A stretch of DNA of 64,000 bases from Bhargavaea beijingensis. Lineage in GTDB: Bacteria > Bacillota > Bacilli > Bacillales_A > Planococcaceae. The position numbers and the translations under genes are program-made. The notes under the pieces were generated by a model. The model did no database searches. It was not told the origin of the DNA and saw only the letters and a list, made by a program, of their open reading frames with translations. Each line of letters begins with the position of its first letter. Within the stretch, counting starts at the first letter, position 1. The DNA is taken from assembly GCF_900101985.1 (NCBI RefSeq), contig NZ_FNAR01000001.1, positions 124,001 to 188,000 on the forward strand, read 5' to 3'. This document shows, one piece after another, positions 1 through 64,000 of this stretch.

Positions 1-1
1 C

Positions 2-787
2 GATGGCGCCGTATCGCCCGAGGCCGTCAGCCTGGCGAACAGCTACTTCGGCAAGTACGTGCACGGCTTCTGGAATTCCCTGTTCGGCAAGAAAGACGTG
101 AAGCTGCCGTCCGACGAGGGCACGGAGGCAAACGTGAGCCCGGTATTCGATGAGACCGGCCGCATGTATTACTTTACTGACTTCACGAGCCCGAAAGAAG
201 AAGTCGACTCGATGCTCGGCTATGCGCTCACCGATGCGCGGACGGGGGAGGCCACTTACTACACGGGCAACCTCGAGGAGTCGTACATGGACTCGCAGGG
301 CACGCTCCAGATCATCGAAAAGAAATTCATCGAGAAGAAGTGGTCCGGAGAAATGCCGGTGCTGTACAACTTCTACGGCGAGGCCAGCTGGCTGACGCCG
401 GTGCTTGACCAGAACGGCTTCCTGCAGAACTACTTCATCGTCTCGGCGGCGAATCCGGAAATCTCGGCATTCGCGGGCACGCCGAACGAAGCCCTCAAGC
501 TGTACAAGACGGCGCTCCAGCGCGGCGGTTCGACCGTCGACGGATCGTCGGAGGCGGAAGAGGCGAAGGCGGCCGTCACTGTCCAGCGCGTCTACAAGGA
601 GCGGGCGGGCGACTTCACGCTTGTGTCGATTCTGGCAGAAGACGGGCGGAGCTTCCTCGCTTCCACGGAAACGGTGCCGCTTTCCGTCTATATCCAGGAA
701 GGCGACCAGCTCGACGTCACCTACCTTGAGACCGGCGAGTTGTTCCTGCCGGTCAAAGAAATTGCGAATAAGACCATCGGACAATAA
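2..787 (+). CDS. Unidentified protein, C-terminal part (5' end outside window)
   Basis: The reading frame is open from base 2 and ends at TAA 785-787, so the gene enters the window already in progress. A GTG at 59 is the first start-like codon, but it has no Shine-Dalgarno and the upstream codons read as ordinary protein, so I treat the gene as truncated by the window edge. The visible ~260 residues are soluble-looking and beta-rich, with repeated phrases such as GRMYYFTDF, DARTGEATYY and VLYNFYGEASWLTPVLD. These loosely recall a conserved family of large membrane-anchored hypothetical proteins, but I cannot name it. The last ~60 residues look like a small beta-barrel. A terminator follows directly. 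Function unknown. Confidence 0.6.
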   Translation, partial: DGAVSPEAVSLANSYFGKYVHGFWNSLFGKKDVKLPSDEGTEANVSPVFDETGRMYYFTDFTSPKEEVDSMLGYALTDARTGEATYYTGNLEESYMDSQGTLQIIEKKFIEKKWSGEMPVLYNFYGEASWLTPVLDQNGFLQNYFIVSAANPEISAFAGTPNEALKLYKTALQRGGSTVDGSSEAEEAKAAVTVQRVYKERAGDFTLVSILAEDGRSFLASTETVPLSVYIQEGDQLDVTYLETGELFLPVKEIANKTIGQ

Positions 788-791
788 GGGA

Positions 792-820
792 AGCCCTCCG
801 CGTCACGCGGAGGGCTTTCT
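792..820 (+). terminator. Rho-independent terminator after the first gene
   Basis: An 11-bp stem, AGCCCTCCGCG with CGCGGAGGGCT (792-802 and 806-816), has a 3-nt loop and a short T-rich tail. It lies 5 nt past the upstream stop codon and between two convergent genes. Confidence 0.75.
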
Positions 821-823
821 GCC

Positions 824-1426
824 TTATGCGGAGGCCGTGAACGGCTCCAGGATATCTTCTTTACGGCTTTCTTCCGTGTGGAAGTCGAATACGTCGTCGG
901 TGTGCTCGTACGATTCGCCATAGAAGTCCTCGTCTTTGTAGGTGTGGATCTCTTCATATGTCTTGCGCATATGGTCGTAGATGGCCTGTTCCACCGATTC
1001 TTCACCCTCATGGTCCGGCGCCCAGTAGAGAATTTCAAGGTCCGTCTTTTCGCCTGTCGCCAGCGACCTGCGGCTGTAGCCGATGCGGCGGGCGTGGGAA
1101 AATCCGTTGCGGGCATAGAACGTCAGGCGTTTCGCTGTGTCGGTGTCCTCATAGTCGACGGGCTCGACTTCGAGGATGATCGGCTTGTTCTTGGCTTTCA
1201 GCTTTTCGATCAGCTTGCCGCCAAGGCCCTGGCCGCGGGATTTCGACGAAACAAACAAATAATCGACAAAGAGAAACTCGTCGAATTCCGCGTACATCAG
1301 CACGTGGCAGGGGCCTTCATCTTTGCCGTACACACCTTCTTTTTCCTGAAGGAGTGTTTCCATGTGATCTTTGGACTTCATTTCTTCCACTGGGAAATAT
1401 TCATTGAGCTTGTCGTACCAATTCAA
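824..1426 (-). CDS. GNAT-family N-acetyltransferase
   Basis: A 200-residue protein on the minus strand with a GNAT core at about residues 50-115. FVDYLFVSSKSRGQGLGGKL carries the acetyl-CoA pyrophosphate-binding R-G-Q-G-L-G loop, and AKRLTFYARNGF is the usual C-terminal GNAT motif. The acceptor substrate is unknown. The last ~70 residues are very acidic (Glu/Asp-rich) and may be an extension outside the fold. The start is TTG (1426-1424), preceded at good distance by GGAGGCGG (complement of 1433-1440). The gene is convergent with the preceding gene and divergent from ctsR. A sigma-B-type promoter about 135 bp upstream suggests general stress control. Confidence 0.85.
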   Translation of the reverse strand: MNWYDKLNEYFPVEEMKSKDHMETLLQEKEGVYGKDEGPCHVLMYAEFDEFLFVDYLFVSSKSRGQGLGGKLIEKLKAKNKPIILEVEPVDYEDTDTAKRLTFYARNGFSHARRIGYSRRSLATGEKTDLEILYWAPDHEGEESVEQAIYDHMRKTYEEIHTYKDEDFYGESYEHTDDVFDFHTEESRKEDILEPFTASA

Positions 1427-1562
1427 ATTGAACCGCCTCCGGTATGTTTGGATTCATCCGGGGTTTTTGTTTGGGGAAAGGTCGGATGAGGAAAAAAACA
1501 GATGAGAAAAAATCCTCGTCACCAACTGGGGGAACCGGAAAACGCAATTCACATCCTCTTCT

Positions 1563-1587
1563 TTACCCGCTCAGAACCGGGTTAAAC
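1563..1587 (-). promoter_or_regulatory. Candidate sigma-B promoter for the GNAT gene
   Basis: Read on the minus strand this is GTTTAA (1587-1582), 13 nt, GGGTAA (1568-1563). Both hexamers and the spacing fit the Bacillus sigma-B consensus (GTTTAA, 12-15 nt, GGGTAT). It is the only promoter-like element seen upstream of the TTG start. Confidence 0.55.
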
Positions 1588-1647
1588 CTCCTTTTGGGAA
1601 GAAATGCATGATCCCCTTAAAAACAGGCTCCTGCCCGCGCAAAACCT

Positions 1648-1676
1648 TTGCGGATGCTTGTATAACATCGTATAAT
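1648..1676 (+). promoter_or_regulatory. Sigma-A promoter of the ctsR operon
   Basis: TTGCGG (1648-1653), 17-nt spacer, perfect TATAAT (1671-1676). The predicted transcription start falls inside the CtsR operator that follows. Confidence 0.85.
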
Positions 1677-1678
1677 TA

Positions 1679-1695
1679 AGTCAAAGATAGTCAAA
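1679..1695 (+). promoter_or_regulatory. CtsR operator before ctsR
   Basis: AGTCAAAGATAGTCAAA is a direct heptamer repeat matching the CtsR consensus RGTCAAA-NAN-RGTCAAA at all defined positions. It covers the expected +1 of the ctsR promoter, which implies autorepression of the operon. Confidence 0.93.
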
Positions 1696-1733
1696 GTCAA
1701 CTGAGTCCATATGCCTTGGAAAGAGGTGAAACC

Positions 1734-2240
1734 ATGCGGAACATCTCCGACATCATTGAAGGATATCTCAAGTCGATTCTCGAAAAAGAACAGGACGGGA
1801 TGGCTGAGATCAAGCGGAGTGAAGTCGCGGAGAAATTCCAGTGCGTCCCTTCGCAGATCAACTATGTCATCAAGACCCGGTTCACGACGGAGCGCGGCTA
1901 TATGGTCGAGAGCAAGCGGGGCGGCGGCGGATATATCCGGATTGTCCGCGTCCGGCCGAACAGCCGGATCGACCTGATCGAGCAGATTGTTGAGGGGCTC
2001 GACGGCGGCTCCACGCAAGCGATGGCCGAGGACATCATCCGTCGCCTTATCGATGAGGATGTCCTGACGGAGCGGGAGGCAAACATGATGCTTGCTGCCG
2101 TGCACCGGCTGACGCTCATGACACAGCTCCCGGAACGGGATCTGCTCCGCTCCCGGATCATGCAGGCAATGCTCAGCACATTAAAATACGAGGCGGCACG
2201 CGGCCCGGCGAAAAAACAGGGCGGTCCCGCCGAAAACTGA
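1734..2240 (+). CDS. ctsR: Transcriptional repressor CtsR
   Basis: A 168-residue repressor of class III heat-shock genes. The N-terminal winged helix-turn-helix covers about residues 1-70. It carries the glycine-rich wing ESKRGGGGYIRI, whose arginine is the known thermosensing and McsB phospho-target position in Bacillus CtsR. The C-terminal four-helix dimer domain follows. The start is ATG 1734, 3-4 nt after GAAAGAGGTGAA; a TTG at 1716 would lie upstream of that ribosome site. The gene is first in an operon with mcsA, mcsB, and probably clpC and radA. It is autoregulated through the operator at 1679-1695. Confidence 0.97.
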   Translation: MRNISDIIEGYLKSILEKEQDGMAEIKRSEVAEKFQCVPSQINYVIKTRFTTERGYMVESKRGGGGYIRIVRVRPNSRIDLIEQIVEGLDGGSTQAMAEDIIRRLIDEDVLTEREANMMLAAVHRLTLMTQLPERDLLRSRIMQAMLSTLKYEAARGPAKKQGGPAEN

Positions 2241-2298
2241 AAAAGCAAGTGACCTTGGCCGGCACCCGCATGCCGGCCGCTGAAAAGAGGTGTGTTCG

Positions 2299-2847
2299 TT
2301 GATCTGTGACAACTGCAATGAGCGGCCGGCATCGGTCGTCGTGACCCAGAGCAAAAACGGAAAAACCGAGGAACGGCATTTGTGCGACGTCTGCGCGGCG
2401 CACTTCCAGCCGTTCCAGGGGGACTTCGGGGGTGACCCGCTCGGCATCCAGCAGTTTCTCCAAAACTGGTTTGCCGGACCGGGCGCGTTCCAGAAAACCG
2501 CACAGCCCCAAGTCTCAAACGGCCCCGAGTGCCCGAACTGCGGGCTGACGTTCCGCCGGTTCATCGAACGCGGAAAGTTCGGCTGTGCGGAATGCTACAA
2601 CGCATTCCGGAAAGAGCTGCCCGAAGTGTTCAACAAGGTCCAGGGCGGCCACACAAGGCATGAGGGCAAGGTCCCCGCTTCCTACAGCGGACGCATTGCG
2701 GCAGAACGGAAGATCAAGGACCTGAGAAGGCAGATGAAAGAAGCCATCAACCAAGAAGAATTTGAGCAGGCGGCGAAGCTCCGGGATGAAGTCCGGGAAC
2801 TGGAACGCGGCCTGGAGGAAGGGGGCGGACAGGATGTCGTCGATTGA
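2299..2847 (+). CDS. mcsA: McsA, zinc-binding activator of the McsB arginine kinase
   Basis: A 182-residue adaptor. It has CxxC pairs near the N-terminus (CDNC, CDVC) and in the middle (CPNC, CAEC), which would bind zinc. A C-terminal UVR-type coiled coil (RRQMKEAINQEEFEQAAKLR, roughly residues 138-175) resembles the ClpC middle region. In Bacillus it activates McsB and helps target substrates to ClpCP. The start is TTG 2299, 6 nt after AAGAGGTG. An in-frame GTG at 2290 overlaps that ribosome site and is less likely. The 3' end overlaps mcsB by 14 nt, suggesting translational coupling. Confidence 0.95.
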   Translation: MICDNCNERPASVVVTQSKNGKTEERHLCDVCAAHFQPFQGDFGGDPLGIQQFLQNWFAGPGAFQKTAQPQVSNGPECPNCGLTFRRFIERGKFGCAECYNAFRKELPEVFNKVQGGHTRHEGKVPASYSGRIAAERKIKDLRRQMKEAINQEEFEQAAKLRDEVRELERGLEEGGGQDVVD

Positions 2848-3904
2848 AAACTTCCTTAAAAACGCGGTCACCCCTTGGATGGGGCCCAAGGGGGAGCATT
2901 CGAATATCGTCATGTCGACACGCGTCCGCCTTGCGCGGAACCTGAAGGGCTTCCGTTTCCCCCTTGACTTCAGCAGGGAGGAAGCGGAAGAGGTCGATCA
3001 TCAAGTTGCCGCAGCACTCGAGGGCATGGAGGACTTTTCCCATATCCCGATGGAAAGCGTCCCGGCGATCCAGCGGCAGGCACTGGTCGAAAAGCATCTG
3101 ATCAGCCCTCAGCTGGCGGACCCGGAACGGCCCGGATCCGTGATCCTCTCCGGCGATGAGTCGGTTTCGATCATGGTGAACGAGGAAGACCATATCCGGA
3201 TCCAGGTGATTTACCCGGGTCTTCATCTCTTGGAGGCCTTCGACCGGGCGAACGACATCGACAACCGGCTCGAAGAGGCCCTGCCTTACGCGTTCGACGG
3301 GGAATTCGGCTACATCACCAGCTGTCCGACCAATACGGGCACCGGACTCCGCGCCTCGGTTATGCTGCACTTGCCGGCGCTTTCCATCACGAGCAACATG
3401 GCGCGCATCGCACAGGCGGTCGCCCGGCTCGGAATGACGGTCCGCGGCAGCTACGGGGAAGGGTCCGATGCGCTCGGCAACGTCTATCAGGTGTCGAACC
3501 AGCTGACGCTCGGGAAGTCGGAGCGGGATATCCTGATGGACCTGCGCGACCTGGCGGAGCGGCTGATCGAGCAGGAAGAACGGGCGCGCCGCGCGCTTCT
3601 GGAGCATTCACCGATGAAGCTTGAGGACCGCGTCTGGCGTTCGTACGGAATCCTGACGAACGCCCGCGTGCTCGCGACCGATGAAGCGGCAAACCGGCTT
3701 TCCGACGTCCGGCTGGGGATTGACATGGGCATCATCCCCGATGTCGACGTGTCGGTCCTGAACGAGCTCATGATCTTCATGCAGCCGGCGTTCCTCCAGC
3801 GGTACGCGGGAGAAACGCTCCAGCCGGGCGAGCGAGACGTTTTCCGGGCCAAGCTGATCCGTGAGCGGATCGGCATGGGCCGCCAGTCTGGCAGAGAAAA
3901 CTGA
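2834..3904 (+). CDS. mcsB: Protein arginine kinase McsB
   Basis: A 356-residue ATP:guanido phosphotransferase homologue that phosphorylates protein arginines and marks them for ClpCP. Visible family motifs are STRVRLARN (nucleotide arginines), NEEDHIRI, and CPTNTGTGLRASVMLHLPAL holding the catalytic cysteine region. The C-terminal part includes FRAKLIRERIG, as in Bacillus McsB (363 aa). ATG 2834 lies inside the end of mcsA and is preceded by a purine-rich GGAGGAAGGGGG run. A longer frame from 2762 is the overlap with mcsA and is not the start. Confidence 0.96.
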   Translation: MSSIENFLKNAVTPWMGPKGEHSNIVMSTRVRLARNLKGFRFPLDFSREEAEEVDHQVAAALEGMEDFSHIPMESVPAIQRQALVEKHLISPQLADPERPGSVILSGDESVSIMVNEEDHIRIQVIYPGLHLLEAFDRANDIDNRLEEALPYAFDGEFGYITSCPTNTGTGLRASVMLHLPALSITSNMARIAQAVARLGMTVRGSYGEGSDALGNVYQVSNQLTLGKSERDILMDLRDLAERLIEQEERARRALLEHSPMKLEDRVWRSYGILTNARVLATDEAANRLSDVRLGIDMGIIPDVDVSVLNELMIFMQPAFLQRYAGETLQPGERDVFRAKLIRERIGMGRQSGREN

Positions 3905-3939
3905 GCCGCCGGATGGAAAGTGTTCGCCGAGCATATGTT

Positions 3940-3968
3940 TTGAACGGGAGGACACTTCGGTTTAAAAT
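3940..3968 (+). promoter_or_regulatory. Internal sigma-A promoter before clpC
   Basis: TTGAAC (3940-3945), 17 nt, TAAAAT (3963-3968), placed directly before a consensus CtsR box. It lies 36 nt beyond the mcsB stop codon and gives clpC its own heat-inducible start. Confidence 0.75.
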
Positions 3969-3985
3969 GGTCAAAGAAGGTCAAA
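3969..3985 (+). promoter_or_regulatory. CtsR operator before clpC
   Basis: GGTCAAAGAAGGTCAAA matches the CtsR consensus exactly and sits at the +1 region of the promoter at 3940-3968. Confidence 0.93.
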
Positions 3986-4027
3986 CAAAACCTTCGCGAA
4001 AGAGTTGTCCCGGTTCATCCGTTTCCG

Positions 4028-4053
4028 GTTTGATTCCGGACGGTTTAGGGGAA
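4028..4053 (+). promoter_or_regulatory. Possible sigma-B promoter before clpC
   Basis: GTTTGA (4028-4033), 14 nt, GGGGAA (4048-4053) partly fits the sigma-B consensus. Bacillus clpC is known to have sigma-B control, so the position is plausible, but the -10 match is imperfect. Confidence 0.35.
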
Positions 4054-4132
4054 CCTTTTATCATATAAACAGAATCAAAGTTCATCAGGATCTGCATACA
4101 TGAATCATTAATAGAGAAGAGAGGGATTGTAT

Positions 4133-6595
<2,463 letters not shown>

Positions 6596-6624
6596 TATAA
6601 TACACCTATCAAACCAATGGTTCT

Positions 6625-6660
6625 GACATCCCGCCCGCATTCCGCGGCGGGATGTCTTTT
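6625..6660 (+). terminator. Terminator between clpC and radA
   Basis: An 11-bp stem GACATCCCGCC / GGCGGGATGTC (6625-6635, 6646-6656) ends in TTTT. It ends only 18 nt before the radA start codon, so radA transcription must come by read-through or from a promoter I do not see. Confidence 0.75.
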
Positions 6661-6678
6661 CCGTGCCTGGAGGTCCAA

Positions 6679-8052
6679 ATGGCGAAAAAGAAAACCAAGT
6701 TTATGTGCCGGGACTGCGGATACGAGTCTCCGAAATGGATGGGCCGCTGCCCGGGCTGCGGCGAATGGAACACGATGGACGAGGAAGTGGCAATCGTAGG
6801 GAAAACCGCACGGGGCGGGGCTTTCCGAACCGAGTCGGGACCTGCCGGCAAGGCGTCCCCGATCACGTCGGTCGAGACGCAGGAAGAGCCCCGCGTCGAG
6901 ACGGCGTTCGGCGAGCTGAACCGGGTTCTCGGCGGCGGCGTGGTCCCGGGCTCCCTTGTCCTGATCGGCGGGGATCCGGGCATCGGGAAGTCGACGCTCC
7001 TGCTGCAGGTGTCGTCGCTGCTTGCGGAAAAAGGACGGCGCGTCCTTTACATCTCCGGAGAGGAATCGGTGCGGCAGACCAAACTCCGCGCGGAGCGGAT
7101 CGGCGTCACTTCCCCGGAACTCTATATATATTCAGAGACCGACATGGAACATATCCGGCTGTCGATCGAAGAGCTGAAACCGCAGTTCGTCATCGTCGAC
7201 TCCATCCAGACGGTCCACCATCCGGATGTCACGTCCGCTCCGGGAAGCGTGTCCCAAGTGCGCGAGTGCACCGCTGACCTGATGCGGATCGCAAAAACGA
7301 CCGGGACCGCCATCTTCCTTGTCGGGCACGTCACGAAGGAAGGCCAGATCGCGGGCCCGCGCCTGCTCGAGCATATGGTCGACACAGTTCTTTACTTTGA
7401 AGGGGAACGCCATCACACGTACCGGATCCTCCGGAGCGTGAAAAACCGGTTCGGGTCGACAAACGAGATGGCGATCTTCGAGATGCTGCAGTCGGGTCTC
7501 AAGGAAGTGCTGAACCCGTCCGAGCTGTTTCTTGAAGAGCGCTCACAGGGCGCGGCGGGCTCCGTGGTCGTCGCGTCGATGGAAGGCACCCGTCCGATCC
7601 TGGTCGAGATCCAGGCGCTCGTCACGCAGTCCAGCTTCAACTACCCGAAGCGCATGGCGACCGGCCTGGACCAGAGCCGCGTGTCGCTTCTCATGGCTGT
7701 GCTTGAGAAGCGGATGAACATGCTGCTGCAGACGCACGATGCCTACATCAAGGTGGCGGGCGGCGTGAAGCTCGACGAGCCGGCGATCGACCTCGCCGTC
7801 CTGACGAGCATCGTCTCGAGCTTCAAGGACACGGCCGTCAGCCCGTATGACGTCTTTGTCGGCGAGGTCGGCCTCACCGGCGAAATCCGCCGCGTATCCC
7901 GGATCGAACAACGCGTCCAGGAAGCAAAAAAACTCGGCTTCAAGCGCGCCATCGTTCCTGCCTCGAACCTCGGAGGCTGGGATTATCCTGAAGGCATCCG
8001 GGTTATCGGCGTCAGCACCGTCGCCGAAGCGCTCGGAGAGGCGTTCAAGTAA
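6679..8052 (+). CDS. radA: DNA repair protein RadA (Sms)
   Basis: A 457-residue RecA-like branch-migration helicase/ATPase. It has an N-terminal four-cysteine zinc finger (C10, C13, C24, C27), Walker [10 protein letters not shown] near residue 98, the RadA-specific KNRFG motif near 255, and a C-terminal Lon-protease-like domain ([12 protein letters not shown] onward). The start is ATG 6679 after CTGGAGGT. The frame open from 6652 runs through the terminator stem and is not coding. In B. subtilis disA follows radA; here a terminator follows instead. Confidence 0.97.
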
Positions 8053-8126
8053 GCGGATTTCCTGGAGTCTCTCTTGAATAGCGATGCCGTCACGCAAAAA
8101 ACACCGGGGCATAGATTAAAACAAGG

Positions 8127-8163
8127 CGGTTCCGTTGCATATACATGCGGCGGGACCGTTTTT
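8127..8163 (+). terminator. Terminator after radA
   Basis: A 14-bp stem with three G-T wobbles (8127-8140 with 8145-8158) and loop ATAC is followed by TTTTT. It closes the heat-shock/radA unit. Confidence 0.8.
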
Positions 8164-8364
8164 GGTTTCGGGAGCGGAGGGAATGGGAAGGAATTGAGGA
8201 TCCGGACTTTCACAAAAAGCCCTGCGGGGCGGCTGAAATCCCCGGAAGGAACTTCATTCTCCCTTTTGCGTCTGATTATTTATGGAAATCATCTGGTTTT
8301 TCATCCCCTGTAGAAGGAAGTCCGGGGGGCGAACGTGTATACTTTAAGCAAGGAGGTGAAAACC
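8164..8364 (+). other. Untranslated region before yacL
   Basis: About 200 bp with no gene; disA, expected here from B. subtilis order, is absent. A TATACT hexamer (8338-8343) could be a -10 box but has no convincing -35. A GTG at 8335 is in frame with yacL but lies before its ribosome site. Confidence 0.55.
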
Positions 8365-9441
8365 ATGCTGAACTTTTTTGTGAAGGTCGCGTATGCACTG
8401 ATCGGGGCCACGCTTGGTGTTATTTTTCTTCCGTCATTATTCGAACTCTTATCCGTTAACCAGCCATGGCTCACCAACGCATATGCGTCAGCCCTGATCG
8501 GCGCCATCCTGTTCTATCTGCTCAGCCTCATGCTGGCCGAGCCGACCGTGCGATCGATCAAGTGGCTCGAGGAGCGGCTGATGAAAGCGCCGGTGCTTGA
8601 TCTTCTGTTCGGGACGGTCGGCATGATCATCGGCCTGATCGTCGCGTTTCTTCTGACCTTCGCGATCGGGGCGATTAAAATCCCGGTCATCACGGACGTT
8701 CTTCCCGTCATCCTTTCCGTGCTTCTCGGCTACCTCGGTTTCCAGGTCGGCTTCCAGAAGCGGGAAGAGCTGATCCAGACGTTTACGAGAAGCGGGGAAA
8801 AGAAAAAAGACGGTGTCCAGCCGCCTGACGAGTTTAAGGCAAGCCAGAAAATCCTGGATACGAGCGTCATCATCGACGGCCGGATCGCGGACATCTCCGA
8901 AACCGGGTTTCTGGAGGGCGAACTGGTCATTCCGCAGTTTGTCCTGACCGAGCTGCAGCATATCGCGGATTCGTCCGATTCGCTTAAACGGACAAAGGGA
9001 CGGCGCGGGCTCGACATCCTGAAGAAAATCCAGGACGACCGCCAGACCGTGATCACCGACGAAGACTTTGACGACGTGAGCGAGGTCGACATGAAGCTTG
9101 TGCGACTCGCAAAGAAAAACGGCGGGGTTGTCGTGACAAACGACTTTAACCTGAACAAAGTGTGCGAACTGCACAATGTCCGGGTGCTCAACATCAACGA
9201 CCTGGCAAACGCCGTCAAGCCGGTCGTCATCCCGGGAGAGGAAATGCGCGTCACCGTCATCAAGGAAGGCAAGGAAGCCAACCAGGGCGTCGCCTACCTG
9301 GACGACGGGACGATGATCGTCATCGAAAACGGGAAAAATCAGATCGGCAAGACGCTCATCGTTGCGGTGACGAGTGTCCTGCAGACGTCTGCGGGACGCA
9401 TGATCTTCGCCCGGCCGCGTGACATGAAAGCGAAAAACTGA
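8365..9441 (+). CDS. yacL: PIN/TRAM-domain membrane protein YacL
   Basis: A 358-residue protein with four hydrophobic segments in the first ~130 residues, then a PIN nuclease-like domain. The PIN domain starts at ILDTSVIIDGRIADI and contains acidic residues in VLTELQHIAD and VVVTNDFNLNKV. A C-terminal TRAM-like beta domain begins at VIPGEEMRVTV. The PIN fold suggests a membrane-associated RNase, but the substrate is not known to me. The start is ATG 8365 after AAGGAGGTGA. ispD follows after 52 nt, as in Bacillus. Confidence 0.93.
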   Translation: MLNFFVKVAYALIGATLGVIFLPSLFELLSVNQPWLTNAYASALIGAILFYLLSLMLAEPTVRSIKWLEERLMKAPVLDLLFGTVGMIIGLIVAFLLTFAIGAIKIPVITDVLPVILSVLLGYLGFQVGFQKREELIQTFTRSGEKKKDGVQPPDEFKASQKILDTSVIIDGRIADISETGFLEGELVIPQFVLTELQHIADSSDSLKRTKGRRGLDILKKIQDDRQTVITDEDFDDVSEVDMKLVRLAKKNGGVVVTNDFNLNKVCELHNVRVLNINDLANAVKPVVIPGEEMRVTVIKEGKEANQGVAYLDDGTMIVIENGKNQIGKTLIVAVTSVLQTSAGRMIFARPRDMKAKN

Positions 9442-9493
9442 CGGAAGGCAGGGCCCTGCGCCCTGTCCTTTCGCTTGATGGAGTGGAAATCAC

Positions 9494-10198
9494 ATGGACT
9501 ACACAGTCATGCTGCCGGCTGCGGGAAGCGGCCGGCGGATGGGGGCAAGGGAGAACAAACTGTTCCTTCCGCTTGCGGGAAAGCCGATCCTGGTCCGGAC
9601 GCTTTCCGTGTTCCAGAATGATCCGGACTGCGCCGGAATCATCCTTGCGGTTCGCCCGGACGAACGGGAGCGGATCAGGGAGATGCTGGCAGCGCATGGC
9701 ATCACGAAAGTCACGGCAATGCCGGCCGGCGGGGGAGAGCGCCAGGACAGCGTGCGCGCCTGCGTCCGTGCGTTCATGGAAGCGGGCGGCAAGGATGACT
9801 CGGTCATCATGGTCCATGATGCCGCGCGGCCCTTTCTTTCACGCCGGGTGATCCGGGAACTGGCGGAGACGGTTCGGGAACACGGTGCCGCGATTGCTGC
9901 GGTTCCGTCCAAGGATACCGTCAAGCAGGTTGCGGACGGCATCGTGGAATCCACGCCGGACCGAAGCACTGTCTGGCTTGTCCAGACCCCGCAGGCGTTC
10001 CGCGCGGGCCTGTTGGCCGAAGCGGAGGAAAAAGCGCTGGAAGAAGGGTTCATCGGGACGGACGAATCGATGCTTGTCGAACGGCTCGGACATCCCGTCC
10101 GCGTCGTCGGGAGCACGTATGATAATCTGAAGATGACGACCAAGGTGGACCTCGCGATCGGCGAGGCGCTGCTGAAACGGCAGGAGGAGATGGAATGA
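9494..10198 (+). CDS. ispD: 2-C-methyl-D-erythritol 4-phosphate cytidylyltransferase IspD
   Basis: A 234-residue enzyme of the MEP isoprenoid pathway: MEP + CTP gives CDP-methylerythritol. The nucleotide-binding [10 protein letters not shown] motif is at residues ~8-17. VHDAARPF and the TPQAFR segment are typical of the family. It lies 52 nt after yacL and overlaps ispF by 4 nt (ATGA), so the two MEP-pathway genes are probably translationally coupled. Confidence 0.96.
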
Positions 10199-10671
10199 TC
10201 AGGATCGGACAAGGGTTTGACGTGCATGAATTCGCGGAGGGGCGCCCGCTCATCATCGGCGGCGTCACCATCCCGCATGAGCGCGGCCTCACCGGCCACT
10301 CGGATGCGGATGTGCTGCTCCATACCGTGACCGACGCGGCGCTTGGCGCCATCGGCAGGGGGGATATCGGCCATCACTTCCCGGACACCGACGAGGCGTT
10401 CAAGGACGCGGATTCCGCGGTGCTGCTGGAGCGTGTGTGGGCAGATGTCGAAGCGCAGGGCTGGAAGCTCGGTAATGTCGACTGCACGATCATGGCCCAG
10501 CGCCCGAAAATGGCGCCTCATATCGACAAGATCCGCGCCCGCATCGCGGAATTGCTTCATGCGGATGTGGCGCAGGTGAACGTCAAGGCAACCACGACCG
10601 AAAAGCTCGGCTTTGTCGGCCGGGAAGAAGGCATCGCCGCACTTGCGGTGATTTTATTGGAGAAAGCATAA
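10195..10671 (+). CDS. ispF: 2-C-methyl-D-erythritol 2,4-cyclodiphosphate synthase IspF
   Basis: A 158-residue trimeric zinc enzyme producing MEcPP. The metal ligands are visible: GQGFDVHEF (Asp8, His10) and the later histidine in [20 protein letters not shown] is the conserved substrate loop. The start ATG overlaps the ispD stop. A strong terminator follows, making ispF the last gene of the yacL-ispD-ispF unit. Confidence 0.97.
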
Positions 10672-10677
10672 GAACAG

Positions 10678-10706
10678 GGCCGCCCGCCATTGACGGGCGG
10701 CCTTTT
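10678..10706 (+). terminator. Terminator after ispF
   Basis: A 9-bp GC stem GGCCGCCCG / CGGGCGGCC (10678-10686, 10694-10702) followed by TTTT, 6 nt after the ispF stop. Confidence 0.88.
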
Positions 10707-10728
10707 GCGTGAAAAAGGGGGTTAAGGG

Positions 10729-10936
10729 TTCGCGTACGAATCGCGAAAGTTCGCGTGCGAAAAACCCTCGCCCCCGTGGTTTGCGTACGAATCACAAAAA
10801 GTTCGCGTACGAATCGCGAAAGTTCGCGTGCGAACCCCCCCGCCCCCGTGGTTCGCGTACGAATCACAAAAGTTCGCGTGCGAAAAACCCTCGCCCCCCG
10901 TGGTTTGCGTACGAATCGCAAAAGTTCGCGTACTAA
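10729..10936. repeat. Periodic array of nine 12-bp TTCGCGTACGAA-type motifs
   Basis: Nine copies start at 10729, 10750, 10780, 10802, 10823, 10852, 10873, 10904 and 10925. They read TTCGCGTACGAA, TTCGCGTGCGAA or TTTGCGTACGAA, with the last copy degenerate. Most are small inverted repeats (TTCG-N4-CGAA). The steps are 21, 30, 22, 21, 29, 21, 31 and 21 bp, that is 21-22 bp inside groups and 29-31 bp between groups. The between-group spacers are C-rich (CCCTCGCCCCC-like). The irregular steps break any reading frame, so this is not coding. It lies between the ispF terminator and the gltX promoter. Confidence 0.9.
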
Positions 10937-11037
10937 AATCCCCTCGCCCCCAAAAAGTTCTCCCTCCAAAACCCCTGCCACCCGACTTCCCGGCATACCA
11001 GGATTGGTCACGGCCGCCAGCGGCAGCAACCTGGCGC
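10937..11037. other. Spacer between repeat array and gltX promoter
   Basis: About 100 bp of C-rich, G-poor sequence on the plus strand, then a short G+C-rich stretch. No gene, hairpin with T-run or recognised site is seen. Confidence 0.5.
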
Positions 11038-11065
11038 TTTAAAACCACACATGCTGTGGTAAAAT
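11038..11065 (+). promoter_or_regulatory. Candidate gltX promoter with an internal dyad
   Basis: TTTAAA (11038-11043), 16 nt, TAAAAT (11060-11065). The spacer is almost wholly a perfect inverted repeat, ACCACA-CATGC-TGTGGT (11044-11060), ending at the first base of the -10. This could be an operator. The -35 match is moderate. Confidence 0.5.
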
Positions 11066-11106
11066 GGACGGAGCAAACATGTTCGAACGAACAGGAGGAA
11101 CCATCT

Positions 11107-12564
11107 ATGACACAGGAAGTTCGTGTACGCTATGCGCCGAGCCCGACGGGGCATCTGCATATCGGGAACGCCCGGACGGCGCTCTTCAACTATCTTTACG
11201 CACGCCACAACGGCGGCAAGTTCATCATCCGCATCGAAGACACCGACGCGAAGCGCAACATCGAGGGCGGCGAGGAATCGCAGCTCCGCTATCTGAAGTG
11301 GCTTGGCATCGACTGGGACGAGAGCATTGATGTCGGCGGCGAGTACGGTCCGTACCGCCAGTCGGAGCGAAACGACCTATACAAGGAACTGTACGGCGGG
11401 CTCCTGGAAAAGGGTCTGGCCTACAAGTGCTATTGCACCGAAGACGAGCTTGAAGCCGAGCGCGAAGCCCAGCAGGCACGCGGGGAAATGCCGCGCTACA
11501 GCGGCAAGTGCCGCCACCTGACAGACGACGACCGCGCGAAACTGGAGGCGGAGGGCCGCAAGCCGAGCATCCGTTTTGCTGTTCCGGAAGGCCGCACGTA
11601 CAAATTCCACGACATGGTCAAGGATGAGGTGTCGTTCGAGTCTGGCGATATCGGCGACTGGGTCATCGTGAAAAAGGACGGCGTGCCGACCTATAACTTC
11701 GCGGTGGCGGCCGATGACCACTACATGAAGATTTCTCACGTGCTCCGCGGGGATGATCACATCTCCAACACACCGAAGCAACTGATGATCTACGAGGCGT
11801 TCGGCTGGGAGCCGCCGACGTTCGGCCACATGACGCTGATCGTGAACGAAAGCCGCAAGAAATTGTCGAAGCGTGACGAATCGATCATCCAGTTTATCGA
11901 ACAGTACGAAGAGCTCGGATACCTTCCGGAGGCGCTCTTCAACTTTATCGCGCTGCTCGGCTGGTCGCCGAAGGGCGAGGAGGAGATTTTCTCGAAGGAC
12001 GAGTTCATCGAAATGTTCGAAGCGGACCGCCTGTCAAAGTCGCCTGCGCTTTTCGACAAGCAGAAGCTGACATGGATGAACAACCAGTACGTCAAGCAGC
12101 TGCCGCTCGAGGAAGTCGTGAAGCTGGCGCTTCCGCATCTCCAGAAGGCGTGCCGCCTGCCGGAAGAGCTGTCCGCGGAAGAACGCGAATGGGCGGAGCG
12201 CCTGATCGCCCTGTACCAGGAGCAGATGAGCTTCGGCGCGGAAATTGTCGAATTGTCCGCCCAGTTCTTTAACGACGGGATTGAATACGATGAAGAAGCG
12301 AAAGCAGTTCTGTCCGGCGAACAGGTTCCGGAAGTGATGACGGCATTCAAGGCGAAGCTTGAAGAGCTTGAGTCGTTTGACCCGGCATCGATCAAGGGCG
12401 CCATCAAGGCCGTACAAAAGAAAACCGGCCACAAAGGCAAGAATCTCTTCATGCCGATCCGCGTCGTGACGACGGGCCAGACACACGGCCCTGAGCTTCA
12501 GGAAGCGATTTCCCTCCTTGGCCGCGACAAGGTCATCCGCCGCGTCTCCGCGTACGCGGGCTGA
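11107..12564 (+). CDS. gltX: Glutamyl-tRNA synthetase
   Basis: A 485-residue class I aminoacyl-tRNA synthetase charging tRNA-Glu and, in Bacillales, also tRNA-Gln as substrate for GatCAB. The HIGH motif is [10 protein letters not shown] near residue 15; the KMSKS loop is KKLSKRDES near 253. CYCTEDE and CRHL cysteines occupy the zinc-site position of the family. The start is ATG 11107 after AACAGGAGGAA. The longer frame from 10828 runs back through the repeat array and is not real. The cysteine T-box follows downstream. Confidence 0.97.
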
Positions 12565-12599
12565 ATATACCGGGCATTCGCCGCATACGGTTCAATCAA

Positions 12600-12627
12600 T
12601 TGACATTCCGCGTTCCCCAAGTACAAT
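12600..12627 (+). promoter_or_regulatory. Promoter of the cysE-cysS T-box transcript
   Basis: TTGACA (12600-12605), 16 nt, TACAAT (12622-12627). It starts 36 nt after gltX and predicts a transcript start near 12634, just ahead of the T-box leader. Confidence 0.75.
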
Positions 12628-12654
12628 AAAGGTCAATAAGGATTCAACATACCG

Positions 12655-12897
12655 AAAGCGACGAAGAGGAGAAGTACGTTGCGCATGCTCGTCAGAGAGG
12701 GCCGCCGCCGGCTGAAAGCGGCCCGGGCCGCTGCGCGCGGAAATGCACCTCGGAGCGCCGAGCCGAAGTCCAGTAGGCCGGCCGTCTTGCCCCCGTTACG
12801 GGCACCGAGGGGGGAGGGGCTTTCTGCTCCTCCCAAACCAGAGTGGAACCGCGCATACGAGGCGTCTCTGTCAGCTGACAGAGACGCTTTTTGTTTT
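12655..12897 (+). promoter_or_regulatory. Cysteine T-box leader of cysE-cysS
   Basis: A tRNA-sensing riboswitch. Stem I carries the GAGAG/GGCTGAAAG elements (12695-12717). The specifier codon TGC (Cys, 12744-12746) sits in GAAATGCACC. An AGTA element is near 12773. The T-box AGAGTGGAACCGCG is at 12840-12853. Its bulge reads UGGA, whose variable A pairs with discriminator U73 of tRNA-Cys, agreeing with the specifier. The leader ends in the terminator at 12862-12897. Uncharged tRNA-Cys should favour antitermination and so expression of cysE and cysS. Confidence 0.93.
12862..12897 (+). terminator. T-box terminator before cysE
   Basis: A nearly perfect 12-bp stem GCGTCTCTGTCA / TGACAGAGACGC followed by TTTTTGTTTT. 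It competes with the antiterminator formed by the T-box sequence. Confidence 0.92.
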
Positions 12898-12955
12898 GGC
12901 GGAGCTCCGGGGCGCAACTGCAGCCGTTTTTCGGATTTTGGAGGAATGTTTAACC

Positions 12956-13612
12956 ATGTTCAAGAGGATGAAAGAAGACATCTCGACGATTTTTGATCAG
13001 GACCCTTCGGCAAGGAGTTCAATTGAGATTGTCCTGACATATGCCGGGCTCCATGCGATTTGGGGATACCGGGTCGCCCATTTTCTTCACACGAGAGGAC
13101 TGCGCTTCCTTGCTCGGGTCGTTTCCCAATTCGTCCGGTTCCTGACGGGAATCGAAATCCATCCGGGTGCGGTCATTGGCCGCCGGTTCTTCATCGACCA
13201 CGGCTCCGGTGTCGTCATCGGGGAGACGTGCGTGATCGGCGATGACGTGACGCTTTATCAGGGTGTGACCCTTGGTGGGACCGGCAAAGAAAAAGGGAAG
13301 CGCCACCCGACGCTCGGCAACAATGTACTCATTGCATCCGGGGCTAAGGTGCTCGGTTCGATCACGCTCGGCGACAACGTCAAAGTCGGCGCGGGATCGG
13401 TCGTGCTGAAAGACGTGCCGCCGAACTCGACAGTCGTCGGGATTCCGGGAACGGTCGTCGTCCGGAATGGCGTCAAGGTGACCAGGAAACTGGACCACCA
13501 GGATATCCCGGACCCGGTCGCAGACAAGTGCGACATGCTGGAAGTGAAGATCAAGCGACTTAACAACGAATTGGAACGGCTGCAGGAGCAGTTGAAGGAG
13601 GAGCGACGATGA
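12956..13612 (+). CDS. cysE: Serine O-acetyltransferase
   Basis: A 218-residue enzyme making O-acetyl-L-serine, the cysteine precursor. After a helical N-terminal part comes a left-handed beta-helix of hexapeptide repeats (about residues 60-170) with the catalytic [10 protein letters not shown] segment and [13 protein letters not shown]. The start is ATG 12956 after GGAGGAA (12940-12946). The frame opening at 12743 lies in the T-box. The stop overlaps cysS (ATGA). Both genes consume or provide cysteine and share the T-box. Confidence 0.96.
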
Positions 13613-15009
13613 CCATTCAGATTTTCAATACTCTCACCAGACAAAAAGAACCGTTTGTCCCTATCGAAAAAGGGAAAGTGAAGATGTATGTGTGCGGCCC
13701 GACCGTCTACAACTACATCCATATCGGCAATGCGCGTCCGGTCATCGTCTACGACACGGTCCGCAATTACCTGGAGTACAAGGGCTACGATGTCCATTAT
13801 GTCTCAAACTTCACCGACGTCGACGACAAGATCATCAAGGCGGCAAATGAGCATGGCGAAGAAGTCGGCGAACTGACGGAGCGGTTCATCGCCGCGTATT
13901 TCGCGGATATCGAGGCGCTCGGTTGCCGCCATGCGGACGACCATCCGCGCGTCACAGCGCATATACGGGACATCATCGACTTTATCGGTGTGCTGATCGA
14001 CAAGGGCTATGCTTACGAGTCGGGCGGCGATGTGTATTACCGGACGAGAAAATTCGACGGCTACGGCAAGCTATCCCAGCAGTCGATCGACGAGCTCAAG
14101 GTCGGCGCGCGCATCCAGCCGGGAGAGAAAAAGGAGGACGCGCTCGACTTTGCCCTCTGGAAGGGCGTGAAGCCCGGTGAGGTCTCGTGGGAAAGCCCGT
14201 GGGGCGCGGGCCGGCCGGGCTGGCACATCGAGTGCTCAGTCATGGCGAGGGAAGTGCTCGGGGACACGATCGACATTCACGCCGGCGGCCAGGACCTGAC
14301 ATTCCCGCACCACGAGAACGAAATTGCCCAGAGCGAAGCGCACAACGACAAGACTTTCGCCAACTACTGGATGCACAACGGCTACGTCAATATCGACAAC
14401 GAGAAAATGTCGAAATCACTCGGCAACTTCATCACTGTCCACGATCTCCGGCAGAAGATCGACCCGCAGGTGTTGCGCTACTTTATGCTGACCGTCCATT
14501 ACCGGAACCCGATCAACTTCTCATCGGAAGTGATCGAAGATGCGGAAAGCGCGCTCGGGCGGCTTCGGACGGCGTACCGCAACCTCATGTTCCGCCTCGG
14601 GCAGACAGCGGACAACGGCGACCAGGCCGACGTCTGGCTTCACCGGATCACGGAAGCGGAGAAGGCGTTCGTAGATGCCATGGACGATGACTTCAACACG
14701 GCAAACGCCATTGCTGCACTTTTCGATCTGGCCCGATTGTCCAACACCTACCTGAACGAGAAAAACACCCAGAAAGACGTGCTCCAGGCATTCCTCGGCA
14801 CATTCGGCAAACTTGCCGGCGTGCTCGGCATCTCCCTTGAGACGGCGGATGAACTTCCGGGAGAGGAAGTCGATGCATTGATTGCCGAACGCGAAGAGGC
14901 ACGTAAAAACCGTGATTTCAAGCGCGCTGACGAAATTCGTGATCACCTGCTGAGCCAGGGCATCGTCCTTGAGGATACCCGTCAGGGCGTCCGCTGGAAG
15001 AGGGGCTGA
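13609..15009 (+). CDS. cysS: Cysteinyl-tRNA synthetase
   Basis: A 466-residue class I synthetase. [19 protein letters not shown] holds a zinc-ligand cysteine and the HIGH motif. ECSVMA and [13 protein letters not shown] supply the other zinc ligands. EKMSKSLGN (about residue 265) is the KMSKS loop. It overlaps cysE by 4 nt. The next gene, mrnC, begins 4 nt after the stop, as in the Bacillus operon. Confidence 0.98.
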
Positions 15010-15013
15010 TCGG

Positions 15014-15433
15014 ATGGCCGGAATCAGTGATGGCGACATCCGCCAGCTAAACGGGCTTGCGCTCGCCTATATGGGGGACGCGGTCTACGAAGTCGCTGTC
15101 CGCGAGCACCTGATCCGCTCCGGGCGGGCGAAGCCGAACACCCTTCACCGGCTTGCGACCGGCTACGTATCGGCAAAGTCCCAGGCGGCGATCATTCTCT
15201 CGATGGAGGAGGGCGGATTCCTCGAGGAAGCGGAATCCGCGGTCGTCCGCCGGGGGCGCAATGCCAAATCGGGACATGCCCCGAAAAACACCGACATACA
15301 GACGTACAATTACAGCACGGCTTTCGAGGCGCTGGTCGGCTATCTGCATCTGCTCGGGAATGAAGAGCGGCTGGACGAAGTGATCCGATACGCCATCGAC
15401 TTTGCCGAATCGAAAGGAGGGGAAGTGCGGTGA
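15014..15433 (+). CDS. mrnC: Mini-ribonuclease III
   Basis: A 139-residue RNase III-fold endonuclease lacking a double-strand RNA-binding domain, known in B. subtilis for maturing 23S rRNA ends. [20 protein letters not shown] is the catalytic-motif region. [10 protein letters not shown] near the C-terminus carries the second acidic site. The start is ATG 15014, just after the cysS stop; a frame from 14969 lies inside cysS. The stop overlaps the rlmB GTG start (GTGA). Confidence 0.94.
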
Positions 15434-16185
15434 CGAACCGTGAAGAAGAAATCATTGCGGGGCGCAATCCCGTCCTCGAGGCGCTGCGTTCCGGGCGACA
15501 GCTGAACAAAGTCTGGATTGCCGAAGGCATGCAGAAGGGCTTTGCTTCGGATATCCGCCGGCTTGCAAAAGAATCCGGCACGGTTGTCCAGCAGGTGCCG
15601 AAGAAAAAGCTCGACCAACTGACCGAGCTGACCCACCAGGGTGTCGCCGCTTCGGTTGCCGCGTACGGCTACGCGGAAATGGATGATCTGTTCCGCCGGG
15701 CGGAGGAGCGCGGTGAGGATCCGTTTTTCCTCATCCTGGACGAGCTCGAGGACCCGCACAATCTGGGATCGATCCTCCGGACGGCAGATGCGTCCGGCGT
15801 CCACGGCATCATGATTCCGAAGAGGCGTTCCGTCGGCCTGACCGGCGTGGTCGCCAAGGCGTCGACCGGCGCGATCGAGCATGTCCCGGTCGTGCGGGTC
15901 GGCAATATGGCACGCACCGTGGATGAACTGAAAGGCCGCGGCGTATGGATTGCCGGCACGGATGCCAAAGGGGAGGCGGACTACCGCAGCATGGATGCCG
16001 GCCTGCCGCTCGCCGTCATCATCGGCAGTGAGGGCCGCGGCATGAGCCGTCTTCTCCGGGACAAATGCGACTTCCTGTACAGCCTTCCGATGGTCGGCCA
16101 CGTCAATTCCCTGAATGCCTCCGTCGCGGCGGCCCTTCTCATGTACGAAGTGTTCCGCAAGCGTGATCCGGAAGGCGGTCAGTGA
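15430..16185 (+). CDS. rlmB: 23S rRNA 2'-O-methyltransferase RlmB (TrmH/SpoU family)
   Basis: A 251-residue SPOUT methyltransferase. The N-terminal substrate-binding domain begins [15 protein letters not shown]. The knotted SAM domain shows [28 protein letters not shown] and [17 protein letters not shown]. It modifies a conserved guanosine in 23S rRNA (G2251 by E. coli numbering) according to the family; the exact target is inferred. The start is GTG 15430, overlapping the mrnC stop. The following start codon overlaps this stop (TGATG). Confidence 0.93.
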
Positions 16186-16694
16186 TGGACGTCCTGATCG
16201 TCGACGGCTATAACATCATCGGCGACTGGCCGGAGCTGAAAATGCTCCGGGATGCCCGGCTTGAGGATGCCCGCGACCTGCTCGTCGAGATGATGGCGGA
16301 ATACCGGGCGTATACGGGCTGGCGGGTGATTGTCGTCTTCGATGCGCAGTACGTCCCGGGCATTCCGAAGCCGGAGCGGCGGCGGGATGTCGAAGTGATC
16401 TATACAAGGGAGAATGAGACGGCTGATGAACGCATCGAGCGCCTGGCCTCCGAACTCGGAAACCGGCGGACCCGGGTGCATGTCGCCACATCGGACTTTA
16501 CCGAGCAACGTGTCATTTTCGCGCAGGGCGCCCTCCGGAAATCCGCCCGCGAACTCCGGCTCGAAATGGGTGAAGTCCGTGACGGCATTGCAAAACGGGT
16601 GAAGGAAATCCGCGAAAACCGGCCGTTCTCCAAGATCCCGCTCAGCGACGATGTGGCCGAAATTTTCGAAAAATGGCGCCGCGGACTCAAATGA
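16185..16694 (+). CDS. rae1: Ribosome-dependent mRNA endonuclease Rae1 (YacP)
   Basis: A 169-residue NYN/PIN-fold protein. [19 protein letters not shown] carries the first catalytic aspartate. VVFDAQ and TRVHVATSDFTEQR supply the others. B. subtilis Rae1 cleaves mRNA in the ribosomal A site; that role is taken from the family. ATG 16185 overlaps the rlmB stop. A GTG one codon earlier is possible but less likely. The gene precedes sigH, as in Bacillus. Confidence 0.93.
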   Translation: MDVLIVDGYNIIGDWPELKMLRDARLEDARDLLVEMMAEYRAYTGWRVIVVFDAQYVPGIPKPERRRDVEVIYTRENETADERIERLASELGNRRTRVHVATSDFTEQRVIFAQGALRKSARELRLEMGEVRDGIAKRVKEIRENRPFSKIPLSDDVAEIFEKWRRGLK

Positions 16695-16698
16695 GCAG

Positions 16699-16728
16699 TT
16701 GACGACAATATTTTCCTTCCTGTACACT
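16699..16728 (+). promoter_or_regulatory. Candidate sigH promoter
   Basis: TTGACG (16699-16704), 18 nt, TACACT (16723-16728), starting 4 nt past the rae1 stop codon. This allows sigH expression apart from the upstream operon. Confidence 0.6.
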
Positions 16729-16764
16729 TGTCATTAAATTCGTGGGGGACCGGGGTGATCTGAA

Positions 16765-17418
16765 ATGATGATTGACAGCCGGAAAGAGGTTTTGGGGGAA
16801 TCGTTTGAAAACCATAGCGATGAGTCGCTTGTCGGGCTGGTGCATGCCGGGAGGTCGGACGCGCTCGATTACCTGATCCGGAAGTATCATTATTTCGTCC
16901 GGATGAAAGCGCGCTCATACTTCCTGGTCGGAGCGGACCGGGAAGACATCATCCAAGAGGGGATGATCGGCCTGTACAAGGCAATCCGGGACTTTCGCCC
17001 GGATAAGCTCAGCTCATTCCGCGCCTTTGCGGAGCTCTGCATCACGCGGCAAATCATCACAGCGATCAAGACTGCGACGCGCCAAAAGCATATCCCGCTC
17101 AATTCGTCGATCTCACTTGACAAGCCGGTCTACGAGGATGAGTCCGAGCGGACGCTTCTGGATATGCTGACGGGGCCGGAGCTGGACGACCCCGCGGATC
17201 TCATGGTTCACCGGGAGGATTTCCACCGGCTTGAGGAAGAGGTCAACAACGTCCTGAGCACACTGGAACGGCAAGTGCTCGCCCTTTATCTGGAGGGACG
17301 CAGCTACCAGGAAATATCGGACAAGCTCGACCGCCAGGTGAAGTCGATTGATAACGCCCTCCAGCGGATCAAGAGGAAATTGGAGCAGCACCTTGCCGCC
17401 GCGGGGGCGCGCCGGTAG
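16765..17418 (+). CDS. sigH: RNA polymerase sigma-H factor
   Basis: A 217-residue sigma-70-family factor controlling transition-state, competence and early sporulation genes in Bacillus. Region 2 spans MKARSYFLVGADREDIIQEG to FRAFAELCITRQIITAIKTATR (residues ~50-105). Region 4 has the helix-turn-helix LEGRSYQEISDKLDRQVKSI near 170-190. The start is ATG 16765 after GGGGTGAT. A long G+C-rich gap follows before secE. Whether this organism sporulates cannot be told from the window. Confidence 0.96.
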   Translation: MMIDSRKEVLGESFENHSDESLVGLVHAGRSDALDYLIRKYHYFVRMKARSYFLVGADREDIIQEGMIGLYKAIRDFRPDKLSSFRAFAELCITRQIITAIKTATRQKHIPLNSSISLDKPVYEDESERTLLDMLTGPELDDPADLMVHREDFHRLEEEVNNVLSTLERQVLALYLEGRSYQEISDKLDRQVKSIDNALQRIKRKLEQHLAAAGARR

Positions 17419-17431
17419 GCACCCGGCCGCG

Positions 17432-17460
17432 TTGACAGCCTTGTTTGCAGGTGGTAGGCT
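17432..17460 (+). promoter_or_regulatory. Candidate secE promoter
   Basis: Perfect TTGACA (17432-17437), 17 nt, TAGGCT (17455-17460) preceded by TGG, giving an extended -10. The predicted leader is about 130 nt. rpmGB, present here in B. subtilis, is missing. Confidence 0.65.
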
Positions 17461-17600
17461 GTAAACGGACCGGTCCGCGGATCGGCGGCACGGCCGTCCT
17501 TACCCGGCGGCCGGCGGAAAATCGTGATGCGACGCCGGAACTTCCGGTGACACAACCACACTTGACTTAGACACATTTACAATCCGGAGGTTTACGATAA

Positions 17601-17786
17601 ATGGGCAAGATTCGTGAGTTTTTCAGCGGCGTCGTCTCCGAGATGCGGAAGGTCAGCTGGCCGAAGCGCAAAGAACTGACCAAGTACACGATTGTCGTTC
17701 TTTCGACGGTCGTATTCATGGCTTTGTTCTTCGTAGTGATCGACCTTGGCATTTCGGAGCTGTTCCGCTGGTTCCTGAGCATCTGA
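17601..17786 (+). CDS. secE: Preprotein translocase subunit SecE
   Basis: A 61-residue single-span inner-membrane protein that clamps SecY. The amphipathic helix with SEMRKVSWPKRKELTKYT precedes one transmembrane segment (IVVLSTVVFMALFFVVIDLG, residues ~31-50). The length is normal for Bacillales. ATG 17601 follows CCGGAGG. A terminator-like hairpin separates it from nusG. Confidence 0.96.
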   Translation: MGKIREFFSGVVSEMRKVSWPKRKELTKYTIVVLSTVVFMALFFVVIDLGISELFRWFLSI

Positions 17787-17815
17787 CTCAGGCTGTCTGA
17801 ATACATGGCCACAAT

Positions 17816-17845
17816 AGCCCGTCTGGAAGACCGCACGGGCTTTTT
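17816..17845 (+). terminator. Terminator between secE and nusG
   Basis: Stem AGCCCGT / ACGGGCT (17816-17822, 17835-17841) with TTTTT. The 12-nt loop can form a further GTC/GAC pairing. No clear promoter lies between it and nusG, so it may act as an attenuator. Confidence 0.65.
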
Positions 17846-17859
17846 CATTTTGCTGAAGT

Positions 17860-17931
17860 CCGGGGCGGTTGTGTCTGCCGGATGCGGACACACTCATTGG
17901 AGGAGCCGCATCCGGGAAACCGCCGCCCCGG
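17860..17931 (+). promoter_or_regulatory. Structured leader upstream of nusG
   Basis: Nested inverted repeats. The outer arm is CCGGGGCGGTT (17860-17870) with AACCGC-CGC-CCCGG (17918-17931, 3-nt bulge). The inner arm is CCGGATGCGG (17878-17887) with CCGCATCCGG (17906-17915). An alternative pairing GTGTC (17871-17875) with GACAC (17887-17891) excludes the inner stem. There is no T-run, so it is not a simple terminator. It ends 55 nt before nusG. Confidence 0.6.
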
Positions 17932-17955
17932 CGCTCAGTCGTTGATTTGGAAGTG

Positions 17956-17989
17956 AAAGGGAGGGACGGACGGCCAGTCCGATCGAATG
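17956..17989 (+). promoter_or_regulatory. Hairpin-bridged ribosome binding site of nusG
   Basis: The only good Shine-Dalgarno, AAAGGGAGGG (17956-17965), is 21 nt from the ATG at 17987. The gap contains a perfect 5-bp hairpin CGGAC-GGCCA-GTCCG (17967-17981). If folded, this leaves an effective spacing of about 6 nt. Confidence 0.6.
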
Positions 17990-18520
17990 GAGAAAAATTG
18001 GTACGTGGTGCACACCTATTCCGGATACGAGAATAAGGTGAAGGCGAACCTTGAAAAACGGGTCGAAACGATGGGAATGCTTGATAAGATCTTCCGCGTC
18101 ATCGTTCCCGAAGAACAGGAAACAGAGCTGAAAGACGGCAAGAAAAAGACCGTCATGCGAAAAACTTTCCCGGGATATGTCCTCGTCGAAATGATCATGA
18201 CGGATGATTCCTGGTACGTCGTCCGCAACACGCCGGGCGTCACGGGCTTTATCGGCTCGTCCGGCGGCGGTGCGAAACCGACGCCGCTCATGCCGGACGA
18301 GGTCGACTTTATCCTCCGCCAGATGGGCATGAAGGAAGCCAAAGTCGAAATGGACGTCGAAGAAGGCGAACTTGTCGAAGTGCTCGAAGGGCCGTTCGCG
18401 AACTTCCAGGGCACGGTCGAGGAAGTCGATCCGGCCAAGGGCAAAGTCAAAGTCGCCGTCGAGATGTTCGGGCGCGAGACGAAGATGGAACTTGATTTCG
18501 CCCAGATTCGTAAAATTTGA
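17987..18520 (+). CDS. nusG: Transcription elongation factor NusG
   Basis: A 177-residue factor binding the RNA polymerase clamp and affecting pausing, termination and ribosome coupling. The N-terminal NGN domain (MEKNWYVVHTYSGYENKVKA onward, ~1-115) is followed by a KOW domain (VEVLEGPFANFQGTVEEVD, ~125-177). The start is fixed by the near-identity of its first residues to B. subtilis NusG. Its Shine-Dalgarno lies unusually far upstream (17956-17965). The next unit, rplK-rplA, has its own promoter starting 9 nt after the stop. Confidence 0.97.
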   Translation: MEKNWYVVHTYSGYENKVKANLEKRVETMGMLDKIFRVIVPEEQETELKDGKKKTVMRKTFPGYVLVEMIMTDDSWYVVRNTPGVTGFIGSSGGGAKPTPLMPDEVDFILRQMGMKEAKVEMDVEEGELVEVLEGPFANFQGTVEEVDPAKGKVKVAVEMFGRETKMELDFAQIRKI

Positions 18521-18529
18521 CATCCCCGC

Positions 18530-18558
18530 TTGCATGCGGGAGGCGTTAGTGGTATTAT
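18530..18558 (+). promoter_or_regulatory. Promoter of rplK-rplA
   Basis: TTGCAT (18530-18535), 17 nt, TATTAT (18553-18558) with upstream TGG (extended -10). The transcript would begin near 18565, giving a leader of about 120 nt with several small hairpins. Confidence 0.78.
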
Positions 18559-18633
18559 TCCATAGGTCAGGCCTAAAATGGGCCTGCTGCGGATCAACCG
18601 TATTCTACCGGCAATGCCGGCAGACACATATGA

Positions 18634-18658
18634 GTGGGAGGGGCAACCCTATTACCAC
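18634..18658 (+). promoter_or_regulatory. Presumed L1-binding leader element before rplK
   Basis: GTGG-G-AGGG-GCAA-CCCT-ATTA-CCAC folds as two stacked short stems with an asymmetric internal loop. A near copy lies before rplA. The position fits L1 autoregulation, but the binding assignment is inference. Confidence 0.5.
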
Positions 18659-18685
18659 ATCACGGACTTTAAGGAGGTGCGTCTC

Positions 18686-19111
18686 GTGGCTAAAAAAGTA
18701 AGCAAAATCGTTAAACTGCAAATCCCTGCAGGTAAAGCAAACCCGGCACCACCGGTCGGACCGGCACTCGGTCAGGCAGGTGTGAACATCATGGGCTTCT
18801 GTAAGGAATTCAACGCACGGACATCTGACCAGGCAGGTCTCATCATCCCTGTTGAGATCACGGTTTTTGAAGACCGCTCGTTTACATTCATTACAAAAAC
18901 TCCGCCGGCTGCCGTTCTTCTGAAGAAAGCAGCAGGCATCGATAAGGCGTCCGGCGAACCGAACAAAAACAAGGTTGCCGTCGTCAAGCGTGATAAAGTC
19001 CGCGAAATCGCGGAGACTAAAATGCCGGACCTCAACGCCGCTTCTGTTGAAGCAGCGATGCAGATGGTCGAAGGCACTGCCCGCAGCATGGGCATCACGA
19101 TCGAAGACTGA
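18686..19111 (+). CDS. rplK: 50S ribosomal protein L11
   Basis: A 141-residue protein of the GTPase-associated centre, binding 23S rRNA helices 43/44. The N-terminal [20 protein letters not shown] is the proline-rich family signature. The C-terminal rRNA-binding domain contains [20 protein letters not shown]. The start is GTG 18686, 5 nt after AAGGAGGTGC; the ATG-less frame upstream from 18578 is leader. rplA follows after a 117-nt gap with its own hairpin and leader motif. Confidence 0.97.
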
Positions 19112-19142
19112 TTCTTTCACTTGATGTTGTTCTGTTACAGGA

Positions 19143-19181
19143 GGGTTGCGCCCGTTCTACGCGAACGCCGCAATCCTTTTT
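19143..19181 (+). terminator. Attenuator-like hairpin between rplK and rplA
   Basis: Stem GGGTTGCG / CGCAATCC (19143-19150, 19169-19176, one G-T pair) has an inner GTTC/GAAC stem, then TTTTT (19177-19181). It lies directly before the second leader motif and could reduce or regulate transcription into rplA. Confidence 0.6.
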
Positions 19182-19182
19182 C

Positions 19183-19209
19183 GTGGGAGGGTTAATCCGC
19201 TATAACCAC
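19183..19209 (+). promoter_or_regulatory. Presumed L1-binding leader element before rplA
   Basis: GTGGGAGGGTTAATCC followed by TATAACCAC repeats the layout of the element before rplK: GTGGGAGGG, AA-Y-CC, TAT-ACCAC, then AAGGAGG. The terminal GTGG and CCAC can pair. Confidence 0.5.
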
Positions 19210-19228
19210 AATCAAGGAGGAAACAAAC

Positions 19229-19930
19229 ATGGCTAAAAAAGGCAAGAAGCTCGTAGAAGCGGCTAAAAAAGTAGACCGCGAACAACTCTACGGCGCAGAA
19301 GAAGCAATCGCGCTCGCTAAAGAAACGAGCACAACCAAATTCGACGCAACGGTCGAAGTCGCATTCCGTCTCGGGATCGATACTCGTAAAAACGACCAGC
19401 AAATCCGTGGCGCAGTCGTCCTTCCGAACGGAACGGGCAAAACGCAAAAGGTCCTCGTTTTCGCAAAAGGCGAAAAAGCGAAGGAAGCGGAAGCTGCAGG
19501 CGCTGACTATGTAGGCGAAGCGGACTACGTCCAAAAGATCCAGCAAGGCTGGTTCGATTTCGACGTCGTCGTTGCGACTCCTGACATGATGGGCGAAGTC
19601 GGCAAGCTCGGCCGCGTCCTCGGGCCAAAGGGCCTCATGCCAAACCCTAAGACAGGCACTGTCACGTTCGACGTGACAAAAGCTGTCCAGGACATCAAAG
19701 CAGGTAAGGTTGAATACCGCGCTGATAAGGCCGGCATCATCCACGCACCGATCGGAAAAGTTTCGTTCGATAACGAGAAGCTCATCGAGAACTTCGAAAC
19801 CATCTTCGAAACGATCCAGAAAGCGAAGCCTGCAGCTGCAAAAGGCACTTACATGAAGTCTGTCAACGTGACGACTACAATGGGCCCTGCAGTGAAAATC
19901 GATGCGGCAAACGTCCTCGTCAAAAAATAA
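19229..19930 (+). CDS. rplA: 50S ribosomal protein L1
   Basis: A 233-residue L1-stalk protein and, in many bacteria, the translational repressor of its own operon. [20 protein letters not shown] is the conserved N-terminus. [19 protein letters not shown] is the L1 signature near residue 130. The full length fits the family. ATG 19229 follows AAGGAGG. The rplJ promoter begins 4 nt after its stop, so rplK-rplA form one unit. Confidence 0.97.
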
Positions 19931-19933
19931 TCA

Positions 19934-19962
19934 TTGACAACAGAACGGCAGTCTGGTAATAT
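19934..19962 (+). promoter_or_regulatory. Promoter of rplJ-rplL
   Basis: TTGACA (19934-19939), 17 nt, TAATAT (19957-19962) with an upstream TGG extended -10. It initiates the L10 leader transcript. Confidence 0.85.
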
Positions 19963-19984
19963 TGCCGATGTTGTGAATATCGTT

Positions 19985-20104
19985 TGTACCGTAGACAGCA
20001 GGGGCGGCATGCCGCTTAATCTTCCTGCCGAGGACAAAGACGTGCTTGATTGAATGAAGCCGACTTTAATGCCCTGTGTCTGCGTTCGCGGATACAGGGC
20101 TTTT
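19985..20104 (+). promoter_or_regulatory. Ribosomal protein L10 leader
   Basis: The segment carries the conserved L10-leader sequences GTACCGTAGACAGCAGGGG, CATGCCGCTTAAT and CTTCCTGCCGAGG, followed by a terminator stem. In Bacillales this leader binds L10(L12)4 and causes attenuation or repression of rplJL. Confidence 0.88.
20071..20104 (+). terminator. Terminator in the L10 leader
   Basis: A 13-bp stem GCCCTGTGTCTGC / GCGGATACAGGGC (two G-T pairs), loop GTTC, then TTTT. This is the attenuator part of the L10 leader. Confidence 0.85.
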
Positions 20105-20151
20105 CCGTTGATATGCGGTATAAATGAGCCACTCTAACAGGAGGTGTTGAC

Positions 20152-20652
20152 ATGAGCAAGATTCTCGAACAGAAACAAGCGCTCGTCGATGAAATCAGCG
20201 GCAAGCTGAAAGAAGCGGCATCCGTTGTTGTCGTGGACTACCGCGGCCTCAACGTGGCGCAAGTGACTGAGCTGCGTAAACAGCTTCGCGAAGAAGGCAT
20301 CGAGTTCAAAGTTTACAAAAACTCGATGACTCGCCGCGCGGCTGAAGCAGCAGGCCTCGAAGCACTCAACGAGTACATGACAGGCCCGAACGCAATTGCG
20401 TTCTCGAAAGAAGACGTTGTCGCTCCTGCGCGGATCATCAATAACTTCGCAAAGGACAACGATGCGCTTGAGATCAAAGCGGGCGTCATCGAAGGCAACG
20501 TTGCAACACTGGAAGAAGTCAAGGCACTGGCGGAACTCCCATCCCGGGAAGGTCTCCTCTCCATGGTCCTCAGCGTACTCCAGGCACCGATCCGCAACTT
20601 TGCACTCGCTTCGAAGGCGGTTGCAGAGCAGAAGGAAGAGCAAGGCGCATAA
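20152..20652 (+). CDS. rplJ: 50S ribosomal protein L10
   Basis: A 166-residue stalk base protein that binds 23S rRNA through its N-terminal domain ([20 protein letters not shown]) and L7/L12 dimers through its C-terminal helix ([15 protein letters not shown]). ATG 20152 follows ACAGGAGGTGTTGAC. It is co-transcribed with rplL 71 nt downstream and controlled by the L10 leader. Confidence 0.97.
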
Positions 20653-20723
20653 TCCAGCAGCCTGAGCCAACGGAACGCGGCATCGCCGCATAAAATAAAT
20701 CGATCCATTAGGAGGAAACATCA

Positions 20724-21086
20724 ATGAGCAAAGAGCAAATCATTGAAGCGATCAAAGAAATGACGGTCCTCGAACTGAACGACCTCGTCAAAGCTATCGA
20801 AGAAGAATTCGGCGTAACAGCAGCAGCTCCTGTTGCAGTTGCAGGCGGCGCAGCAGGCCCTGCAGCAGAAGAAAAAACAGACTTCGACGTTGTCCTTGCT
20901 TCCGCAGGCGACCAGAAGATCAAAGTCATCAAGGTTGTCCGCGAAATCACTGGCCTTGGCCTGAAAGAAGCGAAAGCGCTCGTAGACGAAGCGCCGAAGC
21001 CGATCAAAGAAGGCGTAGCGAAAGAAGAAGCAGAAGAAATGAAAGCGAAGCTCGAAGAAGTCGGCGCAGGCGTCGAACTCAAGTAA
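20724..21086 (+). CDS. rplL: 50S ribosomal protein L7/L12
   Basis: A 120-residue acidic stalk protein recruiting translation GTPases. It has an N-terminal dimerisation domain (~1-35), an Ala-rich hinge ([18 protein letters not shown]), and a C-terminal factor-binding domain with [20 protein letters not shown]. The Shine-Dalgarno is TTAGGAGGAA. A strong terminator follows. Confidence 0.98.
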
Positions 21087-21102
21087 TTCCCGCTTCCCAT
21101 AC

Positions 21103-21135
21103 AAAAAAGCCCGTCTCAACTCGACGGGCTTTTTT
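21103..21135. terminator. Bidirectional terminator after rplL
   Basis: Stem AAAAAAGCCCGTC / GACGGGCTTTTTT (21103-21115, 21123-21135), with A-run and T-run on the two sides. Confidence 0.92.
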
Positions 21136-21215
21136 ATTCATGTCCGAAGGGTATGATAGGAGCAGCAGTTCCCGGCCCCGGCCGGGCACAATCTTCATGA
21201 ACGGAGGCGACGGGC

Positions 21216-21818
21216 ATGGCGGATCATTATTATTCAAAAAAGCCGGGCACCGAAAGTGCACCGCAAACCTGGACGGCAACGCTCCGCGGCATCCCGTTCC
21301 GTTTCAAGACGGATGCGGGCGTATTCAGCAAGCAAAGCGTTGATTTTGGATCGAGGCTTCTGATCGACACGTTCAGGGAGCCGGCGATCCCGGGCAATGT
21401 CCTGGATATCGGCTGCGGATACGGGCCGGTCGGCCTGACAGCCGCCAGGCTGATGCCGGACAGAGTCGTCCATATGGTCGATGTGAACAGCCGGGCGCTT
21501 GGCCTCGCACGCGAAAATGCCGGCACAAACGGCGCCGGCAACACGGAGATCTATGAAAGTGACGCAGGTTCGGATGTGCGCGGAGCCGGCTTTTCGGCGA
21601 TTTTGACCAATCCGCCGATCCGCGCCGGCAAAGACACGGTCTTCAGGATCTATGAAGATGCCTTCCGCCTTCTTGCCGAAGGGGGCGAGCTCTGGGTCGT
21701 CATCCAGAAAAAACAGGGCGCCGCGTCCACGGAAAAGAAGCTTCAGGAGCTTTTCGGCAATGTTACGGCCGAAGCCAAGAAAAAAGGCTATTTTATCTAC
21801 CGGTCGCTTAAAAAATGA
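21216..21818 (+). CDS. ybxB: RsmC-like 16S rRNA guanine-N2 methyltransferase (YbxB)
   Basis: A 200-residue class I SAM-dependent methyltransferase found between rplL and rpoB throughout Bacillales. SAM motif I is VLDIGCGYGPVGL (~residues 63-75), the acidic strand-2 end is MVDVNSRAL, and the catalytic-loop motif is LTNPPIRAG (N-P-P-I, ~128). The RsmC-type target (G1207 of 16S rRNA) is taken from the family. The Shine-Dalgarno is ACGGAGGCG. The stop codon lies inside the duplicated repeat of the rpoB promoter. Confidence 0.88.
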   Translation: MADHYYSKKPGTESAPQTWTATLRGIPFRFKTDAGVFSKQSVDFGSRLLIDTFREPAIPGNVLDIGCGYGPVGLTAARLMPDRVVHMVDVNSRALGLARENAGTNGAGNTEIYESDAGSDVRGAGFSAILTNPPIRAGKDTVFRIYEDAFRLLAEGGELWVVIQKKQGAASTEKKLQELFGNVTAEAKKKGYFIYRSLKK

Positions 21819-21861
21819 CTTGACAAACATTGACTTGACAAATATTCAATGATAGTATAAT
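21816..21861 (+). promoter_or_regulatory. rpoB promoter with tandem duplicated -35 region
   Basis: TGACTTGACAAACAT (21816-21830) is followed at once by TGACTTGACAAATAT (21831-21845), a 15-bp tandem repeat with one mismatch. Each copy carries a perfect TTGACA (21820-21825, 21835-21840). TATAAT is at 21856-21861, 15 nt from the second -35. The first copy begins with the ybxB stop codon. Confidence 0.75.
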
Positions 21862-22123
21862 AAAATGCACAAATAAAATTGAGGTCGTGTGCCCTTTTGA
21901 CTGAAGTGCCTCCGGCTGCCCGCGCGGCATCCGGGGCCGGACATTCATACCGTATAGTCTGGCTCTTCAATTGGGAATACTGGCCCGGAATGGAATAAGC
22001 CTGGTGAAACCGAAAATGAGCTTCTGCATCGGACTCGTTTTCTTTTTGTCTTTTCGGATATCATACATCAATTTGCCGGCATCCGCAAAGACCCATTATC
22101 GCTTTAATTGAGGGGTGAATCAG
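21862..22123 (+). other. rpoB leader region
   Basis: About 260 bp of probable untranslated leader. A weak stem AAAATGAG / CTCGTTTT (22013-22040) is followed by T-rich CTTTTTGTCTTTT and may attenuate. No open frame with a ribosome site is seen. Confidence 0.45.
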
Positions 22124-25100
22124 TTGACAGGTCAACTAGTTCAGTACGGTCAACATCGTCAGCGCAGGAGTTTTGCGCGGATCAGTGAGGTGCTTGAGCT
22201 CCCGAATCTGATCGAGATCCAGACGAAGTCCTATGAATGGTTCCTTGAAGAAGGTCTGCGGGACATGTTCCGCGACATTTCTCCAATCGAGGACTTCACG
22301 GGCAATCTTTCGCTTGAATTCGTCGACTATAGCCTCAGCGAACCGAAGTATCCGGTCGGCGAGTCGAAAGAGCGCGATGCGACGTACGCGGCACCACTCC
22401 GCGTCAAGGTCCGCCTCCATAATAAAGAAACCGAGGAAGTAAAAGAGCAGGATGTCTTCATGGGCGACTTCCCGCTTATGACGGACAACGGGACATTCAT
22501 CATCAACGGCGCGGAACGCGTCATCGTCTCCCAGCTCGTGCGCTCCCCGAGCGTTTACTTCCACGATAAAACGGACAAGAACGGCAAGCGCGGCTTCGGA
22601 GCGACAGTCATCCCGAACCGTGGCGCATGGCTCGAATACGAGACGGATGCGAAAGACGTCGTCCATGTCCGCATCGACCGCACGCGCAAATTGCCGGTCA
22701 CGGTCCTTCTGCGCGCGCTCGGTTTCGGTTCGGATCAGGAAATCATCGATCTGATCGGGGACAATGAATATCTCCAGAACACACTGGAGAAGGACGGCAC
22801 CGAAAGCACCGAAAAAGCACTCCTTGAAATCTACGAGCGTCTCCGCCCGGGCGAGCCGCCAACGGTGGAGAGCGCAAAGAATCTGCTTTACTCCCGCTTC
22901 TTCGATCCGAAGCGCTATGATCTTGCCGACGTCGGACGCTACAAGATGAACAAGAAACTCAGCATCAAAAACCGCCTGCTCAACCAGACGCTCGCAGAAG
23001 CGATCGCTGATCCGGAGACGGGCGAAATCATTGCGGAAAAGGGAACGCTTCTCGATCGCCGCGAACTCGACCGCATCATCCCGTTCCTCGAGCAGGGCGC
23101 CGGCTATGAAACCCTTGAGCCGGTCGGCGGCGTACTCGACGAGGATATCACGATCTCTTCGGTGAAAATCTATGCACCGAACAGTGAAGACGAGAAAGTC
23201 ATCAACGTCATCGGCAACGCAGATGTCGAAGAAGCGGTGAAGCACGTCACGCCGGCGGACATCGTCGCGTCGATCAGCTACTTCTTCAACCTGCTTTACC
23301 AGGTCGGCACGACTGATGACATCGACCATCTCGGAAACCGCCGTCTCCGTTCGGTCGGGGAACTGCTGCAGAACCAGTTCCGCATCGGCCTTTCCCGGAT
23401 GGAGCGCGTGGTCCGCGAGCGGATGTCGATCAACGATACACAATCTATTGTGCCTCAGCAGCTGATCAATATCCGTCCGGTCATCGCATCGATCAAAGAA
23501 TTCTTCGGCAGCTCCCAGCTGTCCCAGTTCATGGACCAGACGAACCCGCTTGCGGAACTGACGCATAAGCGCCGCCTATCCGCACTCGGGCCGGGCGGGC
23601 TCACGCGTGAGCGCGCCGGTATGGAAGTCCGTGACGTCCACTACTCCCACTACGGGCGCATGTGCCCGATCGAGACGCCGGAAGGCCCGAACATCGGGCT
23701 CATCAACTCGCTTTCGACCTATGCGAAAGTGAACAAATTCGGCTTCATTGAAACACCGTACCGCCGGGTGGACCCGGAGACGGGTATCGTCACGGACCGG
23801 ATCGACTACCTGACGGCCGACGAAGAGGACAACTACGTCGTCGCCCAGGCGAACGCGCCGCTTGATGAAGACGGCCGTTTCGTCAACGAAGAGGTTGTCG
23901 GCCGCTTCCGCGGTGACAACTCGGTCTTCAAGCGCGAATCGATCGACTACATGGACGTCTCGCCTAAACAGGTTGTCTCGGCTGCGACTGCGTGCATCCC
24001 GTTCCTTGAGAACGACGACTCGAACCGCGCCCTCATGGGTGCGAACATGCAGCGCCAGGCCGTTCCGCTCCTGAATCCGGAAGCGCCGTTTGTCGGCACG
24101 GGGATGGAGTACGTCTCGGCGCGCGACTCGGGCGCGGCGATCGTCTCGAGGCACCACGGCATCGTGGAGCATGTCGAGGCGAAGGAAGTCCGTGTCCGCC
24201 GCATCGAAACGGTGGACGGCAAGGAAGTCAAGGGCGACCTCGACATCTACCGCTTTGAGAAATTCGTCCGTTCCAACCAGGGGACATGCTACAACCAGCG
24301 CCCGATCGTCAGCGTCGGCGATCGTGTCGAGCCGCTTACCGTACTCGGTGACGGCCCTTCGATGGACAACGGCGAGCTTGCGCTCGGCCGCAACGTCCTC
24401 GTCGCGTTCATGACATGGGATGGCTTCAACTACGAGGATGCCGTCATCATGAGCGAGCGCCTGGTAAAGGATGACGTGTATACATCGATCCATATTGAAG
24501 AATATGAATCAGACTCCCGCGATACGAAGCTCGGACCTGAAGAAATCACCCGTGACATCCCGAACGTCGGTGAAGACGCGCTCCGCAACCTCGATGAGCG
24601 CGGCATCATCCGCATCGGTGCTGAAGTGCGTGACGGCGATATCCTCGTCGGCAAGGTCACGCCGAAAGGTGTCACCGAGCTGACGGCGGAAGAACGCCTC
24701 CTCCACGCCATCTTCGGCGAGAAGGCACGGGAAGTGCGAGACACCTCGCTCCGTGTTCCTCACGGGGCGGGCGGAATCGTCCTCGACGTCAAAGTGTTCA
24801 ACCGCGAAGACGGCGATGAGCTTGCGCCGGGTGTCAACCAGCTTGTGCGCGTGTACATCGTCCAGAAGCGGAAAATCTCCGTGGGCGACAAGATGGCTGG
24901 CCGCCACGGGAACAAGGGTGTCATCTCCCGGATTCTTCCGGAAGAGGACATGCCGTTCATGCCGGACGGCACGCCGGTTGACATCATGCTCAACCCGCTC
25001 GGCGTCCCTTCCCGGATGAACATCGGCCAGGTGCTCGAACTTCACCTCGGCATGGCTGCGCGTTACCTCGGCCTCCATATGGCGAGCCCGGTCTTCGACG

Positions 25101-25672
25101 GTGCCAACGAAGAAGACGTCTGGGAGACCATGGAAGAAGCCGGCATGGACCGCTCGGGTAAAACGACCCTCTACGACGGGCGTTCCGGCGAACCGTTCGA
25201 CAGCAAAGTGTCGGTCGGCATCATGTACATGATCAAGCTCGCCCACATGGTCGATGACAAGCTCCACGCCCGTTCGACCGGGCCATACTCACTCGTCACA
25301 CAGCAGCCGCTCGGCGGTAAGGCGCAGTTCGGCGGACAGCGTTTCGGCGAGATGGAAGTATGGGCGCTTGAAGCATACGGTGCAGCCTACACGCTGCAGG
25401 AAATCCTGACGGTCAAGTCCGATGACGTCGTCGGACGCGTGAAGACCTATGAGGCGATCGTCAAAGGGGAAAACATCCCGCAGCCGGGCATCCCTGAATC
25501 GTTCAAGGTTCTGATCAAGGAACTCCAGTCCCTCGGCCTCGATGTCAAGATGCTGACGGAGGAATACGAGGAGATCGAGCTCCGCGACCTCGATGAGGAC
25601 GAAGACCTGCAGCCGACGGATGCGCTGAACATCCTGCCGGCCAACGAGCAGGAAACAATCGGAGCCGAATAA
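22124..25672 (+). CDS. rpoB: DNA-directed RNA polymerase subunit beta
   Basis: A 1182-residue catalytic subunit. The rifampicin region [20 protein letters not shown] and [11 protein letters not shown] has the sensitive-type residues. [11 protein letters not shown] and the C-terminal [20 protein letters not shown] are invariant. The start is taken as TTG 22124 (MTGQLVQYG) with GAGGGGTGA 5 nt before it, as in B. subtilis. A GTG at 22115 lies inside that ribosome site. A perfect CGGGCGGC/GCCGCCCG stem-loop lies between rpoB and rpoC. Confidence 0.98.
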
Positions 25673-25690
25673 CGCGGACGAAGTTGCAGC

Positions 25691-25709
25691 CGGGCGGCAG
25701 GGCCGCCCG
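25691..25709 (+). other. Intercistronic stem-loop rpoB-rpoC
   Basis: CGGGCGGC-AGG-GCCGCCCG with no T-run. It could be a processing or stability hairpin within the rpoBC message rather than a terminator. Confidence 0.5.
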
Positions 25710-25771
25710 TGAAGCTGCATTGCCATGAACGGTGAGCCTGTTCAGATTGAGACTAAAGGGAGGTAGGCTCC

Positions 25772-28700
25772 TTGATAGATGTAAATAATTTCGAGTATAT
25801 GAAAATCGGCCTCGCATCCCCGGACAAAATCCGGTCGTGGTCCTACGGCGAAGTGAAAAAGCCGGAAACGATCAACTACCGGACGCTGAAGCCGGAGAAA
25901 GACGGCCTGTTCTGCGAACGGATCTTCGGCCCGACAAAAGACTGGGAATGCCATTGCGGAAAGTACAAGCGCGTCCGCTACAAGGGCGTCGTCTGCGACC
26001 GCTGCGGCGTTGAAGTGACTCGCGCGAAAGTCCGCCGCGAACGCATGGGCCATATCGAGCTTGCAGCTCCGGTATCCCATATCTGGTACTTCAAGGGCAT
26101 CCCGAGCCGCATGGGGCTTCTTCTCGACATGTCCCCGCGTTCGCTCGAGGAAGTCATCTACTTCGCTTCCTACGTTGTGACCGAGCCTGCGGACACCGGC
26201 CTTGAGCGAAAGCAGCTCCTGTCCGAGCGCGAATACCGCGCGTACCGCGAAAAGTACGGCAACAAGTTCTCCGCGCTCATGGGCGCGGAGGCAATCGAGA
26301 GGCTCCTTAAGCAGATCGACCTCGATAAAGAGGCCGACGCGCTGAAAGAAGAGCTCAAGACGGCACAGGGCCAGCGGCGCACACGCGCGATCAAGCGCCT
26401 GGAAGTCGTCGAATCGTTCCGCCATTCGGGCAACCGCCCGGAATGGATGATCCTCGAAGTGCTTCCGGTCATCCCGCCGGAACTGCGCCCGATGGTCCAG
26501 CTGGACGGCGGCCGCTTTGCGACGTCCGACCTGAACGACCTTTATCGCCGGGTGATCAACCGGAACAACCGTCTCAAGCGACTGCTTGATCTCGGCGCAC
26601 CGGGAATCATCGTACAGAACGAGAAGCGGATGCTGCAGGAAGCCGTCGATGCCCTCATCGACAACGGCCGCCGCGGCCGCCCGGTCACCGGTCCGGGCAA
26701 CCGCCCGCTCAAGTCCCTCTCGCACATGCTGAAGGGTAAACAGGGCCGATTCCGCCAGAACCTTCTCGGTAAGCGTGTCGACTACTCCGGCCGTTCCGTT
26801 ATCGTCGTCGGGCCGAACCTGAAGATGTACCAGTGCGGCCTGCCGCGCGAAATGGCGATCGAGCTGTTCAAGCCGTTCGTCATGAAGGAACTCGTCGAAC
26901 GCGGTCTCGCGCACAACATCAAGAGCGCGAAGCGCAAAATCGAACGCCTTCACTCGGACGTCTGGGATGTTCTTGAGGAAGTCATCAAGGAACACCCGGT
27001 CCTCCTGAACCGGGCACCGACGCTCCACCGTCTGGGAATCCAGGCGTTCGAGCCGACACTTGTCGAAGGCCGGGCCATCCGCCTCCACCCGCTCGTCTGT
27101 ACGGCATACAACGCCGACTTTGACGGTGACCAGATGGCGGTCCACGTGCCGCTTTCCGCAGAAGCACAGGCGGAAGCCCGCCTTCTCATGCTTGCGGCAC
27201 AGAACATCCTGAACCCGAAAGACGGCAAGCCGGTCGTCACGCCTTCCCAGGACATGGTCCTCGGGAACTACTACCTGACGCTTGAGCGCAAAGGCGCGCT
27301 GGGCGAAGGGATGATCTTCAGCAATTCGGACGAAGTGGTGGTCGCCTACCAGAACGGCTACGTGCACCTGCACAGCCGGATCGCCATCCATGCGTCATCG
27401 CTGAACAATCCGACATTCACGGAAGAGCAAAACCGTCAGCTGCTCATGACGACGGTCGGCAAGGTCATCTTCAACGAGATCCTTCCGGAGTCGTTCCCGT
27501 ACATCAACGAGCCGACAGACCACAACCTGCAGGTCGAAACGCCTGAAAAGTACTTCATCAACCCGACAGAAGACGTCAAGGCGAAGATCCAGGAAGCGGA
27601 GCTTGTCCAGCCGTTCAAGAAGAAAATTCTCGGAAACATCATTGCAGAGATCTTCAAGCGGTTCCACATTACGGAAACATCCAAGATGCTTGACCGCATG
27701 AAGGACCTCGGATTCAAATATTCGACCCGTGCCGGCATCACGATCGGCATTTCGGACATCGTCGTCTTGCCGAACAAGGGGGAAATCCTCCAGGAAGCAC
27801 AAGGCAAGGTCGACAAGGTCACGAAGCAGTTCCGCCGCGGTCTCATCACCGAAGAGGAACGCTACGACCGTGTCATCTCGTACTGGTCCCAGGCCAAAGA
27901 CACCATCCAGTCGCTGCTGATGGAGTCTCTCGAGAACACGAACCCGATCTTCATGATGTCCGACTCCGGCGCCCGGGGTAACGCGTCGAACTTCACGCAG
28001 CTTGCGGGGATGCGGGGCCTGATGGCCAACCCGGCAGGCCGGATCATCGAGCTCCCGATCAAGTCGTCGTTCCGTGAAGGCCTTACCGTCCTCGAGTACT
28101 TTATCTCGACGCACGGTGCGCGTAAGGGTCTTGCCGATACAGCACTGAAGACGGCCGACTCGGGTTACCTGACACGCCGGCTCGTCGATGTCGCGCAGGA
28201 TGTCATCGTCCGCGAAGACGACTGCGGAACCGACCGCGGCCTTGAAGTGAGTGCCCTCACCGAAGGGACGGAAATCATCGAAACGCTCGATGAGCGGATT
28301 ATCGGCCGGCATGCGAAGAAATCGGTCCGCCATCCTGAAACGGGCCAAGTGCTCGTCGAACGCGATGGCCTCATCACCGAAGATGTCGTACGCGCGATCA
28401 TGGATGCGGGCATCGAGACGGTCACCATCCGTTCGGCGTTCACGTGCAACACGAAACACGGCATCTGCAAGAAGTGCTACGGCATGAACCTGGCGACAGG
28501 CGAAGCGGTCGAAGTCGGCGAAGCAGTCGGCATCATCGCTGCACAGTCGATCGGAGAGCCGGGCACACAGCTGACGATGCGTACGTTCCACACAGGCGGT
28601 GTTGCCGGAGACGACATCACCCAGGGTCTCCCGCGTATCCAGGAAATCTTCGAGGCGCGGAACCCGAAAGGCCAGGCGGTCATTTCCGAGATCAACGGTG

Positions 28701-29374
28701 TGATCACCGAGATCGAAGAGATCCGGGAAGGCCAGAAGGAAATCACCGTCACCGGCGAAGTCGAGACGCGCAAATATACACCGCCGTATAACGCGCGCCT
28801 CCGCTTCGGCCTGAACGACACCGTCAAGCGCGGCGATGCGCTGACCGAAGGGTCCATCGATCCGAAACAGCTCATCGTCGTCAAGGACGTCAAGACCGTC
28901 CAGGAATACTTGCTGAAGGAAGTCCAGAAGGTCTACCGGATGCAGGGCGTTGAGATCAGCGACAAGCACGTCGAGGTCATGGTCCGCCAGATGATGCGCA
29001 AAGTCCGCGTCATCGAAGCCGGCGAAACCGACCTCCTGCCGGGCACGCTGCTCGACATCCACCAGTTCACGGAGGCAAACTTCGATGCCATCCGCGACGG
29101 CCGGCTGCCTGCGACAAGCCGCCCGGTCATCCTCGGAATCACGAAGGCGTCCCTCGAGACGGAGTCCTTCCTCTCGGCCGCCTCGTTCCAGGAAACGACA
29201 CGCGTCCTTACCGACGCAGCCATCAAAGGCAAGATGGATGAACTCCTCGGACTCAAGGAGAACGTCATCATCGGGAAGCTTGTTCCTGCCGGCACCGGCA
29301 TGCAGCGTTACCGCCAGATCGAAATGACTTACGAAGGCATGGAAGAAGAGCAGGAAATCGCAGCAACCGAATAA
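25772..29374 (+). CDS. rpoC: DNA-directed RNA polymerase subunit beta'
   Basis: A 1200-residue subunit. The zinc-binding [20 protein letters not shown] is near residues 60-80. The catalytic Mg triad NADFDGD is near residue 449. The trigger-loop region is [19 protein letters not shown] second cysteine set is [15 protein letters not shown]. The start is TTG 25772 after AAAGGGAGGT, with [20 protein letters not shown] matching Bacillus. It is followed by a strong terminator that ends the rpoBC operon. Confidence 0.99.
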
Positions 29375-29382
29375 GTTGCCTG

Positions 29383-29417
29383 ACCCCCGGGAAGCCCATC
29401 GCTTCCCGGGGGTTTTT
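29383..29417 (+). terminator. Terminator after rpoC
   Basis: A 12-bp stem ACCCCCGGGAAGC / GCTTCCCGGGGGT followed by TTTTT. Confidence 0.92.
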
Positions 29418-29558
29418 GCCTGTAGGCGGAGTGGGAAAAAGAGCGGCGTTGAGCGGCAAAGCTTTTCTTGCGCGCATCAAACGCAGTTTCGGTAGGCCCG
29501 GAACGGAAATCGTGTTTTCCGCTTCTTCTGCAGCTTCCAAAAAGTAATATGTTTTTTA

Positions 29559-29587
29559 TTGACATACTGTTTCAGGGATGATAATAT
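29559..29587 (+). promoter_or_regulatory. Promoter of the str cluster (rplGB-rpsL...)
   Basis: TTGACA (29559-29564), 17 nt, TAATAT (29582-29587). Confidence 0.82.
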
Positions 29588-29631
29588 GTTCAAGGTTGAG
29601 AGTTGACTTTTGGTTCCTTGGAGGAAATGGC

Positions 29632-29877
29632 ATGTCTCATGGACAAGCGAATCAGAAACAGACGATCATCGGTATAAAGCAGGCAGTAAAGGCGCTCCGG
29701 AAAGGCCGGGTGCGGGAAGTGATTCTCGCTTCGGATACTGACGGGCGGCTGATCGGCGACGTTCTGTCCCTTGCGGAAGAGAACGGGATTCCGGTACGCT
29801 ATGAAGGCACGAGGAAAGACCTTGGCCGGGCATACGGAATCGATGTCGGCGCATCGGTCATCGCCATTACTGAGTAG
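29632..29877 (+). CDS. rplGB: L7Ae-type K-turn RNA-binding protein (YbxF family)
   Basis: An 81-residue single-domain L7Ae/L30e protein. Features are GIKQAVKALRKGRVREVILA near the start and LAEENGIPV plus GRAYGIDVGASVIAI at the C-terminus. The family binds kink-turn RNAs; in B. subtilis YbxF associates with the ribosome, and its exact function is open. The start is ATG 29632 after TTGGAGGAA. An upstream extension from 29578 lies in the promoter. It is the first gene of the str cluster. Confidence 0.92.
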   Translation: MSHGQANQKQTIIGIKQAVKALRKGRVREVILASDTDGRLIGDVLSLAEENGIPVRYEGTRKDLGRAYGIDVGASVIAITE

Positions 29878-29974
29878 GTTTTTGCGTCATGCTGCGCAAA
29901 GACTTTGTTTTTACCCCTAAAATGAACCACCTGGATGTGTGGTATTAAAAAGAACTGAAGGGAGGACCCTATCG

Positions 29975-30394
29975 ATGCCAACAATTAACCAGCTGGTCCG
30001 CAAATCGCGTAAGTCGAAAGCGACCAAATCGAAGTCTCCGGCACTCGGGAAAGGTTACAACAGCTTCAAGAAAACTCTTACAGATGTGAACTCGCCTCAA
30101 AAGCGCGGTGTCTGCACTCGTGTCGGCACAATGACGCCTAAGAAGCCGAACTCCGCGCTTCGTAAATATGCTCGTGTCCGCCTGACGAACACGATCGAAG
30201 TCAACGCGTATATCCCGGGCGAAGGACACAACCTGCAAGAGCACAGCGTTGTCCTGATCCGTGGCGGCCGTGTTAAAGACCTTCCGGGTGTCCGCTACCA
30301 CATCGTGCGCGGCGCCCTCGATACAGCCGGCGTTCAAGGCCGTATGCAGAGCCGTTCCCAATACGGCGCGAAGAAGCCAAAAGCGAAAAAATAA
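29975..30394 (+). CDS. rpsL: 30S ribosomal protein S12
   Basis: A 139-residue decoding-centre protein. The conserved loop [17 protein letters not shown] retains the lysine associated with streptomycin sensitivity. [20 protein letters not shown] is the second decoding loop. The start is ATG 29975 after GAAGGGAGG. The gap from rplGB (97 nt) holds a small TTTGCG/CGCAAA hairpin without a strong T-run. Confidence 0.98.
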
Positions 30395-30438
30395 TCACCT
30401 TTCCAAAGGTGTCGTAAAGTTTGAAAGGAGGAACACAC

Positions 30439-30909
30439 ATGCCTCGTAAAGGTCCAGTAGCAAAACGTGACGTGTTGCCTGACCCGCTTTATAACTCGAA
30501 GCTCGTGACACGTCTTGTAAACAAAATCATGGTAGACGGCAAGAAGGGTACAGCCCAGAAAGCCCTCTACGGCGCATTCGAAATCGTCCGTGAGCGTTCC
30601 GGCAAGGATCCTCTGGAAGTATTCGAAGCAGCGCTTGAAAACATCATGCCAGTCCTAGAAGTGCGTGCCCGCCGTGTCGGTGGCGCGAACTACCAGGTAC
30701 CGGTTGAAGTCCGCCCGGACCGCCGTGTAACACTCGGCCTCCGTTACCTCGTCAACTACTCCCGCCTGCGCGGTGAGAAGACGATGGAAGAGCGCCTGGC
30801 AAATGAAATTCTTGACGCTTCCAACAACACGGGTGCATCCGTGAAGAAGCGTGAAGATCTTCACAAGATGGCGGAAGCGAACAAAGCATTCGCCCACTAC
30901 CGCTGGTAA
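30439..30909 (+). CDS. rpsG: 30S ribosomal protein S7
   Basis: A 156-residue primary 16S rRNA-binding protein of the 30S head. [20 protein letters not shown] and [13 protein letters not shown] are family hallmarks. The start is ATG 30439 after GAAAGGAGG, 44 nt after rpsL. fusA follows 51 nt downstream, in the usual str order. Confidence 0.98.
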
Positions 30910-30960
30910 GTTCAAGCCGAAGTACACTCTATTCCGACATAACAGGAGGAGAAACACATT

Positions 30961-33039
30961 ATGGCTAGAGAATTCTCCTTGGAGAACACTCGTAACATCG
31001 GGATCATGGCTCACATCGATGCCGGTAAGACGACAACGACAGAGCGTATCCTCTATTACACAGGTAAAATCCACAAGCTCGGCGAAACGCACGAAGGGGC
31101 TTCCCAGATGGACTGGATGGAGCAGGAACAGGAGCGCGGAATCACGATCACATCCGCTGCGACGACTGCTGCATGGAAAGGCCACCGCGTCAACATCATC
31201 GACACGCCCGGACACGTCGACTTCACAGTTGAAGTTGAGCGTTCCCTCCGCGTACTCGATGGTGCGGTAACGGTCCTTGACGCCCAGTCCGGCGTTGAGC
31301 CGCAGACGGAGACAGTATGGCGCCAGGCAACGACTTACGGCGTACCGCGTCTCGTATTCGTCAACAAGATGGACAAGACTGGCGCGGACTTCCTCTACGC
31401 AGTCAAGACGCTTCACGACCGTCTGGATGCCAACGCTCATCCGATCCAGCTGCCGATCGGCGCCGAGGATCAGTTCAGCGGCATCATCGACCTCGTCGAA
31501 ATGAAAGCGACTATCTACGGTAACGACCTCGGCACAGATATCGAAGTTACAGATATCCCTGCCGAGTACCAGGAACAGGCAGATGAATACCGTGAAAAGC
31601 TCATCGAAGCACTCGCGGAGTTCGACGAAGAGCTCATGGAGAAATACCTGGGCGGCGAAGAACTTTCTGTGGAAGAGATCAAATCGGCCATCCGTAAAGC
31701 GACGCTAGCGGTAGAATTCTACCCAGTTGTCTGCGGTACGGCGTTCAAGAACAAAGGTGTCCAGCTCGTCCTCGACGCAGTTGTCGACTACCTGCCATCT
31801 CCGCTTGACATCCCGGCTATCGACGGGATCGACCCGGATACGGGCGAAGCTCTCGAGCGCCACGCCGACGACAGCGAGCCGTTCTCGGCACTCGCGTTCA
31901 AGGTCATGACTGACCCGTTCGTCGGTAAGCTGACATTCTTCCGTGTCTATTCCGGTATCCTTCAGTCCGGTTCATATGTTCAGAACTCGACAAAAGGCAA
32001 GCGTGAGCGCGTCGGCCGGATCCTGCAAATGCACGCGAACTCCCGTGAGGAGATCTCCGAAGTGCACGCAGGTGAAATCGCCGCTGCCGTCGGCCTGAAA
32101 GATACAGGCACAGGCGACACGCTCTGCGACGAGAAAGCACTCGTCATCCTTGAATCGATGGAATTCCCTGAGCCGGTCATCTCGGTTGCAATCGAGCCGA
32201 AGACGAAAGGCGACCAGGACAAGATGGGGATTGCCCTCGGCAAGCTCCAGGAAGAAGACCCGACATTCCGCGCGCATACTGACCAGGAAACTGGCGAAGT
32301 CATCATCGCGGGTATGGGTGAGCTCCACCTCGACATCATCGTTGACCGCCTCAAGCGCGAGTTCAAGGTTGAAGCGAATGTAGGCGCGCCTCAGGTATCC
32401 TACCGTGAGACGTTCCGCCAGACTGCCCAGGTCGAAGGTAAGTTCGTACGCCAGTCCGGTGGCCGCGGTCAGTTCGGTCACGTCTGGATCGAGTTCTCCC
32501 CGAACGAAGAAGGCGCAGGCTTTGAATTCGAGAACGGCATCGTCGGTGGTGTCGTGCCGCGTGAATACGTCCCTGCTGTTGAAGCGGGCGTAAAAGACGC
32601 ACTCGAAAACGGTGTCGTTGCAGGCTTCCCTGTCATCGACGTCAAAGCCAAGCTCTTCGACGGTTCTTACCACGATGTCGACTCCAGCGAAATGGCGTTC
32701 AAGATTGCCGCTTCCATGGCAGTCAAGAATGCTGCAGCGAAAGTCAACCCTGTTCTTCTTGAGCCGATGATGAAAGTAGAAGTCGTCATCCCTGAAGAGT
32801 ACATGGGTGACATCATGGGCGACATCACTTCCCGCCGCGGACGTGTCGAAGGCATGGAAGCACGCGGTAATGCCCAGGTCGTCCGTGCAATGGTTCCACT
32901 TTCCGAAATGTTCGGCTATGCGACATCGCTCCGTTCGAACACGCAGGGCCGCGGTACATTCTCGATGGTGTTCGATCACTACGAAGAAGTGCCTAAGTCC
33001 ATCCGGGAAGAGATCGTCAAAAAAAATAAAGGCGAATAA
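30961..33039 (+). CDS. fusA: Elongation factor G
   Basis: A 692-residue translocase GTPase. G1 [14 protein letters not shown]2/G3 [11 protein letters not shown] and [11 protein letters not shown], and G4 NKMDKTGAD are all present. Domain IV shows [13 protein letters not shown] and the C-terminal [17 protein letters not shown] 30961 follows ACAGGAGGAG. The following tuf has its own probable promoter overlapping the fusA stop region. Confidence 0.98.
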
Positions 33040-33068
33040 TTGAAATTCACCTTTGTTTCAAGTATAAC
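33040..33068 (+). promoter_or_regulatory. Candidate tuf promoter
   Basis: TTGAAA (33040-33045), 17 nt, TATAAC (33063-33068), starting immediately after the fusA stop. It would allow extra transcription of tuf. Confidence 0.6.
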
Positions 33069-33154
33069 TAACGTATAAGATATGGAAGGTGGGGAAGTAT
33101 GACTTCCCTGCGGACCATACCAATCATCTCTTACATTTAAGGAGGATTTTCCTA

Positions 33155-34342
33155 ATGGCTAAAGAAAAATTCGACCGCTCCAAGGAGCATGCTAACATCG
33201 GTACAATCGGTCACGTTGACCACGGTAAAACGACTCTGACTGCTGCAATCGCGACAGTACTCGCGAAAAAAGGCGGCGGTGAAGCACGTTCGTACGCTGA
33301 CGTTGACAACGCTCCTGAAGAAAAAGAGCGCGGGATCACAATCAACACATCCCACATCGAATATGAAACAGACAAGCGCCACTACGCTCACGTTGACTGC
33401 CCTGGTCACGCTGACTATGTCAAGAACATGATCACTGGTGCAGCTCAAATGGACGGCGGAATCCTCGTTGTATCCGCAGCTGACGGCCCAATGCCACAAA
33501 CTCGTGAGCACATCCTCCTGTCCCGTCAGGTTGGTGTTCCTTACCTCGTCGTATTCCTTAACAAGTGCGACATGGTTGACGACGAAGAACTCCTCGAGCT
33601 CGTTGAAATGGAAGTCCGTGACCTCCTTTCCGAGTACGACTTCCCTGGCGATGACGTTCCTGTCATCAAAGGTTCCGCTCTGAAAGCCCTCGAAGGCGAA
33701 GCAGAGTGGGAAGAGAAAATCGTTGAGCTCATGGACGCAGTTGACAGCTACATCCCAACTCCGGAGCGCGACACTGAAAAGCCATTCATGATGCCTGTCG
33801 AGGACGTATTCTCGATCACAGGCCGTGGTACGGTTGCAACCGGCCGTGTAGAACGTGGCCAGGTTAAAGTCGGCGACACTGTTGAAATCATCGGTCTTGC
33901 TGAGGAAGCAAAATCGACTACAGTAACAGGCGTTGAAATGTTCCGTAAGCTTCTCGACTATGCAGAAGCAGGCGACAACATCGGTGCGCTTCTCCGTGGT
34001 GTTGCCCGTGAAGACATCCAGCGTGGCCAAGTTCTTGCAAAGCCAGGCTCGATCACTCCACACACAAACTTCAAAGCTGAAGTTTACGTTCTGTCCAAAG
34101 AAGAAGGTGGCCGTCACACGCCATTCTTCTCCAACTACCGCCCGCAGTTCTACTTCCGTACAACTGACGTAACTGGCATCATCTCGCTTCCAGAAGGCGT
34201 TGAAATGGTTATGCCTGGCGACAACGTTGAAATGACAGTAGAACTTATCTCCCCAATCGCGATCGAAGAAGGTACAAAGTTCTCGATCCGTGAAGGCGGC
34301 CGCACAGTTGGTGCAGGCGTCGTTGCAACAATCCAGAAGTAA
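33155..34342 (+). CDS. tuf: Elongation factor Tu
   Basis: A 395-residue GTPase delivering aminoacyl-tRNA. G1 [14 protein letters not shown]2 [10 protein letters not shown]3 [12 protein letters not shown] and G4 NKCDMVDD are followed by two beta-barrel domains. The start is ATG 33155 after TAAGGAGGA; the frame from 33089 is leader. Codon choice is visibly more biased than in neighbours, as expected for a very highly expressed gene. It is the last gene of the str cluster, closed by two hairpins. Confidence 0.99.
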
Positions 34343-34397
34343 TGAATGGTGACTGAATAACGGAAACGGACCGGCCTGATCAGCCGTTCCGCTTCCT

Positions 34398-34450
34398 CTG
34401 TCCAGACGTGGACAGTGACCTCCGCCCAGACGTGGGCGGGGGTCTTTTTT
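34398..34450 (+). terminator. Double hairpin terminator after tuf
   Basis: The first hairpin is CTGTCC-AGACGT-GGACAG (34398-34415). The second is GACCTCCGCCC-AGACGT-GGGCGGGGGTC (34417-34444), followed by TTTTTT. Both have the same six-base loop AGACGT and the same CCAGACGTGG core. Confidence 0.9.
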
Positions 34451-34696
34451 ATGTTTGGGATTTCCAAGGCCTGTTCCAACCTGACGCCTGGAACAAATTC
34501 TGCAGTCTTCTCCGCAGCAACTGCCCGGCAGGAAACGAACACCGGTCACTAAACAGAAAAGGACTGACGTAACCTGTCAACCAATCCTGTTCAGATTTTC
34601 CGGCATCCCTGCTGGACTGGACATCCATCTTAGCCAACGCTCCCCGGCCATTCCTGAAAAACTTTTTAAATTAAGCAGAATGCGATATATCAGCAT
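34451..34696 (+). other. Intergenic region upstream of the ilvD control region
   Basis: About 245 bp without a gene. It has a perfect dyad TGTTCCA-N10-TGGAACA (34472-34495) and a TGAC/GTCA hairpin near 34565-34580. No T-box, promoter or ORF with a ribosome site was seen. Confidence 0.5.
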
Positions 34697-34711
34697 TTGC
34701 AAACGTTTACA
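34697..34711 (+). promoter_or_regulatory. Catabolite-responsive element (cre) upstream of ilvD
   Basis: TTGCAAACGTTTACA fits the cre consensus WTGNAANCGNWNNCA at every position. Its centre is about 88 bp before the predicted transcription start, an activating rather than repressing position. B. subtilis ilv-leu is known to be activated by CcpA from an upstream cre. Confidence 0.8.
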
Positions 34712-34756
34712 TGGAAGATTTAATTCTAAATTGAACGAAAACTTGAAAAAAGCGAC

Positions 34757-34785
34757 TTGACGCAATATTTCAACCGCGTTATGAT
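34757..34785 (+). promoter_or_regulatory. Promoter of the ilv-leu block
   Basis: TTGACG (34757-34762), 17 nt, TATGAT (34780-34785). The predicted start near 34792 gives a ~73-nt leader to ilvD with no terminator. Confidence 0.8.
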
Positions 34786-34864
34786 GTGTTCAATTCATTT
34801 TGAGAGACGGCACAAGAGCATGGCCAGAAGCCGCTCCGCCTCCATCCAGAGGAGAGATCATCTT

Positions 34865-36532
34865 ATGCGAAGCGACATGATCAAAAAAGGAATCGACCGG
34901 GCACCGCACCGGAGCCTGCTATATGCGACGGGCGTGAAAGCGAAGGATTTGGGCAAGCCGTTTATCGGCGTGTGCAACTCCTATGTGGACATTATCCCGG
35001 GGCATATGCACCTCAACAAATTTGCGGAAGTCGTCAAAGAGGCAATCCGTGAAGCGGGCGGCGTCCCGTTCGAGTTCAATACAATCGGCGTCGACGACGG
35101 AATTGCAATGGGTCACATCGGGATGCGCTACTCGCTTCCGAGCCGGGAGATCATCGCCGACTCCGCGGAGACCGTCATCAACGCGCACTGGTTTGACGGC
35201 GTGTTCTACATCCCGAACTGCGACAAGATCACTCCGGGAATGCTCATGGCAGCTGTCCGGACCAACGTACCGTCGATTTTCGTATCGGGAGGACCGATGG
35301 AAGCCGGAGTGGACTCCAACGGCAAGGCGCTTTCCCTTACTTCCGTGTTCGAAGGCGTGGGTGCCTACAAACAGGGTAACATGACACAGGCACAGCTGCT
35401 CGAGATCGAGCAAAGCGCCTGTCCGACATGCGGATCCTGTTCGGGGATGTTCACCGCCAACTCGATGAACACCCTCATGGAGATGATGGGCGTCACGCTT
35501 CCTGAGAACGGCACAATCGTCGCCACATCGGACCAGCGCAAAGAGCTGATCTACGAAGCGGCCAAGCACCTGATCCGCATGGTGGAAGAAGACGTGAAGC
35601 CGCGCGACCTCGTTACGGAAGAAACCATCGACGACGCATTTGCCCTGGACATGGCGATGGGCGGATCGACAAACACCGTCCTTCACACCCTCGCCATCGC
35701 CCATGAGGCAGGCATCGACTACGACCTGAAAAAGGTCAATGAGATTGCCGAGCGTGTCCCGTATCTGTCCAAGCTCATGCCCGCATCGGATTACTCAATG
35801 CATGATGTGCACCTTGCCGGTGGCGTCAGTGCGATCATCCGTGAACTGTGTGACATCCCGGGTGCCATTCACCCGGACCGGATGACGGTCACCGGCAAGA
35901 CCCTTTATGAAACCGTGAAAGACAGCAAGATCCTGAATGAGCAGGTCATCCGGCCAAAGGAAAACCCGTATAGTCCGGTGGGCGGCCTATCCGTCTTGTA
36001 CGGGAATGTGGCACCGGATGGCGGCGTCATCAAGGTCGGTGCGGTCGATCCTTCCATCAAGGTATTCGAAGGCGACGCCATCGTCTTCGAGTCCCAGGAA
36101 GACGCCCTCCAGGGTATCGATGACGGCACGGTCCAAGAAGGACATGTGGTCGTCATCCGGTACGAGGGCCCGAAAGGCGGGCCGGGCATGCCGGAAATGC
36201 TCGCGCCGACTTCGGCAATTGTCGGCCGTGGTCTCGGCACGAAGGTCGCGCTCATCACAGACGGAAGATTCTCGGGCGCATCCCGGGGGATCGCTGTCGG
36301 CCATATTTCGCCGGAAGCGGCGGAAGGCGGGCCGATCGGCCTGGTGGAGAACGGCGATATCATCAAAATCGACCTCGTCAACCGCAGGATCGAACTCAAC
36401 GTTCCGGAAGACGTACTTGAAGAGCGGCGAAAGAATGTGAAGCCGTTTGAACCGAAAATCAAGACGGGCTATCTCGCCCGCTACTCCAAACTGGTCACAT
36501 CCGCCAACACCGGCGGCGTCATGAAAATCTGA
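34865..36532 (+). CDS. ilvD: Dihydroxy-acid dehydratase
   Basis: A 555-residue Fe-S enzyme forming the 2-keto acids of valine and isoleucine synthesis. Cluster ligands are in [18 protein letters not shown] and CPTCGSC (residues ~186-192). The start is ATG 34865 after AGAGGAGAG; frames opening further upstream run through the promoter. It is the first gene of the block but lies before the T-box, so it is transcribed without the tRNA check imposed on ilvB and later genes. Confidence 0.97.
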
Positions 36533-36589
36533 CAGCGATCGATCAATCAAACGAAAGCGCAGAAGAGGAAAAAGGAAGAGGACCCCATG

Positions 36590-36851
36590 CACTCCCAGAG
36601 AGCCGGAACCGCTGGAAACCGGCAGTGCATCCTATCCGACATCACCTCCGAGCGGAACACTGAACGGATCATTCCCAAGGTGTTCCCGGGGCTGGCATCG
36701 CGCCGCCCCGTTACCAACCGGCCGGGCACCTGCCCGGCTGCCGAGGCGGCAATGCCGCGAACAAGGGTGGTACCATGAAAGGCTCTTTCATCCCTTGCAA
36801 CGGAAGACGACTGTGTTCCGTGCAGGGAGTGGAGGGGTCTTTTGTTTTTTT
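36590..36851 (+). promoter_or_regulatory. Isoleucine T-box between ilvD and ilvB
   Basis: Stem I shows AGAGAGCCGG (36595-36604) and GCTGGAAACCGGC. The specifier ATC (Ile, 36641-36643) lies in GACATCACCTCCGAGC, which aligns with the TGCACCTCGGAGC of the cysteine T-box in this window. The T-box AAGGGTGGTACC is at 36763-36774; its UGGU bulge fits discriminator A73, as in tRNA-Ile. A terminator stem follows. I see no promoter between ilvD and this leader, so it gates read-through into ilvB-leuD. Confidence 0.88.
36781..36851 (+). terminator. T-box terminator before ilvB
   Basis: The core stem CCCTTGCAACGGAA with TTCCGTGCAGGG (two bulges) is extended by weaker outer pairing of GGCTC with GGGTC. 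It is followed by TTTTGTTTTTTT. Confidence 0.8.
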
Positions 36852-36887
36852 ATATACAAAACTCACAAGTGAAGGAGGAAGGCGCAG

Positions 36888-38623
36888 ATGGAAGCGAGCG
36901 TCAAGGTAAGGGAAACAAAACAAGCCGTCACACCGGCAACAGCCGGCAACGGAGCCGACCTGCTGGTCCGGTCTTTGAAAAACGAGGGCGTGGACATCAT
37001 TTTCGGCTACCCGGGCGGTGCGGTGCTCCCGATCTACGATGCACTGTACAAGAATCCGATCCGGCACATCCTGGCCCGTCATGAGCAGGGTGCCATCCAC
37101 GCAGCCGAAGGGTATGCGCGCACGACAGGAAGGACCGGCGTGGTCATCGCCACTTCCGGGCCGGGGGCGACCAATCTTGTGACCGGCATCGCGGACGCCA
37201 TGCTGGACTCGCTCCCGCTCGTCGTCCTGACCGGGCAGGTCGCCCAGCAGGTGATCGGCACCGATGCTTTCCAGGAAGCGGACGTGATCGGCATCACACA
37301 ACCGATCACCAAGCACAACTACCAGGTGAAAGATGCAAAAGACATCCCGCGGATCATCAAGGAAGCATTCCATATCGCTTCCACCGGCCGCAAAGGCCCG
37401 GTGGTCGTCGATATTCCGAAGGACGTTTCAGTGGCCGAACTTGCCGCGGATATCCCCCATCCGGAAGGCGTCCATCTGCCGGGCTACCAGCCGACGGTCA
37501 GGCCGAACTTCCTCCAGATCCAGAAAGCCGCTCAGATGCTTTCGGAGGCTGAACGACCGCTGATCCTTGCAGGGGCGGGAATCCTGGCCGCAGAAGGTAC
37601 AGGGGAGCTCGGAAGCTTTATCGAGCGGTACCGCATCCCGGTGACAACCACCCTGCTCGGCATCGGCACCGTTCCGGGGGGACACGATCTCGGGCTCGGC
37701 ATGGCAGGCATGCATGGGTCGTACGCGGCGAATATGGCCATCCAGGAGTGCGATGTGCTCCTGAACATCGGCGCCCGCTTCGATGACCGGCTCACCGGCA
37801 ATCTTGACGGGTTCGCGCCAAATGCAACGGTCATCCACATCGACATCGACCCGGCCGAAATCGGCAAGAACGTCCCGACGGAGATCCCGATCGTTGCGGA
37901 CGCCAAGGCCGCACTCACCGAGCTGAATAAAAAGGACTTTAAAGCACCGGACACGGAAGCGTGGCTTGCACGCCTAAGCGAGTACCGGGAAACCCGTCCG
38001 TTCGGTTACGAGCGTGCAGCCGATGGGCAGATCATGCCACAAGATGCGGTTCGGCTCATCCACAAATACACGGGAGGAGACGCGATAGTCACGACCGACG
38101 TCGGCCAGCACCAGATGTTCGCCGCCCAATATTATGAACCGAACCACCCGCATCACTGGGTGACATCCGGTGGCCTCGGGACGATGGGCTTCGGATTTCC
38201 GGCCGCGATCGGCGCCCAGCTGGCCTTCCCGCACGAGAAAGTCGTCGCGGTCGTCGGCGATGCCGGCTTCCAGATGACGCTGCAGGAGCTGTCGATCCTC
38301 CAGGAGTTCAATCTCCCGGTAAAGGTCATCATCCTGAACAACGCGGCGCTCGGCATGGTGCGCCAGTGGCAGGAAACCTTCCACGGGGAACGCTACTCCT
38401 CCTCGCTCGTGCCGGTGCAGCCGGACTTCGTCAAGCTGGCGGAAGCCTATGAGGTTAAGGGATATAAAGTCGAGACGCTTGCCGAGGCGGAACAGGTGAT
38501 CGGGGAAGCGATCGAGTCGGACGGACCGGCGCTCGTCGACTGCAGGGTGCTCGCGACGGAAAACGTCTACCCGATGGTCGCGCCGGGCAAGAGTCTCAGT
38601 GAAATGATCGGAGTGATGGAACG

Positions 38624-38627
<4 letters not shown>
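36888..38627 (+). CDS. ilvB: Acetolactate synthase large subunit
   Basis: A 579-residue ThDP enzyme condensing pyruvate with pyruvate or 2-oxobutyrate. The catalytic glutamate is in [15 protein letters not shown]. The central FAD-binding domain includes [11 protein letters not shown]. The ThDP motif is [15 protein letters not shown] with [16 protein letters not shown] 36888 follows GAAGGAGGAAGG, 36 nt after the T-box terminator. It overlaps ilvN by 4 nt, matching the catalytic-regulatory subunit pair. Confidence 0.98.
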
Positions 38628-41803
<3,176 letters not shown>

Positions 41804-41839
41804 TCTGAACCAGGCTGATATTAAAAGGAGGAAACGAAC

Positions 41840-42937
41840 ATGGAAAAGACAATTGCCGTATTGCCCGGAGATGGAATCGGCCCTGAAGTGACCAGGGCAG
41901 CCGTCAAGGTCCTGAAGCTGATTGCACGCCGCTACCAGCATGAGTTCAATTTTTCTTACGGCCTGATCGGCGGAGCGGCAATTGACGCCCTCGACAATCC
42001 GTTCCCGAAAGAAACGGCCGACGCCTGCGGAACGGCTGACGCCGTTCTCCTGGGTGCCGTCGGGGGACCGAAATGGGACCGCAATCCGTCCGAACTCCGC
42101 CCGGAAAAGGGGCTGCTTGCCATCCGCAAACATTTCGGCCTGTTCGCAAACCTCCGCCCGGTCAAGGCGGTACCGGCGCTTTTGTCCGCATCTCCGCTCA
42201 AAGAGGAAAAAGCGGCAGGCGTGGACCTCATGATTGTCCGCGAGCTGACCGGGGGCCTGTACTTCGGTGAAAAGGCCCGCACAGCAGACGATGCATATGA
42301 CACGCTTGTCTACTCCCGTGAGGAGATCGGCCGAATCGTCGAGCAAGCATTCGAGCTTGCCCGTGTGAGAAGGGGAAAAGTGACGTCCGTTGATAAGGCC
42401 AATGTCCTGGAGTCCAGCCGTCTCTGGCGGGAAGTCGTCGAAGAAAAGAAGGCGGACTACCCGGACGTCACCGTTGAGCACCAGCTTGTTGACTCATGCG
42501 CGATGAAGCTGATCACCGATCCGTCCGCATTCGACGTCGTCGTGACGGAGAATATGTTCGGGGACATCCTGAGCGACGAAGCATCGGTCATCACCGGATC
42601 TCTCGGCATGCTGCCATCCGCGAGCATCCGCACCGACGGATTCGGCCTGTATGAACCGGTGCATGGCTCCGGTCCGGACATCGCCGGCAAAGGCGTCGCA
42701 AACCCGGCGGCGGCCATCCTGTCGGCCGCGATGATGCTCCGCTACTCGTTCGGCATGGAGACCGAGGCGGCTGCAATCGAAGAAGCGGTCCAGACGGTGC
42801 TTGAGGACGGGTGCCTCACGGCAGATCTTGCCGGGGCGGGAGGCCGCACCCTCACGACAGAAGAATGGACCGACAAAGTCATCGAGCAGCTCGACGCGGA
42901 AACCGTGTCGGAAGATATTATGTTTTCGTATATGTAA
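41840..42937 (+). CDS. leuB: 3-isopropylmalate dehydrogenase
   Basis: A 365-residue NAD-dependent decarboxylating dehydrogenase. Features are AVLPGDGIGPEVT at the N-terminus, the RELTGGLYFGE substrate loop, and DILSDEASVITGSLGMLPSA carrying the metal aspartates. GPDIAGKGVANPAA is the NAD-site loop. ATG 41840 follows AAAAGGAGGAAA, 36 nt after leuA. Confidence 0.98.
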   Translation: MEKTIAVLPGDGIGPEVTRAAVKVLKLIARRYQHEFNFSYGLIGGAAIDALDNPFPKETADACGTADAVLLGAVGGPKWDRNPSELRPEKGLLAIRKHFGLFANLRPVKAVPALLSASPLKEEKAAGVDLMIVRELTGGLYFGEKARTADDAYDTLVYSREEIGRIVEQAFELARVRRGKVTSVDKANVLESSRLWREVVEEKKADYPDVTVEHQLVDSCAMKLITDPSAFDVVVTENMFGDILSDEASVITGSLGMLPSASIRTDGFGLYEPVHGSGPDIAGKGVANPAAAILSAAMMLRYSFGMETEAAAIEEAVQTVLEDGCLTADLAGAGGRTLTTEEWTDKVIEQLDAETVSEDIMFSYM

Positions 42938-42955
42938 AACAGGAGGCGGAACGCA

Positions 42956-44365
42956 ATGGCAAAGACAATCATCGATAAAATCTGGGACCGGCACATCGTC
43001 GTCGGGGAACCGGGCAAACCGGACCTCCTCTACATCGATCTCCATCTGCTGCACGAAGTCACGTCTCCGCAGGCGTTTGAAGGGCTTCGCCTGAACGGGC
43101 GCAAAGTCCGCCGCCCGGACCTCTGTTTCGCGACGATGGACCACAACGTGCCGACGGTTAACCGCAAGGTGATCAAAGACCCGATCGCTCGCAAGCAGAT
43201 CCGGACACTTGAGGAAAACTGTGAGGAGTTCGGCGTGCCGTTGGCTGACGTCGACCACCCTGATCAGGGAATCGTCCATGTCATCGGGCCGGAGCTCGGG
43301 CTTACGCAACCTGGCAAGACTATCGTCTGCGGCGACTCCCACACCTCGACTCACGGGGCGTTCGGCGCACTTGCCTTCGGCATCGGAACGAGCGAAGTCG
43401 AGCATGTGCTGTCCACACAGACGCTCTGGCAATCCCGCCCGAAAACCATGGAGATCCGCATCGATGGTGAGATTGCCCCTGGCGTTGCCGCCAAGGATAT
43501 CATCCTGACCATCATCGCGAAGTTCGGCACCGACATGGGAACCGGCCATATCGTGGAATACACGGGAGAAGCGATCAGAAAACTCACGATGGAAGAGCGC
43601 ATGACAGTCTGCAACATGTCGATTGAGGCAGGGGCACGGGCGGGTCTCATCAGCCCGGATGAAAAGACAGTCGAGTATCTCCGCGGGCGCAAGTACGTGC
43701 CGCAGGGCGAAGCATTCGACAAAGCCGCCGAAGACTGGCTCTCTCTCGCTTCCGATCAAGGGGCATCGTACGATAAGTCCGTCTCCATCCACGCGGACGA
43801 AATCGAACCGTTCATCACCTGGGGCACAAATCCGGGAATGGGTGCAGGCATCTCCGGAAATGTCCCGAATGCGTCGGACTTTGAAAATGAGCTTGAGCGA
43901 GAGTCCTTCCTTCGGGCCATCGAGTATATGGGCCTTGAAGAAGGCCAGCCGTTCACCGACATCGAAATCCAGCACGTCTTCATCGGCTCCTGCACAAACG
44001 CCCGCCTGAGCGACCTCCGCGAAGCGGCCCGCGTCGTTGAAGGCAGGAAAGTCCGCGGAGGCGTCCGCGCCATCGTCGTGCCGGGCTCACGGACAGTCAA
44101 GAAACAGGCGGAAGAGGAAGGCCTCGACAAGGTCTTTACCGAAGCGGGCTTTGAATGGCGCGAATCGGGATGCAGCATGTGCCTCGCCATGAATGATGAT
44201 GTCGTCCCGGCAGGTGAACGCTGTGCATCCACTTCCAACCGGAACTTCGAAGGACGGCAGGGGACGGGGGCCCGCACGCACCTTATGAGCCCGGCCATGG
44301 CCGCAGCCGCAGCCATCAATGGCCGTTTCACCGATGTCCGCGAAGAATTTGCCGTCCACGCCTGA
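42956..44365 (+). CDS. leuC: 3-isopropylmalate dehydratase large subunit
   Basis: A 469-residue aconitase-family subunit. The [4Fe-4S] ligands are in [13 protein letters not shown] and CSMCLAMN near the C-terminus. [13 protein letters not shown] is the substrate-site signature. It forms a heterodimer with LeuD, encoded 28 nt downstream. Confidence 0.98.
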
Positions 44366-44393
44366 AGCGGGACGATGAAAGGAGGCTGCATTC

Positions 44394-44984
44394 ATGAAAC
44401 CGATCAATGAAGTCACCAGCATCATGACGCCGCTCGATCGGAGCAACGTCGACACCGACCAGATCATCTCCAAGGAATTTCTGAAGCGCATCGAACGGAC
44501 CGGCTTCGGTAAGTACCTGTTCTACCACTGGCGTTTCGACGCCGAAGGCAACAAGAGGGACGGATTCGTCCTGAACGATCCGCGGTTCGACGGATCAGAA
44601 ATCCTCGTCGCACGTGAAAACTTCGGCTGCGGCTCGTCCCGCGAACACGCGCCGTGGGCCATCCTCGATTATGGATTCCGCGTTGTCATCGCGCCGAGCT
44701 ATGCCGATATCTTCTACAATAACTGCATGAAAAACGGGATCCTGCCGATCAGGCTGCCGGAAGAGGAAGTGGAAGAACTTCTCGCCAAGGGCAAGGCCGA
44801 ACCGGCCCGGCTCGCAGTCAGTCTTGCGGAACAGACCGTCACGCAGCCGGACGGCACCGTCCGCCGGTTCGGCATCGACCCGTACTGGAAAGAAATGCTC
44901 CTGAACGGCTGGGATGAAATTGCCCTGACCTTCAAATACGAAGACCAGATTTCAAAATACGAAGAAGCCATGCAGCGCGCATGA
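44394..44984 (+). CDS. leuD: 3-isopropylmalate dehydratase small subunit
   Basis: A 196-residue swivel domain. DTDQIISKEFLKRIERTGFG and GCGSSREHAPWAI (substrate-binding loop) are conserved. Its length fits the Bacillus form. It is the last gene of the ilv-leu block, closed by a terminator 6 nt after the stop. Confidence 0.98.
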   Translation: MKPINEVTSIMTPLDRSNVDTDQIISKEFLKRIERTGFGKYLFYHWRFDAEGNKRDGFVLNDPRFDGSEILVARENFGCGSSREHAPWAILDYGFRVVIAPSYADIFYNNCMKNGILPIRLPEEEVEELLAKGKAEPARLAVSLAEQTVTQPDGTVRRFGIDPYWKEMLLNGWDEIALTFKYEDQISKYEEAMQRA

Positions 44985-44990
44985 CCAATC

Positions 44991-45025
44991 AACCGGCAGC
45001 CCCCTTTTGGGAGCTTGCCGGTTTT
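44991..45025 (+). terminator. Terminator of the ilv-leu operon
   Basis: Stem AACCGGCAGC with GCTTGCCGGTT (44991-45000, 45013-45023) followed by TTTT. Confidence 0.85.
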
Positions 45026-45141
45026 GTGGTTGAGTGCGATGAAGGGAGGGGGCTAGGCGAGGATGGGTCATGCCGATCCGAGGATGCTCGCCGCCCGTCT
45101 GTCCGCGGAAACTCTTCCGTCCGAGAACTGCCGATAAGGAG

Positions 45142-45170
45142 TTGACAGTCTCCAGCCGCCATGATAATCT
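45142..45170 (+). promoter_or_regulatory. Candidate promoter of the NhaC/YuiF-type gene
   Basis: Perfect TTGACA (45142-45147), then either GATAAT (45163-45168, 15-nt spacer) or TAATCT (45165-45170, 17 nt). Two GAGGATG heptamers 21 bp apart (45059, 45080) lie upstream. Confidence 0.5.
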
Positions 45171-45230
45171 AATAGCATTCATTTAGTGCTTTATCACGGT
45201 AAAGTGGTGAAGCGAAAAGGAGTCCGTATT

Positions 45231-46547
45231 ATGAACGCAGTGATCATAGCGGTCGCAGTCATGCTGGTCTTGAGTCTTTTCCGGGTCAATGTAGTGCTGG
45301 CCCTGACCATCGGAGGACTTGCCGGCGGCCTGACGGCTGGTCTTTCGATCGAAGATACGATCGGGGCATTCACAGAGGGCCTTGGAGGCGGTGCCACAAT
45401 TGCACTCAGCTACGCCCTCCTCGGCGGGTTCGCGGTTGCCATCTCCCGGACCGGCATCCCGGAGGTGCTCGTCAAGCTCATTCTGAAAGTCGTTGGCAAT
45501 GAAGGGGAAGGGGAGCGGAAAGGACTCGCCAAAGCGCTGATCGTCCTCATCCTGCTTCTGGTCGCCATTTCATCGCAAAATGCGATTCCGATCCACATCG
45601 CCTTTGTTCCGCTGCTGGTTCCTCCCATTCTGCACATTCTTGACATGCTGAAAATCGACCGGCGGCTCATCGCCTGTGTGCTGGCATTCGGTCTCACGGC
45701 TCCGTACATCCTGCTCCCATTTGGCTTCGGCCTCCTCTTCCATGAGGTCATCGCCAACCAGATGGCGCTGGCAGGCCTTGAAATCAACATGGCAGACATC
45801 CCGTCAGCCATGGCGCTTCCGGTTGCCGGCATGGCACTCGGACTCATCATCGCGATTTTCATCTCGTACCGGAAACCGCGTGACTACGGAGACAGCCGGG
45901 CGATTGCCTCCGGTCCGGAGCGGGAAGTGCGGAGACGCAATATTGTGTTCACAGTCATCGCGCTTGCAGCGGCACTTACGGGACAGATCACGACCGACTC
46001 GATGATCATCGGCGCCATCTCCGGTATCGCAGTTCTTTATGCAACAGGCGCCGTCCGCTGGAAAGAGGCGGACGAGCTCCTGAACGACGGCATGAAGATG
46101 ATGGCCTTCGTCGGCTTCGTCATGATCGCAGCAAACGGATTTGCCGGCGTCATCCAGGCCACGGGCCACGTCGGGACACTCGTCGAATCAGCCAGCGGCA
46201 TGCTCGGCGACAACAAGAGCATGGCCGCCCTGATCATGCTCCTCGTCGGCCTGCTCGTCACGATGGGCATCGGCTCTTCGTTCGCGACTGTACCGATCAT
46301 TGCCGCCATCTTCGTTCCGCTAAGCGTCGAATTCGGGTTCAGCACACTCGCGATCATTTCCTTGATCGGTACGGCCGGAGCACTCGGCGACGCCGGCTCC
46401 CCGGCATCCGACTCCACGCTCGGACCAACCGCCGGACTCAATGCCGACGGCAAACACAATCACATCTGGGACACCTGCGTCCCGACCTTTATCCACTTCA
46501 ACATCCCCCTCATCCTCTTCGGCTGGATCGCCGCCATGATTCTCTGA
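45231..46547 (+). CDS. Na+/H+ antiporter family (NhaC/YuiF-type) transporter
   Basis: A 438-residue polytopic membrane protein with about 11-12 hydrophobic segments. It has the two-fold pseudo-repeat typical of the ion transporter superfamily; for example AISSQNAIPIHIAFVPLL and GIGSSFATVPIIAAIFVPL occupy equivalent positions. GDAGSPASDSTLGPTAGLN is a conserved loop of YuiF-type proteins annotated as Na+/H+ antiporters or amino-acid transporters. The substrate is uncertain. Its position next to ilv-leu might suggest amino acids, but it has its own promoter and terminator. The start is ATG 45231 after AAAAGGAG; a frame from 45186 extends into the promoter. Confidence 0.85.
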   Translation: MNAVIIAVAVMLVLSLFRVNVVLALTIGGLAGGLTAGLSIEDTIGAFTEGLGGGATIALSYALLGGFAVAISRTGIPEVLVKLILKVVGNEGEGERKGLAKALIVLILLLVAISSQNAIPIHIAFVPLLVPPILHILDMLKIDRRLIACVLAFGLTAPYILLPFGFGLLFHEVIANQMALAGLEINMADIPSAMALPVAGMALGLIIAIFISYRKPRDYGDSRAIASGPEREVRRRNIVFTVIALAAALTGQITTDSMIIGAISGIAVLYATGAVRWKEADELLNDGMKMMAFVGFVMIAANGFAGVIQATGHVGTLVESASGMLGDNKSMAALIMLLVGLLVTMGIGSSFATVPIIAAIFVPLSVEFGFSTLAIISLIGTAGALGDAGSPASDSTLGPTAGLNADGKHNHIWDTCVPTFIHFNIPLILFGWIAAMIL

Positions 46548-46589
46548 GAGAAGGGGGAACAGAATAAAGCTCCGGACAGCCGGAGCCCG

Positions 46590-46643
46590 AACTGCAGACA
46601 GCGTGAGTGCGTATTGCTCATTTGTCTGCAGTTTTTCTTTTTT
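46590..46643 (+). terminator. Terminator after the transporter gene
   Basis: An 11-bp stem AACTGCAGACA / TGTCTGCAGTT with an inner TGAG/CTCA stem, followed by TTTTTCTTTTTT. A small GCTCCG/CGGAGC hairpin (46569-46586) precedes it. Confidence 0.9.
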
Positions 46644-46766
46644 CCGAGAGGCCTTCCCTTACCGGGGACGCTGTCTTAGTAAGTGCAAAGCCCGCAGCGG
46701 AAGATGGCCCACGGGCAAAAGCATGGGAGTTGATAAAGGAGCAGCGCGTGGATCGTCTGCCGCGGT

Positions 46767-46890
46767 TTCGTCATTCGCTCCTGAAGTTTCATCATTGGAC
46801 TGGTTGGATTTCGTCATTCAGCCGATAAATTTCGTCATTCGCTAAGATGCCGACCGTGAATGACGAAACCGGTGGCGTAAATGACGAAAT
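46767..46890. repeat. Periodic array of six 11-bp TTTCGTCATTC motifs
   Basis: Four direct copies start at 46767, 46788 (TTTCATCATTG), 46810 and 46831. Two inverted copies follow: GAATGACGAAA at 46859 and AAATGACGAAA at 46880. The steps are 21, 22, 21, 28 and 21 bp. A degenerate direct copy (TTTCGCCCC) starts at 46891. The motif differs from the array at 10729-10936, but the spacing rule is the same. It lies between a terminator and the S10 operon promoters and is not coding. Confidence 0.9.
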
Positions 46891-47195
46891 TTCGCCCCTG
46901 AAAGAAGAAACCGCCGCTGGGACCGAAGCCTGTATTCTCGGAGTTTTTAATGGACACCAAAGCTGCCGGAATTGATTAAGCTCTCGATGAGAATCTTTGA
47001 AAGAGGCGCTGTCCACCGCTCTGCTTGTGGCGCAGCCGCCAATCATCGCAGTGCGGCATCGCGCCAGCAACGTGATTTGCAGAATCACTGCGCCCGCAAA
47101 GCGTCTTCGTTCAAAAGAGAGCCGGAACAATCGACTTCCTTCCATATAACAACCTGGCTTCCGGCAACCTAATATTCCGACTCTTCCCTTACCGA
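46891..47195. other. Gene-free stretch before the S10 promoters
   Basis: About 300 bp. A frame on the minus strand (46792-47337) is open for 181 codons but has no ribosome site, crosses both S10 promoters and the repeat array, and resembles no family I know. No hairpin with a T-run or RNA gene is recognised. Confidence 0.55.
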
Positions 47196-47224
47196 TTGCA
47201 TCCTGGGCCGAACCGTTATATAAT
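47196..47224 (+). promoter_or_regulatory. S10 operon promoter 1
   Basis: TTGCAT (47196-47201), 17 nt, TATAAT (47219-47224). Confidence 0.8.
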
Positions 47225-47258
47225 TCTAAGGTCCAACAAAGAATCTCGCGCGTAGTAC

Positions 47259-47287
47259 TTGCGAGGCTCTTCCGTTTTGTGTATAAT
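47259..47287 (+). promoter_or_regulatory. S10 operon promoter 2
   Basis: TTGCGA (47259-47264), 17 nt, TATAAT (47282-47287), 63 bp downstream of promoter 1. The leader that follows has a CACACC/GGTGTG hairpin (about 47332-47364). Confidence 0.8.
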
Positions 47288-47332
47288 ACGGAATGTTGGT
47301 CATTTGACTGCGATGAAGCGGGAGGTTGCTGA

Positions 47333-47725
<393 letters not shown>

Positions 47726-47770
47726 TCAACACCAAATAAAAAAACACACAGAATGCAGGAGGTGTGACGA

Positions 47771-48397
47771 ATGACCAAAGGAATCTTGGGTAGAAAGATC
47801 GGCATGACGCAAGTCTTCGCTGAAAACGGCGATCTCATCCCGGTAACTGTCATCGAAGCGGCACCAAACGTTGTCCTTCAAAAGAAGACAGCAGAAACGG
47901 ACGGCTACGCAGCAGTCCAGCTCGGCTTCGAAGACAAGCGCGAAAAGCTCGCGAACAAACCGGAAAAAGGCCATGCAGCCAAAGCAGAAACTGCGCCTAA
48001 GCGCTTCGTTCGCGAATTCCGCGGAGAGGACACGGCCGATTATGAAGTTGGTCAGGAAGTCAACGTAGAAATTTTCGCAGCTGGCGATTTCGTCGATATT
48101 ACAGGCGTATCAAAAGGTAAAGGATTCCAGGGTGTCATCAAGCGCCACGGGCACGCCCGCGGACCGATGAGCCACGGATCCCACTTCCACCGCGCGCCAG
48201 GTTCGCTCGGTCCGGTTGACCCGGCACGCGTCTTCAAGGGCATGAAGTCCCCAGGCCGTATGGGTACCGACACCGTAACGATCCAAAACCTCGAAATTGT
48301 AAAAGTGGACGCAGAGCGCAACCTGCTCCTCGTCAAAGGGAATGTGCCGGGCGCACGCAAGTCGCTCGTAAAAGTACGCGCATCCCTCAAGAAATAA
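47771..48397 (+). CDS. rplC: 50S ribosomal protein L3
   Basis: A 208-residue protein near the peptidyl-transferase centre. [20 protein letters not shown] starts the protein. [19 protein letters not shown] forms the long loop reaching the A-site region. It begins 45 nt after rpsJ behind GCAGGAGGTGTG. Confidence 0.98.
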
Positions 48398-48415
48398 GGA
48401 AAGGAGGACAACACA

Positions 48416-49039
48416 ATGCCAAAAGTATCCGTACTTAATCAAACTGGCGCTTCTGTCGGCGAAGTCGAACTGAACGAATCCGTATTCGGAATCGAGCCGA
48501 ACGAAGCTGTACTTTTTGAAGCGATCATCGCCCAGCGCGCATCCCTGCGCCAGGGTAACCACAAAACAAAGCAGCGCGGAGAAGTAGCAGGCGGAGGCCG
48601 CAAGCCATGGCGCCAAAAAGGCACAGGCCGCGCACGCCAAGGCTCCACTCGCTCCCCGCAATGGCGCGGAGGCGGTACCGTATTCGGTCCGGTTCCACGC
48701 AGCTACAGCTACAAGCTTCCTAGGAAAGTCCGCCGTCTGGCACTCCGTTCGGCACTTTCCGCGAAAGTCCGCGAAGAAAGCCTCGTCGTACTCGACGCAC
48801 TTACTTTCGACGCACCAAAGACGAAAGCATTCGTTCAGGTCCTGAAAGATCTTTCCGTCGACAAGAAAGCATTGTTCGTCACTGCAGAGCTCGATGAAAA
48901 TGTGGCACTGTCCGCGCGCAACATCCCGGGCGTCACAGTCGTCTCCGCAAACGGCATCAACGTCCTCGACCTGGTTGGCCATGACAAGCTCGTCATGACA
49001 AAATCCGCGGTCGAAAAAGTAGAGGAGGTGCTTGGTTAA
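48416..49039 (+). CDS. rplD: 50S ribosomal protein L4
   Basis: A 207-residue exit-tunnel protein. The tunnel loop [20 protein letters not shown] is complete, with wild-type-looking residues at positions linked to macrolide resistance. It lies 18 nt after rplC behind GAAAGGAGGACA. Its stop overlaps the rplW start by one base (TAATG). Confidence 0.98.
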
Positions 49040-49323
49040 TGGATGCACGTGATGTATTGAAGCGTCCGGTCATTACCGAGCGTTCCGCACAGGCGATGGA
49101 AGACAAAAAGTACACGTTCGATGTAGATGTCCGTGCCAACAAGACACAGGTCAAACAGGCCGTCGAAGAAGTCTTCGGTGTCAAGGTCGAGAAAGTCAAC
49201 ATCATGAACGTCAAAGGCAAGTTCAAGCGTATGGGCCGTTTCGGCGGATACACGAACAAACGCCGCAAAGCCATCGTCAAACTGACGGCTGACTCTAAAG
49301 ACATTGAACTTTTCGAAGCGTAA
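49039..49323 (+). CDS. rplW: 50S ribosomal protein L23
   Basis: A 94-residue exit-port protein and docking site for trigger factor and SRP. It shows [20 protein letters not shown] at the start and [16 protein letters not shown] in the extended loop. Its start shares a base with the rplD stop, implying coupled translation. Confidence 0.97.
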
Positions 49324-49365
49324 AACTTGCGCTCTGAACCGATAAAACAATGAGGAGGGAAAACA

Positions 49366-50196
49366 ATGGCGATCAAGAAGTATAAACCAACTTCCAACGG
49401 CCGACGCAACATGACGGCTTCCGACTTTGCAGAGATCACAACTGACAAGCCGGAAAAATCGCTCCTCGCGCCTAAACACCGCAAGGGCGGCCGCAACAAC
49501 CAAGGCCGTACGACAGTCCGCCACCAAGGTGGCGGCCATAAGCGCCAATACCGTGTCATCGACTTCCAACGCCGGAAAGATGGCATCCCGGGACGCGTTG
49601 CCACGATCGAATACGATCCGAACCGTTCTGCGAACATCGCACTGATCAACTACGTGGACGGGGAAAAGCGTTACATCCTCGCTCCTAAAGGCCTCAAGGT
49701 CGGCATGGAAATCATGTCCGGTCCTGAAGCAGACATCAAAGTGGGGAACGCACTCCCTCTCGAAAACATTCCGATGGGTGCAACCATCCACAACATCGAA
49801 CTGAAGCCTGGCAAAGGCGGACAGCTTGTCCGTTCCGCGGGTACATCCGCTCAGGTTCTCGGTAAAGAAGGCAAGTACGTCATCGTACGCCTACAGTCCG
49901 GCGAAGTCCGCATGATCCTCGGCACATGCCGCGCGACAATCGGCCAGGTCGGCAACGAACAGCACGAACTGATCAACATCGGTAAAGCAGGACGTTCCCG
50001 CTGGATGGGCAAGCGCCCGACAGTACGCGGTTCCGTCATGAACCCGAACGATCACCCGCACGGTGGTGGTGAAGGCCGCGCGCCAATCGGACGCCCGGCA
50101 CCGGTCACTCCTTGGGGCAAACCGGCACTTGGTCTCAAAACCCGCAAGAAGAAAAACAAATCGGACGACTACATCATTCGTCGCCGCAAAAAATAA
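49366..50196 (+). CDS. rplB: 50S ribosomal protein L2
   Basis: A 276-residue protein essential for subunit association and peptidyl transfer. [13 protein letters not shown] opens the protein. [19 protein letters not shown] holds the conserved histidine loop near residue 229. It lies 42 nt after rplW behind GAGGAGGGA. Confidence 0.98.
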
Positions 50197-50256
50197 TGTG
50201 GTTTCTCAGCGGTTCACGGGGTGGGCCGCCGGGCAATCACGGAGGGAGGTACCAAA

Positions 50257-50535
50257 ATGGGTCGCAGCTTGAAAAAAGGACCTTTTGTGGATGATCATCT
50301 CATGAAAAAGGTCGAGGCACAGAACGCAAACGACAAGAAGCAGGTCATTAAAACATGGTCCCGCCGCTCTACAATCTTCCCGAACTTCGTCGGCAACACG
50401 ATTGCTGTCTATGACGGACGCAAACATGTACCGGTTTACGTAACGGAAGACATGGTCGGCCACAAACTGGGTGAATTCGCACCTACACGCACATACCGCG
50501 GTCATGGAGCCGACGATAAGAAAACGAAACGCTAA
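50257..50535 (+). CDS. rpsS: 30S ribosomal protein S19
   Basis: A 92-residue 30S head protein binding 16S rRNA with S13. [20 protein letters not shown] and [16 protein letters not shown] are conserved. The start is ATG 50257 after GGAGGGAGGT; the longer frame from 50221 lies in the 60-nt gap. Confidence 0.97.
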
Positions 50536-50554
50536 TTGAGAGGAGGTACTCCTG

Positions 50555-50899
50555 ATGCAACAAGCAAAAGCCGTAGCCCGCACAATCCGGATTGCTCCTC
50601 GCAAAGTCCGTTTGGTCGTCGACCTGATCCGGGGCAAGCAAGTGGGTGAAGCGGTCGCAATCCTGCGACTTACACCGAAAGCCGCATCGCCGGTTGTCGA
50701 GAAAGTATTGAAATCCGCAATCGCCAACGCAGAGCACAACTACGACATGGACATCAACAACCTCGTCGTCAGTGAAGTCTTTGTAGACGAAGGTCCGACG
50801 CTCAAGCGTTTCCGTCCTCGCGCACAAGGCCGTGCAACTGCAATCAACAAACGTACTAGCCACATCACAGTAGTGGTATCCGAGAAGAAGGAGGGATAA
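50555..50899 (+). CDS. rplV: 50S ribosomal protein L22
   Basis: A 114-residue exit-tunnel protein whose beta-hairpin ([20 protein letters not shown]) lines the tunnel. It starts 19 nt after rpsS behind AGAGGAGGT and is followed after 3 nt by rpsC. Confidence 0.97.
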
Positions 50900-50902
50900 T
50901 TC

Positions 50903-51559
50903 GTGGGTCAAAAAGTACATCCAAATGGTATGCGACTCGGAGTCATCCGTGACTGGGAGTCGAAATGGTATGCAGAAAAAGACTATGCAACTCTTCTCCA
51001 TGAAGACCTTAAGATTCGCGAGTATATCGATGAGCGCCTGAAAGACGCTTCCCTGTCCCAGGTGGAGATCGAGCGTGCTGCGAACCGTGTGAACATCACG
51101 ATCCACACAGCGAAGCCCGGCATGGTAATCGGGAAGGGCGGTTCTGAAGTTGAAGCGCTCCGCAAAGAACTCAACGCTCTTACAGGCAAGCGTGTGCACA
51201 TCAACATCGTTGAAGTGAAGCGTGCAGATCTTGATGCGAAACTTGTCGCAGAAAACATCGCCCGCCAGCTTGAACAGCGTGCATCGTTCCGCCGCGCTCA
51301 AAAACAAGCGATCCAGCGCACCATGCGTGCAGGCGCCAAAGGGATCCGCACAATGGTATCGGGACGCCTCGGCGGCGCCGACATCGCCCGTGCCGAACAC
51401 TACAGCGAAGGTACTGTACCGCTCCATACACTCCGTGCCGACATCGACTACGCTCACGCGGAAGCCGATACAACATACGGTAAGCTCGGCGTGAAAGTAT
51501 GGATCTACCGCGGTGAAGTCCTTCCTGAGAAGAAGAAATCCGAGGAAGGAGGCAACTGA
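50903..51559 (+). CDS. rpsC: 30S ribosomal protein S3
   Basis: A 218-residue mRNA-entry protein with a KH domain ([20 protein letters not shown]) and a C-terminal domain including [20 protein letters not shown]. The start is GTG 50903 behind AGGAGGGAT, 3 nt after rplV. Confidence 0.97.
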
Positions 51560-51561
51560 TC

Positions 51562-52186
<625 letters not shown>

Positions 52187-52204
52187 TAAAAGGAGGCTGC
52201 AAGC

Positions 52205-52468
52205 ATGTCTGAGCGTAACCAACGCAAAGTTTACACAGGCCGCGTCGTTTCCGACAAAATGGATAAGACAGTCACGGTCGTTGTCGAGACATACAAGAAA
52301 CACCCTGTTATCGGCAAACGTGTAAAATACTCGAAAAAATATAAAGCTCATGATGAAAACAATGTTGCAAAAACAGGCGACATCGTCCGCATCATGGAAA
52401 CTCGCCCGCTTTCCGCTACGAAGCGTTTCCGCCTTGTAGAGGTCGTTGAAAAAGCGGTTATCATCTGA
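52205..52468 (+). CDS. rpsQ: 30S ribosomal protein S17
   Basis: An 87-residue OB-fold protein. [20 protein letters not shown] and the signature [20 protein letters not shown] are complete. It lies 18 nt after rpmC behind AAAGGAGGCTGC. Confidence 0.97.
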
Positions 52469-52499
52469 TCGGAATTTAACTTGAGAGGAGGTACCCTCA

Positions 52500-52868
52500 A
52501 TGATCCAACAAGAGAGTCGTATGAAAGTCGCTGACAACTCCGGCGCCCGTGAAGTCCTCACGATCAAAGTGCTCGGCGGTTCCGGCCGTAAGACAGCGAA
52601 CATCGGCGACGTCGTCGTCTGCACCGTCAAGAAAGCAACACCAGGTGGCGTTGTTAAGAAAGGTGACGTCGTGAAGGCGGTTGTCGTCCGTACGAAGAGC
52701 GGTGTCCGCCGCAAAGACGGTTCTTACATCAAGTTCGACGAGAACGCATGCGTCATCATCCGTGATGACAAGGGCCCTCGCGGCACGCGTATCTTCGGAC
52801 CTGTCGCACGTGAGCTGCGCGACAACAACTTCATGAAAATCATTTCCCTCGCTCCGGAAGTACTTTAA
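52500..52868 (+). CDS. rplN: 50S ribosomal protein L14
   Basis: A 122-residue protein at the subunit interface (bridge B8) and the RsfS binding site. It shows [20 protein letters not shown] and the C-terminal [19 protein letters not shown]. It lies 31 nt after rpsQ behind AGAGGAGGT. Confidence 0.98.
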
Positions 52869-52904
52869 TCCATAGGGTAGTGCCAACCAAGGAGGTGCAA
52901 GAGA

Positions 52905-53240
52905 ATGCACGTTAAAAAAGGTGATAAAGTCCAGGTGATCACAGGAAAAGACAAAGGGAAAACCGGCGTCATCCTTGCTGCATTCCCTAAGAAAGACCGT
53001 GTCATCGTGGAAGGTGTCAACATCATCAAAAAGCACACGAAGCCGAACCAGGAAAGCCCACAGGGCGGCATCGTGAGCAAAGAAGCCCCAATCCACGTTT
53101 CCAACGTCATGCTGCTTGATCCGAAATCGGGCGAACCGACTCGCATCGGCTACAAAGAAGTAGAACAAGACGGCAAAATGGTCACAGTCCGTGTTTCCAA
53201 GAAATCCGGCGAGATCATTGCTGACCCATACAAGAAATAA
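52905..53240 (+). CDS. rplX: 50S ribosomal protein L24
   Basis: A 111-residue assembly initiator with an N-terminal KOW motif ([20 protein letters not shown]) and [19 protein letters not shown]. It is a few residues longer than B. subtilis L24, with a longer loop at the [14 protein letters not shown] end. Confidence 0.96.
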
Positions 53241-53267
53241 GCGACTTAGAGGAAGGAGGTACTCCTG

Positions 53268-54012
<745 letters not shown>

Positions 54013-54042
54013 TCCCTATACCTGGGAAGGAGGTACAACACA

Positions 54043-54441
54043 ATGACTATGAGTGATCCGATCGCAGATATGCTTACGCGTATCCGAAACGCCAACATGG
54101 TACGCCATGAAAAGCTGGAAGTTCCTGCTTCCAACATGAAAAAAGAGATTGCCGAAATCCTGAAACGCGAAGGATTTGTCCGCGATGTTGAATATATCGA
54201 AGATGATAAGCAGGGGATCATCCGGATCTTCCTCAAATACGGCCAGGACAACGAACGTGTCATCACGGGTCTGAAGCGTATTTCGAAGCCGGGTCTGCGC
54301 GTCTACGCAAAGACTAACGAAATCCCTAAAGTCCTGAACGGCCTGGGCATCGCCCTCGTCTCGACTTCTCACGGCGTCATCACTGACAAAGAAGCACGTG
54401 CGAAGAAAGTCGGCGGCGAAGTCGTCGCATACGTCTGGTAA
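54043..54441 (+). CDS. rpsH: 30S ribosomal protein S8
   Basis: A 132-residue central-domain assembly protein. [20 protein letters not shown] opens it, and the C-terminal [20 protein letters not shown] is the rRNA-contact signature. ATG 54043 follows GAAGGAGGT; ATG 54049 two codons later is an alternative. Confidence 0.97.
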
Positions 54442-54471
54442 TCTGCTACAAACGAATGGAGGTGCACACAC

Positions 54472-55011
54472 ATGTCCCGTATTGGCAATAAGCTGATCGA
54501 AGTGCCTGAAAGCGTGACAGTCACCATCGCGGATGACAACACGGTCACGGTCAAAGGCCCGAAAGGCGAACTCACTCGCAAACTGAGCAGTGAAATCACG
54601 ATCAACCAGGACGGCAACGTCATCACAATGACACGCCCGTCCGACAACAAAGAACACCGCGCGATCCACGGAACGACCCGTTCGCTCCTGAACAACATGG
54701 TCGAAGGCGTCTCGAAAGGCTTCGAAAAGTCCCTCGAGCTCGTTGGTGTCGGTTACCGTGCGCAAAAACAGGGCAACAAGCTCGTCCTGAACGTCGGTTA
54801 CTCCCACCCGGTCGAGTTCACACCTGAAGAAGGCGTGGAAATCGAAGTTCCTTCGAACACGAAAGTCATCGTCCGCGGTTACAACAAAGAGCACGTCGGC
54901 GCGCTCGCTTCCAACATCCGTGCCGTACGCCCGCCTGAGCCGTACAAAGGCAAAGGGATCCGCTACGAAGGCGAACAAGTCCGCCGCAAAGAAGGTAAGA
55001 CAGGTAAATAA
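54472..55011 (+). CDS. rplF: 50S ribosomal protein L6
   Basis: A 179-residue sarcin-ricin-loop protein with two repeated alpha/beta domains. The signature [20 protein letters not shown] is near the C-terminus. It begins 30 nt after rpsH behind ATGGAGGTG. Confidence 0.98.
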
Positions 55012-55042
55012 TGCCGCATAGGCATCGAAAGGAGTGACCACG

Positions 55043-55402
55043 ATGATTACGAAACAGGACAAGAACCAGGTCCGCAAAAAGCGCCATGCACGTGTGCGTT
55101 CCAAGATCAGTGGCACTGCCGAGCGTCCGCGCCTGAACATCTTCCGGTCCAACAAGCATATCTATGCTCAGCTGATCGATGATGCGAACGGTGTGACACT
55201 CGCAAGTGCGTCCACAATGGACAAAGGTTTCGAAGGATCCACTTCGAACACTGAAGCAGCAGTGAAAATCGGCGAAACCATCGCCAAGGCAGCTGTTGAG
55301 AAGAACATCAAATCTGTCGTCTTCGACCGTGGGGGTTACCTCTATCACGGCCGTGTGAAGGCTCTGGCAGATGCAGCCCGTGAAAACGGACTCGAATTCT
55401 AA
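55043..55402 (+). CDS. rplR: 50S ribosomal protein L18
   Basis: A 119-residue 5S rRNA-binding protein. [20 protein letters not shown] and [20 protein letters not shown] are conserved. The start is ATG 55043; the in-frame GTG at 55034 overlaps the AAAGGAGTG ribosome site. Confidence 0.96.
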
Positions 55403-55425
55403 TTAAAAAGGAGGGACCTATACAC

Positions 55426-55923
55426 ATGCGTCGCAATGAAGTGAAAAGTGAGTTCGAAGAACGCGTAGTTACGATCAACCGCGTAGCGAAAGTCGTAAAA
55501 GGCGGACGTCGTTTCCGCTTCACGGCACTCGTCGTCGTCGGCGACAAGAATGGCCGTGTCGGTTTTGGTACAGGTAAGGCACAGGAAGTTCCGGATGCAA
55601 TCCGCAAGGCAGTCGAGGATGCGAAAAAGAACCTCGTCAACGTTCCTATGGTCAACGGCACAACGCCACACGAAGTGACCGGCCGTTATGGTGCAGGCTC
55701 CGTCTTCATCAAACCTGCTGCTCCTGGTACCGGTGTTATCGCCGGCGGCCCAGTCCGCGCAGTACTTGAACTTGCAGGCATCACGGACATCCTTTCGAAA
55801 TCCCTCGGATCCAACACGCCGATCAACGTCATCCGTGCTACGATCGCAGGTCTCCAGGACCTCAAGCGTGCCGAGGAAGTTGCAAAACTCCGTGGCAAAT
55901 CTGTAGAAGAACTGCTGGGTTGA
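55426..55923 (+). CDS. rpsE: 30S ribosomal protein S5
   Basis: A 165-residue accuracy protein. The dsRBD-like N-terminal domain shows [20 protein letters not shown]. The C-terminal domain has [20 protein letters not shown]-like segments (read here as [13 protein letters not shown]). It lies 23 nt after rplR behind AAAGGAGGGACC. Confidence 0.97.
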
Positions 55924-55936
55924 GGGGGGAAAACTA

Positions 55937-56116
55937 ATGGCTAAGCTCGAAATCACCCTTAAGAAGAGCGTGATCGGAGCGAAACCGGATCAACGCAAAA
56001 CGGTTGAAGCTCTCGGTCTGCGCAAGACGAACCAAACGGTCGAACACGAAGACAATGCTGCAATCCGCGGCATGCTGAACAAAGTCGGCCATCTCGTCGA
56101 AGTTAAAGAAAACTAA
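55937..56116 (+). CDS. rpmD: 50S ribosomal protein L30
   Basis: A 59-residue protein I translated by eye. It begins [20 protein letters not shown], continues with [17 protein letters not shown], and ends [10 protein letters not shown]. The L30 signature (long-form family, single domain) is clear. ATG 55937 lies 13 nt after rpsE behind GAGGGGGGAAAA. TAA is at 56114-56116. Confidence 0.96.
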
Positions 56117-56149
56117 TCTTTCATCAAACCATAAGGAGGTGCCAGTCAA

Positions 56150-56589
56150 ATGAAACTGCATGAACTGAAACCTGCAAAAGGATCCCGCAAAGAACGCAAC
56201 CGTGTGGGCCGTGGACCTGGTTCGGGCAACGGCAAGACGTCCGGCCGCGGTGCAAACGGTCAAAACTCGCGTTCCGGCGGCGGTGTACGCCTCGGCTTCG
56301 AAGGTGGCCAGATGCCTCTTTTCCAGAGCCTGCCTAAGCGCGGATTCACGAACATCAACCGCAAGGAATATGCCATCGTGAACCTCGAAACGCTTAACCG
56401 CTTCGAAGAAGGTACGGAAGTCACTCCAGCGCTCCTGCTTGAAACAGGCATTGTGAGCAAGGAAAAATCCGGCATCAAGATCCTCGGCAACGGTCAGCTT
56501 GAGAAAAAGCTTACTGTACGGGCTCACAAATTCTCCGCTTCCGCTAAAGAGGCCATCGAGAACGCAGGCGGCTCCGTCGAGGTGATCTG

Positions 56590-56590
<1 letters not shown>
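56150..56590 (+). CDS. rplO: 50S ribosomal protein L15
   Basis: A 146-residue assembly protein. [20 protein letters not shown] is followed by a Gly/Arg-rich extension ([20 protein letters not shown]) that runs into the 23S core. The C-terminal globular domain has [20 protein letters not shown]. The stop shares one base with the secY start. Confidence 0.97.
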
Positions 56591-58585
<1,995 letters not shown>

Positions 58586-58883
58586 GCCCGTGCCGGGGAG
58601 GCGAGACGATCCTGTTTTATGGCATGTGACGGCAGACCATGTCCGGCGTCCGCTGCGAACGGCGGGCATGGCGCGGAAATGCTGGCATGGCGGGACTCCG
58701 CTCATGCAAGGCAGTCCGGAACAAGGTATAATGGAGACCGTGGATTTGTCCGTTTTCCGGACAGGGAAGCGGAATCCATTGGTAGTCTTTCGGACATCTC
58801 TCATGCAGACCGTTCATATGTTTGAAGGTAGGGCGCAGCGGGACGAAGAGAGACCTGATTCTAACATGAAGGGATGATGATGG
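58586..58883 (+). other. adk-infA intergenic region lacking map
   Basis: 298 bp with no credible gene; the methionine aminopeptidase gene usual here in Bacillus is absent and I see no remnant. A perfect TATAAT (58727-58732) may be an infA promoter, but the -35 region is poor. Confidence 0.55.
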
Positions 58884-59102
58884 ATGGCGAAAGATGATTT
58901 AATCGAAGTGGAAGGCACGGTCGTCGAGACTCTGCCAGGAGCTAATTTTCAAGTGGAACTCGAAAACGGCCATACGATCCTTGCGCACGTTTCCGGAAAA
59001 ATGCGGATGCACTATATCCGGATTTTGCCGGGTGACCGTGTGACAGTGGAACTTTCCCCCTACGATCTGACCCGTGGCCGTATCACATACCGTTACAAAT
59101 GA
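58884..59102 (+). CDS. infA: Translation initiation factor IF-1
   Basis: A 72-residue OB-fold factor occupying the ribosomal A site during initiation. It shows [20 protein letters not shown] and [23 protein letters not shown] 58884 follows GAAGGGATGATGATGG. It is the first gene of the alpha-type run rpmJ-rpsM-rpsK-rpoA-rplQ. Confidence 0.98.
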
Positions 59103-59107
59103 TCTAA

Positions 59108-59251
<144 letters not shown>

Positions 59252-59275
59252 ACCCTAAGGAGGTGCACGAATAAT

Positions 59276-59641
59276 ATGGCACGTATTGCTGGTGTAGACG
59301 TACCGCGCGAAAAGCGCGTAGTCATCGCTCTCACTTACATCTACGGAATCGGTAAAACGACTTCCCAGAAGATCCTCGCCGGCGCAGGCGTTTCCGAAGA
59401 GACTCGCGTCCGCGATCTCACTGACGCCGAGCTCGACAAGATCCGTGAACAAATCGACAGCCTGAAAGTTGAAGGTGACCTTCGCCGTGAAACGAACCTC
59501 AACATCAAGCGTCTGATGGAAATCGGCAGCAACCGTGGTATCCGCCACCGCCGCGGCCTTCCTGTACGCGGTCAGCACACGAAGAATAACGCACGTACCC
59601 GCAAGGGCCCGCGCAAGACAGTCGCAAACAAGAAGAAATAA
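59276..59641 (+). CDS. rpsM: 30S ribosomal protein S13
   Basis: A 121-residue head protein bridging to L5 and t[23 protein letters not shown] is the N-terminus. [20 protein letters not shown] is the C-terminal P-site tail. It lies 24 nt after rpmJ behind TAAGGAGGTG. Confidence 0.98.
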
Positions 59642-59657
59642 TCAGCAAAGGAGGTAA

Positions 59658-60056
<399 letters not shown>

Positions 60057-60188
60057 TGGCTGTCCGTCCATTGATTGAGAAACACGATTTACGGATAAAC
60101 TGGTTTGTGAGAGTGCAATAGTTGTCTTGTATATCGATTTCCAATAGGAACTGCCATTCATGGACGTTTTGAGGGAGGGTGAATTTGA

Positions 60189-61130
60189 ATGATCGAAATA
60201 GAAAAACCGAGGATTGAAGCTGTACAGACTGTGGAGAACACCTATGGAAAGTTCATCGTGGAGCCGCTTGAGCGGGGCTACGGAACCACCCTGGGCAATT
60301 CCCTGCGCCGGATTCTTCTTTCTTCACTGCCGGGTGCCGCTGTAACATCCATCCAGATTGACGGAGTCCTCCACGAATTCTCGACGGTGGACGGCGTAGT
60401 GGAAGATGTGGCATCGATCATCCTGAACGTGAAGCAGCTGGCTCTGAAAATCTACTCGGACGACGAAAAAGTCATCGAGATCGATGTAAAGGGCGAGAAC
60501 CAGGTAACGGCCGCAGATATCACGCATGACAGCGACGTTGAAATCCTCAATCCGGATCTCCACATTGCAACCGTCGGCAAGAACGGCCACCTCCGCATGC
60601 GCATGTATGCTCAGCGCGGTCGCGGTTATGTTCCGGCTGACCGCAACAAGCGTGAAGATCTGCCAATCGGCGTGATCCCGATCGACTCCATTTACACCCC
60701 AGTCTCACGCGTCAATTTTCAGGTGGAAAACACACGGGTCGGACAACTGTCCGATTATGATAAATTGACCCTCGACGTCTGGACCGATGGCAGCATCGGG
60801 CCGCAAGAGGCAATCTCGCTCGGCTCCAGGATCCTGACCGAGCACCTCAACATCTTCGTCGGCCTCACGGATGAAGCACAGTCCGTCGAGATCATGGTGG
60901 AGAAGGAAGAAGACCAGAAGGAAAAGGTTCTCGAGATGACCATCGAGGAGCTCGACCTGAGCGTCCGTTCCTACAACTGCCTGAAGCGTGCCGGCATCAA
61001 TACGGTGCTTGAGCTCGCGAACAAGACCGAAGATGAAATGATGAAAGTGCGCAACCTGGGCCGCAAGTCCCTCGAAGAGGTCAAGGCGAAGCTTGATGAT
61101 CTCGGACTCGGCCTGCGTACGGAAGAATAA
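60189..61130 (+). CDS. rpoA: DNA-directed RNA polymerase subunit alpha
   Basis: A 313-residue assembly and UP-element-binding subunit. The N-terminal dimer domain has [20 protein letters not shown]. An acidic linker ([10 protein letters not shown]) leads to the C-terminal domain with [20 protein letters not shown] and [23 protein letters not shown] 60189 follows GAGGGAGGGTGA. Confidence 0.98.
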
Positions 61131-61177
61131 ATCGTCCATAGCGGACACTCCAATTCACCCAAAAGGAGGGAAACTCG

Positions 61178-61558
61178 ATGGGCTACAGAAAGTTAGGTCG
61201 TACAAGCTCCCAGCGTAAGGCGATGCTTCGTGACCTCGCAACCGATCTCATCATCAACGAACGCCTGCAGACGACTGAAACGCGTGCGAAAGAGCTCCGT
61301 TCCGTCGTTGAGAAAATGATCACTCTCGGAAAACGCGGTGATCTCCATGCACGCCGTCAGGCTGCCGAATTCATCCGTCGTGAACTCGTTACGACGACTG
61401 ACGAAGAAGGCAACGAACAAACGGTCTATGCACTGCAGAAACTGTTCGACGATGTGGCACCTCGCTACGCTGAGCGCCAGGGCGGCTACACACGCATCAT
61501 GAAGGTCGGCCCTCGTCGCGGTGACGGCGCACCGGTCGTCATTATCGAACTCGTTTAA
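61178..61558 (+). CDS. rplQ: 50S ribosomal protein L17
   Basis: A 126-residue tunnel-exit protein. It shows [20 protein letters not shown] and the end segment [20 protein letters not shown]. It has a slightly longer middle loop ([14 protein letters not shown]) than B. subtilis L17. It is the last gene of the ribosomal supercluster and is followed by a terminator. Confidence 0.98.
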
Positions 61559-61569
61559 TTGCGGTACGG

Positions 61570-61614
61570 AAAAGGGTGTGCGGTTACCTGAGTATGGACG
61601 GCACCCTTTTCTTT
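61570..61614 (+). terminator. Terminator after rplQ
   Basis: Stem AAAAGGGTG / CACCCTTTT (61570-61578, 61602-61610) with a TTTTCTTT tail. Confidence 0.8.
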
Positions 61615-61615
61615 C

Positions 61616-61787
61616 TATAATGATTTATACGGCAAATGAAAAAGCTGAGCGTTATGATGGGCGGAGCACTTGCTTGCGTCCCGTCTAGCTCTCCGCACCC
61701 CATCATGGTCCCGGCGGTGTGAGCAGCCGCCGGTCATGCCATACGACAAAAGCGCAGTCACCAGTTGGGGTGCGCGCTTTTTTTTTA
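61616..61787 (+). ncRNA. Possible structured small RNA or leader between rplQ and ecfA1
   Basis: TATAAT (61616-61621, weak -35) is followed by three successive stem-loops. First is ATGATGGG/CCCATCAT with inner GGAG/CTCC (61654-61706). Second is CCGGCGG/CCGCCGG (61711-61733). Third is AAAAGCGC/GCGCTTTT with inner CACC/GGTG (61748-61781), ending in nine Ts. No ORF with a ribosome site is present. It could be an sRNA, an attenuating leader of ecfA1, or a degraded repeat; I recognise no known family. Confidence 0.35.
61748..61787 (+). terminator. Strong terminator upstream of ecfA1
   Basis: Stem AAAAGCGC with GCGCTTTT, continued by an inner CACC/GGTG stem, followed by an uninterrupted T run to 61786. 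Confidence 0.8.
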
Positions 61788-61963
61788 CATACGTACGGAA
61801 ACCGGAGACGCGGCGGCAACGGAGTGAGACGTGAAACCTACCGGTGCGGTTATCCACCTTCTGCCTCCTGGCGGCCGTTGAATCCCGCCGGGACCGGACG
61901 ACACGGTCCCCGCATTCCGTTACAATAGACAGCAGAGTTGAGTGAAGCAGAGGAGGAATGACT

Positions 61964-62809
61964 ATGGAACGGATCCTGTCCCTTCAGGACATCCGTTTTA
62001 GCTATACACCGGACGACCCGGATAGCCGCTTTGCGGTGGACGGCGTATCGTTCGATATGCAGGCGGGTGAATGGATCGCCGTCGTCGGCCACAACGGCTC
62101 TGGCAAGTCGACGCTGGCACGGCTCATCATCGGCCTCCTGTTCCCGCAGGAGGGGACCGTCGGGCTGTTCGGCGACCCGCTCACGGAGGACAATCTGTGG
62201 GAAAAGCGCTCGCAGATGGGCATGGTGTTCCAGAACCCCGATAACCAGTTTGTCGGAGCAACCGTGCAGGACGATGTCGCTTTCGCCCTTGAAAACAACG
62301 GCATCCCGTTCGGGGAGATGACGCTCCGTGTGCAGAATGCACTGGAACAGGTCAAGATGGACACCTTCCTTGACCATGAGCCGCACCATCTGTCGGGCGG
62401 CCAGAAGCAGCGTGTGGCCATCGCAGGGGCTCTGGCGCTCCGCCCGAGGCTGCTGATCCTGGACGAGGCGACTTCGATGCTCGATCCCCAGGGGCGCGAG
62501 GAAGTCATCCGGGTCATTCTCGAACTAAGAGAAAAGACGGGACTGTCCGTCATTTCGATCACCCATGATCTGGAGGAAGCGCTGCTTGCTGACCGGGTTG
62601 TGATCATGAACGGCGGCCGGAAGTTCGCGGAAGGAACGCCGCAGGACGTCTTTCTGAAGGGAGAGGCACTGACGGCACTCGGGCTCGATTTGCCGTTCGC
62701 CATGCGGCTGTCCGCCCTTCTCAAGGAGCAGGGGATCCCGACAGAGCCCGGAACAATGACGGAACGGAAGTTGGTGGAGCAGCTATGGACATTGCACTCG
62801 AACAGGTAG
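61964..62809 (+). CDS. ecfA1: ECF transporter ATPase A1
   Basis: A 281-residue ABC ATPase of the energy-coupling factor module for vitamin and metal uptake. Walker A is GHNGSGKST, Q-loop VFQNPDNQ, signature LSGGQKQR, Walker B LLILDEATSML and H-loop ITHDLEEA. The start is ATG 61964, 7 nt after GGAGG (61952-61956). An ATG at 61958 lies too close to it. It overlaps ecfA2 by 25 nt. Confidence 0.96.
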   Translation: MERILSLQDIRFSYTPDDPDSRFAVDGVSFDMQAGEWIAVVGHNGSGKSTLARLIIGLLFPQEGTVGLFGDPLTEDNLWEKRSQMGMVFQNPDNQFVGATVQDDVAFALENNGIPFGEMTLRVQNALEQVKMDTFLDHEPHHLSGGQKQRVAIAGALALRPRLLILDEATSMLDPQGREEVIRVILELREKTGLSVISITHDLEEALLADRVVIMNGGRKFAEGTPQDVFLKGEALTALGLDLPFAMRLSALLKEQGIPTEPGTMTERKLVEQLWTLHSNR

Positions 62810-63657
62810 GTTACACATACGCCGCGGGCACGCCGTTCCAGAAGCGGGCTCTCCATGATGTGAACGTCCGCATCCCTTCGGGCTCCTATACGGCCATCAT
62901 CGGACACACAGGCTCCGGCAAATCGACGCTCCTGCAGCATCTGAACGGCCTTCTGAAGCCGACGGCGGGCAGAGTCCGCATCGGGGATACAGAAGTCACC
63001 AAGGAGACGAAAGGCAAGCAGTTGAAGCCGGTCCGCCGCAAAGTCGGCATTGTTTTCCAGTTTCCCGAACACCAGCTGTTCGAGGAAACTGTACTGAAAG
63101 ACGTCATGTTCGGCCCGCTGAACTTCGGTGTGCAGGAAGAAGAGGCAAAAGCCCGGGCACTCCGGTGGATCAATCGTCTCGGCCTGCCGGAAGGGACGGC
63201 GGAAAAGTCGCCGTTTGACCTGTCTGGCGGACAGATGCGGCGTGTCGCGATTGCGGGAGTGCTCGCGATGGAGCCGGATGTGCTCGTCCTGGACGAGCCC
63301 ACCGCGGGGCTGGACCCTGCCGGCCGCAAGGAGATCATGGACCTGTTCTACGAGCTGCACGAACAGCGGGACATGACGACGATCCTCGTCACCCACAGCA
63401 TGGAGGACGCCGCTCGCTATGCGGACCACATGATTGTCATGCATGACGGCACAGACGTCCTCCAGGGGCCTCCAGGGGAAGTGTTCGGGGATGCGGAGCG
63501 CCTCGCAGGCTGGCGCCTCGGTGTCCCTCGCACCGTCAGCTTCCAGCGGCTGTACGAGGAAGGCGCAGGCCTGCCGCACGGTCCTGCGGCACTCACCGAA
63601 GAGCAGCTCGCATCCTATCTCGCGGCGCACCTCGGGGAAGGGGGCAGCGCATCATGA
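62785..63657 (+). CDS. ecfA2: ECF transporter ATPase A2
   Basis: A 290-residue partner ATPase. It has Walker A GHTGSGKST, Q-loop VFQFPEHQ, signature LSGGQMRR, Walker B VLVLDEPTAGLDP and H-loop VTHSMEDA. The RFQ-type Q-loop FPEHQLFEETV is characteristic of EcfA2. Its start lies inside ecfA1 and its stop overlaps ecfT, giving a tightly coupled operon. The substrate-specific S components are encoded elsewhere. Confidence 0.96.
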   Translation: MDIALEQVGYTYAAGTPFQKRALHDVNVRIPSGSYTAIIGHTGSGKSTLLQHLNGLLKPTAGRVRIGDTEVTKETKGKQLKPVRRKVGIVFQFPEHQLFEETVLKDVMFGPLNFGVQEEEAKARALRWINRLGLPEGTAEKSPFDLSGGQMRRVAIAGVLAMEPDVLVLDEPTAGLDPAGRKEIMDLFYELHEQRDMTTILVTHSMEDAARYADHMIVMHDGTDVLQGPPGEVFGDAERLAGWRLGVPRTVSFQRLYEEGAGLPHGPAALTEEQLASYLAAHLGEGGSAS

Positions 63658-64000
63658 TGGAGAAAATGGTGTTCGGCCGCTACATCCCGGGCGATTCGTT
63701 CGTCCACCGGCTCGACCCCCGATCGAAGCTGATTTTCGTTTTCATCTTCATCGCGGCCGTATTCCTCGCGAACAGCACCTTAAGCTACGCGCTCCTGCTC
63801 GCTTTCACCTTGCTGTCAATCCTGGCATCCAAAGTGCGCATCGGATTCCTGATCGGCGGCCTGAAGCCGGTCATGTTCCTGATTGCTTTCACATTCCTTT
63901 TGCACATCTTCTTCACGAAAGAAGGCGACCTGCTGTTTGAGCTCGGTTTCCTGAAAATCTATGAGGAAGGCTTGCGGCAGGGAATCTATATCTCGGTCCG
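63654..64000 (+). CDS. ecfT: ECF transporter transmembrane scaffold EcfT (3' end outside window)
   Basis: The N-terminal ~115 residues, read by eye. They begin MMEKMVFGRYIPGDSFVHRL, continue DPRSKLIFVFIFIAAVFLAN, and contain at least three hydrophobic segments. The pattern GRYIPGDSFVHRLDPRSKL matches Bacillales EcfT. The gene is cut by the window end. Its ATG overlaps the ecfA2 TGA; a second ATG follows at 63657. EcfT couples the two ATPases to exchangeable S components in the membrane. Confidence 0.93.
   Translation, partial: MMEKMVFGRYIPGDSFVHRLDPRSKLIFVFIFIAAVFLANSTLSYALLLAFTLLSILASKVRIGFLIGGLKPVMFLIAFTFLLHIFFTKEGDLLFELGFLKIYEEGLRQGIYISV

Follow-up and report, generated by a model that had tools for sequence, protein, structure and literature searches.

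What is the regularly spaced set of short repeats found upstream of rpsJ in Bhargavaea beijingensis, and what does it do there? The window analysed here is a stretch of 64,000 nucleotides of this genome (G000), in which the array occupies positions 46766-46889, downstream of a transporter-like gene (45186..46547, plus strand) and upstream of an ORF with rpsJ (47360..47725, plus strand, RpsJ reading from about 47417) and of the S10 leader (RF03136; 47305..47401, plus strand) of the rpsJ operon, all of them outside the element. An ordinary L10 ribosomal protein leader (RF00557) is also present in the window, at 19971-20115. The first-pass annotation had described four direct and two inverted copies of one motif at steps of 21, 22, 21, 28 and 21 bp; the array, its six copies and its steps were all verified, though two of the six copies are inexact and each start had been placed one position too high. 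The direct units, on the plus strand, are TTTCGTCATTC (46766..46776, an exact match), TTTCATCATTG (46787..46797, two mismatches to TTTCGTCATTC) and two more copies of TTTCGTCATTC, at 46809..46819 (preceded by the exceptional 22-bp step) and 46830..46840. A dyad centre of 19 bp (46840..46858), counted from the last direct to the first inverted 10-mer, leads to the minus-strand units at 46858..46868 (TTTCGTCATTC) and 46879..46889 (one mismatch). An eroded third inverted unit, GAAAGAAGAAA (46900..46910, minus strand, two mismatches), lies 21 bp beyond the second and had not been recorded before.

The paired unit TTTCGTCATTC-N10-TTTCGTCATT, with up to three mismatches, occurs 65+74 times in the 2.99-Mb genome and its reversed-pattern control not once, so the array upstream of rpsJ is far beyond chance. 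It belongs to a family of about 30 arrays in the genome, of which 29, with 184 units, were found in the sampled stretches. The spacing rule of 21-22 bp proposed at first proved to be tighter across the whole family, where 132 of the 134 steps between units on the same strand measure exactly 21 bp and the 22-bp step upstream of rpsJ is an exception. In two-strand arrays the plus units precede the minus units; of the 21 arrays with a centre between direct and inverted units, 14 have one of exactly 19 bp and the others mostly one of 7-11 bp. The consensus extends to C-R-G-TTTCGTCATT-C-R, after which come six or seven near-random bases. The Bhargavaea loci taken from named records share roughly 77-93% DNA identity with G000. 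The family was also sought beyond Bhargavaea, and these candidates were rejected: genome-wide pattern matches in Verrucomicrobiota, Planctomycetota, Omnitrophota and others were mostly a different repeat or lone matches, without phasing. The non-Bhargavaea loci concerned (L075-L186) carry a common dispersed repeat, TTTCGTCATTCGTCATTCGGATTTCGTCATT, that appears to have no relation to these arrays.

A second array of the class, reported at 10729 by the first-pass annotation, was confirmed; it contains nine units of the GTTCGCGTACGAA type (10728..10936, steps of 21, 30, 22, 21, 29, 21, 31 and 21 bp). A third case proposed at the same time (GAGGATG at 45059 and 45080) failed, being merely two copies of a 7-mer that match no family found. 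The core claim of that annotation, that these are intergenic elements of a class that shares a rule of spacing without sharing one sequence, had been accompanied by a proposal to compare phased short repeats with randomised sequence. Scanning 846 kb without a predefined motif (arrays of at least three units with 9 of 10 bases alike, lags of 12-45) returned 55 arrays at lag 21, 7 at lag 42, 3 each at lags 20 and 40, and 0-1 at the other lags, against none at all in Markov control sequences, and this excess at lag 21 supports the claim strongly. The census is a sample, and the G000 stretches were partly chosen for their TTTCGTCATTC arrays and are thus enriched for such loci.

At least eight families can be told apart by motif, including TTTCGTCATTC, GTATYGAGACATTCA, GAGTGCTTCRAA, TGATCTTTCGC, TATGTYAACGTYTCA, ATCGTAACWTTC, TTCTTAACACTC and TTCGTACGCGAAC (the family of the 10729 array). 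Other Bhargavaea species have additional families with a period of 20 or 21 bp, among them G002 and G004, from which TTTCGTCATTC arrays are entirely absent. The arrays of the class range from 3 to about 39 units, and those examined outside the TTTCGTCATTC family are purely direct (41/41). Each unit is composed of a conserved core of 11-15 bp and a near-random filler of about 6-10 bp that completes exactly 20 or 21 bp. Among 23 family cores with a period of 21 bp, the short motif GARTG is present in 11, compared with a mean of 1.0 and a maximum of 7 in shuffled cores (20,000 trials), and the structure is therefore layered, with a class-level constant (often YGARTG in the 21-bp class), a family-level core and a unit-level filler. 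Compound GAGTGCTTC arrays have grown by tandem duplication. Duplicate arrays in G004 (L070, L072 and L073) are likely scaffold artefacts, with N inside the L070 duplication, and were not used as evidence. Sparse 20-21 bp arrays were seen in four other Planococcaceae genera (small samples), and no convincing ones in the small stretches sampled from other Bacilli, where the single case, in G055, resembles coding repeats. In G016, which consists of one contig, the few arrays of the AATAATCGCCAA family are mostly on the plus strand in the first half and all on the minus strand in the second, a possible replication-direction bias.

A role in the expression of rpsJ and gltX, implied in the first-pass annotation, is not supported as a general one. 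When the gap upstream of rpsJ was compared in eight species, TTTCGTCATTC units were found solely in G000 and G006 (in whose orthologue homology to the dyad-centre sequence at 46840..46858 is still recognisable), G002 and G004 had other families and four species had no array, so that six of the eight lack an array or have a different one, and regulation of rpsJ was rejected as a rule. In the G002 gap (L050, 754-1167), TGAATTAWGGA recurs about 21 times with a period of 20 bp, and that of G004 (L056) holds about 39 units of the TTGCAATTAG/TTACAATAAGG type, also at 20 bp, and both families resemble arrays beside a NERD gene in the same genome. These two long arrays show higher-order tandem duplication, a sign of array growth. 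The array-free gaps (L051, L053, L054 and L055) contain other dispersed-looking repeats, beginning with GACTCCTGCGGGAAA or CGGAGGGTCCGAGACACCTGCGGG, and this site may, as one possibility, be generally tolerant of insertions. The class thus accounts for intergenic DNA that, at this one locus, turns over completely between species.

Arrays of the TTTCGTCATTC family are found at orthologous positions in other Bhargavaea species, and in 15 pooled comparisons the cores are 84% identical, the spacers 61% and the 100-bp flanks 73%. No gaps occur inside the array in 13 of the 15, and even where spacer identity has fallen to 27-60% the spacer length is preserved exactly, while arrays of one family at different loci have the core in common and not the spacers. 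This retention of core and spacing in the face of spacer divergence, an inference from sequence alone, probably reflects selection and not copying alone. Arrays are depleted in divergent intergenic regions (2/41 vs 74/341, p 0.007) and enriched in convergent ones (p 0.005). A location between terminator and promoter, claimed for both window arrays, failed as a rule, one array of five inverted TTTCGTCATTC units (L015:10944-11037; G000:C27:65944-66037) being placed between apparent hisA- and hisF-type genes, about 15 and 38-40 bp away. Bhargavaea sp. CC-171006 has this array too, with as many units. The orientation of arrays shows no relation to that of the genes (12 to 9), a point for DNA and against RNA. 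Taken with the conserved cores and spacing, the avoidance of divergent regions and the array between the apparent hisA and hisF genes, this favours a function at the DNA level rather than promoter control or an RNA role.

Which protein could act on these arrays? A blind Pfam scan of about 30 array-neighbouring genes placed a NERD domain (PF08378) beside arrays of three different families, in two cases beside the family's largest arrays; the other neighbours were functionally mixed. A genome search gave 8-13 NERD genes per Bhargavaea genome, with eight full-length ones in G000. All seven G000 NERD genes away from a contig end are adjoined by an array (7/7), with six or seven distinct motifs: TTCGTACGCGAAC; TTTCGTCATTC (both sides); GAGTGCTTC; CGCGCATAGAA; GAAGCACTC plus GTAATCACTC; GTATYGAGACATTCA; and TGATCTTTCGC. 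The NERD gene paired with GTATYGAGACATTCA is C41:137019. The eighth stops at a contig edge, and its orthologues have 20-bp arrays. Counted strictly, an array lies within about 1.5 kb of 26 of the 33 testable Bhargavaea NERD genes, whereas random 3.3-kb segments have one in 11-15% of cases (binomial p about 3e-16); the figure rises to 30/33 when irregular or weak arrays (L265, L287, L290 and L292) are included, and no array was found within 1.5 kb of L283, L286 or L294. The array may start right at the stop codon or up to a few hundred bp off, on either side of the gene.

Matching arrays flank the NERD gene G000:C41:184538-185494, the partner of the TTTCGTCATTC array of the window, and the 10729 array shares its motif and its paired 21/30-31 bp spacing with the array beside its own partner, the NERD gene G000:C18:38017, so that for each window array a partner gene is identified at another place in the genome. 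Beside the NERD genes L265 and L290, units of the 10729 family form pairs at 21 bp with 30-31 bp between pairs; the window array follows this pattern with small deviations, and the wider gap between groups noted at first was thereby reproduced. A further NERD gene (G000:C33:121944-122861), 1.1-2.1 kb to the left of the window start, has a CGCGCATAGAA array just downstream, and its G005 orthologue (L299) has the same motif. NERD proteins occur in 143 of 150 sampled Planococcaceae genomes. Adjacency extends to two other genera (G010 and G018, with small counts outside Bhargavaea); in G008 and G016 the dispersed families tested were not beside any recognised NERD gene (small samples). A phage or plasmid origin was considered and rejected, since the NERD gene C41:184538 has no tblastn match in phage or plasmid collections and six pattern matches in viral contigs were single pairs.

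On a tree of 35 NERD proteins, a single change accounts for the periods of 20 and 21 bp and 15 changes account for the 16 motif states, the smallest number that 16 states allow; this congruence partly reflects orthologues at syntenic loci and not independent events. The NERD gene of the TTTCGTCATTC family is syntenic in five species, where the flanking layout (five minus units, the gene, four plus units, 19 bp and three minus units) is held in position (truncated by a contig end in G007), and G002 and G004 have neither this gene nor TTTCGTCATTC arrays. G003 keeps about 110 TTTCGTCATTC pairs and is missing the orthologous NERD gene, and an orphan AACGTT-type array in G000 (L033) has no NERD gene of that clade in its genome; arrays can therefore persist without their partner. 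At the syntenic site of G003 (G003:C5:916645-921170) the flanks and array remnants are still present, and about 3.2 kb of other DNA replaces the gene.

The NERD domain was named by Grynberg and Godzik in 2004 (as cited in PMC12458937) and is classed as a PD-(D/E)xK subtype (PMC12458937); its function in bacteria was first studied in SmdA, a membrane protein (PMC9040797). The paralogues beside the arrays are about 310-370 aa long and are composed of an N-terminal NERD domain, a zinc ribbon and a conserved C-terminal module. The eight full-length G000 proteins score about 46-64 bits against PF08378 (cut-off 22.1), and the array partners are thus members of this family by profile match, with catalytic-type residues kept. 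In six diverse sequences the PD-(D/E)XK-type residues G33 E34 (GE), Q67 xD69 (QxD) and E82 xK84 (ExK) are invariant, catalysis being only inferred, as are the four cysteines of a CxxC...CxxC zinc ribbon. By eye the C-terminal module could be helix-turn-helix-like; it gave no significant Pfam or PDB match, and none to a known DNA-binding family. None of the PADLOC defence models matched the paralogues convincingly, and no link between NERD and repeat arrays was found in the open-access literature searched.

The explanation preferred here is that the array upstream of rpsJ is a docking site for a DNA-binding NERD protein, the product of C41:184538-185494, and that each NERD paralogue binds its own arrays. 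This is considered likely (probability about 0.77); it is inferred without binding or activity data, and what is established by sequence is the fixed period, the motif families, the adjacency to NERD genes, the agreement of the NERD tree with motif and period, and the conservation of cores and spacing. Each paralogue would be paired with its own repeat family, usually with one array beside the gene and others dispersed in intergenic DNA. The NERD protein itself would contact the units, probably through its C-terminal part; with two helical turns per unit, successive protomers would lie on one face of the DNA, and dyad arrays would be two such runs facing each other. Of the two alternatives offered in the first-pass annotation, a repeat-reading protein fits, as motif and period track paralogous NERD genes; a copying mechanism that keeps period and not sequence fits less well, as distant loci share the motif and not the spacers and orthologous arrays keep their cores and lose their spacers.

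Other explanations can account for part of these data. The arrays could serve as operators for ordinary transcription factors, one or several, that have nothing to do with NERD; the NERD genes would then be neighbours through chance or because they are regulated. Protein binding is indeed typically marked by fixed helical phasing and dyads, and some arrays lie between a gene and the following promoter, but the arrays are depleted at divergent promoters and enriched between convergent genes, their neighbours are functionally mixed, and motif and period follow the NERD tree, all of which leaves this explanation with very little credit. Transcribed arrays could instead act as RNA, whether as hairpins, as terminators or as small RNAs processed into units of 20-21 nt. 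The TTTCGTCATTC dyads could form imperfect hairpins, and arrays often come after terminators, one of them being inside an apparent his operon; against this, the other families examined are purely direct, strand relative to genes is random, spacers are not conserved and the window has no Rfam match apart from the L10 and S10 leaders, making an RNA role most improbable.

Selfish dispersal, by a copying process that measures 20-21 bp (slippage, nuclease-induced repair or templated synthesis) and both makes and spreads arrays without any binding function, would agree with the growth of long arrays through tandem duplication (upstream of rpsJ in G002 and G004, and in the compound GAGTGCTTC arrays) and with the replacement of families between species at one locus. 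It is nevertheless very hard to sustain, given that arrays of one family share the core and not the spacers and that orthologues keep cores and spacing, as expected of selection and not of copying alone. Somewhat less remote, but still unlikely, is a separate, unrecognised protein that reads the arrays, with NERD as its partner or as the processor of the DNA it marks. The G008 and G016 families without an adjacent NERD gene and the lack of a recognised DNA-binding family in the NERD C-terminus speak for it; in Bhargavaea, however, one motif corresponds to one NERD clade, and such a reader would have to co-diversify with NERD and yet escape recognition among the scanned neighbours. The docking interpretation has a weakness of its own, in that adjacency and co-inheritance could also be seen if arrays began as cis elements at the locus of the gene itself and spread only afterwards.

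Several known systems resemble this arrangement in part. In the REP/REPIN and RAYT (TnpA_REP) systems, a single-copy nuclease-type gene is flanked by a repeat family that is also dispersed intergenically. Here too a genome has several pairs of gene and repeat family, repeats can be paired in inverted orientation, the pairs persist with no obvious mobility of the gene, and a NERD gene is flanked by its own dispersed repeats (the 26/33 loci), but this is analogy alone and other features fail: the array-associated genes carry NERD (PD-(D/E)XK-like) and no Y1 transposase domain according to Pfam, and the units are mostly non-palindromic cores phased at 20/21 bp with variable filler, not hairpins or short palindromes with a GTAG-type foot. 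Plasmid iterons and centromere arrays (Rep/iteron, ParR/parC) are direct repeats about two helical turns apart that are read by an adjacently encoded protein. The direct repeats beside a putative reader gene follow the same spacing; they differ in that each family has dozens of arrays scattered over the chromosome and each genome has many families. The Pfam scan of the roughly 30 array neighbours returned no Rep or ParB/ParR-type gene, a distant one not being excluded. STAR, BOX and NIME/dRS3 likewise consist of short repeats scattered through intergenic DNA, in which the core is conserved and the spacer varies, but they are single-motif repeats not known to have a paralogous protein set, whereas one spacing rule here spans many motifs, each paired with a paralogous gene. 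CRISPR arrays differ in having near-identical repeats of at least about 24 bp and longer unique spacers, whereas the units here combine an 11-15 bp core with 6-10 bp of filler, and Pfam recognised no cas genes among the scanned neighbours.

The purpose of the arrays is the least certain part of the explanation. Depletion at divergent promoters, mixed neighbours and paralogue turnover disfavour ordinary regulation and fit a self-maintaining or conflict module, and a selfish or addictive nuclease-plus-site module with a logic like that of REPIN/RAYT is placed first, by analogy, even if the odds lean slightly against it. Behind it come a defence or poised nuclease and then chromosome organisation, both conceivable, and last, with little to recommend it, something else. 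A bolder reading, probable but inferred from sequence alone, is that the Planococcaceae contain an undescribed class of modules, in which paralogous NERD nucleases with private specificities are paired with private, dispersed, helically phased arrays, and in which specificity, motif and period (20/21 bp) would co-diversify within a fixed architecture. No earlier description of such a partnership between a gene and dispersed sites was found. If this is true, it would give a concrete and testable DNA target to many NERD proteins, whose function is essentially unstudied, and the many natural protein-site pairs that differ in motif and period would be a good system in which to follow the joint evolution of DNA specificity and helical spacing.
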